From NCBI RefSeq assembly GCF_030065885.1, contig NZ_JASJCS010000014.1, positions 1 to 55,032 on the forward strand: 55,032 bases of DNA, given 5' to 3'. The notes beneath the pieces were generated by a model, which worked only from the letters and a program-made list of their open reading frames with translations, did no database searches and was not told where the DNA came from. The position numbers and the translations under genes are program-made. Within the stretch, counting starts at the first letter, position 1. Every line of letters starts with the position of its first letter. The stretch comes from Ilumatobacter sp. Its GTDB lineage: Bacteria > Actinomycetota > Acidimicrobiia > Acidimicrobiales > Ilumatobacteraceae. This document shows positions 1 to 55,032 of the stretch, in pieces.

Positions 1-1229
1 TCGGTGATCGGCGTGTCGTCGATCAGCGCCGTCCACTCGACGAGCGCCTCCTTGCCGAATCGGCTCCGCCGATCGTCGGCAGGGGACTCGGATGCCGTCC
101 CGCGAACCGAGACCTTCGCCCGGACGAGATGCTCGGGGCCGATCAGCTCGATGCCGAGACGTTCGAGCTCGGCCGGTGCGATGTCGATGAAGTCGTCGGC
201 CTCCTCGAGATCGAGCTCGACCGAGGCCGGCTCGGCGACCTCGGCGAACGACCCGAGGCCCGGGACCGCCGGACCCACCGACGCCGCGAGCGCGGCGACC
301 TCGTCGGCGAGTGCCGGCAGCCGGCCCGATCCTCCGGCCAGGTCGTTCGCCCGAGCCGTGGCCGCCCAGACGTCGGCCGCCGTGCACCACCGACCCGGAT
401 CGGCATCGTCGACGAGCTCGAGCTCGACGAGCCACGGATCGCCCGGATCGTCGGGGATCGTCAAACGGATGCGGCCGCGCACGACCGGCTCGCCCGCCAG
501 CCGCCGCCGATGCCGGTCGAGCGTCCGCGACAGGTCGGCGACGGCGTCGTGGAAGTCGTCGCTGCCGGACCGGATGACCGGATCGGGCTTGGCGAGCGCT
601 GCGAACACCGCACGGATCGCCTGCACGTCGACCGACCGCTTGCGCCCGAGATCGGGCCGCCACCCGCCGTGATGGAGCACCGCGCGCCCGAGGCCGTCGA
701 CGAGCGACGTGACGATGTCGGCGGTCGACGCCGACGAGCCGTTGCGGCAGATCGCAGGTGCGCTCGCGGCGGCGTGCGCCAGTGCATCCCGATGCAACTC
801 GTCGAGCACGGGTCGCCATCGTGCGACGGTGAAGGGGCCCTCCTCGACGACCAGCGGCGTCACCCGGCGTGCACCGACCAGCCGAACCGCGAACTGGGTG
901 AGCCGGGCGAACCACGCCAGGGAGGCGGAGAGCTCGTTGCCGGTCGGTGTCTCGGACAGCCAGACCGATGCCCCGAACGCGTCGAGCTTGACCACCGGCA
1001 CCGATCGCTGACCGCCGTCGGGCAGCTCGATCTGGAGGCGGCTCAGCTCGCCGTACGAGATCGGCGAGTCGTGCCACCCGCCGTCGCCCTCGCCGCTCCA
1101 CCGGCTGCGGCCGAATCCGCCGTACAGCCAGGCGGCGGACGCCGGCGACTCACCGTTCCACCCCCACACGTGCAACGCGCCGGACCGCCACGTCCCCTGT
1201 GCGATGTGCGGGGCACGTTCGCGGGACAT
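1..1229 (-). CDS. SNF2-family helicase, N-terminal part (HelZ-like), truncated by window edge
   Basis: About 409 codons are read from an ATG at 1229 to the window edge with no stop, so this is only the N-terminal half or less. The visible part resembles the N-terminal and SNF2-associated regions of actinobacterial SNF2/HepA-type ATPases such as mycobacterial HelZ: a start motif with HVWGWNGES, a segment LAWFARLTQFAVRLVGARRV, a WRPVLDEL block, and, just before the edge, FGKEALVEWTALIDD, which matches the end of the SNF2-associated domain. The helicase motor domains should lie outside the window, so Walker motifs cannot be checked. The family is expected to use ATP to remodel nucleic acid-protein complexes. 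A TACCCT hexamer 6 nt before the ATG suggests a leaderless transcript. It is divergent from the next gene. Confidence 0.8.
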   Translation of the reverse strand, partial: MSRERAPHIAQGTWRSGALHVWGWNGESPASAAWLYGGFGRSRWSGEGDGGWHDSPISYGELSRLQIELPDGGQRSVPVVKLDAFGASVWLSETPTGNELSASLAWFARLTQFAVRLVGARRVTPLVVEEGPFTVARWRPVLDELHRDALAHAAASAPAICRNGSSASTADIVTSLVDGLGRAVLHHGGWRPDLGRKRSVDVQAIRAVFAALAKPDPVIRSGSDDFHDAVADLSRTLDRHRRRLAGEPVVRGRIRLTIPDDPGDPWLVELELVDDADPGRWCTAADVWAATARANDLAGGSGRLPALADEVAALAASVGPAVPGLGSFAEVAEPASVELDLEEADDFIDIAPAELERLGIELIGPEHLVRAKVSVRGTASESPADDRRSRFGKEALVEWTALIDDTPIT

Positions 1230-1235
1230 ACCCCG

Positions 1236-1241
1236 AGGGTA
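1236..1241 (-). promoter_or_regulatory. -10 hexamer TACCCT, leaderless start of the helicase gene
   Basis: TACCCT lies 6 nt before the ATG at 1229 on the minus strand, with no Shine-Dalgarno sequence, so the transcription start probably coincides with the start codon. Confidence 0.5.
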
Positions 1242-1310
1242 TCGACGGGCTGTGCTGCCGTCGCGCCGGCTCCTGACCGACCCACCGCATCGGTCCGTTC
1301 GGCGCGTCAA

Positions 1311-1316
1311 TACACT
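1311..1316 (+). promoter_or_regulatory. -10 hexamer TACACT, leaderless start of the DUF3445 gene
   Basis: TACACT lies 7 nt before the GTG at 1324. The 94-bp divergent space between the two starts holds this and the opposing TACCCT. Confidence 0.55.
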
Positions 1317-1323
1317 GGCCGTC

Positions 1324-2154
1324 GTGGACGCGCCCCGGTACGAGCCGTATCGAGACGTCGCCGCCGAGCCGTTCCGCTGGCGGCTCGGGCTGCGCCCGCT
1401 CGACCTGCGCGACTGGTTGGAGGTCGACGAGCACCGTGCCGCCGACCTGGCTCGCAAGCGCGCCGTGATGGCCGAGCACCCGCACACCGCCTTCCGTGTG
1501 CTGCCCGACGTCGAGACCGAGAGCGCCGAGGTGCTCGCGGCGGTCGTCGAGCACCTCGCCGAGCATCACCCCGACGTCGACCTCGCCCGCGAACGCGAAG
1601 CGGTTCGATCGCTGCATCCCCTCGACGCCGCCGGCCGCCTCGTGCAGGAGGACCTGGTGATCATGGTCGAACGCGGAGGCCGGCTGATCTGCGGCGGCGG
1701 CAGTGTCTGCTTCCCGAATCGGTGGGATCTGCCGTCGAAGGTCGGGCGCTCGATGGCCGAGATCCACGCGCCGGTGCCCGGCCTGAACGATGCGCTCGGC
1801 GAGCCCGTCGACCAGGTGCTGGCGCGGCTCGCTCCGGGTCGTGCGTACTGGCGGCTCGGCTGGGGGATCCTCGACACCGACGAGCTGTACCAGCCGCTCG
1901 ACGGCACGGCGCCCGCGCGCCCGGCCGCGGCGGCGCCGATCGACCATCACCTGCGCGTCGAGCGCGAGACGCTGCGCAGGTTCCCCGGCTGCGTCCTCTT
2001 CACGATCCGCACGCACCTGACGCCCCTCGCCACGCGTTCGGTCGACATCGCTGCGCTGTCGGCCGCGCTCGACGCGATGCCCGACGACGTCGCGCAGTAC
2101 AAGGAGCTCGACCGGGTCGGCCCGGCGATCGCCGCCTGGCTCCGCGAGCCGTGA
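1324..2154 (+). CDS. Heme-dependent oxidative N-demethylase-like protein (DUF3445/HDOD family)
   Basis: A 276-residue protein is read from the GTG at 1324. An upstream in-frame ATG at 1204 would add 40 residues of unconserved sequence and lies inside the divergent helicase gene. The family signature is visible: LVQEDLVIM near residue 108, CFPNRW at 129-134, a GRSMAEIHAPVPG block around residue 141-153 and YWRLGWGI near 177. Characterised members bind heme and demethylate amines as the alpha subunit of a multi-subunit oxidase. The usual flavin/iron-sulfur partner genes are not beside this copy, so it may act alone or with a distant partner. The protein has no signal peptide and should be cytoplasmic. 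Family assignment is confident; substrate is unknown. Confidence 0.8.
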   Translation: MDAPRYEPYRDVAAEPFRWRLGLRPLDLRDWLEVDEHRAADLARKRAVMAEHPHTAFRVLPDVETESAEVLAAVVEHLAEHHPDVDLAREREAVRSLHPLDAAGRLVQEDLVIMVERGGRLICGGGSVCFPNRWDLPSKVGRSMAEIHAPVPGLNDALGEPVDQVLARLAPGRAYWRLGWGILDTDELYQPLDGTAPARPAAAAPIDHHLRVERETLRRFPGCVLFTIRTHLTPLATRSVDIAALSAALDAMPDDVAQYKELDRVGPAIAAWLREP

Positions 2155-2199
2155 CCATTCGACGGCCGCGACCACTCGCCGGTCGGCATCGTGCGGCCG

Positions 2200-2205
2200 T
2201 AGTGT
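2200..2205 (+). promoter_or_regulatory. -10 hexamer TAGTGT, leaderless start of paaI
   Basis: TAGTGT lies 7 nt before the ATG at 2213, with no Shine-Dalgarno sequence. Confidence 0.45.
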
Positions 2206-2212
2206 CCTGCTG

Positions 2213-2683
2213 ATGGATCACGACGCCGTCGCCCGGGCGATGTACGCGCGAGACGCGACCGCCGACGCGTTCGGCATCGACCTGGTCGAGGCGAGCCCCG
2301 AGCGAGCGGTGGTCACGATGAAGGTGCGGCCGGACATGTGCAACGGCCTCGACGTCATCCATGGTGGGATGACGTTCCTGCTCGCGGACAGCGCGATGGC
2401 GTTCGCCAGCAACTCGACCAACGAGCGCGCGCTCGCGTCGTCGGCCGAGATCGACTGGCTCGCTCCGGCCACGACGGGCGAGCTGCTGACGGCGACGGCG
2501 CATCGGCGAGCCGCGGCCGGCCGGACGACGCTCTGGGACATCACCGTCGAGGCGTCTCGTGGCGACGACGCAACCCTCGTCGCCATCGTCAGGGGGCGCA
2601 CGCGCACCGTGCGCGGGCAGATCGTCGAGGGTCAGCCGGCGCAGGGCTCCTCGAACACGAACGATTCGGCCGCACCCGACTGA
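2213..2683 (+). CDS. paaI: PaaI-type hotdog-fold acyl-CoA thioesterase
   Basis: This 156-residue protein has the layout of the hydroxyphenylacetyl-CoA thioesterase PaaI: an N-terminal helix, CNGLDVIHGGM with HGG at residues 50-52, and LADSAMAFASNS carrying the likely catalytic Asp59, followed by beta strands ending at GRTRTV. PaaI enzymes hydrolyse aryl- or acyl-CoA esters and rescue CoA from dead-end phenylacetate intermediates; they work as tetramers in the cytoplasm. No other paa genes are present, so a general housekeeping thioesterase role is also possible. The last 52 bp overlap, tail to tail, the end of the minus-strand binding-protein gene. Confidence 0.85.
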   Translation: MDHDAVARAMYARDATADAFGIDLVEASPERAVVTMKVRPDMCNGLDVIHGGMTFLLADSAMAFASNSTNERALASSAEIDWLAPATTGELLTATAHRRAAAGRTTLWDITVEASRGDDATLVAIVRGRTRTVRGQIVEGQPAQGSSNTNDSAAPD

Positions 2684-3954
2684 TACGGGCCGTCGAGCGC
2701 GATGTAGCCGAGGTTGACGTCGGGGCCGTCGCCGAGTCGGCCGGGCCGGTACGCGCCGAGCGACACGTCGTAGTGATACGTGCTGCGGACGACGTCGTCC
2801 GCGCCGCCCGACGACCACGACTGGGCCGGCGCCAGCGCGCCGAGGTCGACCTCGAACCCATCGGCGGCTGCGACGACGGCGTCACGGGTCAGGTCGTCGT
2901 CGGCCGCGCGGGTCAGCAGGCGATGGGTCACCGTCGCCTCGAGCCAGCCCCTGAGGAAGGCATCGGTCGCCGGCGTGTCGGATGCGTCCGCCGTGCCGGC
3001 GATCTCGTCGACGATCGTGTCGGTGATCTCGCCGACGTCGGTGTCGCTCCACACCGCGAACGGCGACGTGTGCACGTACGCCGCGTCGGCGGCCTCGGCG
3101 AGCGGCGTGCGGAGCAGGTCGGCGCTCCAGGTCTCGGCCGAGCCCGACCAGACCGCGGACAGCCCGGCAGCGTGGGCCGGACCGAGCAGCTGCGCCAGGT
3201 TCGACGGATCGGCGGCGACCCACACGAGGTCGGGCTCGGCGGCGACGAGCGTGTCGACGACGGGACCGAGGTCCGCGCCGCCGACCAGCGCGGCCTCGCC
3301 GTCGAAGACGAGCGTGAGGCCGAGCAGGGCGGCGGCCAGCCTGGCGCCGGCTGCCGAGTCGGCGCCGTCGTCACCGGCCTCGGTGACGATCGCGAGGTTG
3401 CCACCGCCCGCCTGCGAGCGGATGAAGCTGACCCCGTTCATCGCCTCGATGCACAGGCTCGCACCGAGCGACAACGTGTTGGCGCCGAGCTCGTCGTCGT
3501 GCCACCCCGAGTACCTCGACGACGTGATCGCGACCAGGCCGGCTGCGACCCGTTGGTCACGTGTGGCGGCGGTCGCCTCAGTGCCGCTCGAGTGCCCGAC
3601 GACGACGATCGACGGGTCGGCGACGATGGCGGTGGTGTTCTCCACGTGCGTGGCGAGGTCGCCACCGTCGTCGAGCACGACCAGCTCGACCGGCCGGCCC
3701 GCGACGTCGTCGACGGTCTTCCAGTAGGCCTCGTGCCCGTCGACGACACCCGACGCGCCACCTCCAGAGATGCTGCCGTTGAGCGCGACTCGGATCGGCG
3801 GTACAGGCGTGTCCGAGTCGGTCGCAGCAGTCACCGCGGACGCGGCCGTGCTCGCCGGCGGTGCCGACGAGGCGACCGTCACGTCGGGGTCGGCGTCGGA
3901 GCCCGAGCTGCACGCGCCGAGCGCGGCGAGCAGCAGGGCGGTCGCGCGTCGCAT
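2632..3954 (-). CDS. Liv-type substrate-binding lipoprotein, second copy
   Basis: This 440-residue protein starts MRRATALLLAALGACSSGS; the ALGAC lipobox (Cys15) marks it as a lipid-anchored periplasmic-binding-type protein. It is a diverged paralogue of the 506-residue LivK at 5880-7400: both have a CIE-MNGV segment (Cys168 here, Cys225 there), a related QSW...VVRS...YDV region near the C-terminus, and a Cys close to the C-terminal end (Cys438 here). It follows livG by 59 bp on the same strand but has its own TACGTT hexamer 7 nt before the ATG, so it is probably transcribed separately as well. It likely captures a ligand for the adjacent LivHMFG permease. The ligand is unknown. Confidence 0.8.
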   Translation of the reverse strand: MRRATALLLAALGACSSGSDADPDVTVASSAPPASTAASAVTAATDSDTPVPPIRVALNGSISGGGASGVVDGHEAYWKTVDDVAGRPVELVVLDDGGDLATHVENTTAIVADPSIVVVGHSSGTEATAATRDQRVAAGLVAITSSRYSGWHDDELGANTLSLGASLCIEAMNGVSFIRSQAGGGNLAIVTEAGDDGADSAAGARLAAALLGLTLVFDGEAALVGGADLGPVVDTLVAAEPDLVWVAADPSNLAQLLGPAHAAGLSAVWSGSAETWSADLLRTPLAEAADAAYVHTSPFAVWSDTDVGEITDTIVDEIAGTADASDTPATDAFLRGWLEATVTHRLLTRAADDDLTRDAVVAAADGFEVDLGALAPAQSWSSGGADDVVRSTYHYDVSLGAYRPGRLGDGPDVNLGYIALDGPYQSGAAESFVFEEPCAG

Positions 3955-3961
3955 CGGGGCG

Positions 3962-3967
3962 AACGTA
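3962..3967 (-). promoter_or_regulatory. -10 hexamer TACGTT, leaderless start of the second binding lipoprotein
   Basis: TACGTT lies 7 nt before the ATG at 3954 within the 59-bp gap after livG. No Shine-Dalgarno sequence is present. Confidence 0.45.
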
Positions 3968-4013
3968 GCCCCTCCGTCGGCCCGCCGATCGTCGCCGGCG
4001 CGGCGTCGACCGC

Positions 4014-4784
4014 TCAGGCGAACTCGGAGCCGAGGTAGGCGGCGATGACGTCGGGATTCGCCTGGACCTCGTCGGGAGTGCCGAGGGCGATCCGCTCGCC
4101 GAAGTCGAGCACCATGATGCGGTCGGCGATGTCCATGACGAGACCCATGTCGTGCTCGACCATGATGATCGAGATGTTGAGCTCGCGCTTGATGTCGAGG
4201 ATGAACCGGGCCATGTCCTCGGTCTCCTCGAGGTTCATGCCGGCGACCGGTTCGTCGAGCAGGAGCAGCTCGGGTTCCATCGCGAGCGCGCGGCCGAGCT
4301 CGACGCGCTTCTGGAAGCCGTAGGGCAGCAGCGCAACGGGATGCTTGCGCCACGCCTCGATCTCGAGCAGGTCGATGATGTCCTCGACCCTCCGCCGATT
4401 GGCGATCTCTTCCTTCTTCGCGGCGCCGAGCCAGATCGCGCCGGCCAACCACGATCGTTGCATGCGGATGTGGCGGCCGGTCAGCAGGTTGTCGATCACC
4501 GTCATCTGCGGGAACAGCTCGATGTTCTGGAACGTGCGGGCGATGCCGAGCTGCGCGACCCGGTCGGGCCGCATCCCCATCAGCGACTCGCCCTTGAAGT
4601 GGATGTCGCCCTCCTGCGGGCGGTACACCTGCGAGATCGTGTTGAAGATCGACGTCTTGCCGGCGCCGTTCGGCCCGATGATCGAGAAGAGCTCGCCTTC
4701 TTGCACATCGAACGACACGTCGTTGATCGCCGTGACGCCTCCGAAGCGAAGCGTGATGTCATTGACCTCGAGCAGCGTCGTCAC
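4014..4784 (-). CDS. livG: Branched-chain amino acid-type ABC transporter ATP-binding protein LivG
   Basis: This 256-residue ATPase has Walker A GPNGAGKT at 37-44, Q-loop context ARTFQNIELFP near 82, Walker B LLLLDEP near 173-179 and H-loop VEHD near 204. The signature region reads LPYGFQKR at 153-160 in place of LSGGQ, a variant of the LivG LAYGDQ form. LivG and LivF form the ATPase pair on the LivH/LivM membrane channel. The GTG start at 4784 is chosen because GGAGG lies just upstream. It is separated from livF by about 200 bp containing a strong hairpin, so its expression may be lower than that of upstream genes. Confidence 0.92.
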   Translation of the reverse strand: MTTLLEVNDITLRFGGVTAINDVSFDVQEGELFSIIGPNGAGKTSIFNTISQVYRPQEGDIHFKGESLMGMRPDRVAQLGIARTFQNIELFPQMTVIDNLLTGRHIRMQRSWLAGAIWLGAAKKEEIANRRRVEDIIDLLEIEAWRKHPVALLPYGFQKRVELGRALAMEPELLLLDEPVAGMNLEETEDMARFILDIKRELNISIIMVEHDMGLVMDIADRIMVLDFGERIALGTPDEVQANPDVIAAYLGSEFA

Positions 4785-4835
4785 GAGAACCTCCGAGACA
4801 TGATGGCCACCGACGCGGTCCCCGGTGGGGGTGGC

Positions 4836-4866
4836 GTGGAGGGGGCGAATGGTCGGCCCCCTCCAC
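4836..4866 (-). terminator. Strong intergenic hairpin between livF and livG
   Basis: Perfect 11-bp inverted repeat GTGGAGGGGGC / GCCCCCTCCAC with a 9-nt loop. No T-run follows, so it may be a partial terminator or an mRNA processing or stability element inside the liv operon. Confidence 0.45.
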
Positions 4867-4929
4867 CATCGACCGATCCGGCTCGGCCGGTCGGTCGATC
4901 ACGACTGAGTGCGCCGAAGGCGCTCGAGT

Positions 4930-4978
4930 GACTCCGAGGAACGGAGTCGAGCGAGCGCAGCGAGCGAGCGAGCGACGA
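4930..4978. repeat. Short hairpin plus GAGCGA-rich repeat in the livF-livG spacer
   Basis: A 7-bp inverted repeat GACTCCG / CGGAGTC (4930-4936, 4942-4948) is followed by a run of GAGCGA-like units up to about 4978. No protein can be supported here; the remaining spacer 4785-4983 shows nothing else. Confidence 0.4.
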
Positions 4979-4983
4979 GGCGC

Positions 4984-5772
4984 TCACGACGCCCACCGCT
5001 TGCGGCGCTTGTAGTGCTTGACGTCCTTGAAGGACTTCTTCTCGCCCTCGTCGCCGTGGAGGCCGAGGTAGAACTCCTTGACGTCGTCGTCGGCGAGCAG
5101 CTTCTTGGCGTCGCCGTCCATGACGACCTTGCCGGTCTCCATGATGTAGCCGTAGCTGGCGATCGACAGCGCCATCATCGCGTTCTGCTCGATCAGCAGC
5201 ACGCTCGTCCCCTGCTGGTTGATCTCGACGATCGTGTCGCGGACCTGCTCGACGAGCTTCGGGGCGAGGCCCAACGACGGCTCGTCGAGGATCAGCAGCT
5301 TCGGCTCGGCCATCAGCGCACGCGCGATGGCGAGCATCTGCTGCTCGCCACCCGACAGCAGGCCGGCGGTCTGCCCACGCCGGTCCATCAGCCGCGGGAA
5401 CAGCTCCATCACCCGGTCGTAGTTCGCCGACTCGTTCGAACGGTTGGTGAAGGCGCCGGTCACGAGGTTCTCGTCGACGCTCAACTCGGCGAAGATCCGC
5501 CGGCCCTCCATCACCTGCGAGATGCCGCTCCTGACGATGTCGGCCGGGTTCTTCTCGGTGATCTCGGTGCCGTTCCAGGAGACCGAGCCCTTGGTCGTCT
5601 TGCCCTCGTGGACGTCGAGCAGGCCGGTGATGGCGCGTGCAGTCGTGGTCTTGCCGGCGCCGTTCGACCCGAGCAACGCCACGATCTCGCCGTCGGGCAC
5701 GTCGATCGAGAGCCCGCGCAGCACGAGGATCACCTCGTTGTAGACGACTTCCAGGTTGGCGACTTCGAGCAT
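4984..5772 (-). CDS. livF: Branched-chain amino acid-type ABC transporter ATP-binding protein LivF
   Basis: This 262-residue ATPase has Walker A GSNGAGKT at 35-42, signature LSGGEQ at 139-144, Walker B LLILDEP at 159-165 and an H-loop in LLIEQNAM. It has a basic C-terminal extension of about 20 residues (KKSFKDVKHYKRRKRW) beyond the usual LivF end, which could contact the membrane or RNA but has no known role. It pairs with LivG. It follows livK on the same strand across a 107-bp gap holding a 13-bp hairpin. Confidence 0.93.
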   Translation of the reverse strand: MLEVANLEVVYNEVILVLRGLSIDVPDGEIVALLGSNGAGKTTTARAITGLLDVHEGKTTKGSVSWNGTEITEKNPADIVRSGISQVMEGRRIFAELSVDENLVTGAFTNRSNESANYDRVMELFPRLMDRRGQTAGLLSGGEQQMLAIARALMAEPKLLILDEPSLGLAPKLVEQVRDTIVEINQQGTSVLLIEQNAMMALSIASYGYIMETGKVVMDGDAKKLLADDDVKEFYLGLHGDEGEKKSFKDVKHYKRRKRWAS

Positions 5773-5832
5773 CGATCGCTCCAGACGAGGGCTCGGTCAG
5801 CGCACGCCAGAGCGACGCACGCCGGTGGCGAT

Positions 5833-5863
5833 CGTGGGCCGGGCGACGAACGCCCGGCCCACG
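5833..5863 (-). terminator. Perfect 13-bp hairpin just after livK
   Basis: CGTGGGCCGGGCG and CGCCCGGCCCACG enclose a 5-nt loop, starting 16 nt after the livK stop. There is no T-run. In binding-protein operons such a hairpin often protects the 3' end of the upstream message or attenuates downstream genes, leaving the binding protein in excess. Confidence 0.55.
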
Positions 5864-5879
5864 ACGGCCGATGGATGGG

Positions 5880-7400
5880 TCAGGAGCTGGGCTCGATGCA
5901 GGGACCGTCGAACTGGTAGCTCTCGGCCACGCTGCCGACGAAGTCGGCCTCGATCACGTCGAGTCCGGTCGAGCCGGTGTTCTCGGGCGTGTACTCCGAC
6001 ATCGGGATGATGTTGAAGTTGTCGAGGTTGACGTCGTAGATCCAGCTCGAGCGGACGACGGCGGCGTTGTAGTCGGGCGGCCACGACTGGTTCGCCGACA
6101 GACCACCGAAGTCGACCTCGAGACCCGAGTTGGCCAGTGCGACCATGTTCTCCCGGGTCATGTCACCCTGATCGATGGCGGCCTTGATCAGCGTCTCGGC
6201 CATGATGCCCTCGATCCAGCCCGTGGTGTACACGTCGGAGATGTTGAGGTCGGGACGGCGAGCCGTCATCTCGCTGACGAGGTCCTCCATGAACGGGATG
6301 CCCTCGGTCGCCCACGGTGCCTGGTAGTACGACTGGAAGTAGAACTGGTCGAACTGCTCCGCGAAGTCGGACGGCATGTGCACGAGGTAGTTGAACGACG
6401 GCGAGTTGCCCGACCAGAAGCCCTCGAAGCCCTGGCTGACCGCGTTGCCGAAGATGTCCAGCAGCTCGCCCGGCGTGAGCGTGGTCCACACGATCGTCGC
6501 CCCGGAGTTCACGAGCTCGGAGATGATCGCCGTGCGGTCGTCGCCGGCGACGGCACCGGTGCCGTCGTAGACGATCGGGATGCCCAGCTCTTCCGCGGCG
6601 ATGACCGCGCCGGCCGAGCCGTCCTCACCGTACTCACCGGGACGACCGATGATCGCCAGCGACGCCTCCAGGCCCTCGCCCTCGACGTAGCCCTTCAGCC
6701 ACTCGACGCCGTTCATCGACTCGATGCAGTACGTCGTCTGCTTCTCGAGGATCGTCGCGCCGAAGTCCGGGTCGGGCCACAGCGACGCCCAGCTGAGCGG
6801 GATCACGAGCATGTTGTCGTCGGCGGCGTCGGGGGCGATCGCCGACGTGATCGGAGAACCGGTGTTCTCGGTGATCATCAGCACACCCTCTTCGCTCTCC
6901 TGCGCCATCTCCTGGTAGTTCTGGATGCCGACGTCGGTGGCGTAGCCGCTGTCGAGCACGACCGGCTCGACGGTCCAGCCCTGGTAGCCGCCGTTCTCGT
7001 TGAAGACCTCCCAGTAGACCTCCTGGGCGGCCACGATCTCCTGCACCAGCGAGGCGAACGGCCCGGACAGGTCGGCGTTCAGGCCGACGCGGATGACCTT
7101 GTTCTCGGCGTCGACGCCGAAGTCGGTCACGACCTCGCCGCCTTCGTCTTCGGCCATGTCATCGCCTTCGTCTTCGGCCATGTCATCGCCCTCGTCTTCG
7201 GCCATGTCATCGCCTTCGTCTTCGGCCATGTCATCGCCCTCGTCGGCGGCGTCATCGCCGTCGTCGGCAGCGTCGCCGTCGTCGGCGGCCTCGGCCTCGG
7301 TGGTGTCGGCGCCGTCGCCGTCATCGTCGTCGTCGCCGCATGCCGCCGCCACGAGGGCGAGCGCCACCAGCGGGGCGATGTATGTGGACCTTCTTCTCAT
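5880..7400 (-). CDS. livK: Liv-type substrate-binding lipoprotein LivK
   Basis: This 506-residue lipoprotein has a signal peptide ending in the lipobox VAAAC (Cys21), then a very acidic, low-complexity linker of about 70 residues with an 8-residue unit (DDMAEDEG) repeated four times, then a type I periplasmic-binding fold from about residue 100 (KVIRVGLNADLSGPFASL). Cys225 and Cys501 have counterparts in the second binding lipoprotein and could form a disulfide. It should hold the ligand outside the membrane and deliver it to LivH/LivM. The ATG at 7400 is chosen for its AGGGGG Shine-Dalgarno sequence; an in-frame start 10 codons upstream lacks one. The ligand is not shown by sequence; the operon's acyl-CoA ligase hints at a carboxylic acid. 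Confidence 0.88.
   Translation of the reverse strand: MRRRSTYIAPLVALALVAAACGDDDDDGDGADTTEAEAADDGDAADDGDDAADEGDDMAEDEGDDMAEDEGDDMAEDEGDDMAEDEGGEVVTDFGVDAENKVIRVGLNADLSGPFASLVQEIVAAQEVYWEVFNENGGYQGWTVEPVVLDSGYATDVGIQNYQEMAQESEEGVLMITENTGSPITSAIAPDAADDNMLVIPLSWASLWPDPDFGATILEKQTTYCIESMNGVEWLKGYVEGEGLEASLAIIGRPGEYGEDGSAGAVIAAEELGIPIVYDGTGAVAGDDRTAIISELVNSGATIVWTTLTPGELLDIFGNAVSQGFEGFWSGNSPSFNYLVHMPSDFAEQFDQFYFQSYYQAPWATEGIPFMEDLVSEMTARRPDLNISDVYTTGWIEGIMAETLIKAAIDQGDMTRENMVALANSGLEVDFGGLSANQSWPPDYNAAVVRSSWIYDVNLDNFNIIPMSEYTPENTGSTGLDVIEADFVGSVAESYQFDGPCIEPSS
7143..7238. repeat. 24-bp tandem repeat, four copies, inside livK
   Basis: Four consecutive 24-bp units (7143, 7167, 7191, 7215) differ only by a T/C at the first base and encode the acidic linker of LivK. 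A fifth degenerate unit follows. Such a repeat can change copy number by slippage without breaking the frame. Confidence 0.85.
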
Positions 7401-7424
7401 TGTTCCCCCTGTGTGCTGGGTTTG

Positions 7425-7442
7425 GGGCACCGTGCGGTGCCC
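7425..7442 (-). promoter_or_regulatory. Hairpin in the livK leader
   Basis: GGGCACCG and CGGTGCCC are separated by 2 nt, about 25 nt before the livK start. A second one, GCGCGGG/CCCGCGC at 7488-7503, lies just after the livM stop. Both sit in the 109-bp livM-livK gap and could separate or stabilise the messages. Confidence 0.35.
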
Positions 7443-7509
7443 ACACCTGACGCCGCCACGGTAGTTCGGCGACGAGATCGATTCGAAGCGCGGGTGCCCG
7501 CGCGTGTCA

Positions 7510-8820
7510 TCAGTAGCTGAACGGCCACCGCTTCCAGTAGTTGCGGATCTTGACCCAGATGCCGTAGAGGCCGAGCGGCTCGAAGATCAGGAACACGATG
7601 ATCAACACGCCGTAGATCACGAAGTTCCAGAAGAAGACGCTCATCGGCCATCCCGGTGACGAGGGGACGATCGAGATCGGCCCGAAGTCGCCCGAGCCCT
7701 CGGTGATCAGGACCTGCGCGAACCAGCCGATCGGCCCACCGGTCTGGGTCTGCTCGCCGAGCCACTCGGTGAACGTCTTGACGATCTCGGGGATCAGCTC
7801 GACGAACACCGTGCCGAGCAGCGTGCCGGTGATCGTGCCGACACCGCCGATCAGCAGGATCGCGATGAAGTCGACCGAGAAGATGAGGTTGAACTGGACC
7901 GGCGACACGCGGCCGTTGTACGACGCGAACAACGCGCCGCCGATGCCGGCGTAGAACGAGCTGATCGCGAACCCGATCAGCTTGTACTTGAACTCGGGGA
8001 CGCCCATCACCTCGGCAGCGATGTCGCGGTCGCGGATGGCCTGCAGCGCACGCCCGGTGCGGCTGCGGATGATGTTCTTGGCGATGACCGCGAAGATCGC
8101 CACGAGCGCCAGGAGGAAGAAGAACTGCTTCTGCTCCTCGGTGAGGAAGATCAGCCCGAACCACTCGCCGTCCTCGGTCAATTGGACGAGCGGCGTCTCC
8201 TCCTTCCACAGCTTGATGTCGAGCGACGGCCAGCGACGGCCCGACTCGAAGTCGCCGGCGTACTCGGGCAGCATCCGGCCGAGGTGGAGGCCGATGAACA
8301 CCAGGCCGAGCGTGACGATCGCCAGGTAGAGGCCACGGACCTTGACCGCGGCCGGCGAGACGAGGATGCCGATCAACGTCGCACCGATGCCGGCGGCGGG
8401 CAGCCAGATCCACATCGGGAGGCCGAGGCCGCACTGACTGGCCTCGTCGAGCAGGCCGAGCTCGTCGTGGAACGGAACACAGGCCTGCCACTCGTCGCCG
8501 TTGCCGCCCAGCGCGACGGCGATGTAGGCGCCGTTGCCCATGAAGAACGCGTGGCCGATCGACACCTGGCCGGTGACGCCGACCAGGATGTTGAAGCCGA
8601 GCGCAGCGATCGCCAGCGGGAGCAGGTTGGTGACCGGGTTGATCCAGGTCGAGCCGAGCAGCCATTCGGGAAAGGCCGAGGCGAACCCGCCGTCGGTGGC
8701 CTGGAGTCCCATGAGCACGAGGAACAGGAGGAAGACAGCCATCGCGCCCTTCTGGAAGGCGGTGGGCAGCATCTCGGCGTCCTGCTCGTAGGACGTCCGG
8801 AGGAGCGGGCGACCGAACAT
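7510..8820 (-). CDS. livM: Branched-chain amino acid-type ABC transporter permease LivM
   Basis: This 436-residue multi-spanning membrane protein has the LivM hallmarks: an N-terminal hydrophobic cluster, GFNILVGVTGQVSIGHAFFM near residue 75-95, a large hydrophilic loop, then the EAA-like cytoplasmic segment SRTGRALQAIRDRDIAAEVMG and SSFYAGIGGALFASY. It forms the channel with LivH and docks on LivF and LivG. The loop between about residues 115 and 235 is longer than usual and includes extra charged sequence. The ATG start directly abuts the stop of a 26-codon ORF that fills the livH-livM gap, suggesting translational coupling. Confidence 0.92.
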   Translation of the reverse strand: MFGRPLLRTSYEQDAEMLPTAFQKGAMAVFLLFLVLMGLQATDGGFASAFPEWLLGSTWINPVTNLLPLAIAALGFNILVGVTGQVSIGHAFFMGNGAYIAVALGGNGDEWQACVPFHDELGLLDEASQCGLGLPMWIWLPAAGIGATLIGILVSPAAVKVRGLYLAIVTLGLVFIGLHLGRMLPEYAGDFESGRRWPSLDIKLWKEETPLVQLTEDGEWFGLIFLTEEQKQFFFLLALVAIFAVIAKNIIRSRTGRALQAIRDRDIAAEVMGVPEFKYKLIGFAISSFYAGIGGALFASYNGRVSPVQFNLIFSVDFIAILLIGGVGTITGTLLGTVFVELIPEIVKTFTEWLGEQTQTGGPIGWFAQVLITEGSGDFGPISIVPSSPGWPMSVFFWNFVIYGVLIIVFLIFEPLGLYGIWVKIRNYWKRWPFSY

Positions 8821-8901
8821 TCAGCGCCCCCGTTCCGCGGCCGGCGCCGACGACGACGTGGTGATGGTGATGGTGGCGGCGGTGATGATGATGATCGTCA
8901 C
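8821..8901 (-). CDS. Candidate 26-residue peptide between livH and livM
   Basis: A GTG at 8901, 1 nt after the livH stop, opens a 26-codon frame whose TGA is immediately followed by the livM ATG. The peptide begins with a Thr/Ile-rich hydrophobic run and ends AERGR. I recognise no family. The exact fit to the gap suggests a translational-coupling ORF or a tiny membrane peptide; the repeated ATC/ACC codons could also be a slippage-prone simple repeat that is only open by chance. Confidence 0.35.
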   Translation of the reverse strand: MTIIIITAATITITTSSSAPAAERGR

Positions 8902-8902
8902 G

Positions 8903-9901
8903 TCAGACCCTCCGCACTTCTGGCGTCCCGAACAGGCCGTACGGTCTGACGAGCAGCACGATGAGCATCACGATGTACGGCACGATCGTCGAGTAGCCCG
9001 ACCCGAGCGTCGAGTTGTACTGCGACAGGTACTCGCCGGCGAACACCTCGGCGCCTGCGATCATCAGCCCGCCGTAGACCGCACCCGACGCCGAGTCGAG
9101 CCCGCCGAGCACGATCACCGGCAGCACGCGCAGCGCGAGCACCTGGTGGATCTCCTGGCTGACCTGCCCGCCGGGCGGGAACGGGGCCATGCCGTAGACG
9201 ATCGCGCCGAGCGCTGCCAACGCCGCACCGAGGGCCCACGCGATGGCGAAGACGCGGCCGACGTTGATCCCCTGCGCCATCGCCGCCTCCTGGTCGAAGG
9301 CCACCGCCCGCATCGCCACGCCGAGCCGTGAACGGTAGAAGACGATGACGACCGCGCCGGCGATCGCCGCCATGATCATCGCCGCGACGTACGACTTCGG
9401 GATCAGCGCCTCGCCCCACGTCCACGCCTCGGCGCCCCACGGAACGTTGAGGCTGCGGGCCTCGAGCGCCGTGGCATCGAGGTTGAACGGGCGGATCGCG
9501 ATCTCGATGCCGAGCGTGATGACCGCCATGGCGAACAGCGGCTGACCGACCATCGGCCGGATCGTGACGCGCTCGATGAACAACCCGAAGAGCGCTGCGA
9601 TCGCGAGCGCGAGCACGAGGTTGACGATCCACAGGAGGATGCTCGGTGTCTCGCCCGCGTCGGGGGCGAGCGGGTTGTCGAACGGCAGCAGCGGGAGGCC
9701 GCCGTCGGCGATGAGGATCGTCATGAACATCGCGCCGGCCATCGAGATCGCGCCGGCGGCGAAGTTCAGGACCTGGGTCGCCTTGAAGATGATGACGAAG
9801 CCGAGCGCGATCATCACGTAGACCGACCCGAGCGCCAAGGACTTGACGAGCGTCTGGACGAACGTCGACGCGGCGCTCGCGAGGAGGATCGTGGCGGCCA
9901 T
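8903..9901 (-). CDS. livH: Branched-chain amino acid-type ABC transporter permease LivH
   Basis: This 332-residue membrane protein has typical LivH segments: LGSVYVMIALGFVIIFKATQ near residue 25-45, NFAAGAISMAGAMF, the FYRSRLGVAMRAVAFDQEAA cytoplasmic coupling segment and GGLDSASGAVYGGL. About eight membrane spans are visible. Its ATG overlaps the stop of the upstream acyl-CoA ligase by one base (TGATG), so the two are translationally coupled. Confidence 0.93.
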   Translation of the reverse strand: MAATILLASAASTFVQTLVKSLALGSVYVMIALGFVIIFKATQVLNFAAGAISMAGAMFMTILIADGGLPLLPFDNPLAPDAGETPSILLWIVNLVLALAIAALFGLFIERVTIRPMVGQPLFAMAVITLGIEIAIRPFNLDATALEARSLNVPWGAEAWTWGEALIPKSYVAAMIMAAIAGAVVIVFYRSRLGVAMRAVAFDQEAAMAQGINVGRVFAIAWALGAALAALGAIVYGMAPFPPGGQVSQEIHQVLALRVLPVIVLGGLDSASGAVYGGLMIAGAEVFAGEYLSQYNSTLGSGYSTIVPYIVMLIVLLVRPYGLFGTPEVRRV

Positions 9902-11769
9902 CAGTACATCGACTCCACGAGGTCGCCGTAGGCCTCGAGCATCGAGCTGCGCTTCAGCTTCTGCGTGGCGGTCAGCTCGCCGTCCTCGTGGTCGAGCTCC
10001 TTGGGCAGCAGCGCGAACTTGCGCACGTTCTCGACACGGGCGAACTTCTCGTTCGTCTGCTGGACGACCTGGTCGATCAGCTCGATCACCTCGGGCTTCT
10101 CGGTGAGGTCGCGGTACGTCGTGTAGGGCAGGTTCTTGCGCAACGCCCAGTCGGCGACCGTCTCGAGCTCGATCCCGATCAGCGCGGTGAGGTACTTGCG
10201 GCCCTCACCGATGACCATCGCCTCGTTGACGTAGGGCGACGTCTTCAAGCTGTTCTCGATCTCGGACGGCGAGATGTTCTTGCCACCGGACGTGATGATG
10301 ATGTGCTTGATGCGGTCGACGATGCGGACGTGGGTGCCGTCGACCCACTCGGCGACGTCGCCGGTCATCAACCAACCGTCGTCGGTGAACGTCTCGGCGG
10401 TCTTGTCGGGCTTGTTCCAGTAGCCCTTGAAGACGCCGTCGTGCTTGGTCTGGATCTCGCCGGTCGCTTCGTCGATGCGGAATCCGATGCCCGGGTACGG
10501 CTCGCCGACCGTGCCGAGCTTCATCCGACCGACGAAGTTGGCGGTGGCGATCGCCGAGTTCTCGGTCATGCCGTACAGCTCGAAGACCGGCACGCCGAGC
10601 CCGATGAAGAATTCGAGCACCTCGGGGGCGATCGCTGCGGCGCCCGAGCTGGCGTAGCGGCAGCGGCGCAGGCCGATCCGCTCGCGCAGCGCCCGGAACA
10701 CGAGGAGCCACCCGATGGCCGCCAGGATGCGCGAGGCGATCGTGTGGTTCCCGTCGTTGGCGACCTTGATCTTGCCGATCCGTGCGGCGAGGCCGAGTCC
10801 GAGCCTGAGCATCTGCTTCTTGAAGAAGCTCGCATCGTTCGCCTTGATGAGCGCGACGGCGTGGAGCTTCTCCCAGATGCGCGGCACGGCGAAGAAGATC
10901 GTCGGCTGGACCTCGCGGAGGTTCTCGTTGACGGTCTCGATCGACTCGGCGAAGTTGAGCACCGGGCCGGCACCGACCATGGTCCACGTCGAGAAGATCC
11001 GCTCGGCGACGTGGCACAGGGGCAGGTAGGTGACGATCTGGTCCTTGGGGTTCGGGCCCTTGCCGGGCACCCGCTCGTCGGCGTTGACGATCTTGTCGAT
11101 GCAGAACGCCGAGTTCTTGTTGGTGAGCATCGCGCCCTTGGGCGGGCCGGTGGTGCCCGACGTGTAGACCAGCGTCATCACATCGCCATCCTCGGCGGCC
11201 GCCATCCGGTCGGCGACCGCGGTCGGGTTCGCCGCGCGGTGCTCGCGACCCATCTCGAGGAAGTTGTCCCAGAAGACGAGCCGCTCGTCGTCCTTGCCGA
11301 CCATGCCTCGCGGCTCGACGAAGATGATGTGGCGCAGATTGGGGAGCTTCTCACGGCCGATCTCGTCGACCTTGTCGTACTGCTCCTCGTCCTCGGCGAA
11401 GTGCACCGTCGCGCCGCAGTCACCGAGCAGGTACTCGACCTCGGCGGCCGGGTTGGTCGGGTAGAAGCCGACCGTGATGCCGCGCACGGCGACGGTGGCG
11501 AGGTCGAGGATGACCCACTCGGGGCGGTCCTCGGCGTGGATCGCGACACGGTCGCCGGGTTCGACCCCCAGCGCGAGCAGACCGTGTGCGGCCTGCTCGA
11601 TCAGGTCCCACGTGGTTCCCCAGTCGTACTCGCGCCAGATGCCGAAGTCCTTCTCGCGCATGGCGACCTGCTTCGGCGCCCGGTCGGCCCAGGCCTTCGC
11701 CAGCGACGCGACGGTCGTCGCGCCACTCGTCGCCCGTGCACCGGACGTGGACTGCTCGGTCAGCGTCAT
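9901..11769 (-). CDS. Long-chain fatty-acid--CoA ligase (FadD15-like), first gene of the liv operon
   Basis: This 622-residue adenylate-forming enzyme has the AMP-binding P-loop motif [14 protein letters not shown] at about 201-214, the conserved ELYGMTENS motif, [11 protein letters not shown] and a C-terminal [12 protein letters not shown] segment. The closest pattern is FadD15/long-chain acyl-CoA synthetase, which activates free acids to acyl-CoA with ATP at the inner membrane. The ATG at 11769 has an AGGGG Shine-Dalgarno sequence. The stop overlaps the livH start by one base, so the ligase and the importer are made together. This strongly suggests that the importer's ligand, or a product of it, is a carboxylic acid. 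Chain length is not predictable. Confidence 0.9.
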
Positions 11770-11860
11770 GTCATCCCCTCAACGTTGGACACAGCTTCGG
11801 ACACGTGATTCCCCCTCGTCGACGCGACGCCGGTCGCCCCGCGCCGCCGTCTGCGGTCGC

Positions 11861-11891
11861 AAGTTAGCAGGACCGGTTTCGGCGATCTCAA
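11861..11891 (-). promoter_or_regulatory. Possible promoter of the fadD-liv operon
   Basis: TTGAGA (11891-11886) and TAACTT (11866-11861) are separated by 19 bp, about 90 nt before the ligase start. The rest of the 335-bp divergent space 11770-12104 shows no gene or clear operator. Confidence 0.25.
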
Positions 11892-12104
11892 AGCGGACGC
11901 GGACCGACCGACACCGCCTCGTGGTTCGCTTCGCGACCCGGTTCGGGACGACGGGACGCGAGTGCCGTACCGCGCGCTCGACGGAGTTTGTCCCCGGGCC
12001 GCTCACGACCGAAACTGGTGGCTGGACGTTGCCCGATCTCGGGGCATCGGACGCCGGCCGGGACGCAGTCGCCCGGTCGGTCGCCAACGACAGAAGGACC
12101 AACC

Positions 12105-13919
12105 GTGAGCGACTACTCCCCTCCCCTCAGCGACATCCGATTCGTCATGGACCATGTCGCCGACCTCGAGTCGATCGTCGGCACCGATCGCTTCGGCCAC
12201 GTCGACGCCGAGACGATCCACGACGTGCTCGCCGAGGTCGGGCGCTTCATGGCCGAGGTCGTCGCGCCCACCAACCGCGACGGCGACACGATCGGCGCGA
12301 CGTGGCACCCCGACGGGTCGGTCACGCTGCCCGACAGCTTCAAGCCCGCCTACCACAAGTGGGTCGAATCGGGCTTCGGCGCGATGCCGTTCGACCCCGA
12401 CTACGGCGGCGCCGGGTTCCCGTGGATCACGGCGATCGGCGTGCAGGAGATGTTGACGAGCGCCAACATGGCGTTCTCCCTCTGCCCGCTGCTCACGCAG
12501 GGCGCGATCGATGCGATCCACGCGCACGGGTCCGACGACCAGAGGGCCACGTACCTCCCCAAGATGCTGACCGGCGAGTGGACCGGCACGATGAACCTCA
12601 CCGAACCGCACGCGGGCTCGGACGTCGGCGCCGTCACGACGAAGGCGGTGGCCGCGGCCGACGCCTCGGAGCGCTGGGGTGAGGGCGCCTGGCGGATCAC
12701 CGGTCAGAAGATCTTCATCACATGGGGTGAACACGACGTCGCCGACAACATCCTGCACCTCGTGCTGGCCCGCACGCCGGGCTCGCCCCCCGGCACCAAG
12801 GGCATCTCGATGTTCCTGGTGCCGAAGTTCCTCGTCGAGGCCGACGGGTCGATCGGCGAGCGGAACACCGCGACGTGCGTGTCGATCGAGCACAAGCTCG
12901 GCATCCACGGCTCGCCGACGTGTGTGATGTCGTTCGAGGACGCGATCGGCTGGCTGGTCGGTGGCGAGCACGAGGGCATGCGGAACATGTTCACGATGAT
13001 GAACAACGCCCGCCTGTCGGTCGGACTGCAGGGCCTGAGCATCACCGAGCGCGCCTACCAGCAGTCGCTGCAGTACTCGCTCGATCGCCAGCAGGGCCGG
13101 GCGGTCGGGGCACCCGCCGGCACCTCGAGCCCGATCATCGATCACCCCGACGTCCGGCGGATGCTGATGACGCAGCGGGCGTGGATCGACGCGATGCGGT
13201 GCCTCGTGTACAGCAACGCCGGAGCACTCGATCGTGCCGACGCTGCCCGGGCAGCGGGCGACGCCGAGGAGGCCCGGTCGTGGCAAGAGCTCGCCGATCT
13301 GCTGATCCCGCTCTCGAAGAGCCTCTCGACCGACGTCGCCGACGAGATGACGTCGATCGCGGTCCAGGTCCACGGCGGCATGGGCTACGTCGAGGAGACC
13401 GGCGTCGCCCAGCACTACCGCGATGCCCGCATCGCCCCGATCTACGAGGGCACCAACGGCATCCAGGCCGCCGACCTGGTCGGCCGCAAGCTGGGGATGC
13501 GCAGCGGTGGTGTCGTCGTCGACCTGCTCGACGAGTTCGAGGGCCGCGCCAAGCAGCTCCACGACATCGACGGCCTCGGCGCGTTCGGTGAACGCCTCAC
13601 CGAGGCGGTCGAGGCCGCCCGGACGGCGACGTCGCACCTCGTGGCGACCGCGTCCTCCGACCCGCGCTCGCTCCTCGGTGCCTCGGTCCCCTACCTGCGA
13701 CTGCTCGGCACGACGGTGTGCGGCGGTCTGCTGGCGAAGGCGGCGCTCGCAGCGTCGAACGGTGTCGGCGGCGACGCCGGGTTCCTGGCGGCCAAGGTGG
13801 TCAGCGCCAAGTTCTTCGGCGAGCAGATCCTCCCGACCGCGGTCGGGCTGCTGCCGGCGGTGCTGGCGCCGGCCGACGACCTGTACGCGTTGAGCGCCGA
13901 CCAGCTCGCCGGCACCTGA
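12105..13919 (+). CDS. Acyl-CoA dehydrogenase, FadE5-like, about 600 residues
   Basis: This 604-residue flavoenzyme is of the long FadE5/AcdH-like class with an extra C-terminal domain. Visible landmarks are [65 protein letters not shown] and [13 protein letters not shown] followed by [20 protein letters not shown], where the YEGTNGIQ Glu is the probable catalytic base. It introduces the alpha-beta double bond in acyl-CoA during beta-oxidation, using FAD and electron-transfer flavoprotein. The GTG at 12105 is chosen because of AAGGA upstream and because the preceding in-frame sequence is unconserved. It is divergent from the acyl-CoA ligase operon, which fits a shared role in fatty acid degradation. 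Confidence 0.9.
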
Positions 13920-13986
13920 CCGAGGCGCCGCGGCCGGCCCGGCGGCTGCCGGACCGACGGGGAGGCGGCAGACCGACAACAGGAAA

Positions 13987-14007
13987 CTTGAGTCGAGTTG
14001 TATCAAG
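13987..14007 (+). promoter_or_regulatory. HAIR-like operator (HspR-binding type) before clpB
   Basis: CTTGAGT, 7 nt, then TATCAAG. The left arm matches the HAIR consensus (CTTGAGT-N7-ACTCAAG) fully; the right arm matches five of seven positions with the exact spacing. It lies 16 nt before a TAGACT -10 hexamer and covers the -35 region, the right place for HspR repression of clpB. Confidence 0.75.
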
Positions 14008-14023
14008 TTTGCGGTCACCCCGG

Positions 14024-14029
14024 TAGACT
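14024..14029 (+). promoter_or_regulatory. -10 hexamer TAGACT, leaderless start of clpB
   Basis: TAGACT lies 6 nt before the ATG at 14036, directly downstream of the HAIR-like operator. Confidence 0.6.
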
Positions 14030-14035
14030 CGCCCC

Positions 14036-16528
14036 ATGGCGTTCGATCCGAAGCAGTGGACGATCAAGACCCAAGAGGCCTTCGCGGCCGCCATCGACCA
14101 GGCCAAGGCGCGCGCCAACCCCGAGCTGACCCCCGATCACCTGCTCATGGCCATCACCGGCCAGGACGGCACCATCGTGGCGCCGGTGCTCGCCAAGCTC
14201 GGCCAGTCGCCCGGCATGGTGCGCGACCGGGCGGCCACTGCGGTCGAGCAGCTCCCCCGTGCCCACGGCGGCGACGAGCCGCGCATGAGCCGCGAGCTCA
14301 ACAACGTCGTCGACGACGCCGACCGCGCCCGCAAGGACCTGAAGGACGACTACCTGTCGGTCGAGCACCTCCTGCTCGCGATGAACGCCCGGCTCGGCGT
14401 GGGCAGCGAGGAGCTGCTCGGCGCACTGCGCGACGTCCGCGGCAGCCACCGGGTCACCGACCAGAACCCCGAGGAGAAGTTCGCCGCGCTCGACAAGTAC
14501 GGCCAGGACCTCACTGCCGCTGCAGCCGACGGCAAGATCGACCCGGTCATCGGGCGCGACGACGAGATCCGGCGCGTCATCCAGGTGCTGTCGCGCCGCA
14601 CCAAGAACAATCCGGTGCTGATCGGCGAGCCCGGTGTCGGCAAGACCGCCATCGTCGAGGGGCTCGCCCGCCGCATCAGCGACGGCGACGTGCCCGAGGG
14701 CCTGAAGGGCAAGCGCCTCGTCGCGCTCGACATCGGCTCGATGCTCGCCGGCGCCAAGTACCGCGGCGAGTTCGAGGAGCGACTCAAGGCCGTGCTCAAG
14801 GAGATCACCGACGCCGCCGGCGAGGTGATCACGTTCGTCGACGAGCTGCACACGATCGTCGGTGCCGGTGCTGCCGAGGGTGCGATGGACGCCGGCAACA
14901 TGATCAAGCCGATGCTGGCTCGCGGTGAGCTGCGCATGATCGGCGCGACGACGCTCGACGAGTACCGCAAGCACGTCGAGAAGGACCCGGCGCTCGAGCG
15001 CCGGTTCCAGCAGGTCTACGTCGGCGAGCCGTCGGTCGAGGACACGGTGGGCATCCTGCGCGGCCTGCAAGAGCGCTACGAGGTGCACCACGGCGTGCGC
15101 ATCCAGGACTCGGCCCTCGTCAGCGCCGCCGTGCTCTCCAACCGCTACCTGACGAACCGGTTCCTGCCCGACAAGGCGATCGACCTGGTCGACGAGGCGG
15201 CCTCCAAGTTGCGGATCGAGATCGACTCGATGCCGACCGAGATCGACGTCGTCGAGCGCCGCATCCTGCAGCTCGAGATCGAGCAGGTCGCGCTCGAGAA
15301 GGAGAGCGACACCGCCTCGAAGGAGCGCCTCGATGCGCTGCACGACGAGCTCGCCGAGCTCAACGTCCAGCTCGGCGAGATGAAGCAGCACTGGGAGGCC
15401 GAGAAGCAGGCGATCGATGCCATCCGGAACCTCAAGGAAGAGCTCGAGCAGCTCCGCACCCAGGTCGAGCGCGAGACCGACCTCAACCTGGCCGCCGAGA
15501 TCCGCTACGGCCGCATCCCCGAGCTCGAGCGCCGCGTCGAGGAGGCCACCGCGCACCTCGACGAGCTTCAGGGCGCCCAGCGGATGCTCAAGGAGGAGGT
15601 CGACGCCGAAGACGTCGCCGAGGTGGTGTCGAAGTGGACGGGTGTGCCGATGACCCGCCTGATGGAGTCCGAGATGGCCAAGCTGATCCACCTCGAGGAC
15701 TCGCTGCACGAGCGCGTCATCGGCCAGGACGAGGCGGTCACGGTCGTCGCCAACGCCATCCGGCGCAGCCGCGCCGGGCTCTCCGATCCGAACCGCCCGA
15801 TCGGGTCGTTCATGTTCCTCGGTCCGACGGGCGTCGGCAAGACCGAGCTCGCCCGAGCGCTGGCGGACTTCCTCTTCGACGACGAACGGGCGATGGTGCG
15901 CATCGACATGGGCGAGTACATGGAGAAGCACTCGGTCAGCCGGTTGATCGGCGCGCCCCCCGGCTACGTCGGGTACGACGAGGGCGGTCAGCTCACCGAG
16001 TCGGTGCGGCGCCGCCCGTACTCGGTCGTGCTGCTCGACGAGATCGAGAAGGCGCACGCCGACGTGTTCAACACCCTGCTGCAGGTGCTCGACGACGGGC
16101 GGCTGACCGACGGCCAGGGCCGCACCGTCGACTTCACCAACACCGTGCTGATCATGACGTCCAACCTGCGCGGCGAGCCGAGCGACTACTTCAAGCCCGA
16201 GTTCATCAACCGGGTCGACGACATCATCCGCTTCCGCCCCCTGACCGAGGACGACCTCCGGTCGATCGTCGAGATCCAGCTCGAGCGACTGCGTGAGCGC
16301 CTCGCCGACAGGCGGATCACGCTCGAGGTGACGGCCGACGCGATGGCGCAGCTGGCCCGCGACGGGTTCGACCCGGCGTTCGGCGCGCGGCCGCTCAAGC
16401 GGGTGATCCAGCGCGAGATCGGCGACCGTGCCGCAGTGCTGATCCTCGAGGGTGCGATCGGCGACGGGGACACCCTCCGGGTCGACGCCGACGGCGAGGC
16501 GCTGCACATCGGGGCCGCCGCGGCCTGA
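14036..16528 (+). CDS. clpB: ATP-dependent disaggregase ClpB
   Basis: This 830-residue Hsp100 chaperone has the N-terminal Clp repeat domain (1-140), first AAA+ module with GEPGVGKT at 197-204, a coiled-coil middle domain (about 390-510, rich in Glu/Leu/Arg), and second AAA+ module with GPTGVGKT at about 596-603 and [13 protein letters not shown]. It works as a hexamer with DnaK to extract polypeptides from aggregates. Between TSNL and FKPEFINR it lacks roughly 10-25 residues found in many ClpB proteins, which makes the protein slightly short. Presence of the middle domain separates it from ClpC/ClpA. Control by HspR is likely from the HAIR-like site upstream. Confidence 0.96.
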
Positions 16529-16638
16529 CCGCCCGACAGGGCCGATATTTGCAGAAACTTGACCGCGGCTTGGCGGCGGTCACACCAATCGATCGGCAAG
16601 ATGTCGATGTTTCCTTCCGCTCGCCGTCTCCAGGGCTC

Positions 16639-16667
16639 CCGCCTCCTGGAGGCGGCGATTGGTTTTT
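16639..16667 (+). terminator. Rho-independent-like terminator after clpB
   Basis: CCGCCT and AGGCGG enclose a 5-nt loop, followed 7 nt later by a run of five T on the plus strand. It lies about 110 nt after the clpB stop in the convergent gap before the histidine kinase. Confidence 0.5.
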
Positions 16668-16712
16668 CCGCCCGGGCCCGCGACGGTTCGTCGGCGCGGT
16701 CGCCGTGGCCGG

Positions 16713-18026
16713 TCAGGCCGGCTCGTTCTCGACTCGCCGGCCGATGTCGCGCCGATCGCCGTCGGCCACCGAGTCGGTGCTGTCGCGGTCATCGGGCGCG
16801 CGATCACCGCGTACGAGCTCGTACCGCATGCGGAGCGGATGGTTGCCCGCGACGTCGAGCGTCGCACCGTCGACCTGTGCCAGGCGTCGGGCGAGGGGCA
16901 GGCCGCGACCATGGCGCGCTGCGGGGTCGACCGGGCCGTCGAACAACGTGCGCACGCGCTCGGGGTCGACGCCGGCGCCCTGGTCGATGACCACGACCGA
17001 CGGACCGTCGAGCATCAGTGTCACCGCGCCGGCGCCGTGGCGGAGCGCGTTGTCGATGAGGATGTCGAGCACCTGCCCGGCGAGCCCCTTGGTGCCGTAG
17101 ACGGGCGGCGGCGGCCGTGACGTGATCACCGTGACGTGGCGCCGGACTGCGGTGAAGCGCGGCTGCCACTCGGTGGCGTGGTCGTGGACCAGCTGACGGA
17201 GGTCGAACACGGTCCGCTCCATGGTGCTCCGGTTGCGGGCCGCTGCGAGCAGCTCCTCGATCGTGGCGTTCAGCTGGTCGGTCTGATCGAGGCCGGCGGT
17301 GGCCTCGGCCGCGACGTCGGGATTCCCGCTCATGCTGAGGATCTCGAGGCGCATCGCGATCCCGGCGATCCCGGTTCGAAGCTGGTGGGTGGCGTCCGCG
17401 GTGAAGTGCCGCTCGTTGGCGAGCAGCGTGTCGACGCGCTGCGAGCTCGAGTCGAGCGCCGAGCCGATGCGGTCGATCTCGGGGATGTGGGTCTTCGGGA
17501 ACGGTTGCACGCTGAAGTCGCCGTCGCCGATCCGGCCGGCGCGGGCGGCGAGCCGCTCGAGCGGGCGGGCCAGCTGGAACGCCTGCACCGCAGCGAGACC
17601 GGCGGCCGCGAGCAGCGCTCCGAGCGCCAGCATCAGCAGGATGTTGAGCTTGTTGCGGAAGTCCTCGTCGAGCGGGCTGGCGTCGGTGAGCACGATGATC
17701 CGCGTGCCGTCGGCCACGATGCGCGTGGCCACGCGCGTGGACTCGACGCCGTCGGGGATGTCCTGCACGATGAGATCGCCGTCGGGGCCGAGGATCTGCA
17801 GCCCGTCGTCCGGCCCCAGGAACCCGGCGAACGTGTCCACCGTCGGCCGGCGCCCGCCGCGGATCTCGGTCGACACGACCTCGGCGATCGCGGTCGCCTG
17901 TTGCTCGAGGCGCGTGTCGAGCTGCTGCTCGGCCGCGTCACTGACGATCTGACCGACCGGGAACGCCAGGGCGCCGAGCACGACCAGCACGATCGCGATC
18001 GTCGAGATGACGAGGCGGCGCCGCAC
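16713..18026 (-). CDS. Two-component sensor histidine kinase
   Basis: This 437-residue protein has two membrane spans (about 4-24 and 128-148) framing an extracellular domain of about 100 residues, then a HAMP-like region, a dimerisation box with HFTADATHQLRTG (phospho-acceptor His214), N box DILIDNALRHG (Asn326), G1 VIDQGAGVD and G2 RHGRGLPLAR. It should autophosphorylate and pass phosphate to the response regulator encoded immediately upstream. The GTG at 18026 lies 12 nt after the regulator's stop. The C-terminal 30 residues are polar and unconserved. The stimulus is not predictable; the sensor domain has no recognisable fold. Confidence 0.88.
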   Translation of the reverse strand: MRRRLVISTIAIVLVVLGALAFPVGQIVSDAAEQQLDTRLEQQATAIAEVVSTEIRGGRRPTVDTFAGFLGPDDGLQILGPDGDLIVQDIPDGVESTRVATRIVADGTRIIVLTDASPLDEDFRNKLNILLMLALGALLAAAGLAAVQAFQLARPLERLAARAGRIGDGDFSVQPFPKTHIPEIDRIGSALDSSSQRVDTLLANERHFTADATHQLRTGIAGIAMRLEILSMSGNPDVAAEATAGLDQTDQLNATIEELLAAARNRSTMERTVFDLRQLVHDHATEWQPRFTAVRRHVTVITSRPPPPVYGTKGLAGQVLDILIDNALRHGAGAVTLMLDGPSVVVIDQGAGVDPERVRTLFDGPVDPAARHGRGLPLARRLAQVDGATLDVAGNHPLRMRYELVRGDRAPDDRDSTDSVADGDRRDIGRRVENEPA

Positions 18027-18038
18027 GGCTGCGCCCGC

Positions 18039-18719
18039 TCAGCCCTCGAACCGGAACCCAACACCTCGAACGGTCACGATCAACGACGGCGGGTCGGTGT
18101 CGTCGCCGATCTTGCGGCGCAAGGTCGAGACATGCGTGTCGAGCGTGCGGGTCGAGCCCCAGTAGTTCTCGTCCCAGACCGTCGACATGATCTGCTCGCG
18201 GGTGAAGGTGGCGTCGGGCTTGCTCATCAGCAACGCCAGGAGGTCGAACTCCTTGGAGGTCAACTCGAGCTCGTCGCCGTCGAGGTAGGCGCGACGTGAC
18301 TCGGTGTTGACGCGCAGCGGCCCACCCGACAGCTCACGCGGGATCTGGTGGGCGGCGTCCGCGATGCGGAGCCGCGCCCGGATCCGGGCGACCAGCTCGG
18401 CGAGGCGGAAGGGCTTGGGTACGTAGTCATCGGCGCCCGCACCGAGGCCGACGATGACGTCCATCTCCTCGGCCCGCGCCGTCAACATGATGATCGGCAT
18501 CTCGGGTCGGTCCTCGCGCACCTTGCGGCAGACATCGAGACCGTCGATGTCCGGCAGCGTGAGATCGAGCAGCATCAGATCCGGCCGCCGAGCGGTGACG
18601 GCGTCGAGGCCGTCGTTGCCCGTGGCGGCATGGACGGTCTCGAAGCCCTCGGTGACGAGGACACGGAGGAGCGGCTCGCTGATGCGCTCGTCGTCTTCGA
18701 CCAGCAGGATCGTCGTCAC
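18039..18719 (-). CDS. OmpR-family response regulator
   Basis: This 226-residue regulator has a receiver domain with the acidic pocket ED near residue 8-10, phospho-acceptor Asp52 in LLDLTLPDIDG, the Thr/Lys positions (MLTARAEE, VPKPFRL), and a C-terminal winged helix with LTSKEFDLLALLM and TRTLDTHVSTLRRKIGDD. It is the partner of the kinase that follows. A TACAGT hexamer 7 nt before the GTG and lack of a Shine-Dalgarno sequence point to a leaderless transcript. Target genes are unknown. Confidence 0.93.
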   Translation of the reverse strand: MTTILLVEDDERISEPLLRVLVTEGFETVHAATGNDGLDAVTARRPDLMLLDLTLPDIDGLDVCRKVREDRPEMPIIMLTARAEEMDVIVGLGAGADDYVPKPFRLAELVARIRARLRIADAAHQIPRELSGGPLRVNTESRRAYLDGDELELTSKEFDLLALLMSKPDATFTREQIMSTVWDENYWGSTRTLDTHVSTLRRKIGDDTDPPSLIVTVRGVGFRFEG

Positions 18720-18726
18720 GTTTCGA

Positions 18727-18732
18727 ACTGTA
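18727..18732 (-). promoter_or_regulatory. -10 hexamer TACAGT, leaderless start of the response regulator
   Basis: TACAGT lies 7 nt before the GTG at 18719 on the minus strand, in the 88-bp gap after hisD. Confidence 0.55.
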
Positions 18733-18807
18733 GGTCACCGAGCGTGATCAAGCACGCGCGCACGCTGGATTGGCCGACGCGGCCACCGAGGACGCGGTTC
18801 GGCCGCA

Positions 18808-20133
18808 TCATCGACCGGCGCGACGCCGCACCGCCGCCGCGTGCGCCGGGAACCCCTCGTGGTCGGCCAGCGCGGCCACCGAGCCGGTCATGCGCGCAAG
18901 GGCCCCTTGGTCGGCACGCGCGATCGCGGTGCGCTTGAGGAACGTGGCGGCCGTGATGCCCGAGCTGACGTGTGCGAACCCACTCGTCGGCAGCGAGGCA
19001 GGACAGCCGATCACGAAGTTCGCGGCGCTGAACGGCGTGTGCTGCCCGATGAGGATCTCGCCCGCGTTGACCAGGCCGTCGACCACGTCGTCGACGGCAC
19101 CGTCGCGGACCACCACCTGCAGGTGTTCCGGCGCGTACTCGTTCGCGACCCCCACGGCGGTGTCGAGGTCGTCGACGACGACGCAGCCGCCGTTCGGGCC
19201 GAGCGCGGCCCGGGCGGCCTCGGCGCGTGCCGCGGGGAGCGCGGCGAGCTGGCCGGCGAGTTCGGTGTCGGTCGCACCCACCAGATCGGCGTCGGTCGTG
19301 ACCAGGACCACCGACGAATCGGTCCCGTGCTCGGCCTCGACGAGGAGGTCGGCGGCGAGCAGCGCCGGGTCGGCCGAGCCGTCCGCGATCACCAGGCTCT
19401 CGGTGGGGCCGAGCAGCATCATCGTCGACACGCCGTGACGCTGCATCTCGACCTGCGCGATCGTCACGGCCGGCGAACCCGGGCCGACGACCATGCGCAC
19501 CCGCGGGATCGTCTCGGTGCCGAAGCCGAGGGCGGCGATGCCGGCGGGGCCGTTGACGCGGAACACGCGGCGCAGCCCGAGCTTGCGGCACACGACGAGG
19601 ACCGCCGGGTCGACCTCACCGCCGCCACCGGGGGCCGGCGGGACGACGAGCGTCAGCTCGGGCACACCGGCGACGGTGGCGGGCACGGCCAGTTGGTAGG
19701 CCACGCTCGGGTAGCTCGCCTTGCCGGACGGGGTGAACAGGCCGGCCGACGAGATGGACGTGATCTTCTCGCCGACGTCGAGGCCGGGTTCGGACTCGAA
19801 GGTCCAGTCCTCGAACCGCTCGAGCTGGCGCTCGTTGAACGCGCGCAGGTGGGCGACCGCGTCGTCGATCGCCGCGTCGACGTCGGGGGCGACGACGGCT
19901 CGGTCGAGCTCGTCGTCGCTCACGCGCAGATCGCCGGGGCCGAGATCGATGCCGTCGTGGCGCGCGAGTGCGTCGCACACCGCGGCGTCGCCGCGCTCGC
20001 GCACGTCGTCGATCAGCTCCGCGATCGACGCCCGGAGCTCACCGGCGAAGATCTCGCCGAGCCCGCGCGCGAACAGGTTGCGCCGGTCGGCGCCGGACAT
20101 CTCGTGCCACTGCTGGACCCGCATCACGCTCAC
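18808..20133 (-). CDS. hisD: Histidinol dehydrogenase
   Basis: This 441-residue enzyme oxidises L-histidinol to L-histidine in two NAD-dependent steps. Conserved segments include FTPSGKASYPSVAYQLAVPA, VNGPAGIAALGFGTETIPRV, GPTESLVIADGSADP, NEYAPEHLQV with the catalytic Glu-His pair, and IGQHTPFSAANFVIG. A zinc ion is expected. The GTG at 20133 is chosen because TACCGT lies 8 nt upstream and the alternative upstream frame is unconserved; a further GTG and ATG two and three codons in are alternatives. No other his genes are beside it, unlike the usual hisDC arrangement of actinobacteria. Confidence 0.94.
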   Translation of the reverse strand: MSVMRVQQWHEMSGADRRNLFARGLGEIFAGELRASIAELIDDVRERGDAAVCDALARHDGIDLGPGDLRVSDDELDRAVVAPDVDAAIDDAVAHLRAFNERQLERFEDWTFESEPGLDVGEKITSISSAGLFTPSGKASYPSVAYQLAVPATVAGVPELTLVVPPAPGGGGEVDPAVLVVCRKLGLRRVFRVNGPAGIAALGFGTETIPRVRMVVGPGSPAVTIAQVEMQRHGVSTMMLLGPTESLVIADGSADPALLAADLLVEAEHGTDSSVVLVTTDADLVGATDTELAGQLAALPAARAEAARAALGPNGGCVVVDDLDTAVGVANEYAPEHLQVVVRDGAVDDVVDGLVNAGEILIGQHTPFSAANFVIGCPASLPTSGFAHVSSGITAATFLKRTAIARADQGALARMTGSVAALADHEGFPAHAAAVRRRAGR

Positions 20134-20141
20134 GTGCGGCA

Positions 20142-20147
20142 ACGGTA
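20142..20147 (-). promoter_or_regulatory. -10 hexamer TACCGT, leaderless start of hisD
   Basis: TACCGT lies 8 nt before the GTG at 20133 on the minus strand. Confidence 0.45.
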
Positions 20148-20229
20148 CCGGCGGACGGGCGCCCGCTCGTCCGCGGTGACCTTTTCGTTCAGATCGGTCG
20201 GCAACCACTGGGTCCGCGGGCCGCGGGAG

Positions 20230-20235
20230 TACAGT
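20230..20235 (+). promoter_or_regulatory. -10 hexamer TACAGT of purA, with a short leader
   Basis: TACAGT lies 40 nt before the purA ATG, leaving a leader of about 34 nt with a GGGGAG Shine-Dalgarno sequence, in contrast with the leaderless genes around it. Confidence 0.45.
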
Positions 20236-20275
20236 CGGGCCACGTTCCAGTCCGCGAGCACCGGGGAGCGTGCCC

Positions 20276-21550
20276 ATGCCCGTCACCGTCGTCGTCGGCG
20301 CCCAGTGGGGTGACGAGGGCAAGGCGAAGATCATCGACCTGCTGTCGAAGGAGCACACCTTCGTCGTGCGGTACCAGGGCGGTCACAACGCCGGCCACAC
20401 GGTGGTGGTCGAGGGCGAGCGCTACGCGCTCCAGCTCGTCCCGAGCGGCGTGCTGTACGACCACGTCGTGCCGATGATCGCCAACGGCGTGGTCGTCGAC
20501 CTACCGACGCTGTTCGACGAGATCGACACCCTCGAGCGGCGGGGCATCTCGTGCGACCGGCTCCAGGTGTCGAGCCGGGCGCATCTCGTGTTCCCGTGGC
20601 ATCAGGCCCACGACGCCATCGCCGAGGCGATGCGCGGCGACGACAAGATCGGCACCACGTTGAAGGGGATCGGCCCGAGCTACGCCGACAAGGCTCGCCG
20701 GGTCGGTGTCCGAGTCGGCGAAGTGGTCGACGTCGACCGCTTCGCCGACACCGTGCGCGCCCGGGCGATCGCCGAGAACCGGCTGATCGAACAGGCCGGT
20801 GGCGACCCGCTCGACGTCGACGAGATCGTGACCCGGTTCACCGACTACGGCCGGCGGCTCCAGCCCTACGTGAGCGACACGGTCACCGTGCTGCACGAGG
20901 CTGTCGACCGCGGGGCGCACGTGCTGCTCGAGGGGGCGCAGGCCACGTTCCTCGACCTCGACCACGGCACGTATCCCTTCGTGACGTCGTCGAACCCCAC
21001 CGCCGGCGGCGCCTGTGCCGGCACCGGTCTCGGGCCCCGCCTCATCGACCGTGTCGTCGGCATCACCAAGGCGTACACGACCCGCGTCGGTGCCGGGCCG
21101 TTCCCGGCCGAGCTGCTCGACGCCGACGGCGACGCACTGATCGACGTCGGCAAGGAGTTCGGCACGGTGACGGGCCGACGCCGGCGCGCCGGGTGGCTCG
21201 ATTGCGTGATGCTCCGACATGCGGTCCGCCTCAACAGCCTGACCGAGCTGGCGCTGACGAAGCTCGACGTCCTCGACGGCTTCGAGACGGTCAAGGTGTG
21301 CACGGGCTACCGGCTCGACGGAGTCCCGATCGACCGCTACCCGGACCGCTCCGACATCCTCGCCCGCGTCGAACCCGTCTACGAGACGCTCCCTGGTTGG
21401 CAGACCGACCTGTCCCGGATCCGCGAGCCCGGCGAGCTGCCCGTCCAGGCGAAGGACTTCCTCGCCCTGATCGAGGCGCAGGTCGGCGTGCCGGTCAACG
21501 TCGTCGGCGTCGGCGCCGAGCGCGACGACTTCCTGTTGTGGACGGCGTGA
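20276..21550 (+). CDS. purA: Adenylosuccinate synthetase
   Basis: This 424-residue enzyme joins IMP and aspartate using GTP, the first committed step from IMP to AMP. The P-loop GDEGKAK (residues 12-18), GGHNAGHT around residue 37-44, GIGPSYADKARR and the guanine-binding TKLDVLDG are all present. The ATG at 20276 is chosen because GGGGAG sits 8 nt upstream; a GTG two codons earlier is too close to it. purB follows on the same strand, linked by a 12-codon mini-ORF, so two steps of AMP synthesis are co-expressed. Confidence 0.96.
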   Translation: MPVTVVVGAQWGDEGKAKIIDLLSKEHTFVVRYQGGHNAGHTVVVEGERYALQLVPSGVLYDHVVPMIANGVVVDLPTLFDEIDTLERRGISCDRLQVSSRAHLVFPWHQAHDAIAEAMRGDDKIGTTLKGIGPSYADKARRVGVRVGEVVDVDRFADTVRARAIAENRLIEQAGGDPLDVDEIVTRFTDYGRRLQPYVSDTVTVLHEAVDRGAHVLLEGAQATFLDLDHGTYPFVTSSNPTAGGACAGTGLGPRLIDRVVGITKAYTTRVGAGPFPAELLDADGDALIDVGKEFGTVTGRRRRAGWLDCVMLRHAVRLNSLTELALTKLDVLDGFETVKVCTGYRLDGVPIDRYPDRSDILARVEPVYETLPGWQTDLSRIREPGELPVQAKDFLALIEAQVGVPVNVVGVGAERDDFLLWTA

Positions 21551-21588
21551 TGTCGGCCCGCCGGACCCGCCGGGGGGTCCGGACGTGA
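21550..21588 (+). CDS. Candidate 12-codon coupling ORF between purA and purB
   Basis: An ATG overlapping the purA stop (TGATG) opens a 12-codon Arg-rich frame whose TGA overlaps the purB GTG. It would let ribosomes run from purA into purB. It may be only a coupling device rather than a functional peptide. Confidence 0.3.
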   Translation: MSARRTRRGVRT

Positions 21589-22886
21589 TCCCCCGCTACT
21601 CGACGCCCGAGATGTCAGCGATCTGGTCGGACGAGTCGAAGTTCGGGCGGTGGCTCGAGGTCGAGCTGCTCGCCACCGAGGCGCACGCTGCGATCGGCGT
21701 CGTCCCGGCCGACGACGCCGCGACCTGCCGCGAGCGGGCGCCGAAGGCGGACGGCGAGCTCGTGCAGGCGATCCTCGACCGCGAGGCCGTCACCGACCAC
21801 GACGTGGCGGCGTTCGTCGACGTCGTCCAGGCGGCGATCGGCGGCGACGCCGGCAAGTGGATCCACTACGGGCTCACGTCATCGGACGTCGGCGACACCG
21901 TCCTGTGCTGGCAGCTGACCGACGCAGTCGACGTGTTGATCACCGAGTCGGGGATCCTGCTCGACGCGCTCGTCGGCCTCGCCCGCGAGCATCGCGACAC
22001 CGTCATGATCGGGCGCACCCACGGCGTCCATGCCGAACCGACGACGTTCGGGGCCAAGGTGGCCCTGTGGGCGCTGCAGGTCGACCGTGACCGACGCCGG
22101 CTCCGGGCCGCCCGCGACACCGTCGCCGTCATGAAGCTGAGCGGGGCGGTCGGCACGTACTCGAACGTGCCGCCGTCGGTCGAGTCGTACGTCGGCGACG
22201 CGCTCGGGCTCGGCGCCGTGCCCGCGACGCAGGTGATCGCCCGTGACCGGCATGCCGAGTTCCTCTACGCGTGCGCCTCGATCGGCGCCACGTGCGAGCT
22301 GATGGCGGTCGAGCTGCGCCACCTCCAACGCACCGAGGTGCGCGAGGTGCAGGAAGGGTTCAAGGACGGCCAGAAGGGCTCGTCGGCGATGCCGCACAAG
22401 CGGAACCCGATCTCGGCCGAGACGATCTCGGGGCTCGCACGCGTCCTGCGATCCAACCTGCTGGCCGGGCTGCAAGACGTCGCCCTCTGGCACGAGCGTG
22501 ACATCTCGCACTCCTCGGTCGAACGGGTGGTGTTGCCGGACTCCTCGCAGCTCGCCCACTACGTCATGCGACGCCTGACGCGCCTGCTGCGCGGCCTGGT
22601 GGTGTCGGGCGACCGGATGCGTGCGAACCTCGACGCCAGCCACGGCCTCGTCTTCAGCCAACCGGTGCTCCTCGGCCTGGTGGCCGCCGGCGCGACCCGC
22701 GACGACGCCTACCGGATCGTCCAGCGCAACGCCATGCGGGCATGGGACGAGGGCCTCGACTTCCGTTCGCTCCTCGAGGCCGATCCCGACGTCGACGACT
22801 CGATGCTCGACGAGGCGTTCGACCTCGGACGATCGCTGGCCAACCTCGACGTCGTCTTCGACCAGCTCGACTCGATCGAGCTCTAG
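21585..22886 (+). CDS. purB: Adenylosuccinate lyase
   Basis: This 433-residue enzyme of the fumarase/aspartase superfamily cleaves SAICAR and adenylosuccinate with release of fumarate, acting in both IMP and AMP synthesis. The signature SSAMPHKRNP is at about residue 265-275, and HYGLTSSDVGDT and GRTHGVHAEPTTFG are typical PurB active-site segments. The GTG at 21585 has a GGGGGG Shine-Dalgarno-like run upstream. It is coupled to purA. Confidence 0.96.
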   Translation: MIPRYSTPEMSAIWSDESKFGRWLEVELLATEAHAAIGVVPADDAATCRERAPKADGELVQAILDREAVTDHDVAAFVDVVQAAIGGDAGKWIHYGLTSSDVGDTVLCWQLTDAVDVLITESGILLDALVGLAREHRDTVMIGRTHGVHAEPTTFGAKVALWALQVDRDRRRLRAARDTVAVMKLSGAVGTYSNVPPSVESYVGDALGLGAVPATQVIARDRHAEFLYACASIGATCELMAVELRHLQRTEVREVQEGFKDGQKGSSAMPHKRNPISAETISGLARVLRSNLLAGLQDVALWHERDISHSSVERVVLPDSSQLAHYVMRRLTRLLRGLVVSGDRMRANLDASHGLVFSQPVLLGLVAAGATRDDAYRIVQRNAMRAWDEGLDFRSLLEADPDVDDSMLDEAFDLGRSLANLDVVFDQLDSIEL

Positions 22887-22896
22887 CGGCGACCAA

Positions 22897-22915
22897 CCCG
22901 GCGGGGCCGGCCGGG
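22897..22915. terminator. Weak hairpin between convergent purB and the 137-residue gene
   Basis: CCCGGC and GCCGGG enclose a 7-nt loop in the 37-bp convergent gap. No T-run follows on either strand. Confidence 0.3.
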
Positions 22916-22923
22916 CGCGCCCC

Positions 22924-23337
22924 TCAGGAGCCGCGACCGATGCCGGCGCGCTTCAGCGCCGCGGCAGGCACCCCGACCTCGCGCCACGACGCGTAGGAGA
23001 TGCCCTTCCGAGAGGCGTAGGCCTTCGCCACCTCGACGAAGCCGTCCTCGAGCGCTTGCAGGTCGACGCCGGAGTCCATCGCCTCGAGCTCGTCGACGAG
23101 GTCGCGGCGTTCTTGCACGAGCTGCAGCTCGTCGATGGCCGAGGCGCCGTCGAGCGCCTCCTCGATGGCGGCGAGGCGCTTGTTGATCGATTCGGCCGTC
23201 CGCTTGCGACCGCGCTTGGGCTTGCTCCCCCTGAGCGCTTCGAGGTAATCACGAACGACGCGACCCTCGGCCCTGCCGCGTTCCATCGCCGCCTTGTGCT
23301 CGTCGGTCATCGTCTTCGGTCCACGCTTTGCAGCCAT
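22924..23337 (-). CDS. Small basic conserved protein with AT-hook-like motifs, unknown function
   Basis: This 137-residue protein opens with KRGPKTMTDEHKAAMERGR and has a second basic motif KRGRKRTAESINKR near residue 41-54, both resembling AT-hook-like minor-groove contacts. A charged, helical, probably coiled-coil middle (about 52-95) follows, and the end reads GISYASWREVGVPAAALKRAGI, which looks like a small helix-turn-helix-type segment. I recall similar proteins in other actinobacteria but no assigned function. A DNA-associated role is an inference. A TACACT hexamer 7 nt before the ATG indicates a leaderless transcript. Confidence 0.7.
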   Translation of the reverse strand: MAAKRGPKTMTDEHKAAMERGRAEGRVVRDYLEALRGSKPKRGRKRTAESINKRLAAIEEALDGASAIDELQLVQERRDLVDELEAMDSGVDLQALEDGFVEVAKAYASRKGISYASWREVGVPAAALKRAGIGRGS

Positions 23338-23344
23338 GAGAACA

Positions 23345-23350
23345 AGTGTA
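23345..23350 (-). promoter_or_regulatory. -10 hexamer TACACT, leaderless start of the small basic protein
   Basis: TACACT lies 7 nt before the ATG at 23337 on the minus strand. The region just beyond it is AT-richer than the surroundings. Confidence 0.55.
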
Positions 23351-23432
23351 CTCGTGCCGCCATTGCATGCAATTCATTGCGAGGAGTCGTCGTCCCGGAC
23401 TGCTCCGCCGCCACGACGGCATAGAGCGGTAT

Positions 23433-23966
23433 TCAGCGCGAATCGTCGGCGGCCTTGGACGCCGTCGCAGTGCCGGCCCCTGCGCCCGGACCGTCGACGC
23501 GCGGACCGTTGCCGGCGATCCGGCCGGTTGCCCAGACCTCGCGGGCGATCGACTCGACGTGTTGGTCGAACGAGAACTCGACCATGTTGCCGTCCGGGTC
23601 GGCGAGCGCACAGACGTACCCGACCGGTTCGGGCAGCTCCTGGGCCTCCCAGCGCAGCGAACCCTCCTCGGCGCCGCGCGCCGCCATCTCGTCGACGGCG
23701 GCACGGCTGGGGAGCTCGATGCCGATGTGGGCGAAAGGTGCCATGGTGGCCGCCGGCGGCTCGTGGCGATCGGCGTCCATCGAGACGAGGACCAGGACGA
23801 ACGGGGCCGAACCGGTTGCTGCGTCGGCGAGCCACGCCGATTCGCCCTGGTCGTCGTGCCGCTGCGCCAACAGCTCGAGCGGCGTGTGCGTCGAGTACCA
23901 CTCGATCGACCGCGCCAGGTCTCGAACCGGGAGGGCGATGTGGGTCCAACGTGGCGAGCTCGGCAC
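23433..23966 (-). CDS. VOC-family (glyoxalase/dioxygenase superfamily) protein
   Basis: This 177-residue protein has a vicinal-oxygen-chelate fold: WTHIALPVRDLARSIEWY at the N-terminus supplies the first metal-ligand His, AHIGIELPSRAAVDEM the second segment, and VGYVCALADPDGNMVEFSFDQ the typical final strand with the Glu ligand. The C-terminal 35 residues are Gly/Ala-rich and probably disordered. A GTG at 23996 would add 10 residues; 23966 is preferred because homology begins there and a CAGACT hexamer lies 6 nt before it. Members include glyoxalases, ring-cleaving dioxygenases and resistance proteins; the reaction here is unknown. Confidence 0.75.
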   Translation of the reverse strand: MPSSPRWTHIALPVRDLARSIEWYSTHTPLELLAQRHDDQGESAWLADAATGSAPFVLVLVSMDADRHEPPAATMAPFAHIGIELPSRAAVDEMAARGAEEGSLRWEAQELPEPVGYVCALADPDGNMVEFSFDQHVESIAREVWATGRIAGNGPRVDGPGAGAGTATASKAADDSR

Positions 23967-24036
23967 CTCGTCAGTCTGGCCGATCCCGGACCGCACCGTG
24001 AAGGTCGCATGCCCGGGTCGGCGAGATTCGGGCCCG

Positions 24037-24042
24037 TAGACT
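24037..24042 (+). promoter_or_regulatory. -10 hexamer TAGACT, leaderless start of the moxR operon
   Basis: TAGACT lies 6 nt before the GTG at 24049, with the same hexamer and spacing as clpB. Confidence 0.6.
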
Positions 24043-24048
24043 CACGGC

Positions 24049-24999
24049 GTGGTCGGCGACATCACCGCTGTCGTGCAGGCTCTGGTCAAGAACATCGACG
24101 GGGTCGTGCGCGGCAAACATCACGAGATCCGCATGGCGGTCAGCTGCCTGCTCACCGAAGGTCACCTCCTGCTCGACGACGTGCCAGGTACCGGCAAGAC
24201 GTCGCTCGCCAAGGCGGTCGCCGGGTCGATCGCAGGTACCTGGAAGCGCGTGCAGTTCACCCCCGACCTGTTGCCGAGCGACATCACCGGCGTGATGGTG
24301 TACGACCAGTCGAACGGCTCGTTCAACTTCCGCGAGGGACCGGTGTTCGCCAACGTCCTCATCGGTGACGAGATCAACCGTGGCAGCCCGAAGACACAAT
24401 CGGCGCTCCTCGAAGTGATGGAGGAGCGGCAGGTGACGACCGACGGAACAAGCCGCCTGGTCCCTCGGCCCTTCTTCGTGGTCGCGACGCAGAACCCCAA
24501 GGACTTCCAGGGAACGTTCCCGCTGCCCGACGTGCAGCTCGATCGGTTCACGATGCGGATCAGTCTCGGGTACACGGACCACAACACCGAGGTGCGCGTG
24601 CTCGAGGACTACAACCGGCACCGCCGCGATCAGCCGATCGAAGCGGTCACCGACGCCGAGCAGCTCGAGCGCATCATCGAGGCGGTCGACCGCATCGATG
24701 TCGCCACCGGCGTCCACGACTACATCGTGCGGATCGCCGCCGCCACCCGTGAGCATCCCGATCTCCGCCTCGGCATCTCGACCCGCGGCACCATTGCGCT
24801 GCTGCGTGCGTCGCGGGCCTGGGCGGCCACCGCCGAGCGCGAGTTCGTCACACCCGACGACGTCCAAGACGTCGCCGCCGCGGTGTGCAGCCACCGTGTT
24901 GCGCTGACGCCCGAGGCCGAGCTCCGCGGTGCCGACACCAACTCGATCATGGCGACGTTGCTCGACGAGGTCCCGGTGCCGCGTTCACGCGAGGGGTGA
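24049..24999 (+). CDS. MoxR-family AAA+ ATPase
   Basis: This 316-residue ATPase has Walker A DVPGTGKTSLAK at about 44-55, Walker B VLIGDEINR at about 101-109, the MoxR motif RGSPKTQSALLEVMEE, and sensor 1 VVATQNP. MoxR proteins act as chaperones that mature or insert metal centres and remodel partner complexes, and they are usually encoded next to DUF58 and transglutaminase-like genes, as here. It heads a three-gene operon; DUF58 starts 10 bp after its stop. Confidence 0.92.
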   Translation: MVGDITAVVQALVKNIDGVVRGKHHEIRMAVSCLLTEGHLLLDDVPGTGKTSLAKAVAGSIAGTWKRVQFTPDLLPSDITGVMVYDQSNGSFNFREGPVFANVLIGDEINRGSPKTQSALLEVMEERQVTTDGTSRLVPRPFFVVATQNPKDFQGTFPLPDVQLDRFTMRISLGYTDHNTEVRVLEDYNRHRRDQPIEAVTDAEQLERIIEAVDRIDVATGVHDYIVRIAAATREHPDLRLGISTRGTIALLRASRAWAATAEREFVTPDDVQDVAAAVCSHRVALTPEAELRGADTNSIMATLLDEVPVPRSREG

Positions 25000-25009
25000 C
25001 GCGCCCGGC

Positions 25010-26113
25010 GTGCTGACGAGATCGGGCCTGGGCGCTGCGCTGACGGCGGTGGCGCTGGCGATCTGTGGTGCGTGGTGGCGCTACGAGGAACTGGTCGTCG
25101 CCGCGATCTGCATCGGCGTGACGATCGCGCTCGCGCTGTGGAGCGCACGGGTCCCGCACCGGGCCCGCATCATCCGATCGATCACCACGCCGCGCACCGC
25201 GCGCGGTGACCCGATCAGGTTGGTGTACCGGGCGACCAACCCGAGCCGCCGCCGGTCGCCGCCGGCGGTCATCGTCGACTGCTGTGACGACGCCGAGACC
25301 AGGGTCGACCTGCCGCCGATCGCCCGCGACGACCGCACCGAGGTCACCGGCTCGATCGCCACGCGGCGGCGGGGCGTGTTCCCGGTCGGTCCGCTCACCG
25401 TCGAGCGCGTCGATCCGTTCGGCCTGGCGATCGGGCAGCGCGCCGTTCCGGCCGAGGCGGTGGTGCTCGTCCACCCGCGGGTGCACCCACTGCACGGCCC
25501 CTACGGCGCGATGCACACCGTGGAGGACGAGGCCGTCATCAGGAAGGCCGCCTCGGACCCGCTGAGCGGGTTCGTCTCGTTGCGCGAGTACGTCGACGGT
25601 GACGACCCGCGCCTCATCCACTGGCCGACGTCGGCGCGGATGGGCACGTTGATGCTGCGCGAGCACGTCGAGCTGCGCCGGCCCGAGTTCACGGTGGTGC
25701 TCGACGCTGCGGCAGCAGTCTCCAACGCGCGCGACTTCGAGGAGATGGTCGACGTCGCGGCATCGGTGGCGGTGCACGCCCTGCGGAGCGGCGTCGACGT
25801 GACCGTGCGGACCACGTCGCGGGCGTTCCCGGGGTCGGTGCGACCGATCGAGCACGAGACGCACGTGCTCGACCTGCTGACGCCCGTCGAGCAGACCTCC
25901 GCGGAACACCTGTCGTCGTTGCCCGAGATCTTCCACAGCGGCATCGACCACACGACGATCGTGTTCGTGACCGGAGCGCGCGGGCCGTCGAGCACGCTGA
26001 CGCACACCGACAAGCTGTCGGTGATCCGGATCGGCGAGGGCGCCGCCGCCACGTCGGGCGTGACGCTCGCGGCACGTGACGCGGCCGAGTTCGTCCAGCG
26101 GTGGCGTCCGTGA
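25010..26113 (+). CDS. DUF58 family membrane-anchored protein
   Basis: This 367-residue protein starts at the GTG at 25010 (11 bp after the moxR stop codon begins), giving two N-terminal membrane spans (about residues 6-45), then a soluble region with the DUF58 signature DPRLIHWPTSARMGTLMLRE and a VWA-like C-terminal half (FTVVLDAAAAVSNARDFEEM). DUF58 proteins are MoxR partners of unknown biochemical role, often linked to cell envelope or stress functions. Longer in-frame starts would overlap moxR and lack conservation. Its stop overlaps the next start by 4 nt. Confidence 0.85.
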   Translation: MLTRSGLGAALTAVALAICGAWWRYEELVVAAICIGVTIALALWSARVPHRARIIRSITTPRTARGDPIRLVYRATNPSRRRSPPAVIVDCCDDAETRVDLPPIARDDRTEVTGSIATRRRGVFPVGPLTVERVDPFGLAIGQRAVPAEAVVLVHPRVHPLHGPYGAMHTVEDEAVIRKAASDPLSGFVSLREYVDGDDPRLIHWPTSARMGTLMLREHVELRRPEFTVVLDAAAAVSNARDFEEMVDVAASVAVHALRSGVDVTVRTTSRAFPGSVRPIEHETHVLDLLTPVEQTSAEHLSSLPEIFHSGIDHTTIVFVTGARGPSSTLTHTDKLSVIRIGEGAAATSGVTLAARDAAEFVQRWRP

Positions 26114-28281
26114 GGAGGCGTCAACGGTGGGCCGACGGGCCGCCCCGCGACCCGTGGCTCACCCCCCGCCGGGCGAGGATCGGGCTGGTCGCGATCATGG
26201 TGGCGATCCTCGGCCTCGTCGGAGGCGGCACGTTCGACCGCACCGAATGGTCACTCGTCGTCGTCGCGCCGCTGGTCACGATCGGTGCGCTCCTCGTCGC
26301 CGGTCGTCGATGGTTCATCCGGTTGGCGGTCGCCCTCGTCGCGATCGCCGCCAGCGTCGCCACCGCAGGTGTACTGGCCGGCGGCACGCTCGGCGATGCC
26401 GCGACCGGCGTCGTCGAGGGACCGCGCCGGCTGATCACCACCGAATGGCCGAGCCCGTCCGACCCCGGCGTGATCGCGTCGGTCGCGCTCCTGCTGGCGG
26501 TGGTGGCGGCCCTCGCCGCCGATCTGGCCGGGCGGGAGCGGTCGCACCTCGCCCCGCTCCTCCCGATCGCAGCGGGCCTGGCGGCGCTCCTGGCGCTCGG
26601 TGCGCCGTTGCAGCCCAGCGGCACCACGTTGATCTGCCTGAGCGCCACGGCCGCGGCCATGTCGCTGCTTCCGCACGGTGAGCTCGTCCCGACGCGCGCC
26701 CGCACGCTCGTCGGCGACCGCACGCTGGTCGTGTCGACGGTCGCAATCGTCGCGGTGGCGGTGGTGGCGACGTCGGCGCTGGCCTGGGCCGACCGCGCCA
26801 GCCCCCGCCGCCCCGAGGAGGCGCAGCTGACCGCGGCACTGCTCGACCCGATCGAGGCGATGGTGGCCCTCCGCCAGGCCGAGCCGCCGTTCGACCTGGT
26901 TCGTGTCACCGACCGTTCGACGCTGATCGGCCAGTCACCGCCGGGTCGGTGGCGGATCGCCGCGCTCGACGTCTACGACGGGCAACGATGGGTCCCCCAG
27001 ATCACGATGCGGCCGATCGGCGGGCGGCTCGGCGACCCGTCACCGCCCGCGCCGGACCGCCCGCCGCCGATCCGCTACGACGTCGACTACCTCACCGACG
27101 ACGTCGAGCTCGTTCCGTTCCCGGGCCGGCCCCTCTCGGTCGACGGCGACGTCGAGACCGACCTCGAGCGGGTCGCCGTGCGGCTCGCCGAACGGCCGGC
27201 GCCCGGCACGACCGTCCAGGCGGTCAGCGAGATCGCACCGACCTCGGGCTTCGCGCAGAACGCGACGTTCGCCGGCCGGCAGGTCGACGAGATCGCCGGC
27301 GCGTTCACCGAGTTGGCCGTCAACCTCGGCGGTGAGGGCAACGTGTACGAGCAGCTCGGACGGATCGAGGACCGGATGCGAACCGAGTGGCAGCTCGACG
27401 AGAGCGCCCCCGGGGCCGGCCAACAGCTCGCGCTGATCGAGCGGTTCATGACCGATACCCGCCGCGGGACCGAGGAGCAGTTCGTCACGGCGTTCGTGCT
27501 GCTGGTCCGGTCGCTCGGCTTCGATGCTCGCGTCGCGACCGGGTTCGTCGTGCCACCCGAGCAGCTGGCCTCGCCCCTCGCGCTCAACTCGTCGCAGGCG
27601 GCCGTGTGGCCCGAGGTGCTCCTCGACGGCGTCGGCTGGCTCGCCTACGACCCCGCCCCGGCCAGCGAATCGACCGAGGACGACGCCCCCACACCGCCCC
27701 CCGAGGCGCAGAGCCCGGCCGCGGCCCAGCCGCCGATCGCGCCGCCCGCCGAGGACGCCGGCGACGACGACGAGATCATCATCGAGCGCAACGAGGCCGA
27801 CGGCGGCTGGGCGACGGTCGGCGCCTGGGCGACCCGCATCGGCATCGGCGCAAGCATCACGCTGCTGCCGGTGCTCGTGCTGTGCGCGGCGATCGTCGTC
27901 GCCAAGCTGCTCCGGCGCCGGCGTCGACTGCAGGCCGGCGATGCGGCGGTCCGCGTCCGAGGCGCCTGGGCCAACGCGACCGACTCGCTCGTCGACGCCG
28001 GGCTGTCGATCGCCCCGGCGTGGACCGACGATCGCATCGCCCGTCAAGCGGTGCCGCTGGCTCCCGGAGCGCCGCACGAGATGCGCCGGCTGGCGGCGAT
28101 GTCGACGGCGATGACGTTCGGCGCCACCGACGACGGTTCCCGGCTCGCCGACGACGCCGCTCTCACGTCGGACGCGATCGACGACGCCATCCGCTCCGAG
28201 CGGACGCGTTGGCAGCGGCTCCGCTGGCGGCTGTCGTTGCGGTCGCTGCGACGCCGCACCCGGTCGCCGGTAAGCGTTTGA
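26110..28281 (+). CDS. Transglutaminase-like membrane protein (TgpA type) with lost catalytic residues
   Basis: This 723-residue protein starts at the GTG that overlaps the DUF58 stop (GTGA). It has about six N-terminal membrane spans (to about residue 230), an extracellular region with a transglutaminase core near 400-520, a Pro/Ala-rich linker, another membrane span near 575-600 and a cytoplasmic tail. In the core the expected G-x-C-E-x-F motif reads RRGTEEQF, with Glu455 where Cys should be, and the expected H-A-W-P-E-V reads A-V-W-P-E-V, with Ala498 where His should be. The final YDPAP retains the Asp. It therefore looks like a catalytically dead member of the MoxR-DUF58-TgpA system, probably structural or peptide-binding. 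Confidence 0.8.
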   Translation: MRRRQRWADGPPRDPWLTPRRARIGLVAIMVAILGLVGGGTFDRTEWSLVVVAPLVTIGALLVAGRRWFIRLAVALVAIAASVATAGVLAGGTLGDAATGVVEGPRRLITTEWPSPSDPGVIASVALLLAVVAALAADLAGRERSHLAPLLPIAAGLAALLALGAPLQPSGTTLICLSATAAAMSLLPHGELVPTRARTLVGDRTLVVSTVAIVAVAVVATSALAWADRASPRRPEEAQLTAALLDPIEAMVALRQAEPPFDLVRVTDRSTLIGQSPPGRWRIAALDVYDGQRWVPQITMRPIGGRLGDPSPPAPDRPPPIRYDVDYLTDDVELVPFPGRPLSVDGDVETDLERVAVRLAERPAPGTTVQAVSEIAPTSGFAQNATFAGRQVDEIAGAFTELAVNLGGEGNVYEQLGRIEDRMRTEWQLDESAPGAGQQLALIERFMTDTRRGTEEQFVTAFVLLVRSLGFDARVATGFVVPPEQLASPLALNSSQAAVWPEVLLDGVGWLAYDPAPASESTEDDAPTPPPEAQSPAAAQPPIAPPAEDAGDDDEIIIERNEADGGWATVGAWATRIGIGASITLLPVLVLCAAIVVAKLLRRRRRLQAGDAAVRVRGAWANATDSLVDAGLSIAPAWTDDRIARQAVPLAPGAPHEMRRLAAMSTAMTFGATDDGSRLADDAALTSDAIDDAIRSERTRWQRLRWRLSLRSLRRRTRSPVSV

Positions 28282-28302
28282 CCGCCAGGGCCACCCGGCC
28301 GA

Positions 28303-30105
28303 CTATCCGCCGATCAACTCGGCTCGCAGCTCGCGCTTGACGAACTTGCCGTTGGCGTTGCGCGGCAGTGGCTGGTCGCGGAACCAGACGGTCTCGGGAA
28401 GCTTGAACCGGGCGATCCGGTCGGCGAGGAACTCCGAGAGCTCGTCCACGCTGAGCTCGGCCCCGGGTCGCAGGACGATCGCCGCCGCCACGGTCTCGCC
28501 CAGCCGGTCGTCGGGGATGCCGAAGACGGCTGCCTCGGCCACGTCGGGATGCTCGTAGATCGCCGACTCGACTTCCGAGCAGTAGATGTTCTCGCCGCCG
28601 CGGAGCACCATGTCCTTGGCGCGGTCGACGATGAAGACGAACCCGTCCTCGTCGATGCGAGCGATGTCGCCCGTGTTGAACCAGCCGTCACGGATCGCGT
28701 CGGCGGTGGCCTCGGGCCGGTTGAGGTAGCCCTTGATCACGATCGAGCCGCGGACGCAGAGCTGGCCGACGACGTCGGGACCGGGCTCGAGCACGTCGCC
28801 GAACTCGTCGACGAGGCGGGCATCGAGCGTGGGCACGACGCGGCCGCACGACGCCGGCTTGTCGGTGTAGAGCTTGGCGGCGTTGGCGGTGACGATGCCG
28901 TGTGTCTCGGTGAGGCCGTAGCCGGTCGACGGTGCGCCGCCGTCGAGCGATTTGTCGATCTTGTCGACCAGATCGGGCTGGATGGCCGCGCCACCGCCAC
29001 CCATCCCCTTGACCGAGGACGTGTCACGCCGCGACCAGTCGGGATGCATCAGCAGCTCGCGGGCCATCGTCGGGACGCCCGAGAAGTTGGTGACTCGCTC
29101 GCGCTCGATCAGCTCGAGCGCCCGCGCCGGATCCCACTTGTACATGAACACGATCGTCCCGCCGGCCAGCGTGCAGGGCTGCAAGAGGCAGTTGTTGGCG
29201 GTGACGTGGAACAGTGGCGTCGGTGCCATGAACACGGGCGGTGCAGCCGGGTCGGCGGGCTCGGCCGACGGTGCGGGCGCCGGCAGGTCGCCGGCCTCCA
29301 CCGCCTTCGCCTCGGCCAGCGCCGACGCCATCGCCATGAAGCCGAGGTCCATGATGTTGTGGACCGAGCCGCGATGTGTGAGCTGGGCGCCCTTCGGGAA
29401 GCCGGTCGTGCCCGACGTGTAGAAGATGGTCACGTCGTCGTCGGGGTCGATGTCGGCGTCGGGCAACCCCGCGGGCGCATCGGCGGTGTCGACGACGTCG
29501 GACCAGTGCCAGGCGCGGTCGGGCAGATCCCGTTCGCTGCGGACCGAGATCAGATCGAGCGGCGCCGCCGCGCGCAACTCGTCGAGCACCGGCAGCACCC
29601 GCTCGACGCGTTCGTCGTCGGCGATCAACACCTTGGGCGTCGAGTCGCCCAGCGCGTAGGCCATCTCCTGGGTGGTCCACCACGCGTTCATCCCGACGAC
29701 AGCGGCGCCGACGCACACCGTCGCCCAGTAGGCGACCACCCACTCCGGGTAGTTGCGCATCGCGATGGCGACGCGGTCGCCGGCGCCCACACCGTGCTCG
29801 TCGCGCAACAGGTGCGCCAGCGAACGGACCAGCGCGCCGATCTCCGCGTAGGTGTAGTGCTCGTCCTCGAACACGACGTACTTCTTGTCACCGTGCAGCG
29901 CGGCGAGCTCCCAGATCGACCGCATCGTCGGCGGCGCCCCGGTGAACACGCGCATCGGGACACCGCGCACTTCGATCTCGGACATCGCGAAGCCCGCCCC
30001 CTCGGCGGTCAGCTCGTTCCAGGCGGCGTCGAAGTGCTTGATCACGTCGAGAATGATGGCCGCCCCGGGGCCGCGGCGACGAACGCGTCGGACACGTGCC
30101 GTCAT
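28303..30105 (-). CDS. Fatty-acid--CoA ligase-type adenylate-forming enzyme
   Basis: This enzyme of about 600 residues carries the AMP-binding motif IFYTSGTTGFPKGAQ, TGYGLTETHG, GWFNTGDIARIDEDGF and the C-terminal lysine motif LPRNANGKFVKREL, the residue needed for adenylation. It has a Pro/Ala-rich insertion (AGDLPAPAPSAEPADPAAPP) after the P-loop region. The ATG at 30105 overlaps the engB stop (ATGA), which argues for it, but the first 20 residues are Arg-rich and unconserved; a GTG at 30045 is an alternative start. Substrate is unknown; candidates include medium- or long-chain acids. Confidence 0.85.
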   Translation of the reverse strand: MTARVRRVRRRGPGAAIILDVIKHFDAAWNELTAEGAGFAMSEIEVRGVPMRVFTGAPPTMRSIWELAALHGDKKYVVFEDEHYTYAEIGALVRSLAHLLRDEHGVGAGDRVAIAMRNYPEWVVAYWATVCVGAAVVGMNAWWTTQEMAYALGDSTPKVLIADDERVERVLPVLDELRAAAPLDLISVRSERDLPDRAWHWSDVVDTADAPAGLPDADIDPDDDVTIFYTSGTTGFPKGAQLTHRGSVHNIMDLGFMAMASALAEAKAVEAGDLPAPAPSAEPADPAAPPVFMAPTPLFHVTANNCLLQPCTLAGGTIVFMYKWDPARALELIERERVTNFSGVPTMARELLMHPDWSRRDTSSVKGMGGGGAAIQPDLVDKIDKSLDGGAPSTGYGLTETHGIVTANAAKLYTDKPASCGRVVPTLDARLVDEFGDVLEPGPDVVGQLCVRGSIVIKGYLNRPEATADAIRDGWFNTGDIARIDEDGFVFIVDRAKDMVLRGGENIYCSEVESAIYEHPDVAEAAVFGIPDDRLGETVAAAIVLRPGAELSVDELSEFLADRIARFKLPETVWFRDQPLPRNANGKFVKRELRAELIGG

Positions 30106-30695
30106 CGGGCCGGGGTGAGGTGGCCGACGACGAGGCCGCGCAGCTGGTCGACGTTGACGCCCTTGGCCGCACTGACCCAGACGATGTCGCCGACGTCGAG
30201 CCGGCAGCCATCGGCGAGGTCGCGCTTGCGGCTGGCGCGCTTGGACGACTTGACCTTGTCCATCTTCGTCGCGACGACGGTGTGGGGCACCTCGTTCTCG
30301 CGGAGCCAGGCGAGCATCTGCCCGTCGAGCGGCGTCGGTCCGATCGCGCCGTCGACCAGGACGAACACCATCACCAGCGGTTCGCGCTCGAGGAGGTACC
30401 CCTCGATCATCTCGGGCCAGTCCTTGCGGATCCGGCCGGGCACCTTGGCATACCCGTAGCCGGGGAGGTCGACGAGCGTGCCGCCGCCGGCGTGCTCGAA
30501 GATGTTGATCAGCTGGGTGCGGCCGGGGGTGTTCGAGACCCGTGCCAACTGCTTCTGGTGGGCGAGGGCGTTGATCAGCGACGACTTGCCGACGTTGGAG
30601 CGGCCGACGAACGCGACTTCGGCGTCGGAGTCGGGGAGCTGGCCGGTGCGGGTGGCCGACGAGAGGAACCGGATCTGGAGTGGCCGTCCGGACAT
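30102..30695 (-). CDS. engB: Ribosome-biogenesis GTPase EngB (YsxC/YihA)
   Basis: This 197-residue GTPase has G1 GRSNVGKSS at 31-39, the switch region NTPGRTQLINIF, G3 DLPGYGYAK near 76-84 and G4 TKMDK near 142, with SAAKG as G5. EngB assists late assembly of the large ribosomal subunit. It is translationally coupled to the acyl-CoA ligase that follows. A TACACT hexamer 7 nt before the ATG indicates a leaderless transcript. Confidence 0.94.
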   Translation of the reverse strand: MSGRPLQIRFLSSATRTGQLPDSDAEVAFVGRSNVGKSSLINALAHQKQLARVSNTPGRTQLINIFEHAGGGTLVDLPGYGYAKVPGRIRKDWPEMIEGYLLEREPLVMVFVLVDGAIGPTPLDGQMLAWLRENEVPHTVVATKMDKVKSSKRASRKRDLADGCRLDVGDIVWVSAAKGVNVDQLRGLVVGHLTPAR

Positions 30696-30702
30696 GGCCG
30701 GG

Positions 30703-30708
30703 AGTGTA
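30703..30708 (-). promoter_or_regulatory. -10 hexamer TACACT, leaderless start of engB
   Basis: TACACT lies 7 nt before the ATG at 30695 on the minus strand. Confidence 0.55.
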
Positions 30709-30782
30709 CGGGCGCGAATCCATCACACGGGACGACCGGAATCTGTCATGGTGGAATCAGGACAGAGAGGCGGAGGTGCGAC

Positions 30783-31412
30783 ATGAGGCGCACATGGTTG
30801 GCGGCTGCCGTGGCAGCCCTGGTGATCGCGGGATGCAGCGGCGAGGACATCGCCGAGAACATCGTCGAGAACCAGATCGAGTCCGAGACCGGCGAGGACG
30901 TCGACATCGACTTCGACGACGGCAACGTCCGGTTCCAGAGCGAGGACGGCGAGTTCGAGATGCGCGTCGACGACGAGGGCAACGTCTCGATCGAGGGCAG
31001 TGGCGAGGACGGTGACTTCTCGCTGCAGTCCGACGACGGCGAGACCGTGATCGAGTCGGAGGACGGCTCGATGACGATCAGCGAGGGCGCCGACCTGCCC
31101 GACGGGTTCCCGAGCGATGTCCCGTTGCCGGACGACTTCACCATCGACTACAGCCAGTCCGTGACCACGCCGGATGGCGATGCGTTCACCATCGGTGGCG
31201 AGGCACCTGGGGTGGCGTCGGAGGTGACCGGCGACTACGTCGCCGCGCTCGACGATGCGGGCTTCGAGCAGCTCCAGGTCATGACGATGGCCGATGGCGG
31301 GTTCTTCGCCTTCGACGCCGGCGACTACGACGTGTCCGGCAGCGTCAGCGAGGGCGAGACCCCCGAATCGTCGTTCTGGATGATCAACGTCACGCCCTCC
31401 GAGACGGGCTGA
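30783..31412 (+). CDS. Acidic lipoprotein of unknown function
   Basis: This 209-residue protein has a signal peptide with lipobox VIAGC (Cys18), then an extremely acidic beta-strand-like stretch with repeats of the type D-G-E-F-x-M/L (residues 20-110), and a C-terminal segment that resembles a small alpha/beta domain (DLPDGFPSDVPLPDDFTIDY onward). GGAGG sits before the ATG at 30783. It is anchored to the outer face of the membrane; calcium or cation binding is possible from composition. I recognise no named family. Confidence 0.75.
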   Translation: MRRTWLAAAVAALVIAGCSGEDIAENIVENQIESETGEDVDIDFDDGNVRFQSEDGEFEMRVDDEGNVSIEGSGEDGDFSLQSDDGETVIESEDGSMTISEGADLPDGFPSDVPLPDDFTIDYSQSVTTPDGDAFTIGGEAPGVASEVTGDYVAALDDAGFEQLQVMTMADGGFFAFDAGDYDVSGSVSEGETPESSFWMINVTPSETG

Positions 31413-31419
31413 CGCAGGC

Positions 31420-31629
31420 TCAGCCGGCGACGAGCGTCGCCAGCGCCCAGGCGGCGACGACGAACCCGAGGCCGACGTAGAGCAGGCTGCGCCCGACCGG
31501 GGCGCGTTCGAGGTTGCCCTCCTCCGAGGGCCGCTCGGGCGGTCTCACGATCGCCATCAGGTTGCCCGCGAACAGCGCACCGCCCATCGCCAGTGCCAGC
31601 CACGCCAGGAGGTCCTCGCCGAGGAACAT
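31420..31629 (-). CDS. Small two-span membrane protein, unknown function
   Basis: A 69-residue protein has two hydrophobic helices (about 9-27 and 50-68) joined by a charged loop with RPPERPSEEGNLERAP. It is convergent with the acidic lipoprotein gene. The start at 31629 is chosen because upstream in-frame sequence is not conserved-looking. No family is recognised. Confidence 0.55.
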   Translation of the reverse strand: MFLGEDLLAWLALAMGGALFAGNLMAIVRPPERPSEEGNLERAPVGRSLLYVGLGFVVAAWALATLVAG

Positions 31630-31787
31630 GCCGCCATCATGCCGGACGGGCCGGCGCACGACACGCTCGCCGACGGCGCCGGCACCGGTTCGGGCCCGCG
31701 CCGGTCGACGGGTAGCCGCCCACCGGCCCCCGACGGTGCGGGGCCCGAGCGGCCGCAACCGCGCGGGGCAGGTGCGCGACGACGACC

Positions 31788-32558
31788 TCAGGCGTCTTGA
31801 CTCGCCCGGTCGGCGGCAAGGTGACCGCGCCGGTGGCCGCCCTGCCAGTCCTCCTGGACCGGTGCGTCGCTGATGCCGCCGAGGATGTTCAGCTGGGGCA
31901 CCTCGCGCATGCTGCGCTTCAACTCCGCGAAGCCGGGGAACGCCACCAGCCGGGTCACCGCGTCCCACAGCTCGACCGCTTCCTCGTCGGAGGGCAGGCG
32001 CGAGATCACCGGGCCGAAGAACGACATGCCGTCGGGCGGGTCGAACGTGATGATCGGCGTGCCGACGTCGCGACCGGTCCTCGACAACGCGAGCTGGGAC
32101 TCGGCGTCGAGCAGGTCGTCCCAGCGGTCGTCGTCGAGCGACTCGACGAATCGGCCCGGCAGGCCCGCTGCCGCGAGCACCTCCGCGACGTGCTCGGGCG
32201 TGCTGAGCCGGTCCCGCATCCCCGATCCGCGGGGCAGATCCCAATAGCTGCGACCGTACGCGGTCACGAGGCCGCCCAGCACGTCGCGGCCGAGCTCGTC
32301 GCGGATCGCCGCGGCGACCCTGAGCATGCGGAGCCCCGCCGTGTGGCCGAACTCGTACTCGGGCGGGAACTCGGTCGCGTAGTCCTTGTCCTTGTTGACC
32401 AGCCGCAGCGAGATGAACCGCCAGTCGACGCGGTACTCGCGTTGGGCGGCCACCTGGTTGACCCAGCGAGACGTGATCCACGCGAAGGGGCAGACCGGAT
32501 CCCAGAAGAACTCGATGTCGTAGCCGGCGTCGGAGGCAGGCGGCGCGGTCGGCGTCAT
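31788..32558 (-). CDS. DsbA-fold protein, Rv2466c-like, with single-cysteine active site
   Basis: This 256-residue thioredoxin-fold protein matches the layout of the mycothiol-dependent reductase Rv2466c: FFWDPVCPFAWITSRWV at residues 17-33, a helical insert, VGTPIITFDP and FFGPVISRLPSDEEAVELWD. The active-site motif is CPFA (Cys23, Ala26) rather than CPWC, so the resolving cysteine is missing. It may work by a monothiol mechanism with mycothiol or bind ligands without redox cycling. The C-terminal 25 residues are polar and rich in His/Arg/Gln. Confidence 0.8.
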   Translation of the reverse strand: MTPTAPPASDAGYDIEFFWDPVCPFAWITSRWVNQVAAQREYRVDWRFISLRLVNKDKDYATEFPPEYEFGHTAGLRMLRVAAAIRDELGRDVLGGLVTAYGRSYWDLPRGSGMRDRLSTPEHVAEVLAAAGLPGRFVESLDDDRWDDLLDAESQLALSRTGRDVGTPIITFDPPDGMSFFGPVISRLPSDEEAVELWDAVTRLVAFPGFAELKRSMREVPQLNILGGISDAPVQEDWQGGHRRGHLAADRASQDA

Positions 32559-32607
32559 GGTGACGTCAACCCGAGCAGCCGGGAGCCCATTCCGACGCGT
32601 CGAGACG

Positions 32608-33387
32608 TCAGGCGGACGTCGACCGGTTGAACTTCCTGATCGACAGGCCGGCGAACACGACGATGATGCCGACCGACCAGAGGATCGAGTAGATCGCGTT
32701 GTTGCCGACCGGGTTGCCGTTGTAGAGCGCCCGCGCCGCGTTGGTGACGATCGTGAACGGGTTGGCATCGGCGACCGGCTCGAGCCAATCGGGCATCGAC
32801 GCCGGATCGACGAACGCCGACGACACGAACGTCACCGGGAACATCCAGATGAACCCGGCCGAGTTGGCCGCCTCGACCGAACCGACCGAGAGGCCCATCA
32901 GCGCCTGCACCCAGCTCAGCGCGAAGCTGAACAGCAGCAACAACAACGTCGCGAGCACCGCCTCGACGAGGGAGCCCTCGAACCGGAAGCCGATCGGCCA
33001 GATCGCCACGACGAGCATGACGAGGAACGTGATCACGTTGCGGACGAGGTCGCTGATCGTACGGCCGATGATCACCGCTGCCCGCGACATCGGCAGCGAC
33101 CGCAGGCGGTCGACGAGACCCTTGCTGAGGTCCTCCGCGAGCCCGACCCCCGTGAACGCCGAGCCGAACACGAGCGATTGGCTGAAGATGCCAGGGATCA
33201 GGAACTGGTCGTAGCTGGAGAAGCCGGGCACCTCGATCGCGCCGCCGAACACGTAGACGAACAGCACGACGAACATGATCGGCTGGATCGTGGCGAACAT
33301 CAGCAGCTCGATGTTGCGGGGGATGATCCGCAGGTGGCGCTCGGCTTCGACCCACGAGTCCTTCACCGTCATCGTCACGAGGTCCAT
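32608..33387 (-). CDS. ABC-2 type transporter permease (DrrB-like)
   Basis: This 259-residue protein has six membrane spans and the ABC-2 segment KGLVDRLRSLPMSRAAVIIGR that follows the amphipathic coupling region. It is coupled to the ATPase before it by a one-base overlap (TGATG). Relatives export daunorubicin-like drugs or lipids; the substrate here is unknown. Confidence 0.88.
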   Translation of the reverse strand: MDLVTMTVKDSWVEAERHLRIIPRNIELLMFATIQPIMFVVLFVYVFGGAIEVPGFSSYDQFLIPGIFSQSLVFGSAFTGVGLAEDLSKGLVDRLRSLPMSRAAVIIGRTISDLVRNVITFLVMLVVAIWPIGFRFEGSLVEAVLATLLLLLFSFALSWVQALMGLSVGSVEAANSAGFIWMFPVTFVSSAFVDPASMPDWLEPVADANPFTIVTNAARALYNGNPVGNNAIYSILWSVGIIVVFAGLSIRKFNRSTSA

Positions 33388-34358
33388 CAGGCCGACACCT
33401 CCTCGAGCTCGTCGGTGGCGGATCGGCCGGTGAGCGTCAGGAACACGTCGTCGAGCGTCGGGCGGCGGACCTCGACGTCGAGCACGTCGATGCCGGCGTC
33501 GTCGAGCGCTCGGATCACGCCGGGAACGACCCGGTCGCCGGAGTGGATCGGTGCCGAGAACGACTTGCCGTCGTGCGACACGTCGACGTCACCGGTGCAC
33601 AACGGCCCGAGCGTGGCGAGGGCCGCCTCGCGATTCTCGGCCCGCGCGATCGAGACCCGCAGCCGGTCGCCGCCGATGCGGTCCTTGAGATCGTCCGAGG
33701 TGCCGTTGGCGATGACCTGGCCGTGGTCGATGACGATGATCCGTTCGGCCAGCCGATCGGCTTCGTCGAGGTACTGGGTGGTCAACAGCACGGTCGTCCC
33801 GTCGTGTTCGAGCTCTTCGATCAGATCCCACATCGCGAGGCGGCTGCGCGGGTCGAGCCCCGTGGTCGGCTCGTCGAGGAACAGCACCGACGGGCGGGCG
33901 ATCAGGCTCATCGCGATGTCGAGGCGGCGCCGCATGCCACCCGAGTAGCCCTTGACGACGCGGTCGGCCGCGTCGACGAGGTCGAACCGCGCGAGGAGGT
34001 CGTTGGCGCGTCGCTTGACCTCGGGCCGCGGCATGTGGAACAACCGGGCGACGAACTCCATGTTCTCGCGGCCCGTCAGGCGCTCCTCGACGGCGGCGTA
34101 CTGGCCGGTCAGGCCGATCCGCTCGCGGACGCCGTGCGGATCGGTCGCCACGTCGACGCCGTCGACGAAGGCCTCGCCGGCGTCGGCACGCAGCAGCGTC
34201 GTGAGCACCCTGACGGCCGTGGTCTTGCCCGCGCCGTTCGGACCGAGCAGCCCGTAGATCGCGCCACGGGGGACCTGCAGGTCGACACCGTCGAGGGCGA
34301 CCGTGTCGCCGAAGCGCTTGACGAGGCCGCGGGCGTCGACGGCCAGCTCAGCAGTCAT
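33387..34358 (-). CDS. ABC transporter ATP-binding protein (DrrA-like)
   Basis: This 323-residue ATPase has Walker A GPNGAGKT at 39-46, signature YSGGMRRRLD, Walker B VLFLDEPTTGLD and the DrrA-type C-terminal domain ending in EVRRPTLDDVFLTLTG. It powers the DrrB-like permease encoded next. A CAGACT hexamer 6 nt before the ATG at 34358 is a possible leaderless promoter. Confidence 0.92.
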   Translation of the reverse strand: MTAELAVDARGLVKRFGDTVALDGVDLQVPRGAIYGLLGPNGAGKTTAVRVLTTLLRADAGEAFVDGVDVATDPHGVRERIGLTGQYAAVEERLTGRENMEFVARLFHMPRPEVKRRANDLLARFDLVDAADRVVKGYSGGMRRRLDIAMSLIARPSVLFLDEPTTGLDPRSRLAMWDLIEELEHDGTTVLLTTQYLDEADRLAERIIVIDHGQVIANGTSDDLKDRIGGDRLRVSIARAENREAALATLGPLCTGDVDVSHDGKSFSAPIHSGDRVVPGVIRALDDAGIDVLDVEVRRPTLDDVFLTLTGRSATDELEEVSA

Positions 34359-34364
34359 CGCCCC

Positions 34365-34370
34365 AGTCTG
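34365..34370 (-). promoter_or_regulatory. Possible -10 hexamer CAGACT of the drrA-like gene
   Basis: CAGACT lies 6 nt before the ATG. It differs from the TAGACT of clpB and moxR only at the first base, so it is a weaker candidate. Confidence 0.3.
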
Positions 34371-34436
34371 CCGGTCCCGACCGGACCACGGGGGGTGCCT
34401 TTCGACACGTCGACGGGTCCGGTGCCGCCGGTCACG

Positions 34437-35186
34437 TCACGACGTGGCCGGGATCGTCGGCGACGGCGACTGGCGGACGGGGGCCGGAGGTGCGACCGGC
34501 GGCGCCAGCGAGAGGACCATGTCGACGGTGCGGTCGAGCGAGGCGGGGTAGTCGCCCACGAGGTCGGCGGGGTCACCGCACCAGAAGCGGAACGTGAACG
34601 AGCCGAACGACGCTTCGTCGACCGGGGCGGTCCAGCCGTACCGCCAGCTGGAGCCGGAGAGGCCGGTGTCGACGGTGGTCCGCTCGCTGCCGGTGACCCA
34701 TGCGACCACGGTCGCGGCGTCGCCGTCGCAGCGCCCGTCGAAGGTGACCTGACCGCCCGGCCCGACGACGGTCTGTGACGCCACGACCGACTCGGGCACG
34801 ACCGACGGCGGCTCGGTGACCTCGATCGGCTCGGTCGTCGGGGTCGGCTCGGTCGTGGGTGCCGGCTGCTCGGTGGTCGGGGTCGGCTCGGTCGTGGGTG
34901 CCGGCTGCTCGGTGGTCGAGGTCGGCTCGGTCGTGGGTGCCGGCCGGCTCGTCGCCGGCGCCTCGTCTTCGTCGTCTGGGTCGTCTTCGTCGTCGCGGTC
35001 GTTGCCGTCGTCTGCGTCGTCGCGGTCGTTGCCGTCGAGAGGGAGGCCGGCGACCGGCGGCAGCGCGTCGGGCGCTGCACGAGGCGCCGCCCCGGCGATC
35101 AAGCCATCGGGGCCCGAGCCGGCGATCGCGGCCAGTCCGAGCACGAGGACCGCGAGCATCACGCTCGTCATCACCAGCCGCCGCAT
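34437..35186 (-). CDS. Secreted Thr/Pro-rich repeat protein, unknown function
   Basis: This 249-residue protein has an N-terminal signal or anchor helix (residues 4-23), an Asp-rich stretch (about 52-75), a Thr-Glu-Pro linker made of 13-residue repeats (TTEPTPTTEQPAP type) and a C-terminal domain of about 100 residues resembling an immunoglobulin-like fold (GGQVTFDGRCDGDAATVVAWV, with two cysteines). It is likely exported and displayed away from the surface on the flexible linker. Its role is unknown. Confidence 0.7.
   Translation of the reverse strand: MRRLVMTSVMLAVLVLGLAAIAGSGPDGLIAGAAPRAAPDALPPVAGLPLDGNDRDDADDGNDRDDEDDPDDEDEAPATSRPAPTTEPTSTTEQPAPTTEPTPTTEQPAPTTEPTPTTEPIEVTEPPSVVPESVVASQTVVGPGGQVTFDGRCDGDAATVVAWVTGSERTTVDTGLSGSSWRYGWTAPVDEASFGSFTFRFWCGDPADLVGDYPASLDRTVDMVLSLAPPVAPPAPVRQSPSPTIPATS
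34846..34945. repeat. 39-bp tandem repeat in the Thr/Pro linker
   Basis: Two full 39-bp units (34846, 34885) and a partial third encode the 13-residue linker repeat of the secreted protein. Confidence 0.75.
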
Positions 35187-35298
35187 CCCCCCAGCTTGTC
35201 AGAGTGCTCACTCGGCGCAGTCAAGCGACACCGAATATCTCGGAGCGTGGCTGCGCCACCACCCGGCCGCTGCTCCTGCGGCCGGTCGAGCCGTGCCG

Positions 35299-35327
35299 GG
35301 TGAAACACCGCCACGGGGGATTTCACC
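35299..35327. promoter_or_regulatory. Inverted repeat GGTGAAA / TTTCACC before the PAP2 gene
   Basis: Seven-base arms with a 15-nt spacer lie about 50 bp before the PAP2-family start. This could be a regulator site; no regulator is adjacent. Confidence 0.3.
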
Positions 35328-35375
35328 GCGGCGGGATTCCATCGACACTGGATCGTCCCGACCCAGGAGACACCG

Positions 35376-36437
35376 ATGGCCCCCACCACCCCTCGACCAT
35401 CCCTCCAGACGACTCCCCGACCGGGCTCGCGAGGGGGCGCGCCATGGGTCGCGGCCCAGTTCGGCCTCGTCGGCGCGGCGATCCTGCTCTACTTCGGCGT
35501 CCGCGGCATGACGCAGGGCGACGTCGACGAGGCCGTCGCACACGGCCATGACCTGCTCCGATTCGAGTCGGCGCTGGGCCTCGACGTCGAGGAGCACCTC
35601 CAGGACGCCGTGCTGGCCCACGACGCCCTCGTCACCGCCGCCAACTGGGTGTACATCTGGGGCCACTGGCCGGTCATCGTCGCCACCCTCGTCTGGCTCG
35701 CCCGTCGCCACCGCGATCACTACCGGCTGCTTCGGGACGCGATGTTCGTCTCGGGCGCGATCGGACTCGTCGTGTTCGCGCTCTACCCGGTGGCGCCGCC
35801 GCGCCTGCTCGGCATCGGCATGACCGACACCGTGACCGAGCTGTCCAACTCCTACCGGGTGCTCCAGCCGCCGTCGCTCGTGAACAGGTACGCCGCACTG
35901 CCCAGCCTCCACGTCGGCTGGAACCTGCTCGTCGGGGTCACCGTGGCCGGCGTCGCACGCGGCCGGCTCGGGCGAGCGTTCGCCATCGGCGGCCCGATCG
36001 CCATGACCGCCGCCGTGGTGCTCACCGCCAACCACTACGTGGTCGACGCGGTGGCCGGCGCCGCCGTCGCACTCGTCGGTCTCGGCTCGGTCGTGCTCGT
36101 CCGGCGCGGTCGGCTCGGCACCGGCGTCGGCTCCGACCCGCTCCGGGTTGCGTGGCAGCCGAGCGGCTCACACGTCGCGGCACCGGCCGCCGCCACCACG
36201 GGCACCGCGAGCGCCGGGGAGCGAGGCGCAGATGCAGCGCGTCCTCGCCGGCCGGTGCGGCCTCGACATGCGTCAGCTCACGATGATCGAGGTGCTGACA
36301 GTGCCGGGAGCACAGCGCGGCCGGCAGCCGCGTGCGCACGAGCAGCAGCGACGGGGCCGTCGGACGCCCTCAGCTCGCCTGCGGACCCTCGCCCAGCGGC
36401 ACCGCGACGACGAGCCATGCCAGGCGGAACAGCATGA
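35376..36437 (+). CDS. PAP2-superfamily membrane protein (inositol phosphotransferase-like)
   Basis: This 353-residue protein has about six membrane spans and the PAP2_3-type motifs ALYPVAPPRLLG, ALPSLHVGWNLL (conserved Ser-His) and TANHYVVDAVAG (conserved His and Asp). It likely handles phospholipid headgroups or lipid phosphates at the membrane. The last 100 residues (after about residue 255) are Arg/Ala/Pro-rich and look like a reading frame open only because of high GC; an error or a disordered tail are both possible. AGGAG precedes the ATG at 35376. Confidence 0.75.
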   Translation: MAPTTPRPSLQTTPRPGSRGGAPWVAAQFGLVGAAILLYFGVRGMTQGDVDEAVAHGHDLLRFESALGLDVEEHLQDAVLAHDALVTAANWVYIWGHWPVIVATLVWLARRHRDHYRLLRDAMFVSGAIGLVVFALYPVAPPRLLGIGMTDTVTELSNSYRVLQPPSLVNRYAALPSLHVGWNLLVGVTVAGVARGRLGRAFAIGGPIAMTAAVVLTANHYVVDAVAGAAVALVGLGSVVLVRRGRLGTGVGSDPLRVAWQPSGSHVAAPAAATTGTASAGERGADAARPRRPVRPRHASAHDDRGADSAGSTARPAAACARAAATGPSDALSSPADPRPAAPRRRAMPGGTA

Positions 36438-36629
36438 GATGGGTCCACCGCGACCTCATCGCACTCGGAGCCCGCCGGGGCGCGGCGCAGCGCCTCGCGG
36501 AGCGATCTGCCAGCATCGAATCATGCCCGACGTGATCCACGCTCGACGTCCGCCCGGTGCCACTGCCGTCGAGGCGCCGACACCATCGCGATCCGCCACC
36601 ATCACCGTCGAACGAGTCCGGGAGTTGCG

Positions 36630-37487
36630 ATGACGAACTTCGCACGTGAGCTGTGGCGCCGTATCGAAACGCTCCACGCCGTCACCTACTTCGCCCACGA
36701 ACCGCTGGACGCGTGCGCCTCGCTCGGCGTCCGGGGATTCTGGCGCTGCTACTTCGGGTATCGCGCCGCCCCGCTCGGCGCCTGCTCGGCGGGAACGGTG
36801 ACCGCGACGTTCTTCGGGTTCGCTCCGTCGATGGTGCAGCGTGCCGTGCCCTCCATCTGGGACATCGCGACACCGGCCGCGCTGATCGAATCCCGCACGA
36901 CGAGCGCCGCCGCCGCACTCCGCCGCCTCGCCGGCGACGAGCTCGACGCCGCCCTCGCGGACGGCTGGCTGCTCGCCACACTCGACGCCGCAGGCCGACA
37001 TGCGTCGCCCGGGGGACGCCCCCTGTTCGCCGCCAACCGCGACCTCGACCTCCCCGACGATCCCGTCGCTGCGCTCTGGCAGCACGCGACCAGCCTGCGC
37101 GAGCACCGCGGCGACAGCCACGTCAACGCCTGGTCGACCCGCGGCTACACCCCGCTCGAGGTGGCGGTGCTCTTCGTGGCCGACGGCGGCACCACACGCG
37201 ACGCCCTGCAACCCAACCGGGGCTGGACCGACGACGAATGGACGGACGCCGCGGCCCTCCTCGAGCGACGCGGCGCGATCGCCGACGGGAAGGTGACCGA
37301 AGCCGGCTCGACGATCCGCGCCGAGGTCGAGCACACCACCGACGAGCTCGCCGACGAGCCGTTCGGATCGCTCGACGCCGCCGACCGGCGGCGGCTGCTC
37401 GACCTGCTCGAACCACCCGCACGCGCGATCAGCGGATCCTCGATCATCCCGGCCACGAACCCGATGGGTGTCCGCCTCATCGACTGA
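36630..37487 (+). CDS. SCO6745-like helix-turn-helix family protein
   Basis: This 285-residue protein resembles the actinobacterial SCO6745 family: ELWRRIETLHAVTYFAHE at the N-terminus, GFWRCYFGYRAAPLG, FFGFAPSMVQRAVPSIW, and a winged-helix-like C-terminus (DDEWTDAAALLERRGAIAD, TEAGSTIRAEVEHTTDEL). The function is unknown; the family is described as MarR-like. GGGAG lies before the ATG. The 192 bp before it (36438-36629) show no gene. Confidence 0.7.
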   Translation: MTNFARELWRRIETLHAVTYFAHEPLDACASLGVRGFWRCYFGYRAAPLGACSAGTVTATFFGFAPSMVQRAVPSIWDIATPAALIESRTTSAAAALRRLAGDELDAALADGWLLATLDAAGRHASPGGRPLFAANRDLDLPDDPVAALWQHATSLREHRGDSHVNAWSTRGYTPLEVAVLFVADGGTTRDALQPNRGWTDDEWTDAAALLERRGAIADGKVTEAGSTIRAEVEHTTDELADEPFGSLDAADRRRLLDLLEPPARAISGSSIIPATNPMGVRLID

Positions 37488-37614
37488 TCCATCGTTCGGG
37501 CTGCTGGCCGATCACCGATGTCGGGCGCCGATGTCGGGCTTCGGCAACGTCGAGACCACCACGAGCGGGCCGAGGGGAAGCACCATGCGCCGCGCCCTGC
37601 TCCGAACTTCGCCA

Positions 37615-37646
37615 TGCGGCGCCACCGGTCCACCTGCGGCGCCGCA
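37615..37646. terminator. Hairpin between convergent genes
   Basis: TGCGGCGCC and GGCGCCGCA enclose a 14-nt loop between the SCO6745-like gene and the small membrane protein gene that ends at 37656. It may serve both strands. Confidence 0.45.
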
Positions 37647-37655
37647 GTAGGGGCG

Positions 37656-38087
37656 CTAGGAGGGGTCGATCTCGATGAGGGCCATGGCGATGGCGATCGA
37701 GCCGAGGATCACGAACACGGCGTAGACCCCGAGCGCCCGGCGCACCGCTTGGCTGGTTCCGACCCGTACGCCTTCGGTTCGATAGCCGAGGAGCTTGATC
37801 GCCTGCCGGCCGCCGGTGTCGAGGTAGACGGCGCCACCGATCAGCGCGAGGTACGGCCACCAGGCGCCGTCGATCAGCATCAAGACGCCGGCGACGGGCA
37901 GGGTCCACATCGACAGCAGGTCCCAGCGGGCGGTGCCGGCGGTGTCCCGTGCGTAGATCGGGTCGATGGTGTCGGGCTGCTCCTGGAGTCCGAGTCGTCG
38001 TGCGAGCGGGAGGTCGACCACGGAGATCCACTGGCCGAGGTAGATCGGCCACATGAGGAGCGCCAGGAGGGCGGTGACGGTCTGCAT
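37656..38087 (-). CDS. Small membrane protein B, paralogue of the preceding gene
   Basis: A 143-residue protein with four likely membrane spans. Residues 18-36 (GQWISVVDLPLARRLGLQE) match residues 27-45 of the 149-residue neighbour at 11 of 19 positions, in the order G-Q-S-V-D-L-A-L-G-Q-E, so the two are tandem paralogues. It is the third gene of a TetR-led operon and has a GGGAG-type Shine-Dalgarno sequence. I do not recognise a named family. A heteromeric membrane complex is a reasonable inference. Confidence 0.65.
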   Translation of the reverse strand: MQTVTALLALLMWPIYLGQWISVVDLPLARRLGLQEQPDTIDPIYARDTAGTARWDLLSMWTLPVAGVLMLIDGAWWPYLALIGGAVYLDTGGRQAIKLLGYRTEGVRVGTSQAVRRALGVYAVFVILGSIAIAMALIEIDPS

Positions 38088-38125
38088 TGCCTACTCCCTT
38101 CGTCGGAGCTGTGAGGGGGCCGCGT

Positions 38126-38575
38126 TCACGAGACCACCGTCTGGGAGTTGGCGACGGCGATCGTCAGGAGGCCGGTGGTGAGGTTGGCGACGATCCAGAT
38201 GTGCCGCGCCGGCCATCGGGTGAAGGGACGGTGGTAGCCCACTCGTGCCTGGTTCCTCGTCCAGAACCAGAAGCTCAGCGCGTGGTAGGTGAGGGCGACG
38301 CCGGGCACCCACGCCCACACGTATCCCCAGGCTGCGTCGGCGATGAGGCCGACGGCAGCGATGGCATACGTCCAGCCGATCAGGACGTCGGCGACGGCGA
38401 TACCGAGCTCGTACGCCCGGTACTCCTCGGGGGAGTCTGCCTCCTGGATGCCGAGCTTGATGGCGCCCTCCAAGTCGAGCACCGAGTAGAGCTGGCCGAG
38501 GAAGTGGAATCCGAACCCGACAGCGAGGACGAGCACTCCGGCCGCGACGTTGGCCTGCGGGAAGATCTGATCCAT
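38126..38575 (-). CDS. Small membrane protein A, paralogue of the following gene
   Basis: A 149-residue protein with four likely membrane spans (about 8-30, 58-80, 83-103, 122-142). The conserved block is GQLYSVLDLEGAIKLGIQE at residues 27-45. The ATG at 38575 is chosen for AGGGG upstream; an ATG six codons earlier overlaps the TetR stop. The gene begins 14 bp after the TetR gene ends. No family is recognised. Confidence 0.65.
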   Translation of the reverse strand: MDQIFPQANVAAGVLVLAVGFGFHFLGQLYSVLDLEGAIKLGIQEADSPEEYRAYELGIAVADVLIGWTYAIAAVGLIADAAWGYVWAWVPGVALTYHALSFWFWTRNQARVGYHRPFTRWPARHIWIVANLTTGLLTIAVANSQTVVS

Positions 38576-38589
38576 CGTTCGTTCCCCTT

Positions 38590-39291
38590 TCAAGAGATCT
38601 CGGCAGCGACGCCCTTCGACGAGACCGCGGTGGCAACTCGTTCGGAGTCGCCCAGGACTTCGAGTCTCGGATAGCTCTTCGGCGTCTGCGCCGAGGACTC
38701 GTCGTAGGCGGTGAGTGAGGTGAAGAGCCGGAGCGCGTTGTCGAGCATCCGCGTCGCGATGTCGGCGCCAGGCAGCGCACGGTTGGTGACGAGGTTGGCG
38801 CTCTCACCGCTGATGTAGGCATCGATGACGTAGAACGCGTTCTGCGCGACGTCCCGGTCCGTCTCGGGCGCGCAGGCCACGATCACGTCGACGAACCACT
38901 CGTTCAAGGCCACGACCGTCTGGATCACCTCGTCGGAGTACGTACCGTCGTTGATCGGGTCCCAGCTGATGAATCGGTAGAGCCCCGGATGCTCACGGGC
39001 GTATGTGATCAAGTTGGCGACGACGTGGCGGAGGAAGTCGAGCGGCGGCGCGTCATCGTCGAGGCCGTTCGCGACGGCGTGGGCATAGTGGATGACGGCA
39101 CGTCGAAGGGCTTCCCACAACAGACCGGGTAGGCCATCGAAGTAGTTGTAGACGTTCGTGGGGGCACACCCGACGCGTCGCGCGACCTCTCGCAGGCTGA
39201 GGTTCTGTGACCCACCCTGCTCCTCGATCAGCTCGAGGGTGACATCGACGAACCGTTCAGCCGTTGCCCCGCTGCGCTTCTTGACGACCAT
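38590..39291 (-). CDS. TetR-family transcriptional regulator
   Basis: This 233-residue regulator has a helix-turn-helix LREVARRVGCAPTNVYNYFD near residues 32-51 and a helical ligand-binding domain. The ATG at 39291 is chosen because GAGG lies 9 nt upstream; a TTG five codons earlier is an alternative. It heads an operon with two small membrane proteins and is preceded by a 35-bp palindrome, so autoregulation and control of the two membrane genes are expected. The ligand is unknown. Confidence 0.9.
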   Translation of the reverse strand: MVVKKRSGATAERFVDVTLELIEEQGGSQNLSLREVARRVGCAPTNVYNYFDGLPGLLWEALRRAVIHYAHAVANGLDDDAPPLDFLRHVVANLITYAREHPGLYRFISWDPINDGTYSDEVIQTVVALNEWFVDVIVACAPETDRDVAQNAFYVIDAYISGESANLVTNRALPGADIATRMLDNALRLFTSLTAYDESSAQTPKSYPRLEVLGDSERVATAVSSKGVAAEIS

Positions 39292-39304
39292 GTCGACGTG
39301 CCTC

Positions 39305-39352
39305 AACGCTGTGTCTGAACGCTGTTCATTAACAATGTTAATGTACAGCGTT
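39305..39352. promoter_or_regulatory. 35-bp palindromic operator (39318-39352) plus an extra half-site
   Basis: The palindrome has outer arms AACGCTGT and ACAGCGTT and inner arms CATTAACA and TGTTAATG around one central base; a single pair is mismatched. A third AACGCTGT half-site sits at 39305-39312, 13 bp away. It is markedly AT-richer than its surroundings and lies 27 bp upstream of the TetR start. A TACATT hexamer within it could be the -10 of this operon, so binding would block transcription. Confidence 0.8.
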
Positions 39353-39472
39353 AACGATCAGCGTGTCAAGAGTGCCTGCGAGCTGGAACGGGACGCGGTG
39401 CAGGCATCGGGACAGGTCGTTGTCGAGGTCGGGGCAACTCGGCCCATCAGGACATGTCGAGACGTCTCGTCA

Positions 39473-40882
39473 TCAGGCCGAGTGGGCGGCGTTGTCGAAG
39501 CGGGTGTAGTGACCGAGGAACACGAGCCGCTTGGTGCCGATCGGGCCGGCGCGGTGCTTCGCGATGATGACCTCGGCCGAGCCCTTGTCGGGCGACTCGG
39601 CGTTGTACACCTCGTCGCGGTAGAGGAACATCACCACGTCGGCGTCCTGCTCGAGCGAGCCCGACTCGCGCAGGTCGCTGAGCATCGGCCGCTTGTCGGA
39701 GCGTGCCTCGAGGCTGCGGCTCAGCTGGCTGAGCGCCACGATCGGCACCTCGAGCTCGCGCGCCAGCACCTTGAGGTTCCGGCTGATCTCGCTGACCTCG
39801 AGCTGGCGGTTCTCGGCCGTGCTGCTGCCGCCCATCAGCTGGAGGTAGTCGATGACGATCAGGCCGAGCCCGCCGTAGCGGGCCTTGATGCGGCGCGCCT
39901 TGGCGCGGATCTCCATGACGGTGACGCGCGGGTTGTCGTCGAGGAACAGCGGCACCTCGAGCCGGCCGATCGCCTTGCCGATCTTGGCCCAGTCGGCCTC
40001 TGCGAGCTTGCCGGTGCGCAGCTTCGTACGGTCGACGCGCGCCTCGGCGGCGAGGATGCTCTGGGTCAGCTCTTGGTGGCCCATCTCGAGCGAGAAGAAC
40101 AGCACCGGCTTGGTGGAGTTCTGGGCGACGTGCGACGCCATGCCGAGCGCGAAGCTCGACTTGCCCATCGCAGGGCGGGCACCGACGATGTAGAGCGCGT
40201 TCTCCTGCAACCCGCTCAGCAGTTCGTCGAGATCGGTGTAGCCGGTGGCGACACCGGTGATGGTGTCACCGCGGTCGTAGGTCTCTTGCAGGTGGTCCAT
40301 CACCTCGGGGAGCAGTTCCTCGATGGTGCGGGTCGAGTCGGTGACGCGCTGCTCGGCGACGTTGAAGACCTTGGTCTCGGCCTCGTCGAGCGCCTTGACG
40401 ACGTCGTCGGGTTCGCCGTACGCCAGCTCGGCGATGTCGCCGGCCGCGTAGATCAGCTGCCGCAGGAGCGCCGTCTCCTGGACGATCTTGGCGTAGTGAC
40501 CGGCCGACGAAATGGCCGGCGTAGCGTTCTGCAGCTCGTGCAACGCCTCGGGACCGCCGACCTCGTCGAGCAGGCCGGCGCGGCGCAGCTCGTCGGCGAC
40601 GGTGACGGTGTCGGCCGGCGAGGCGCTCGAGTAGAGCGCACGGATGGCGTCGAAGATGTGGCGGTGTGCCGGACGGTAGAAGTCGGCGGGTTGGAGCCCC
40701 ATCTCGCTGACGGTGCCGATCGCGTCGCGCGACAGCAGCAGCGCGCCGAGCACCGACTCCTCGGCGTCGATGTTGTGCGGTGGGACGCGGCCGCGACTCG
40801 AGGACTGGCGGGGTTGCCGATCGTCGGGTTGTGGTCTGCTCCCGCCGCTGGATTCGATGGGGAAGTACTCATCACCAGCCAT
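39473..40882 (-). CDS. dnaB: Replicative DNA helicase DnaB
   Basis: This 469-residue helicase has the N-terminal domain (PPHNIDAEESVLGALLLS), Walker A GARPAMGKSS at 234-243, Walker B LIVIDYLQLM and the RecA-fold arginine finger region. There is no intein, unlike many actinobacterial DnaB proteins. The ATG at 40882 is chosen by homology; an in-frame start 75 codons upstream adds unconserved sequence across the repeat region. It unwinds DNA at the replication fork as a hexamer. It ends the rpsF-ssb-rpsR-rplI-dnaB block. Confidence 0.95.
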   Translation of the reverse strand: MAGDEYFPIESSGGSRPQPDDRQPRQSSSRGRVPPHNIDAEESVLGALLLSRDAIGTVSEMGLQPADFYRPAHRHIFDAIRALYSSASPADTVTVADELRRAGLLDEVGGPEALHELQNATPAISSAGHYAKIVQETALLRQLIYAAGDIAELAYGEPDDVVKALDEAETKVFNVAEQRVTDSTRTIEELLPEVMDHLQETYDRGDTITGVATGYTDLDELLSGLQENALYIVGARPAMGKSSFALGMASHVAQNSTKPVLFFSLEMGHQELTQSILAAEARVDRTKLRTGKLAEADWAKIGKAIGRLEVPLFLDDNPRVTVMEIRAKARRIKARYGGLGLIVIDYLQLMGGSSTAENRQLEVSEISRNLKVLARELEVPIVALSQLSRSLEARSDKRPMLSDLRESGSLEQDADVVMFLYRDEVYNAESPDKGSAEVIIAKHRAGPIGTKRLVFLGHYTRFDNAAHSA

Positions 40883-40920
40883 GGGGATCTCACTCTGACG
40901 GAACGGCGCTGTGGGATGGA

Positions 40921-41005
40921 AGAGGACAACCACGGAAACGGTGAGGACAACGCGGGAAATCTCGGGGACAAGCCGGTCGTGCGCTGTGGACGCCCATGTG
41001 GACAA
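40921..41005 (-). promoter_or_regulatory. Cluster of five DnaA-box-like nonamers before dnaB
   Basis: Read toward dnaB: TTGTCCACA (9 of 9 to the actinobacterial DnaA box), GCGTCCACA, TTGTCCCCG, TTGTCCTCA and TTGTCCTCT (7-8 of 9). On the plus strand they start at 40997, 40985, 40963, 40942 and 40921, all in one orientation, with steps of 12, 22, 21 and 21 bp. They lie about 40-125 nt before the dnaB start. Confidence 0.5.
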
Positions 41006-41063
41006 CTGTGACGCGACGGTGTCACAAGGTGGCGGACTGCCAGCGGGTCCGGTGCGGCAGTCC

Positions 41064-41215
41064 GGAACGCGTGAGCTTCTTGCGCACATACTGCGCAACT
41101 TCCTCACGCGTTGCCCCCGCTCGCCGGGTGGGCGGGCGCGGAACGCGTGAGCTTCTTGCGCACATACTGCGCAACTTCCTCACGCGTTGCCCCCGCTCGC
41201 CGGGTGGGCGGGCGC
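41064..41215. repeat. Perfect 76-bp tandem duplication with nested inverted repeats
   Basis: Two identical 76-bp units at 41064-41139 and 41140-41215. Each contains outer arms AACGCGTGAG / CTCACGCGTT and inner arms TTGCGCA / TGCGCAA around a CATAC loop, so each can form a long interrupted hairpin. A third unit is started (GGAAC) and is then replaced by the adjoining hairpin. It fills the dnaB-rplI gap; no protein is supported here. Confidence 0.85.
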
Positions 41216-41216
41216 G

Positions 41217-41254
41217 GAACGGCCCCGCGCTCGGCTGGAGCGACGGGGCCGTTC
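41217..41254 (-). terminator. Hairpin terminator after rplI
   Basis: Perfect 11-bp arms GAACGGCCCCG and CGGGGCCGTTC with a 16-nt loop, about 75 nt after the rplI stop. No T-run, as is common in high-GC actinobacteria. Confidence 0.6.
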
Positions 41255-41280
41255 GGTCAGCTCTGGTTACGTCGACTTCT

Positions 41281-41340
41281 GGCGTCGGCGAACCGACTCC
41301 GGTCAGGCGTCGGCGAACCGACTCCCTCAGGCGTCGGCGA
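41281..41340. repeat. 24-25 bp repeats overlapping the rplI 3' end
   Basis: Three copies of GGCGTCGGCGA with spacing 25 and 24 bp, the last lying inside the rplI coding end. The final rplI codons appear to have been duplicated downstream. Confidence 0.6.
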
Positions 41341-41776
41341 CGACCTCGAGGGTGATCGGGAACGAGACCTGCGGGTGCAGCGCTGCGGTGACGGTGTGCT
41401 GACCGGTGGTCTTGATCTGCTCGTCGATCTCGATGACCTTGCGGTCGAGCTCGACGCCGGTCTGCTCGTGGACGGCGGCGACCACGTCACTCGACGTGAC
41501 CGAGCCGAACAGCCGACCCTCGGCACCGGCCTTGGCGGCGATGGTGATCACCTTCGGCACCAGCGTGGACGCCACCGTGGTGGCGGCATCACGGTCGCTC
41601 GCGTCGCGGAGGTCGCGGGCCCGCCGCATCTTGGCGGCCTGCGCGATGGCGCCGTCGGTGGCCTTCAGCGCGTGGCCCTTGGGCAGCAGGAAGTTGCGGG
41701 CGTGACCGTCGGCGACGTCGACGATGTCACCGCGCTTGCCGAGACCGTCGACGTCGTTGCGGAGGATGACCTGCAT
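41327..41776 (-). CDS. rplI: 50S ribosomal protein L9
   Basis: This 149-residue protein shows the L9 N-terminal motif MQVILRNDVDGLGKRGDIVD, GHARNFLLPKGHA and the C-terminal domain (RLFGSVTSSDVV). It binds 23S rRNA near the L1 stalk. The start is 2 bp after the rpsR stop. Confidence 0.97.
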   Translation of the reverse strand: MQVILRNDVDGLGKRGDIVDVADGHARNFLLPKGHALKATDGAIAQAAKMRRARDLRDASDRDAATTVASTLVPKVITIAAKAGAEGRLFGSVTSSDVVAAVHEQTGVELDRKVIEIDEQIKTTGQHTVTAALHPQVSFPITLEVVADA

Positions 41777-41778
41777 GA

Positions 41779-42243
41779 TCAGACCTCGCTCGCTTCGGCC
41801 ACCGACTCGGCGCCGGCGCCGGCCGCCGTGTCGACGGCAGCCCCGGCCGCGGCGTCGACGTTCTCGTCGTCACCGTCGGGGGCACCACCCTCGACCTGGC
41901 TGTCGGGGCCCTGGTCGTCGCGGGGCGGACGCCGGTCGCCGTCGCGGTCACGGTCGCGACCGCGACCCTGCCGTGCCGCCGAGGCGACGCGACGGGCGTA
42001 CGGCAGCAACGCCATCTCACGGGCGATCTTGATCGCCTTGGCGACCTCGAGCTGCTGCTGACGGTCGTTGCCCGAGACCCGCATGTTGCGGATCTTGGCG
42101 CGATCGCTCATGAAGCGGCTGAGCAGGTCGACGTCCTTGTAGTCGACGTACTCGACCTTCTCGATGATGAGCGGGCTGGTCTTCTTCTTGTATTTGCGGG
42201 GGTTCTCTGGCTTCCCGCGGCCACGGGGGCTCTTCTTCGCCAT
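41779..42243 (-). CDS. rpsR: 30S ribosomal protein S18 with long C-terminal extension
   Basis: The first 87 residues are S18 ([30 protein letters not shown]), of the zinc-free type without CxxC. An extra tail of about 66 residues follows, first Arg/Asp-rich, then Ala/Asp/Glu-rich. Bacterial S18 usually ends near residue 75-90, so the tail is an unusual addition of unknown role. Confidence 0.95.
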
Positions 42244-42318
42244 GTGAGTTCAGGTCCTTCCGGGACGACAGATCGTGGGTGCGTCAGGTCGTGGGTGCGT
42301 CGTGCTGCGTGAGGTTGG

Positions 42319-42768
42319 TCAGAACGGCTCTTCGTCGCCGTAGACGGGGTCGGGCTGGCGGGCGGCACCACCGCCGCCGCCCCCACCGCCGGAGAAGCCG
42401 CCGTCGCCGCCGGAACGCTCGGTGCGCTCGACCTGGGCCTGGGCCCAGCGGAGGCTCGGACCGACCTCGTCGGCGATGACCTCGACGACCGTGCGCTTGT
42501 CGCCGTCCTGCGTCTCCCAGCTGCGCTGCTCGAGGCGGCCGGTGACGATGACACGGGTGCCCTTCGAGAAGGTGGCGGCGGCGTTCTCACCGAGCTCGCC
42601 CCAGCACACGACGTTGAAGAAGGAGGTCTGCTCCTGCCATTCGCCGTTCTGCTGGTAGCGCCGGTTGACGGCGATGCCGAAGCTGGCGACCCCGCGCCCA
42701 CCGGTGGTGTACCGGAGCTCGGGATCGCGGGTGAGGTTGCCGATCAGTGTGACGGTGTTGCTGGCCAT
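42319..42768 (-). CDS. ssb: Single-stranded DNA-binding protein
   Basis: This 149-residue protein has the OB fold (ASNTVTLIGNLTRDPELRYT, TSFFNVVCWGELGENAA), a Gly-rich linker and the acidic tail ending DEEPF, which recruits replication and repair proteins. It sits between rpsF and rpsR, the standard order. The 75-bp gap to rpsR contains short direct repeats (GTCGTGGGTGCGTC) but no gene. Confidence 0.96.
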   Translation of the reverse strand: MASNTVTLIGNLTRDPELRYTTGGRGVASFGIAVNRRYQQNGEWQEQTSFFNVVCWGELGENAAATFSKGTRVIVTGRLEQRSWETQDGDKRTVVEVIADEVGPSLRWAQAQVERTERSGGDGGFSGGGGGGGGAARQPDPVYGDEEPF

Positions 42769-42798
42769 TGGGTGGCTGCCTTTCGTGGGCGCTGCCGA

Positions 42799-43131
42799 TC
42801 AGGCAGCGTCGACCGCCATGCCGCGGCGCTCGGCCTCGGCGTCGGGCAGTCGGATGAGCTTGTGGCGGACGACGTCGTCCGCGAGGCGGAGGTGGCGCTC
42901 GAGCTCGTCGAGGGAACCGCCCTCGGCGAGGCACTCGACCACGAGGTAGTAGCCGGCTTCCTTCTTGTCGATCGGGTAGGCGAACGGGCGCTTGCCCCAC
43001 CAATCGGGCTTGCCGTGGACCGAGCCGCCGACCTCTTCGATCCCGTCGGTCACCATCTTGACGTAGGAATGGGCGTGGGGCTCGTCGGCGTCACCGTCGA
43101 CGATGACCATCAATTCGTAAGCACGCTGCAT
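42799..43131 (-). CDS. rpsF: 30S ribosomal protein S6
   Basis: This 110-residue protein has MQRAYELMVIVDGD and KRPFAYPIDKKEAGYYLV, typical of S6, which binds 16S rRNA with S18. The ATG at 43131 is chosen by homology and length; GGGAG is 11 nt upstream. Upstream in-frame sequence is not part of the gene. Confidence 0.96.
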   Translation of the reverse strand: MQRAYELMVIVDGDADEPHAHSYVKMVTDGIEEVGGSVHGKPDWWGKRPFAYPIDKKEAGYYLVVECLAEGGSLDELERHLRLADDVVRHKLIRLPDAEAERRGMAVDAA

Positions 43132-43222
43132 GCGTGTGGAACTCCCTTCGGACTGTGGCCGGACCCGGAGGCCGGCCGGTGGCCCCACCGCGGCGGTGGA
43201 GCAGGGTAAATATGACCGTGCG

Positions 43223-43228
43223 AGTGTA
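43223..43228 (-). promoter_or_regulatory. Candidate -10 TACACT of the rpsF operon
   Basis: TACACT lies about 90 nt before rpsF, leaving a leader long enough for an autoregulatory RNA. TATTTA at 43207-43212 is an alternative. The divergent space 43132-43395 otherwise shows no gene. Confidence 0.35.
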
Positions 43229-43382
43229 CCGGCGGGCCGAAGGACATGCTCCCCACCCTGAGACGGGGGTGTTGCATCGTTGACCGACCACGGGCCCTCG
43301 CCGACGAGCGCCCGCTCGGGATCGTGACCGACGCCACACGTCACGCCGCCGAACCCACCCGCACCCACGCGCGACGCACTGG

Positions 43383-43388
43383 TAGACA
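43383..43388 (+). promoter_or_regulatory. -10 hexamer TAGACA, leaderless start of the exporter operon
   Basis: TAGACA lies 7 nt before the GTG at 43396. Confidence 0.45.
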
Positions 43389-43395
43389 CGCGCAG

Positions 43396-45138
43396 GTGGA
43401 GGAAGGGACCCGCCGGCGCGCCCAGCAGTACGCGCGATTCGTGCGCGCCATCGTCCGCATGCACCCGCGACTGTTCGTGACCGCCGTGCTCGGTGCGTTC
43501 GTGTTCGCGCTGTGCACGGTGGCCTCGAGCGTCGTGATCCGCTGGGTGATCGACAACGTCGTCGTCCCGCGTTTCGAGGAGGGCGACGTCGCCACCTCGA
43601 CAGTCGTCACGGGGTGCATGCTCATCATCGGGATCGGCTTGTTGCGGGCGGTCGGCGTCGTAGTCCGGCGGTCGTTCGCCCACATGACGCAGTGGCGCAT
43701 CGCCGAGACGCTCACCAACGACGTCACCGACCGGTACGTCCGGCAACCGGCGAGCTGGCACCAGCGCCAGTCCGACGGACAACTCCTCGCCCGGGCGGGC
43801 GTCGACGTCGACACGACGATCAGCGTGATGGCGCCGATCCCGTTCGCCACCAGCACGATCCTGCTCCTCGCCGTTGCCGCCGTCTGGCTGCTGTCGGTCG
43901 ACCTGGTGATGGGATTGGTCGCGATTGCGGTCTTCCCGCTGCTGATGGTCGTCAACGTCGCCTACGAGCGGCGCGTCAACCGGCACTTCGACGATGCCCA
44001 GGCCGCGCTCGGCGAGTTCTCGGGTGCCGTGCACGAGAGCTTCGAGGCGGTGCAACTCGTCAAGGCGTACGGCGCCGAGCGGCGCGAGACCGAGCGGCTG
44101 ACCGAGATGGCGGTGCGGATCCGCGATCCGCGGGTCAAGGCCGTCGAGCTGCGCGGCACGTTCGAGGCGCTGCTCGAGACCGTCCCGTCGATCACCAACA
44201 TCGGCCTCGTCGTGCTCGGCGCGACCCGCGTCGACTCGGGTGCGATCACGATCGGTGACCTGTCGGGCTTCATCTACATGTTCACGCTGCTCGTGTTCCC
44301 GCTGCGGCTGATCGGGTACGCGCTCTCCGAGCTGCCGCCGTCGTACGCGGGGTACCACCGGATCATGGGGGTGATCGACGATCCGGTCGAGCCCGATCCC
44401 GAGTCGTCGCTGGGCGTGGCCGAGGCGCCCTTCGGCGTCGTGCTCGACCACGTGCGATACGTGTACGCCGGCGAATCCCAACCGGCGGTCGCCGACGCGA
44501 CGGCGCACATCGCCGCGGGGTCGGTGACGGCCTTCGTCGGGGCGACGGGAGCGGGGAAGTCGACGCTCGTCGAGCTGATCGCCGGGCTGCTCGAACCGAC
44601 CGGTGGCACGGTCGCCGTGCCCGACGGCCCCCGGGCGCTCGTCTTCCAGGAGGCGTTCCTGTTCAGCGGGTCGGTCCGCGACAACGTCGTGGTCGGGGAC
44701 GCGTTCGACGACGGCGAGGTCTGGGAGGCGCTCCGGCTGGCGCGCGCCGAGGGCTTCGTCCGCGAGCTCCCCGACGGCCTCGACACCGTCGTCGGCGAGC
44801 GCGGTGTCACGTTGAGCGGCGGCCAGCGGCAACGGGTGGCCCTCGCCCGTGCGCTGGTGCGTCGTCCCGCGCTCCTCATCCTCGACGACACGACGTCTGC
44901 GCTCGACCCGGCGACCGAGCTGGCTGTGCTCGACAACCTGCGCACGGCGCTCGCCGGGACCACGGTCGTGATGGTGGCGTTGCGGCCGTCGACGATTGCG
45001 CTCGCCGACGACGTGCTGTTCGTCGAGGGTGGGCGGGTCGTCGCGCACGGCCGCCACGCCGAGCTCATGGCGCGGGTGGACGGCTACCGGGCGCTGGTCG
45101 AGGCGTTCGAGTCCGATCGGACCGGAGTCCGGCTGTGA
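43396..45138 (+). CDS. Heterodimeric ABC exporter, subunit with degenerate ATP site
   Basis: This 580-residue half-transporter has six membrane spans (to about residue 310) and a nucleotide-binding domain with Walker A GATGAGKST at 382-390, intact signature LSGGQ at 473-477, but Walker B LILDDT with Asp498 in place of the catalytic Glu, and Leu529 in place of the H-loop His. It would form the non-hydrolytic site of a heterodimer with the next gene product. The GTG at 43396 gives the usual exporter length; an upstream ATG at 43246 adds 50 unconserved residues. Its stop overlaps the next start (GTGA). Confidence 0.88.
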   Translation: MEEGTRRRAQQYARFVRAIVRMHPRLFVTAVLGAFVFALCTVASSVVIRWVIDNVVVPRFEEGDVATSTVVTGCMLIIGIGLLRAVGVVVRRSFAHMTQWRIAETLTNDVTDRYVRQPASWHQRQSDGQLLARAGVDVDTTISVMAPIPFATSTILLLAVAAVWLLSVDLVMGLVAIAVFPLLMVVNVAYERRVNRHFDDAQAALGEFSGAVHESFEAVQLVKAYGAERRETERLTEMAVRIRDPRVKAVELRGTFEALLETVPSITNIGLVVLGATRVDSGAITIGDLSGFIYMFTLLVFPLRLIGYALSELPPSYAGYHRIMGVIDDPVEPDPESSLGVAEAPFGVVLDHVRYVYAGESQPAVADATAHIAAGSVTAFVGATGAGKSTLVELIAGLLEPTGGTVAVPDGPRALVFQEAFLFSGSVRDNVVVGDAFDDGEVWEALRLARAEGFVRELPDGLDTVVGERGVTLSGGQRQRVALARALVRRPALLILDDTTSALDPATELAVLDNLRTALAGTTVVMVALRPSTIALADDVLFVEGGRVVAHGRHAELMARVDGYRALVEAFESDRTGVRL

Positions 45139-46943
45139 CCGAACCTTTGGGACGCTTCTCGGCGACCGACACGATCGGTCGCGGCCTCGCCGAGGCGCCG
45201 GTGCTCCGGCAGGGTCTCGGCGTCACCTGGCTCTTCGCCGCCTTCGGGGCCGGCGGGCGCGTGGTCGTGCCGATCGTCATCCAGCAGGCGATCGACCGTG
45301 GCATCCTCGGGCGCGCCGACGTCCGGTTGCGATTCGTGGTCGGCTGCGCCGTGATCGGGGTCGTCGCCCAACTGCTCGCCGCGATCTGCCAACGCACCGC
45401 GATCTACCGGCTCGGCAGCCGGGCCGAGCGTGCGCTCGCCGATCTGCGGGCGCGGTTGGTCGAGCACATCCACGGCATCAGCCTGGCCGATCACAACGAC
45501 GAGCAGCGTGGAGCGCTCGTGGCGCGCGCCACGAGCGACATCGAGACACTCACTCGGTTCTTCCAGTGGGGCGGGCTGGCGTGGCTGATCGACGGGACGC
45601 TGATGGTGATCGTCGCCGCCGTGATGCTGGCCTACAACTGGCTGCTCGCCCTGATCGCGATCGGGATCGCCGTGCCGCTGTTCTTCGTGCTGCGGACCGT
45701 GCAACGGCATCTCGGCGCAGCGTACGGCGCGGCACGGGAACGCAACGGCGAGATGCTCGCCAACGTCAGCGAGCTCGTCACCGGTGCCGAGACGATCCGC
45801 GTGTACCGGGCCGGCGGTCTGTTCGGGAGCCGCGCACACACAGCGGTCAAGCGGCGTGCGGACGCGCAGATCAAGGCCGGCATCATCGGGGCGTTCCTGT
45901 TCCCGCTCGGCGAGGTGTTCTCGGTGGTCACGATCGCCACGATCGTCGCGGTGGGCGTGGCGATCGGGCCGGGCGGTGGGTTGACGGCGGGGTCGCTGAT
46001 CGGGTTCATCTTCCTCACGTACCGGTTCCTCGAACCGATCGCCGAGTTCACCGAGGTGCTCGACCAGACCCAGACCGCCGTCGCCGGGTTGCGGCGGGTG
46101 ATCGGCGTGCTCGACATGCCCGTCGGGCCGCCGCGACCCGAGCACCCGATGGCGCTGCCGCCGGGCCGGTTCGACATCGACATCGACGACGTCACGTTCG
46201 CCTACCGGAGTCGTGCCGACGCCGGGTTCGACCCGTCGACCGGCCTCGACCAGGTGGTCCTCGACCACGTGTCCGCGCACATCGAGGCGGGGCAGCAGGT
46301 CGCGATGGTCGGCGAGACCGGCTCCGGCAAGACGACGCTGGGCCGGCTGATCGCCCGGCTCGCGGACCCGATCGCCGGGACGATCCGGCTCGGGGGCGTG
46401 CCGCTGCCGCTGGTCGACAACGCCGAGCTACGGCACCGACTCGTCGTCGTGGCGCAGGAGCCGTTCCTGTTCGACCGGTCGATCGCCGACAACGTCCGCT
46501 TCGCCCGGCCGGACGCCACCCGCGGCGACGTCGACGAGATCGTCGCCCGGCTCGGCGTGTCCGACTGGGTCCAGGCGTTGCCCGACGGGCTCGACACGCG
46601 CGTCGGCGAGCGGGGCGAGTCGCTGTCGGCGGGCGAGCGGCAGCTGGTTGCGTTGCTCCGCGCCGGCGTCGCCGACCCCGACGTGCTGGTGCTCGACGAG
46701 GCGACGTCGTCGGTCGACGCGCTGACCGAGGTGCGGATCTCGAGGGCACTGGAGCGGCTCGCGGCCGGCCGCACGACGATCGCGATCGCCCACCGTCTGT
46801 CGACCGCGGCCAGGGCTGACCGGGTGCTGGTGCTCGAGGCGGGCCGGTTGGTCGAGGACGGGCCACACGCCGAGTTGGTGCGCGCCGGTGGGACGTACCA
46901 GCGGTTGTACGAGGCGTGGTTGTCGGCGACAACCACCGCGTGA
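45135..46943 (+). CDS. Heterodimeric ABC exporter, subunit with canonical ATP site
   Basis: This 602-residue half-transporter has six membrane spans, Walker A GETGSGKTT at 393-401, Walker B VLDEATSS with Glu522, H-loop His553 in AIAHRLST, but a weakened signature LSAGE at 497-501. Paired with the preceding subunit, its hydrolytic residues meet that subunit's intact LSGGQ, giving one active and one degenerate site, as in LmrCD and TM287/288. Substrates of this class are lipids, peptides or drugs; none can be assigned. Confidence 0.9.
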   Translation: MTEPLGRFSATDTIGRGLAEAPVLRQGLGVTWLFAAFGAGGRVVVPIVIQQAIDRGILGRADVRLRFVVGCAVIGVVAQLLAAICQRTAIYRLGSRAERALADLRARLVEHIHGISLADHNDEQRGALVARATSDIETLTRFFQWGGLAWLIDGTLMVIVAAVMLAYNWLLALIAIGIAVPLFFVLRTVQRHLGAAYGAARERNGEMLANVSELVTGAETIRVYRAGGLFGSRAHTAVKRRADAQIKAGIIGAFLFPLGEVFSVVTIATIVAVGVAIGPGGGLTAGSLIGFIFLTYRFLEPIAEFTEVLDQTQTAVAGLRRVIGVLDMPVGPPRPEHPMALPPGRFDIDIDDVTFAYRSRADAGFDPSTGLDQVVLDHVSAHIEAGQQVAMVGETGSGKTTLGRLIARLADPIAGTIRLGGVPLPLVDNAELRHRLVVVAQEPFLFDRSIADNVRFARPDATRGDVDEIVARLGVSDWVQALPDGLDTRVGERGESLSAGERQLVALLRAGVADPDVLVLDEATSSVDALTEVRISRALERLAAGRTTIAIAHRLSTAARADRVLVLEAGRLVEDGPHAELVRAGGTYQRLYEAWLSATTTA

Positions 46944-46970
46944 GAGCGCCTTGGTGCACCGCTCGCGATC

Positions 46971-47027
46971 TCGACCGGTGCCCGCCGTCTCGATCGGTGC
47001 TCGCCGTCTCGACCGGTGCTCGCCGGT
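46971..47027. repeat. 19-bp tandem repeat, three copies, at the 3' end of the DUF192 gene
   Basis: Units CTCGACCGGTGCCCGCCGT, then two variants, at 46971, 46990 and 47009, in the 83-bp convergent gap and touching the DUF192 stop codon. Confidence 0.75.
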
Positions 47028-47746
47028 CAGGCGGCGCAGGGGAGATCGAGGAGCGCGAGCGAGCTGCCCGCGACGAGGCCGATCGCAGCGAGGTCGCCCT
47101 GCGCGGTCTCGACGGCCACGGAGAACCCGCTCGGCGTGGCGTAGCGGAAGCACGGGTCGCGCTCGCACGGCTCCATGTCGAACGCCTCCATGAAGGACCC
47201 GGCGGGATCGAAGAACGCGATCGACAGCGGCAGCACGGTGTTCTTCATCCAGAACGTGCCCGTGTGCGGGTCGGGATAGCGGAACGCCATGCCGTCGGCG
47301 GAGCCGAGGTCGGTCACGAACATCAGACCGCGGCTGCGTTGCTCGCCGTCGTCGGCGAGCCAGAGGCACAGATCACAGGTCTCACCGTCGGGCTTCGTGA
47401 CCCGTGCGGTCACCCGCTCGAACCCCTCCGGCGTGATGGCGTTCGGGTCCGGCGCGGTGGTCGATCCCGGGGCCGTTCCGGCTGCGGTGGTCACGACGGA
47501 CGGGTCGGTGCGGTTCCCATCGCGGCCGGCATCGCGGTCGCCATCGCCGGTCGCTGCCGACCTCGTCGGTGGAGCTGTCACCGGCGTCGGTGTCGACGTC
47601 GACGTCACTGCCGACGCCGGTCGTTCGACCGACGGATCATCGGGTGCCGATTCGACGATCGACAGTGGTGGCGCAGCTGGCTGGGCGGCGGGCGAGCCGG
47701 CGCACGCCGCGGCGACGAACACCAGGCAGACGAACCGTCGCAGCAT
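47027..47746 (-). CDS. DUF192-family lipoprotein
   Basis: This 239-residue protein has a signal peptide with lipobox VAAAC (Cys15), a Thr/Pro/Ala linker of about 80 residues, and a C-terminal DUF192 domain with the usual segments RSRGLMFVTDL, FRYPDPHTGTFWMKNTVLPLSIAFFDP and PCERDPCFRYATPSGFSVAVE. Three to four cysteines in the domain may form disulfides. The function of DUF192 is unknown. The ATG at 47746 is chosen because a signal peptide follows and TAGCCT lies 7 nt upstream. Confidence 0.82.
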   Translation of the reverse strand: MLRRFVCLVFVAAACAGSPAAQPAAPPLSIVESAPDDPSVERPASAVTSTSTPTPVTAPPTRSAATGDGDRDAGRDGNRTDPSVVTTAAGTAPGSTTAPDPNAITPEGFERVTARVTKPDGETCDLCLWLADDGEQRSRGLMFVTDLGSADGMAFRYPDPHTGTFWMKNTVLPLSIAFFDPAGSFMEAFDMEPCERDPCFRYATPSGFSVAVETAQGDLAAIGLVAGSSLALLDLPCAA

Positions 47747-47753
47747 CGTCCGA

Positions 47754-47759
47754 AGGCTA
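47754..47759 (-). promoter_or_regulatory. -10 hexamer TAGCCT, leaderless start of the DUF192 gene
   Basis: TAGCCT lies 7 nt before the ATG at 47746. It faces the opposing TAACGT at 47779, so two leaderless promoters share a 45-bp space. Confidence 0.45.
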
Positions 47760-47778
47760 CGGGTCACGATCGACGCCC

Positions 47779-47784
47779 TAACGT
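47779..47784 (+). promoter_or_regulatory. -10 hexamer TAACGT, leaderless start of the zinc-ribbon gene
   Basis: TAACGT lies 7 nt before the ATG at 47792. Confidence 0.45.
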
Positions 47785-47791
47785 CGCGGCC

Positions 47792-47986
47792 ATGACGGGC
47801 GACGCGGTCATCATGTGCGATTCGTGCGGCGCAGAGGAGCGCAGCCTGCAGGCGGTGCACCGCAAGTACGTCACGGCCGGATCGTGGGAGCAGGAGGCGT
47901 CGGAGCGCGTCGTCGACGACGTCGAGCGATGGTGCTTCGCCTGCCTGACGCAGTACCCGCACGAGCCCGCAGGCAACCTGAGCTGA
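47792..47986 (+). CDS. Small two-CxxC zinc-ribbon-like protein
   Basis: A 64-residue protein has CDSC at residues 9-12 and CFAC at 48-51, enough for one structural zinc site, with a charged helix between (EERSLQAVHRKYV, EQEASERVVDDVERW). Function is unknown; a role in nucleic acid binding or as an assembly factor is possible. It precedes the DUF6687-like gene by 47 bp on the same strand, but that gene has its own promoter. Confidence 0.6.
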   Translation: MTGDAVIMCDSCGAEERSLQAVHRKYVTAGSWEQEASERVVDDVERWCFACLTQYPHEPAGNLS

Positions 47987-47995
47987 TGCGGGGAC

Positions 47996-48026
47996 TTGAC
48001 TTCAACCTCGGTTGAAGTCGTACCGT
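47996..48026 (+). promoter_or_regulatory. MerR-type promoter with 22-bp dyad in a 19-bp spacer
   Basis: -35 TTGACT (47996-48001) and -10 TACCGT (48021-48026) are 19 bp apart, longer than normal. A perfect dyad GACTTCAACC / GGTTGAAGTC (47998-48019) starts inside the -35 element, as in promoters of MerR/SoxR-family activators. The GTG lies 7 nt after the -10. Confidence 0.7.
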
Positions 48027-48033
48027 CGCCGTC

Positions 48034-49002
48034 GTGGCGTTCCGTTACGAGGGATACGAGACGAGTCGGGCGATCCCCAACGTGGTGGTCGACGGTTCGC
48101 CGAACGAGAGCACGGTACTGGCGCTGACCCATTGGCCCGGGATCGCCCAGCCCCCGGGCATGGCGCGCGACCTCTCGGCCCAGATGGCGTTCGCCTACCT
48201 CGACGAGCCGGTCCCCCACCCTTCCGCCGAGGTCGTGACCAACAACCACTTCGACCAGGACGGTCTGGTGTCGATCTTCGCGCTCGTCGAGCCGGAGGCG
48301 GCGCTCCACCATCGGGCGTTGCTGATCGACGTCGCCGCCGCCGGCGACTTCGCCACGTACCGCGACCGCCGGGCCGCGCGGACCTCGATGGCGCTGTCGC
48401 AGTTGGCGTCGGCCGAGACGTCGCTGAGCTACAGCGACTTCTCCGATCAGCTCTACCGCGAGCTGCTGCCCGAGCTGCTCCCGATGGTGCTCCACAACGA
48501 CCGGTGCCAGGAGTTGTGGCGCGACGAGGACGAGGCGTTGACCGAGAGCGAGGCCGCGATCGCCACCGGCCGGGTCACCATCGACGAGCGGCCCGACCTC
48601 GATCTGGCGGTCGTGACGATTCCGGCCGCAGAGCCGTCGCGCTCCGGTCATCGCTTCGGCGGCGACGGTTTCGAGGGGATCCATCCGATGGCTCTGCACA
48701 ACGCAACCGAGCGGTTCCGTGTGATCACCGTGCACGGTCGGCGGTATCGCTACGTCGATCGCTACGAGACCTGGGTGCAGTTCCGGTCCCGGCGCGTCCT
48801 GCCGCGCATCGATTTGCGGCCGCTCGCGGACGAGTTGACGGCGATGGAGCGCAGCTCGGTCACGTGGCGGGCGGGTGCACCGCAGGCGTTGACGCCGGAG
48901 TTGGCACACGACGGCGAGTCGTCGCTCGAGCCCGAGACGTTCGTGGGTCTGGTCGTGAGTCGTCTCGCGGGCGGTGCTGCGGGCAGTTTGCGAACCGCGT
49001 GA
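48034..49002 (+). CDS. DUF6687-like conserved protein, unknown function
   Basis: This 322-residue protein has no signal peptide or membrane span. Notable segments are PNVVVDGSPNESTVLALTHW, VVTNNHFDQDGLVSIFALV and ALLIDVAAAGDFATYRDRRA near residues 93-113; the NNHFDQDG motif and surrounding Asp residues suggest a metal or phosphate site but that is an inference. I associate it with DUF6687, from memory only. Its expression appears to be set by a MerR-type regulator encoded elsewhere. Confidence 0.6.
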   Translation: MAFRYEGYETSRAIPNVVVDGSPNESTVLALTHWPGIAQPPGMARDLSAQMAFAYLDEPVPHPSAEVVTNNHFDQDGLVSIFALVEPEAALHHRALLIDVAAAGDFATYRDRRAARTSMALSQLASAETSLSYSDFSDQLYRELLPELLPMVLHNDRCQELWRDEDEALTESEAAIATGRVTIDERPDLDLAVVTIPAAEPSRSGHRFGGDGFEGIHPMALHNATERFRVITVHGRRYRYVDRYETWVQFRSRRVLPRIDLRPLADELTAMERSSVTWRAGAPQALTPELAHDGESSLEPETFVGLVVSRLAGGAAGSLRTA

Positions 49003-49025
49003 CCGGATGTGCACGCCGGGGTTGG

Positions 49026-49439
49026 TGGCGAATCGTCCAACCGTTGATCCCCGCTGACAGGTCCCGCCGCGAATCGTCTCCGTGCCGGCGCTGACGCGGA
49101 CCGTCGCGAATCGCCTCACCGCTCGCCGGCCCGGTCGCGAATCGTCTCACCGCCGGCGCCGACAGGTCCCGTTGCGAATCGTCTCACCGCCGGCGCTGAC
49201 AGCTCACGTCGCGAATCGTCTCACCCCACGCCCGCCGGCCCGGTCGCGAATCGTCTCACCACCGGCGCCGCCAGGGACGGTCGCGAATCGTCTCACCCCG
49301 CGCTCGCCGGCCTGGTCGCGAATCGTCTCACCCCACGCCCGCCCGACCGGTCGCGAATCGTCTCACCACCGGCGCCGACAGGTCCCGTCGCGAATCGTCT
49401 CACCCCACGCCCGCCCGACCGGTCGCGAATCGTCTCACC
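49026..49439. repeat. Repeat array 1: GTCGCGAATCGTCTCACC, about 12 copies
   Basis: Ten near-perfect 18-bp copies start at 49103, 49134, 49171, 49208, 49243, 49280, 49315, 49350, 49387 and 49422, with two degenerate ones at about 49026 and 49066. From 49134 on the period is 37 or 35 bp, set by two spacer types of 19 and 17 bp. The array fills the 454-bp convergent gap between the DUF6687-like gene and the acrylyl-CoA reductase-like gene. No protein is supported here. Confidence 0.85.
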
Positions 49440-49456
49440 GCCGGGCGTCGGCTGCG

Positions 49457-50452
49457 TCAGGCGCGGAGATCCACCACGCTCCGGCCCTTCGCCTCGCCGC
49501 GGAGGATCGCAGCGAGCACGTCGTCGAGCTCGTCGAGTGTGATGTCGTGGCCGATGTCGTCGAGGTTGCTCGGCTTGAGGTCGGCGGCGAGCCGCTCCCA
49601 GGTCGCGCGCCGCCGATCCATCGGGAGCTCGACCGAATCGATGCCGAGCAGGTTGACGCCGCGCAGGATGAAGGGCATGACGGTCGCGGGCAGTCCGGGC
49701 CCGCCGGTCAGTCCACTGGCAGCCACCGACCCGCCGTAGTCGATCCGCTTCAGCACGTTCGCCAGCGTGACGCCGCCGACGCAGTCGACGGCACCAGCCC
49801 AGACCGTCGATTCGAGCGGCCGCCGGCTCTCCTCCGACAGCTCGCTCCGATCGACGATCGAGCTCGCACCGAGGTCCGTGAGGAACTGCGCTGCCTCGGG
49901 CTTGCCGGTACTCGCGACGACCTCGTAGCCGAGGTTCGACAGCATGTCGACCGCGGTCGAGCCGACCCCGCCGGTTGCGCCCGTGACGAGCACGGGTCCG
50001 GATTCCGGTATCACGCCGTGCTCCTGCAGTGCCATGACGGACCGTGCGGCGGTGAAGCCGCCGGTACCGAGGACCATCGCCTCGCGGGTCGTCAGGCCCT
50101 CGGGCAACGCGACGAGCCAGTCCGACGGGACCCGCGCGTACTCGGCGTAGCCCCCATGCCGCCCGACCCCGATCGAGTACCCGTGCGCGATCACCTCGGT
50201 GCCGGCCGGGATGCCGGGTGCATCCTCGACGAGCACGCCCGACAGGTCGACGCCGGGCACGAGCGGCGAGATCCGTGCCACCCGCCCGGTCGGCGTCGAC
50301 GCGAGGCCGTCCTTGTAGTTGACGCTCGACCAGTGGACCTCGACCAGCACACCGTCGTCGGGCAGACCGTCCGATGACATCGTCACGACGCCTCGGCTGA
50401 CCTCCTCGCCGTCGGTGACCGCCTGGAACGCTCGGAACGACTCGACGCTCAT
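49457..50452 (-). CDS. acuI: Acrylyl-CoA reductase-type zinc-free alcohol dehydrogenase (AcuI/YhdH family)
   Basis: This 331-residue MDR-superfamily oxidoreductase has VEVHWSSVNYKDGLA near residue 40, PGVDLSGVLVED and the NADPH-binding VTGATGGVGSTAVDML, matching the AcuI/YhdH group that reduces acrylyl-CoA to propionyl-CoA. No zinc ligands are seen. The ATG at 50452 is chosen because TAGGGT lies 7 nt upstream and homology begins there. A general quinone-oxidoreductase-like role cannot be excluded. Confidence 0.8.
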   Translation of the reverse strand: MSVESFRAFQAVTDGEEVSRGVVTMSSDGLPDDGVLVEVHWSSVNYKDGLASTPTGRVARISPLVPGVDLSGVLVEDAPGIPAGTEVIAHGYSIGVGRHGGYAEYARVPSDWLVALPEGLTTREAMVLGTGGFTAARSVMALQEHGVIPESGPVLVTGATGGVGSTAVDMLSNLGYEVVASTGKPEAAQFLTDLGASSIVDRSELSEESRRPLESTVWAGAVDCVGGVTLANVLKRIDYGGSVAASGLTGGPGLPATVMPFILRGVNLLGIDSVELPMDRRRATWERLAADLKPSNLDDIGHDITLDELDDVLAAILRGEAKGRSVVDLRA

Positions 50453-50459
50453 GCGGCCG

Positions 50460-50465
50460 ACCCTA
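50460..50465 (-). promoter_or_regulatory. -10 hexamer TAGGGT, leaderless start of acuI
   Basis: TAGGGT lies 7 nt before the ATG at 50452 on the minus strand. Confidence 0.45.
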
Positions 50466-50510
50466 CAAACCGACGCCGTCCGGCCCCGACTCCCGACCGG
50501 CGCGACTCGA

Positions 50511-51044
50511 TCACGCGCCGGTCGACGCTCCGTCGGTCCGCAGGCGCGACCAGACCTCGAGGTCGTGGTACTCGCCCCGGTGGAACCAACAGCCACGCAT
50601 GACGCCCTCCACCGTGAAGCCGCACTTCAGGGCGACCTGCTTCGACGCGACGTTGTCGGGATGGATGTTCAGCTGCATGCGATGCACGCGCTTGCGGCCG
50701 AACAGGTAGTCGACGATGAGCATCACCGACTCGGTGGTGTAGCCCTTGCCGTGGTGCTCCTCACCGAACAGCTGGTACGAGATCTCGTACCCCTGCAGGT
50801 AGTGCGTGATCGGGAAGAACTCGATCTCCCCGACGATCTCGCCGCCGTGGGTCGTGATGAGCAGCATGCCCTCGTCCTCGCCCCAGAAGCCGCTCTCCGC
50901 GAACCTCGCTCGGAGCCGGGGCTCACTCGTCACGCCGAGCGGGAAGTAGGCACCGCGGGCAGCGAGATTCGTGGTCAGCTCGTAGAACGTCCCCAGGTCG
51001 CCTTCCCGGACCAGCCGAAGCTCGATCAGATCACCTCGGAGCAC
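50511..51044 (-). CDS. GNAT-family N-acetyltransferase (RimJ/RimL type)
   Basis: This 177-residue protein has the RimJ-like pattern LIELRLVREGDLGTFYEL, EISYQLFGEEHHGKGYTTES (acetyl-CoA-binding loop) and MQLNIHPDNVASKQVALKCG. It likely acetylates the N-terminus of a protein or a small amine. The GTG at 51044 has a GGGAGG Shine-Dalgarno sequence. Confidence 0.85.
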   Translation of the reverse strand: MLRGDLIELRLVREGDLGTFYELTTNLAARGAYFPLGVTSEPRLRARFAESGFWGEDEGMLLITTHGGEIVGEIEFFPITHYLQGYEISYQLFGEEHHGKGYTTESVMLIVDYLFGRKRVHRMQLNIHPDNVASKQVALKCGFTVEGVMRGCWFHRGEYHDLEVWSRLRTDGASTGA

Positions 51045-51107
51045 CGTGCACCTCCCGACGTTCGCTGCGCGACCATACAGGTCGCGCAGCGAACTTGCCG
51101 GGGGTCC

Positions 51108-51425
51108 TCACTCCCAGGGCCAGGTGCAGATGCCGTGAGTGTGGCCGTGATCGCTGCTCTCCCAGTCGGTGTAGGTGCCGCCGGCCAACTCGCATGCACC
51201 CCCGAGGATCCCGCAGGAAACTGCTCCTTCGCAGGTCGTCGAGTGCTGACGCTGGTCGGGCACCGCCAGCTCGGCGACGGGCGGGGGCGGCGGTGGCGAG
51301 ACCGGCCGCATCGTGAACGACGCCTGCGCCCGCTCCACGGTGGAATCGGTGGCGTTCACGCCGGTGCCGATGCCGATGCCGGCGGCGGCGATCGTGAGCC
51401 CGACGATGATCTGGGACGTACGCAT
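51108..51425 (-). CDS. Small secreted cysteine-containing protein, unknown function
   Basis: A 105-residue protein with a signal peptide or anchor (residues 5-23), a Pro-rich stretch (about 42-50) and a C-terminal part with four cysteines (CEGAVSCGILGGAC...C) that may form two disulfides. AGGAG precedes the ATG at 51425. No family recognised. Confidence 0.6.
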   Translation of the reverse strand: MRTSQIIVGLTIAAAGIGIGTGVNATDSTVERAQASFTMRPVSPPPPPPVAELAVPDQRQHSTTCEGAVSCGILGGACELAGGTYTDWESSDHGHTHGICTWPWE

Positions 51426-51615
51426 GATGATGCTCCTGTGTTCGGCGAGCGGCCGTTCCGCCCGTCGCCCGTCCAGATCGACGACTGCCGTGGATCTCGC
51501 GCTTTCTCACCGACACACCGCCGTTCTGCGCGAGGCGACCCCGAAGCTCGACCCTGATCACCGTGGTGCTTCGTCGTCGTCCCGAGATTCCGGCGCGCCG
51601 GACCAGTGGCGCGAC

Positions 51616-51646
51616 GACGCCGGGCGCCGTGAACGCGCCCGGCGTC
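51616..51646 (-). terminator. Perfect 12-bp hairpin after the frameshifted gene
   Basis: GACGCCGGGCGC and GCGCCCGGCGTC enclose a 7-nt loop, 12 nt after the stop of the broken gene at 51659. There is no T-run. The rest of 51426-51658 shows nothing. Confidence 0.55.
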
Positions 51647-51658
51647 GGATTCCGTCGA

Positions 51659-52161
51659 TCAGTGGGGCAGATGGATCTCACCCTCGTACGTCAGCACGAA
51701 GCTCGGACCCTCCCCCGTCCCGTGCCCGCGGGCGCCGGCCAGATCACCGGTGCCGCCCCTGATGAACCACCGGCCCTCCCAGGGGAAGTCACTCGGTGTC
51801 GGCAGGCCCGGATCCTGCTCGCCGATCGCGAGGAGTTGCAGTGTTCCCTCGTGCATCACGCCGTCGGCGTCCATGACGGTGCCGGTGAACTCGGCGTTGC
51901 CGGCGATGAGGTTCTTGCCCGGCCCGCCCAGACGCACGAGCCAGAGCTCCTCGACCGTCTTCCCCGTCATGTCGCCGGTCAGCTCACCATGCGCGACGCC
52001 GCGGAGCACGATGTTCTGACGAACTCCGCCACGGTCTCGATCTCGACCGGAACGTACGTCCAGTCGCCGCTGACTCCGGTCTTCGGGTGTGCCGTCGCGA
52101 CCCCGGCCGCCGCTGCGAACGCCACGACCGCCAACATGGCACCTACGACTCGCCGCTTCAT
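51659..52161 (-). pseudogene. Secreted allene-oxide-cyclase-barrel-like protein with a frameshift
   Basis: An N-terminal part reads from the ATG at 52161: signal peptide MKRRVVGAMLAVVAFAAAAG, then GVSGDWTYVPVEIETVAEFVR, and stops at 51979 in a wrong-looking tail. The rest continues in another frame as QNIVLRGVAHGELTGDMTG down to the stop at 51659, including GGTGDLAGARGHGTGEG, a motif of barrel-like secreted proteins related to DUF3224 or allene-oxide cyclase. Joining the frames near 52015 gives one plausible protein of about 165 residues. A true mutation and a sequencing error are both possible. Confidence 0.6.
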
Positions 52162-52343
52162 GTGCTTCGCGTCATCTGCGCATCGACTGCGCATCGTCGG
52201 ACGCCGCGGGCGAGCCTCACTTGGCCGTTTCGGGCTGCCATGGAGGAGCGCACCTCGGCCTCCCTCGATCATGCGCCCCCGGTGTTCGCGGCAAGTGGTC
52301 GGGGGTCACTCGGACCGCAACGGTTTCGGTCGAGCTCAGCCGT

Positions 52344-52730
52344 TCAGTCCGGTCGCCAGCGGGTCAGGCGTTGCGGCGAGCTGCCCGGCAGGCGTTCGAT
52401 CTCGCAGCGCGCCTCGAGGTCGACCTTGGTGTAGGTGCAGTAGTTGCGTGTGCGGCCCTTCGGGAACAGCTCGTGCGTCGAGTAGCGATCCTGGGCCGCG
52501 GCCACGACGTCCTTCAGGAGGACGGTGCCGTCGTCGTCGCACTCGTCGTCGAGCATCTCGAGGATGTGGGCGCGCATCAGCTCGTACTGGGCGAGGCCCA
52601 TCGTCCACCCGTCGAGCCCTCCTGGGCGCGTTGCGTTGAAGATCTCGACCCGCCCGCGCTCGCGTGCTTCGGCGTCGGCATCCCATGCCGGCTGCGGCAC
52701 GGGGCCGGCGTGGGGGTCGCGCTCGGGCAT
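52344..52730 (-). CDS. DUF6958-like protein
   Basis: This 128-residue protein has a charged N-terminus, YELMRAHILEMLDD, FPKGRTRNYCTYTKVDLEAR and CEIERLPGSSPQRL; the VDLEAR segment with a following P-Q-R-L motif is what I associate with the DUF6958 family. Function is unknown; the fold looks like a small winged helix. Its ATG overlaps the mftD stop by one base (TGATG), so it is co-translated with mftD. Confidence 0.65.
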   Translation of the reverse strand: MPERDPHAGPVPQPAWDADAEARERGRVEIFNATRPGGLDGWTMGLAQYELMRAHILEMLDDECDDDGTVLLKDVVAAAQDRYSTHELFPKGRTRNYCTYTKVDLEARCEIERLPGSSPQRLTRWRPD

Positions 52731-53902
52731 CAGGCCATGGCCGGCGGGGAGAAGCCGTCGGGGATCACGAGATCGCCGGGGCCGAGCTCCTTGATCGACG
52801 ACTTGCCGAGGCCGAGCATGGTCGAGTCGATGCCCATCCGGAGGACGTCGAGCACGTTCTCGACGCCGGCCTGTCCGTTGGCCGCGAGGCCCCACAGGTA
52901 GGCCCTGCCGATCATCACCGCCTTGGCACCGAGGGCCAGCGCCTTCACCACGTCGCTCCCCCGTCGAATGCCGCCGTCCATGACGATCTCGATCTGATCG
53001 CCCACGACGTCGACGATCTCGGGGAGCACCCGGATCGGCGCCGGCGCGCCATCGAGGTTGTTCCCGCCGTGGTTCGACACCGAGATCGCCGTCGCGCCCG
53101 CGTCGAGCGCGCGGCGGGCCTCGTCGGGCCGGCCGATCCCCTTGACCATGAACGGACCGCCCCACTGCTCGCGCAGCCAGGCGATGTCCGCCCACGTGGC
53201 GGGCGGCGTCCCCATCCACACGCCGTACGCGTCGAAGAAGTGCGGGTCGGGCTCGCCGAGGGCGTTGAAGTTGGGCACGCCGAGGCCCGGTAGCTGGCCC
53301 GTCCGCAGCCACTCGAGCAGCCAGACCGGTCGCATCGCGACCTCGGGCACGTGCTTGAGCACCGTCAGCGGCTTCATGTCCTGGGGGATCTTCGGGCTCC
53401 CCCAGTCACGGCTGTGGACGAACGACCAGTCGAGCGTGACGATCAGTCCACCAGCGCCGGCGGCCTTGGCGCGGTCCATCCGCATCACCATCGAGTCGCG
53501 GTCCCCGGCCCAGTAGATCTGGAAGAACGTCTGCGGGTTGGCGTCGACGACGGCCTCGAGCGGCTTGCTGGCGAACGAGCTGAGCCCCATCACGACGCCG
53601 CGGGCGGCCGCGGCACGCGCGACCGCCAGCTCGCCGTCCGGATGGACGGCCTGCACACCGGTCGGCGAGATCATCACCGGCATCGACATCGGCTGCCCCA
53701 TGACCTCGGTCGCCATGTCGCGTTCGGGGGGCTGGCCGGCGGTGATCGGTCGGACCCCGAGCTCGTCGAACGCGGCCAGGTTGTCGTCCAGCGTGACGCC
53801 ACGCTCGGCGCCGGCGATCAGCGCGCCGTACACGGACTTGGGGAGCTTGCGCTTCGCCCGCCGCTGCGCCACCGCGACCGATTCGAACCATGCGTTTGCC
53901 AC
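52730..53902 (-). CDS. mftD: Pre-mycofactocin synthase MftD-like FMN-dependent dehydrogenase
   Basis: This 390-residue protein matches the MftD/LldD1 pattern of Mycobacterium closely: AKRKLPKSVYGALIAG, ISPTGVQAVHPDGELAVARA, GLSSFASKPLEAVV, DWGSPKIPQDM, GPFMVKGIGRPDEARRALDA, SVSNHGGNNLDG and VMDGGIRRGSDVVKALALGA. MftD oxidises the modified peptide during mycofactocin redox-cofactor synthesis using FMN. The GTG at 53902 matches the length of known MftD and has TACGCT 6 nt upstream; an ATG at 53971 adds 23 residues. The rest of the mft cluster is not in this window. Confidence 0.85.
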   Translation of the reverse strand: MANAWFESVAVAQRRAKRKLPKSVYGALIAGAERGVTLDDNLAAFDELGVRPITAGQPPERDMATEVMGQPMSMPVMISPTGVQAVHPDGELAVARAAAARGVVMGLSSFASKPLEAVVDANPQTFFQIYWAGDRDSMVMRMDRAKAAGAGGLIVTLDWSFVHSRDWGSPKIPQDMKPLTVLKHVPEVAMRPVWLLEWLRTGQLPGLGVPNFNALGEPDPHFFDAYGVWMGTPPATWADIAWLREQWGGPFMVKGIGRPDEARRALDAGATAISVSNHGGNNLDGAPAPIRVLPEIVDVVGDQIEIVMDGGIRRGSDVVKALALGAKAVMIGRAYLWGLAANGQAGVENVLDVLRMGIDSTMLGLGKSSIKELGPGDLVIPDGFSPPAMA

Positions 53903-53908
53903 GGCGTC

Positions 53909-53914
53909 AGCGTA
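53909..53914 (-). promoter_or_regulatory. -10 hexamer TACGCT, leaderless start of mftD
   Basis: TACGCT lies 6 nt before the GTG at 53902 on the minus strand. The opposing plus-strand CACACT at 53967-53972 belongs to the methyltransferase gene. Confidence 0.45.
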
Positions 53915-53978
53915 GGTGTTGGCGGTTCGCCGGGCCTCAGCCGCCGCCGACTCCACGGACCGGTGCCACACTGGCGTC

Positions 53979-54635
53979 GTGACCTCGCCTGACTTCGTCA
54001 GTGCCGACGGCAGTCCCCTGGCGGTCTACCTCGCGCTGCCCGCGGGTGACGCGCCGATGCTCGTGCATCGCGCCATCCGCCCCGAGTCGACGATCCTCGA
54101 GCTCGGCTCCGGCCCGGGCCGTCTCACGCGAGCCCTCGTCGCACTCGGTCACGACGTGACGGCCGTCGACGACAGCCCGGAGATGCTCGCCCACGTCACC
54201 GGAGCCGACTGCGTCGCCGCGGACGCCTTCGAACTCGACCTCGGCCGGACGTTCGACGTCGTCCTGGCGGCCAGCACCCTGATCAACCGGCCCGGGGCCG
54301 AGCACCGAGCCCGGCTGCTCGAGGTCGCGAGCCGCCATCTGCGAGACGGGGGATCGTTCATCGTCGAGCGATTCGAGCCCGGATGGCTGCTCAGCGCCAC
54401 CGACACCGCGGAGGAGTGTGGCCCCGTGAGGATGGTGTTCGAGGCAGGCGCGATCACCGGATCGGTGAGATCGGCGGCGATGACGTACCACCTCGGCGGG
54501 CGGTCGTGGCGCCAGGAGTTCGACGCCGAGGACCTGCCCGATGCCGTGCTCGAGGCCGAAGCGGCCGCGGTCGGGCTCGTCGTGACGCGCCACCTCGACG
54601 ATGCAGGAAGCTGGGTCGGGCTCACCCACCGGTGA
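53979..54635 (+). CDS. Class I SAM-dependent methyltransferase
   Basis: This 218-residue enzyme has motif I ILELGSGPGRLTRAL near residue 39-53, an acidic residue at the end of strand 2 (VTAVDDSPEMLAHV), a strand 4 region FDVVLAASTLINRPG and GGSFIVERFEPGWLL. The substrate is not predictable. The GTG at 53979 is chosen because CACACT lies 6 nt upstream; an ATG at 53916 adds 21 residues that lie in the divergent promoter. Confidence 0.82.
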   Translation: MTSPDFVSADGSPLAVYLALPAGDAPMLVHRAIRPESTILELGSGPGRLTRALVALGHDVTAVDDSPEMLAHVTGADCVAADAFELDLGRTFDVVLAASTLINRPGAEHRARLLEVASRHLRDGGSFIVERFEPGWLLSATDTAEECGPVRMVFEAGAITGSVRSAAMTYHLGGRSWRQEFDAEDLPDAVLEAEAAAVGLVVTRHLDDAGSWVGLTHR

Positions 54636-54781
54636 CGTAGGCAACCGCCGGTGCGGCATCGCGCTCGAGACGGGTCGCGTCGCCACCTGACGCTGCGGCG
54701 GACGCCACCACGTCCAGCGTCGCTGTGGCTGCCACTGAGACATCGTCACGAGCGGTTCACATCCACCGGAGCCGCTACCCC

Positions 54782-55032
54782 GCGAGACGATTCACGACCC
54801 GAACCCATGCGCCGCGAGACGATTCACGACCCACCCCACGCCACCCCACACCACGAGACGATTCACAACGACACGAACCACACCCCGCGAGACGATTCAC
54901 GACAACACGAACCACACGCTGCGAGACGATTCACGACCCACCCCACGCCACCCCACCCCGCGAGACGATTCACAACGACACGAACCACACCCCGCGAGAC
55001 GATTCACGACAACACGAACCACACGCTGCGAG
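54782..55032. repeat. Repeat array 2: GCGAGACGATTCACGAC, at least 8 copies, open at window end
   Basis: Copies start at 54782, 54814, 54853, 54887, 54921, 54960, 54994 and 55028 (cut by the edge), with steps of 32, 39, 34, 34, 39, 34 and 34 bp. Two copies (54853, 54960) read CACAAC instead of CACGAC. Spacers are of two kinds, a C-rich 22-nt type and an A/C-rich 17-nt type. The core is the reverse complement, with one base changed, of the array 1 core. The 146 bp from 54636 to 54781 show no gene. Confidence 0.85.

Follow-up and report, generated by a model that had tools for sequence, protein, structure and literature searches.

One-directional repeat arrays, apparently of an undescribed family, in Ilumatobacter and related actinobacteria

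Two tandem repeat arrays with one core in opposite orientation are found in the last 6 kb of a 55,032-bp stretch of DNA from Ilumatobacter sp. (hereafter the window), and the locus raises the question of what such arrays are and whether they belong together. In the original prediction, made from the letters of the window, they were described as framing a 5.3-kb block, and three readings were offered: a dispersed repeat family, the binding array of a nucleoid or segregation protein, or the edges of an acquired or invertible block. The window is an entire contig (C103) of a draft assembly (200 contigs, 5.04 Mb, 90.7% complete), which itself breaks within array 2.

Arrays and genes in the window

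The features of the locus are collected in Table 1. The core common to both arrays is GAATCGTCTC, running in opposite directions as had been claimed: the window contains 17 copies of GAGACGATTC where 0.26 are expected, a number reached in none of 100 dinucleotide shuffles. All copies were inside the arrays; the minus strand has 10 (49071-49436) and the plus strand 7 (54784-55005). If GAATCGTCTC read on the plus strand is written '>', array 1 consists of '>' units throughout and array 2 of '<' units. The steps were 31-37 bp in array 1 (mean 35.6 for the 11 units that have no more than one core mismatch) and 32-39 bp in array 2 (mean 35.3), which reaches the contig end. The three left-end units of array 1 differed from GAGACGATTCRCRAC by 3, 1, and 1 mismatches, and a higher-order period of 107 bp was detected in both arrays with TRF. 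A third array of the same genome was found on contig C20 ('>>>>>><<'), and the 18 core pairs of the genome, 12 forward and 6 reverse, are fully covered by array 1 (8), array 2 (6), and the C20 array (4).

Table 1 Arrays of the window and the genes beside them
Feature	Position	Strand	Description
DUF6687 gene	48034..49002	+	Pfam PF20392, E 2.6e-78; left convergent neighbour of array 1
Array 1	49026..49439	-	12 units: 9 exact GAGACGATTCRCRAC, 3 degraded at left end
acuI-type zinc-binding dehydrogenase gene	49457..50452	-	Pfam ADH_zinc_N, ADH_N; right convergent neighbour of array 1
Methyltransferase gene	53979..54635	+	Pfam Methyltransf_11, E 4.3e-12; left neighbour of array 2
Array 2	54782..55032	+	7 exact GCGAGACGATTCACRAC units and a cut eighth

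The arrays had been said to contain no ORF; a codon-usage gene caller (our own script) indeed called no gene in either of them, but mechanical ORFs do cross both. They had also been said to follow plus-strand genes, which is correct for both left neighbours, but array 1 lies between convergent genes, occupying the 454-bp gap between the stop codons of the DUF6687 gene (49002) and acuI (49457). For acuI, a plasmid match carries the annotation acryloyl-CoA reductase. The methyltransferase gene, which precedes array 2, also belongs to the block and had not been listed.

The DUF6687 gene and acuI were found adjacent in two relatives, where they overlap by 11 bp (G003) or are 6 bp apart (G008), without an array. 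Judged from these sequences, array 1 is a local gain with one clean empty site. The order and orientation DUF6687-acuI-mftD are kept in both relatives in the absence of the array, and the halves of the 17 convergent arrays measured are 30-184 bp apart, not kilobases; neither the acquired or invertible block nor the frame was upheld. Arrays 1 and 2 do face each other like convergent halves, 5.3 kb apart, and it is possible that they act together. Between acuI and mftD, the window has extras compared with the relatives (GNAT, two small ORFs, and DUF6958), so a gene gain there is possible; nothing found ties it to the arrays.

The locus (48034-54635) contains mftD, whose locus lies ~22 kb from parS in G001 and ~19 kb in G009, and the window is therefore probably near the replication origin. 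Other tandem repeats of the window were two perfect 76-bp copies (41063-41221) and a 25-bp repeat (41281-41340), both adjoining an rplI-like gene, and a 19-bp unit repeated 3.4 times (46961-47025) between ABC-transporter genes and the next gene.

Occurrence and layout among relatives

The strict 15-mer was present in 7 of 100 genomes including the source genome, the other six having one match each. The tandem pattern, searched over genome contigs, gave 111 stretches, of which 14 were titled Ilumatobacter, Ilumatobacteraceae, or Acidimicrobiaceae NAT239; all eight stretches with a '>' block followed by a '<' block were within those 14. Seven stretches from other groups mixed orientations otherwise, and many others were one-way repeats. 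Within the family, GTGAGACGATTC was found in 52 of 221 genomes (reversed control: two matches in all) and GAATCGTNNC pairs in 38 of 221 (no control match in the table), at least six pairs being present in 12 genomes of five genera and a single pair in most other positive genomes. The core-pair pattern occurred in 5 of the 10 genomes of the source genus; array-bearing members are G000, G001, G002, G005, and G006, and G003, G008, and G009 are among those free of arrays. Any function of the arrays is thus dispensable, since half of the genus is without them by this pattern. In 258 genomes drawn from the order, GAATCGTCNC pairs were found in nine: three array-bearing family members, G282 with 7 places, and five with one or two. 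A pattern search allowing 3 mismatches was too noisy for use.

Occurrence is thus patchy in the family Ilumatobacteraceae, with one genome (G282) of another family in the same order. The G282 cores were arranged '>>', '<<', '>><', or '>>><', never '<>', and four other G282 stretches had no cores. At L325-L331 of this genome the cores are GAATCGTCAC, often with GTGAC directly after, which makes some units palindromic around TCACGTGA, the centre of the parS consensus. Outside the order, long one-way GAGACGATTC arrays with a 28-bp step were seen in Massilia (L066, L101). Three stretches of viral contigs matched; one is a one-way array with a 24-bp step (L155), and no cluster of three cores was present in the other two. 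The window stretch was matched by 232 plasmid records, and the 20 matches listed cover, where annotated, only acuI- or mftD-like coding parts. Among the listings of open-licence literature on Ilumatobacter repeats, Acidimicrobiia repeats, and regularly spaced arrays, nothing matching was found, and the matches listed for the core words look unrelated by title. The first of the three predicted readings, a dispersed repeat family, is borne out by the C20 array and the arrays in relatives: the core was neither at random density nor absent from relatives, and the arrays, whose repeats run in one direction, apparently make up a family not described before within a group of actinobacteria.

The measurements below were made on the loci that had been fetched, 27 arrays with 164 cores from 11 genomes; an array of G021 has 16 units. 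Seventeen arrays were convergent (>>><<<), none divergent, and ten one-way, in searches that favoured neither order and with the G246 elements (see below), which came from a convergent pattern, left out. Every two-way array (17/17) was a single '>' block followed by a single '<' block.

The arrays were extragenic at nearly every locus examined; at L202 the array runs over the start of a called gene, and at L200 a two-unit array (L200:7700-7752, G034) directly adjoins a PIN-domain gene, stopping 11 bp short of its start. The flanking gene pairs were convergent, divergent (L191), or co-directional. Orthologous arrays were identified at L188/L193, L189/L194/L222, and L191/L202, and across genera at L031 of the source genome and L201 of G034, with steps of 35.5 and 43. 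A second locus resembles that of array 1: the gap between the S4-domain gene and ksgA is 591 bp in G001 and 216 bp in G005, both with an array, and 31 bp in G006 without one; G004, however, has 321 bp there and no array either. In G001, the ksgA array is directly adjoined by an unrelated repeat of ~71-bp period (TTCTCGGTG ... GCCGAGA; L188:7678-7940, G001:C1), which has many additional matches across G001 and G005 and some in G004.

The neighbours of the arrays include mixed metabolic genes and ArsR-type and GntR-type regulators, and an FtsK gene lies 523 bp from one array. A regulon was rejected, as the 25 neighbours scanned, of roughly 42, had no common function, and no replication or partition gene was among the 25. 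In the two complete, single-contig genomes, with the origin position taken from parS, the arrays were 0.29 and 0.23 (G001) and 0.46 and 0.24 (G021) genome lengths away, and a weaker core pair of G021 was at ~0.48. A role at the origin or terminus was rejected, the arrays being at no fixed distance from the origin in these two genomes.

Core, spacers, step, and folding

The core is GAATCGTC[T/A]C; the base four positions upstream is usually T. Between arrays of one genome, core columns were 0.94-1.00 identical, values inflated partly by construction because cores were collected at no more than one mismatch; the upstream T was 0.93 identical and most spacer columns ~0.3. Inner spacers from different arrays of one genome were no more alike than shuffled ones (0.47 vs 0.46, 415 pairs), with G032 as an exception (0.59-0.64 vs 0.55-0.56). 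With the caveat of the one-mismatch collection, the core is a conserved site in diverged surroundings. Within arrays the mean spacer identity was 0.62, and duplication therefore goes on inside them.

The core also differs between genomes as a set. Exact GAATCGTCTC was present in 123 of 134 cores of nine genomes, whereas G002 and G006 have GAATCGTCAC at 30 of 30, so that A at the ninth core base was found in all 30 cores of these two and in 0 of 134 in the nine others. At the carboxyltransferase-gene locus, where the flanks were alignable on both sides, orthologous arrays have A cores in G006 and T cores in G001 and G005. Neutral minisatellites, with a core common by descent or chance, would explain the varying unit number at the orthologous ksgA locus (8 in G001, 3 in G005), and these genomes are rich in tandem repeats of other kinds; this reading is highly improbable given that unlinked arrays agree in core and differ in spacers, that all 17 two-way arrays are convergent, and that the one-base change is concerted.

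A step common to unlinked arrays (22, 34, 35, 42, or 43 bp) was found in 7 of 10 multi-array genomes (G000, G005, G006, G021, G032, G034, and G051); G186 has one array only. Deviating steps were measured in G001 (35.0 and 39.8), G002 (36 to 42.7), and G181 (42, 44.5, and 55). None of 10,000 label shuffles matched the within-genome agreement of array mean steps, in a test that ignores phylogeny. Spacer pairs within an array at 40-50% identity (n = 13) were equal in length to 1 bp in 54% of cases. Helical phasing of the step was not significant (R ~0.5, p ~0.1). No unit was skipped in 120 same-orientation steps, a result on which the mismatch limit has no bearing. Past the array ends, the position where one more unit would be expected had no more than 3 mismatches in 3 of 51 cases, hardly more often than control places (24 of 931); the arrays are thus intact inside and sharp at their ends.

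These features could also arise if an enzyme wrote the arrays in fixed steps from the core, as a ruler distantly comparable to CRISPR adaptation or to a nickase cutting at a fixed distance; the enzyme and not selection would then account for core and step. Sharp ends, zero skipped units, and a genome-wide common step with unrelated spacers fit such a writer, but an enzyme candidate is lacking, three genomes have mixed steps, and spacers are often copies within an array (the 0.62 identity and the 107-bp period), as in plain duplication. We consider it improbable.

Convergent arrays fold as RNA, as facing repeats must (z -4.8 to -10.4, seven tested), and so do array 2 (z -2.9) and the one-way array L188 (z -4.7). 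An RNA-level element at gene ends, e.g. a two-way terminator or processing signal, would account for this folding, but array 1 shows no such fold (z +2.6), divergent genes flank some of the arrays (L191), and primary sequence is kept where compensating changes would suffice. Searches against Rfam gave no array match at nine loci at gathering scores (the only matches were two tRNAs elsewhere) and no match in the window at 48900-55032 with E up to 1. The RNA reading is accordingly quite improbable.

At least 17 dispersed compact elements were found in G246 (genus g11). Twelve of the 14 fetched were within 35 bp of a stop codon, ten were between convergent genes, and six had both orientations and exact cores, all six convergent. 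Of ten folded, eight had z of -3 or lower, the hairpins arising from two facing units, and the elements look like gene-end hairpins.

Comparison with known systems and proposed function

The G246 elements bring in the main rival, a REP/REPIN-like mobile extragenic element in which facing units form hairpins, a transposase or replication slippage spreads the copies, and arrays are copies that have expanded, without any binding protein belonging to the host. The REP literature served for comparison (PMC3733652, PMC2817692). The arrays resemble REPs, BIMEs, and REPINs in being extragenic, in their facing units, and in the compact gene-end form of G246; REPs also lie near gene 3' ends (PMC3733652). 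They differ in that the unit is non-palindromic, core plus flank forming no hairpin of its own where a palindromic unit of 20-40 bp defines REPs, and in having no GTAG or CGTC tag with a stem. BIMEs alternate in orientation, whereas the arrays are blocks of one orientation. REPs exceed 100 copies per genome; the source genome has 18 core pairs in three arrays, loci per genome are few outside g11, and several array loci are conserved in place, one between genera (L031, L201). A link to RAYT transposases, a criterion of GTAG REPs, was rejected because genes with Y1_Tnp (PF01797) were uncorrelated with arrays, being found in 7 of the 13 genomes tested that have arrays and in 3 of the 6 that have none (10 of 20 genomes in all). 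CGTC REPs also occur without an associated transposase (PMC3733652). On balance, the REP-like reading is rather unlikely.

Four other systems share single features with the arrays. The MIRU-VNTR loci of mycobacteria are likewise actinobacterial intergenic tandem arrays of variable unit number, but here the short core alone is kept, spacers diverge, halves are convergent, and the step is genome-common. Iterons and plasmid centromeres consist of short polar repeats set at a regular step, as suits a DNA-binding protein that acts cooperatively; the arrays resemble them in this layout but differ in occupying several chromosomal loci with no replication or partition gene among the 25 neighbours. CRISPR arrays have short repeats in one orientation and unique spacers of near-constant length; the arrays share the short repeats and the spacer length, but have facing halves, spacers duplicated within arrays, and a core of ~10-18 bp. 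Tus/Ter replication fork traps are opposed groups of polar, non-palindromic sites at the terminus, whereas the opposed halves of arrays are within a few hundred bases of each other and, in two genomes, array and origin are separated by 0.23-0.46 genome lengths, so that the arrays are not at the terminus.

The agreement of the core, and usually of the step, between unconnected arrays of one genome suggests that something in the cell recognises them. We read this as recognition in trans, the units most likely being polar binding sites for a putative DNA-binding protein. The core, its polarity, and for the most part the step go with the genome and not with the locus, for which a single trans factor is the simplest account. 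We therefore favour, at a probability of about 0.5, the reading that the arrays are extragenic platforms of polar sites for a putative trans-acting, sequence-specific DNA-binding protein. The binding array of the original prediction is thus the favoured function; its nucleoid or segregation role was unsupported, with no fixed distance from the origin in the two complete genomes.

The putative protein would act in trans on every array of a genome, one unit being one site read in a single direction. Adjacent molecules would touch across a fixed length, and selection would for this reason hold core and step while spacers drift. Two facing halves would close into one complex, with a possible insulating or constraining effect on the intergenic DNA. 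Arrays would expand and contract by tandem duplication, arise at new intergenic sites, and be retained only when well stepped and intact. We infer that the trans factor is a DNA-binding protein and that it binds cooperatively; the insulating role is a guess. No candidate for the binding protein of the arrays was found.

It is possible, at less than even odds, that these convergent polar arrays are chromosomal elements of a new class in Acidimicrobiia, with a single trans-acting machine setting both word and unit length across each genome. This machine would either close off intergenic DNA as a regular nucleoprotein filament or write arrays in fixed steps. A sharply defined word, a unit length fixed in most genomes, and a layout rule are assets for finding the factor by pull-down, and two of the related genomes are single-contig. 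If a protein binds in fixed steps, the arrays would be a natural bacterial step-locked polar array; if an enzyme writes them, they would represent a new DNA-amplifying system.
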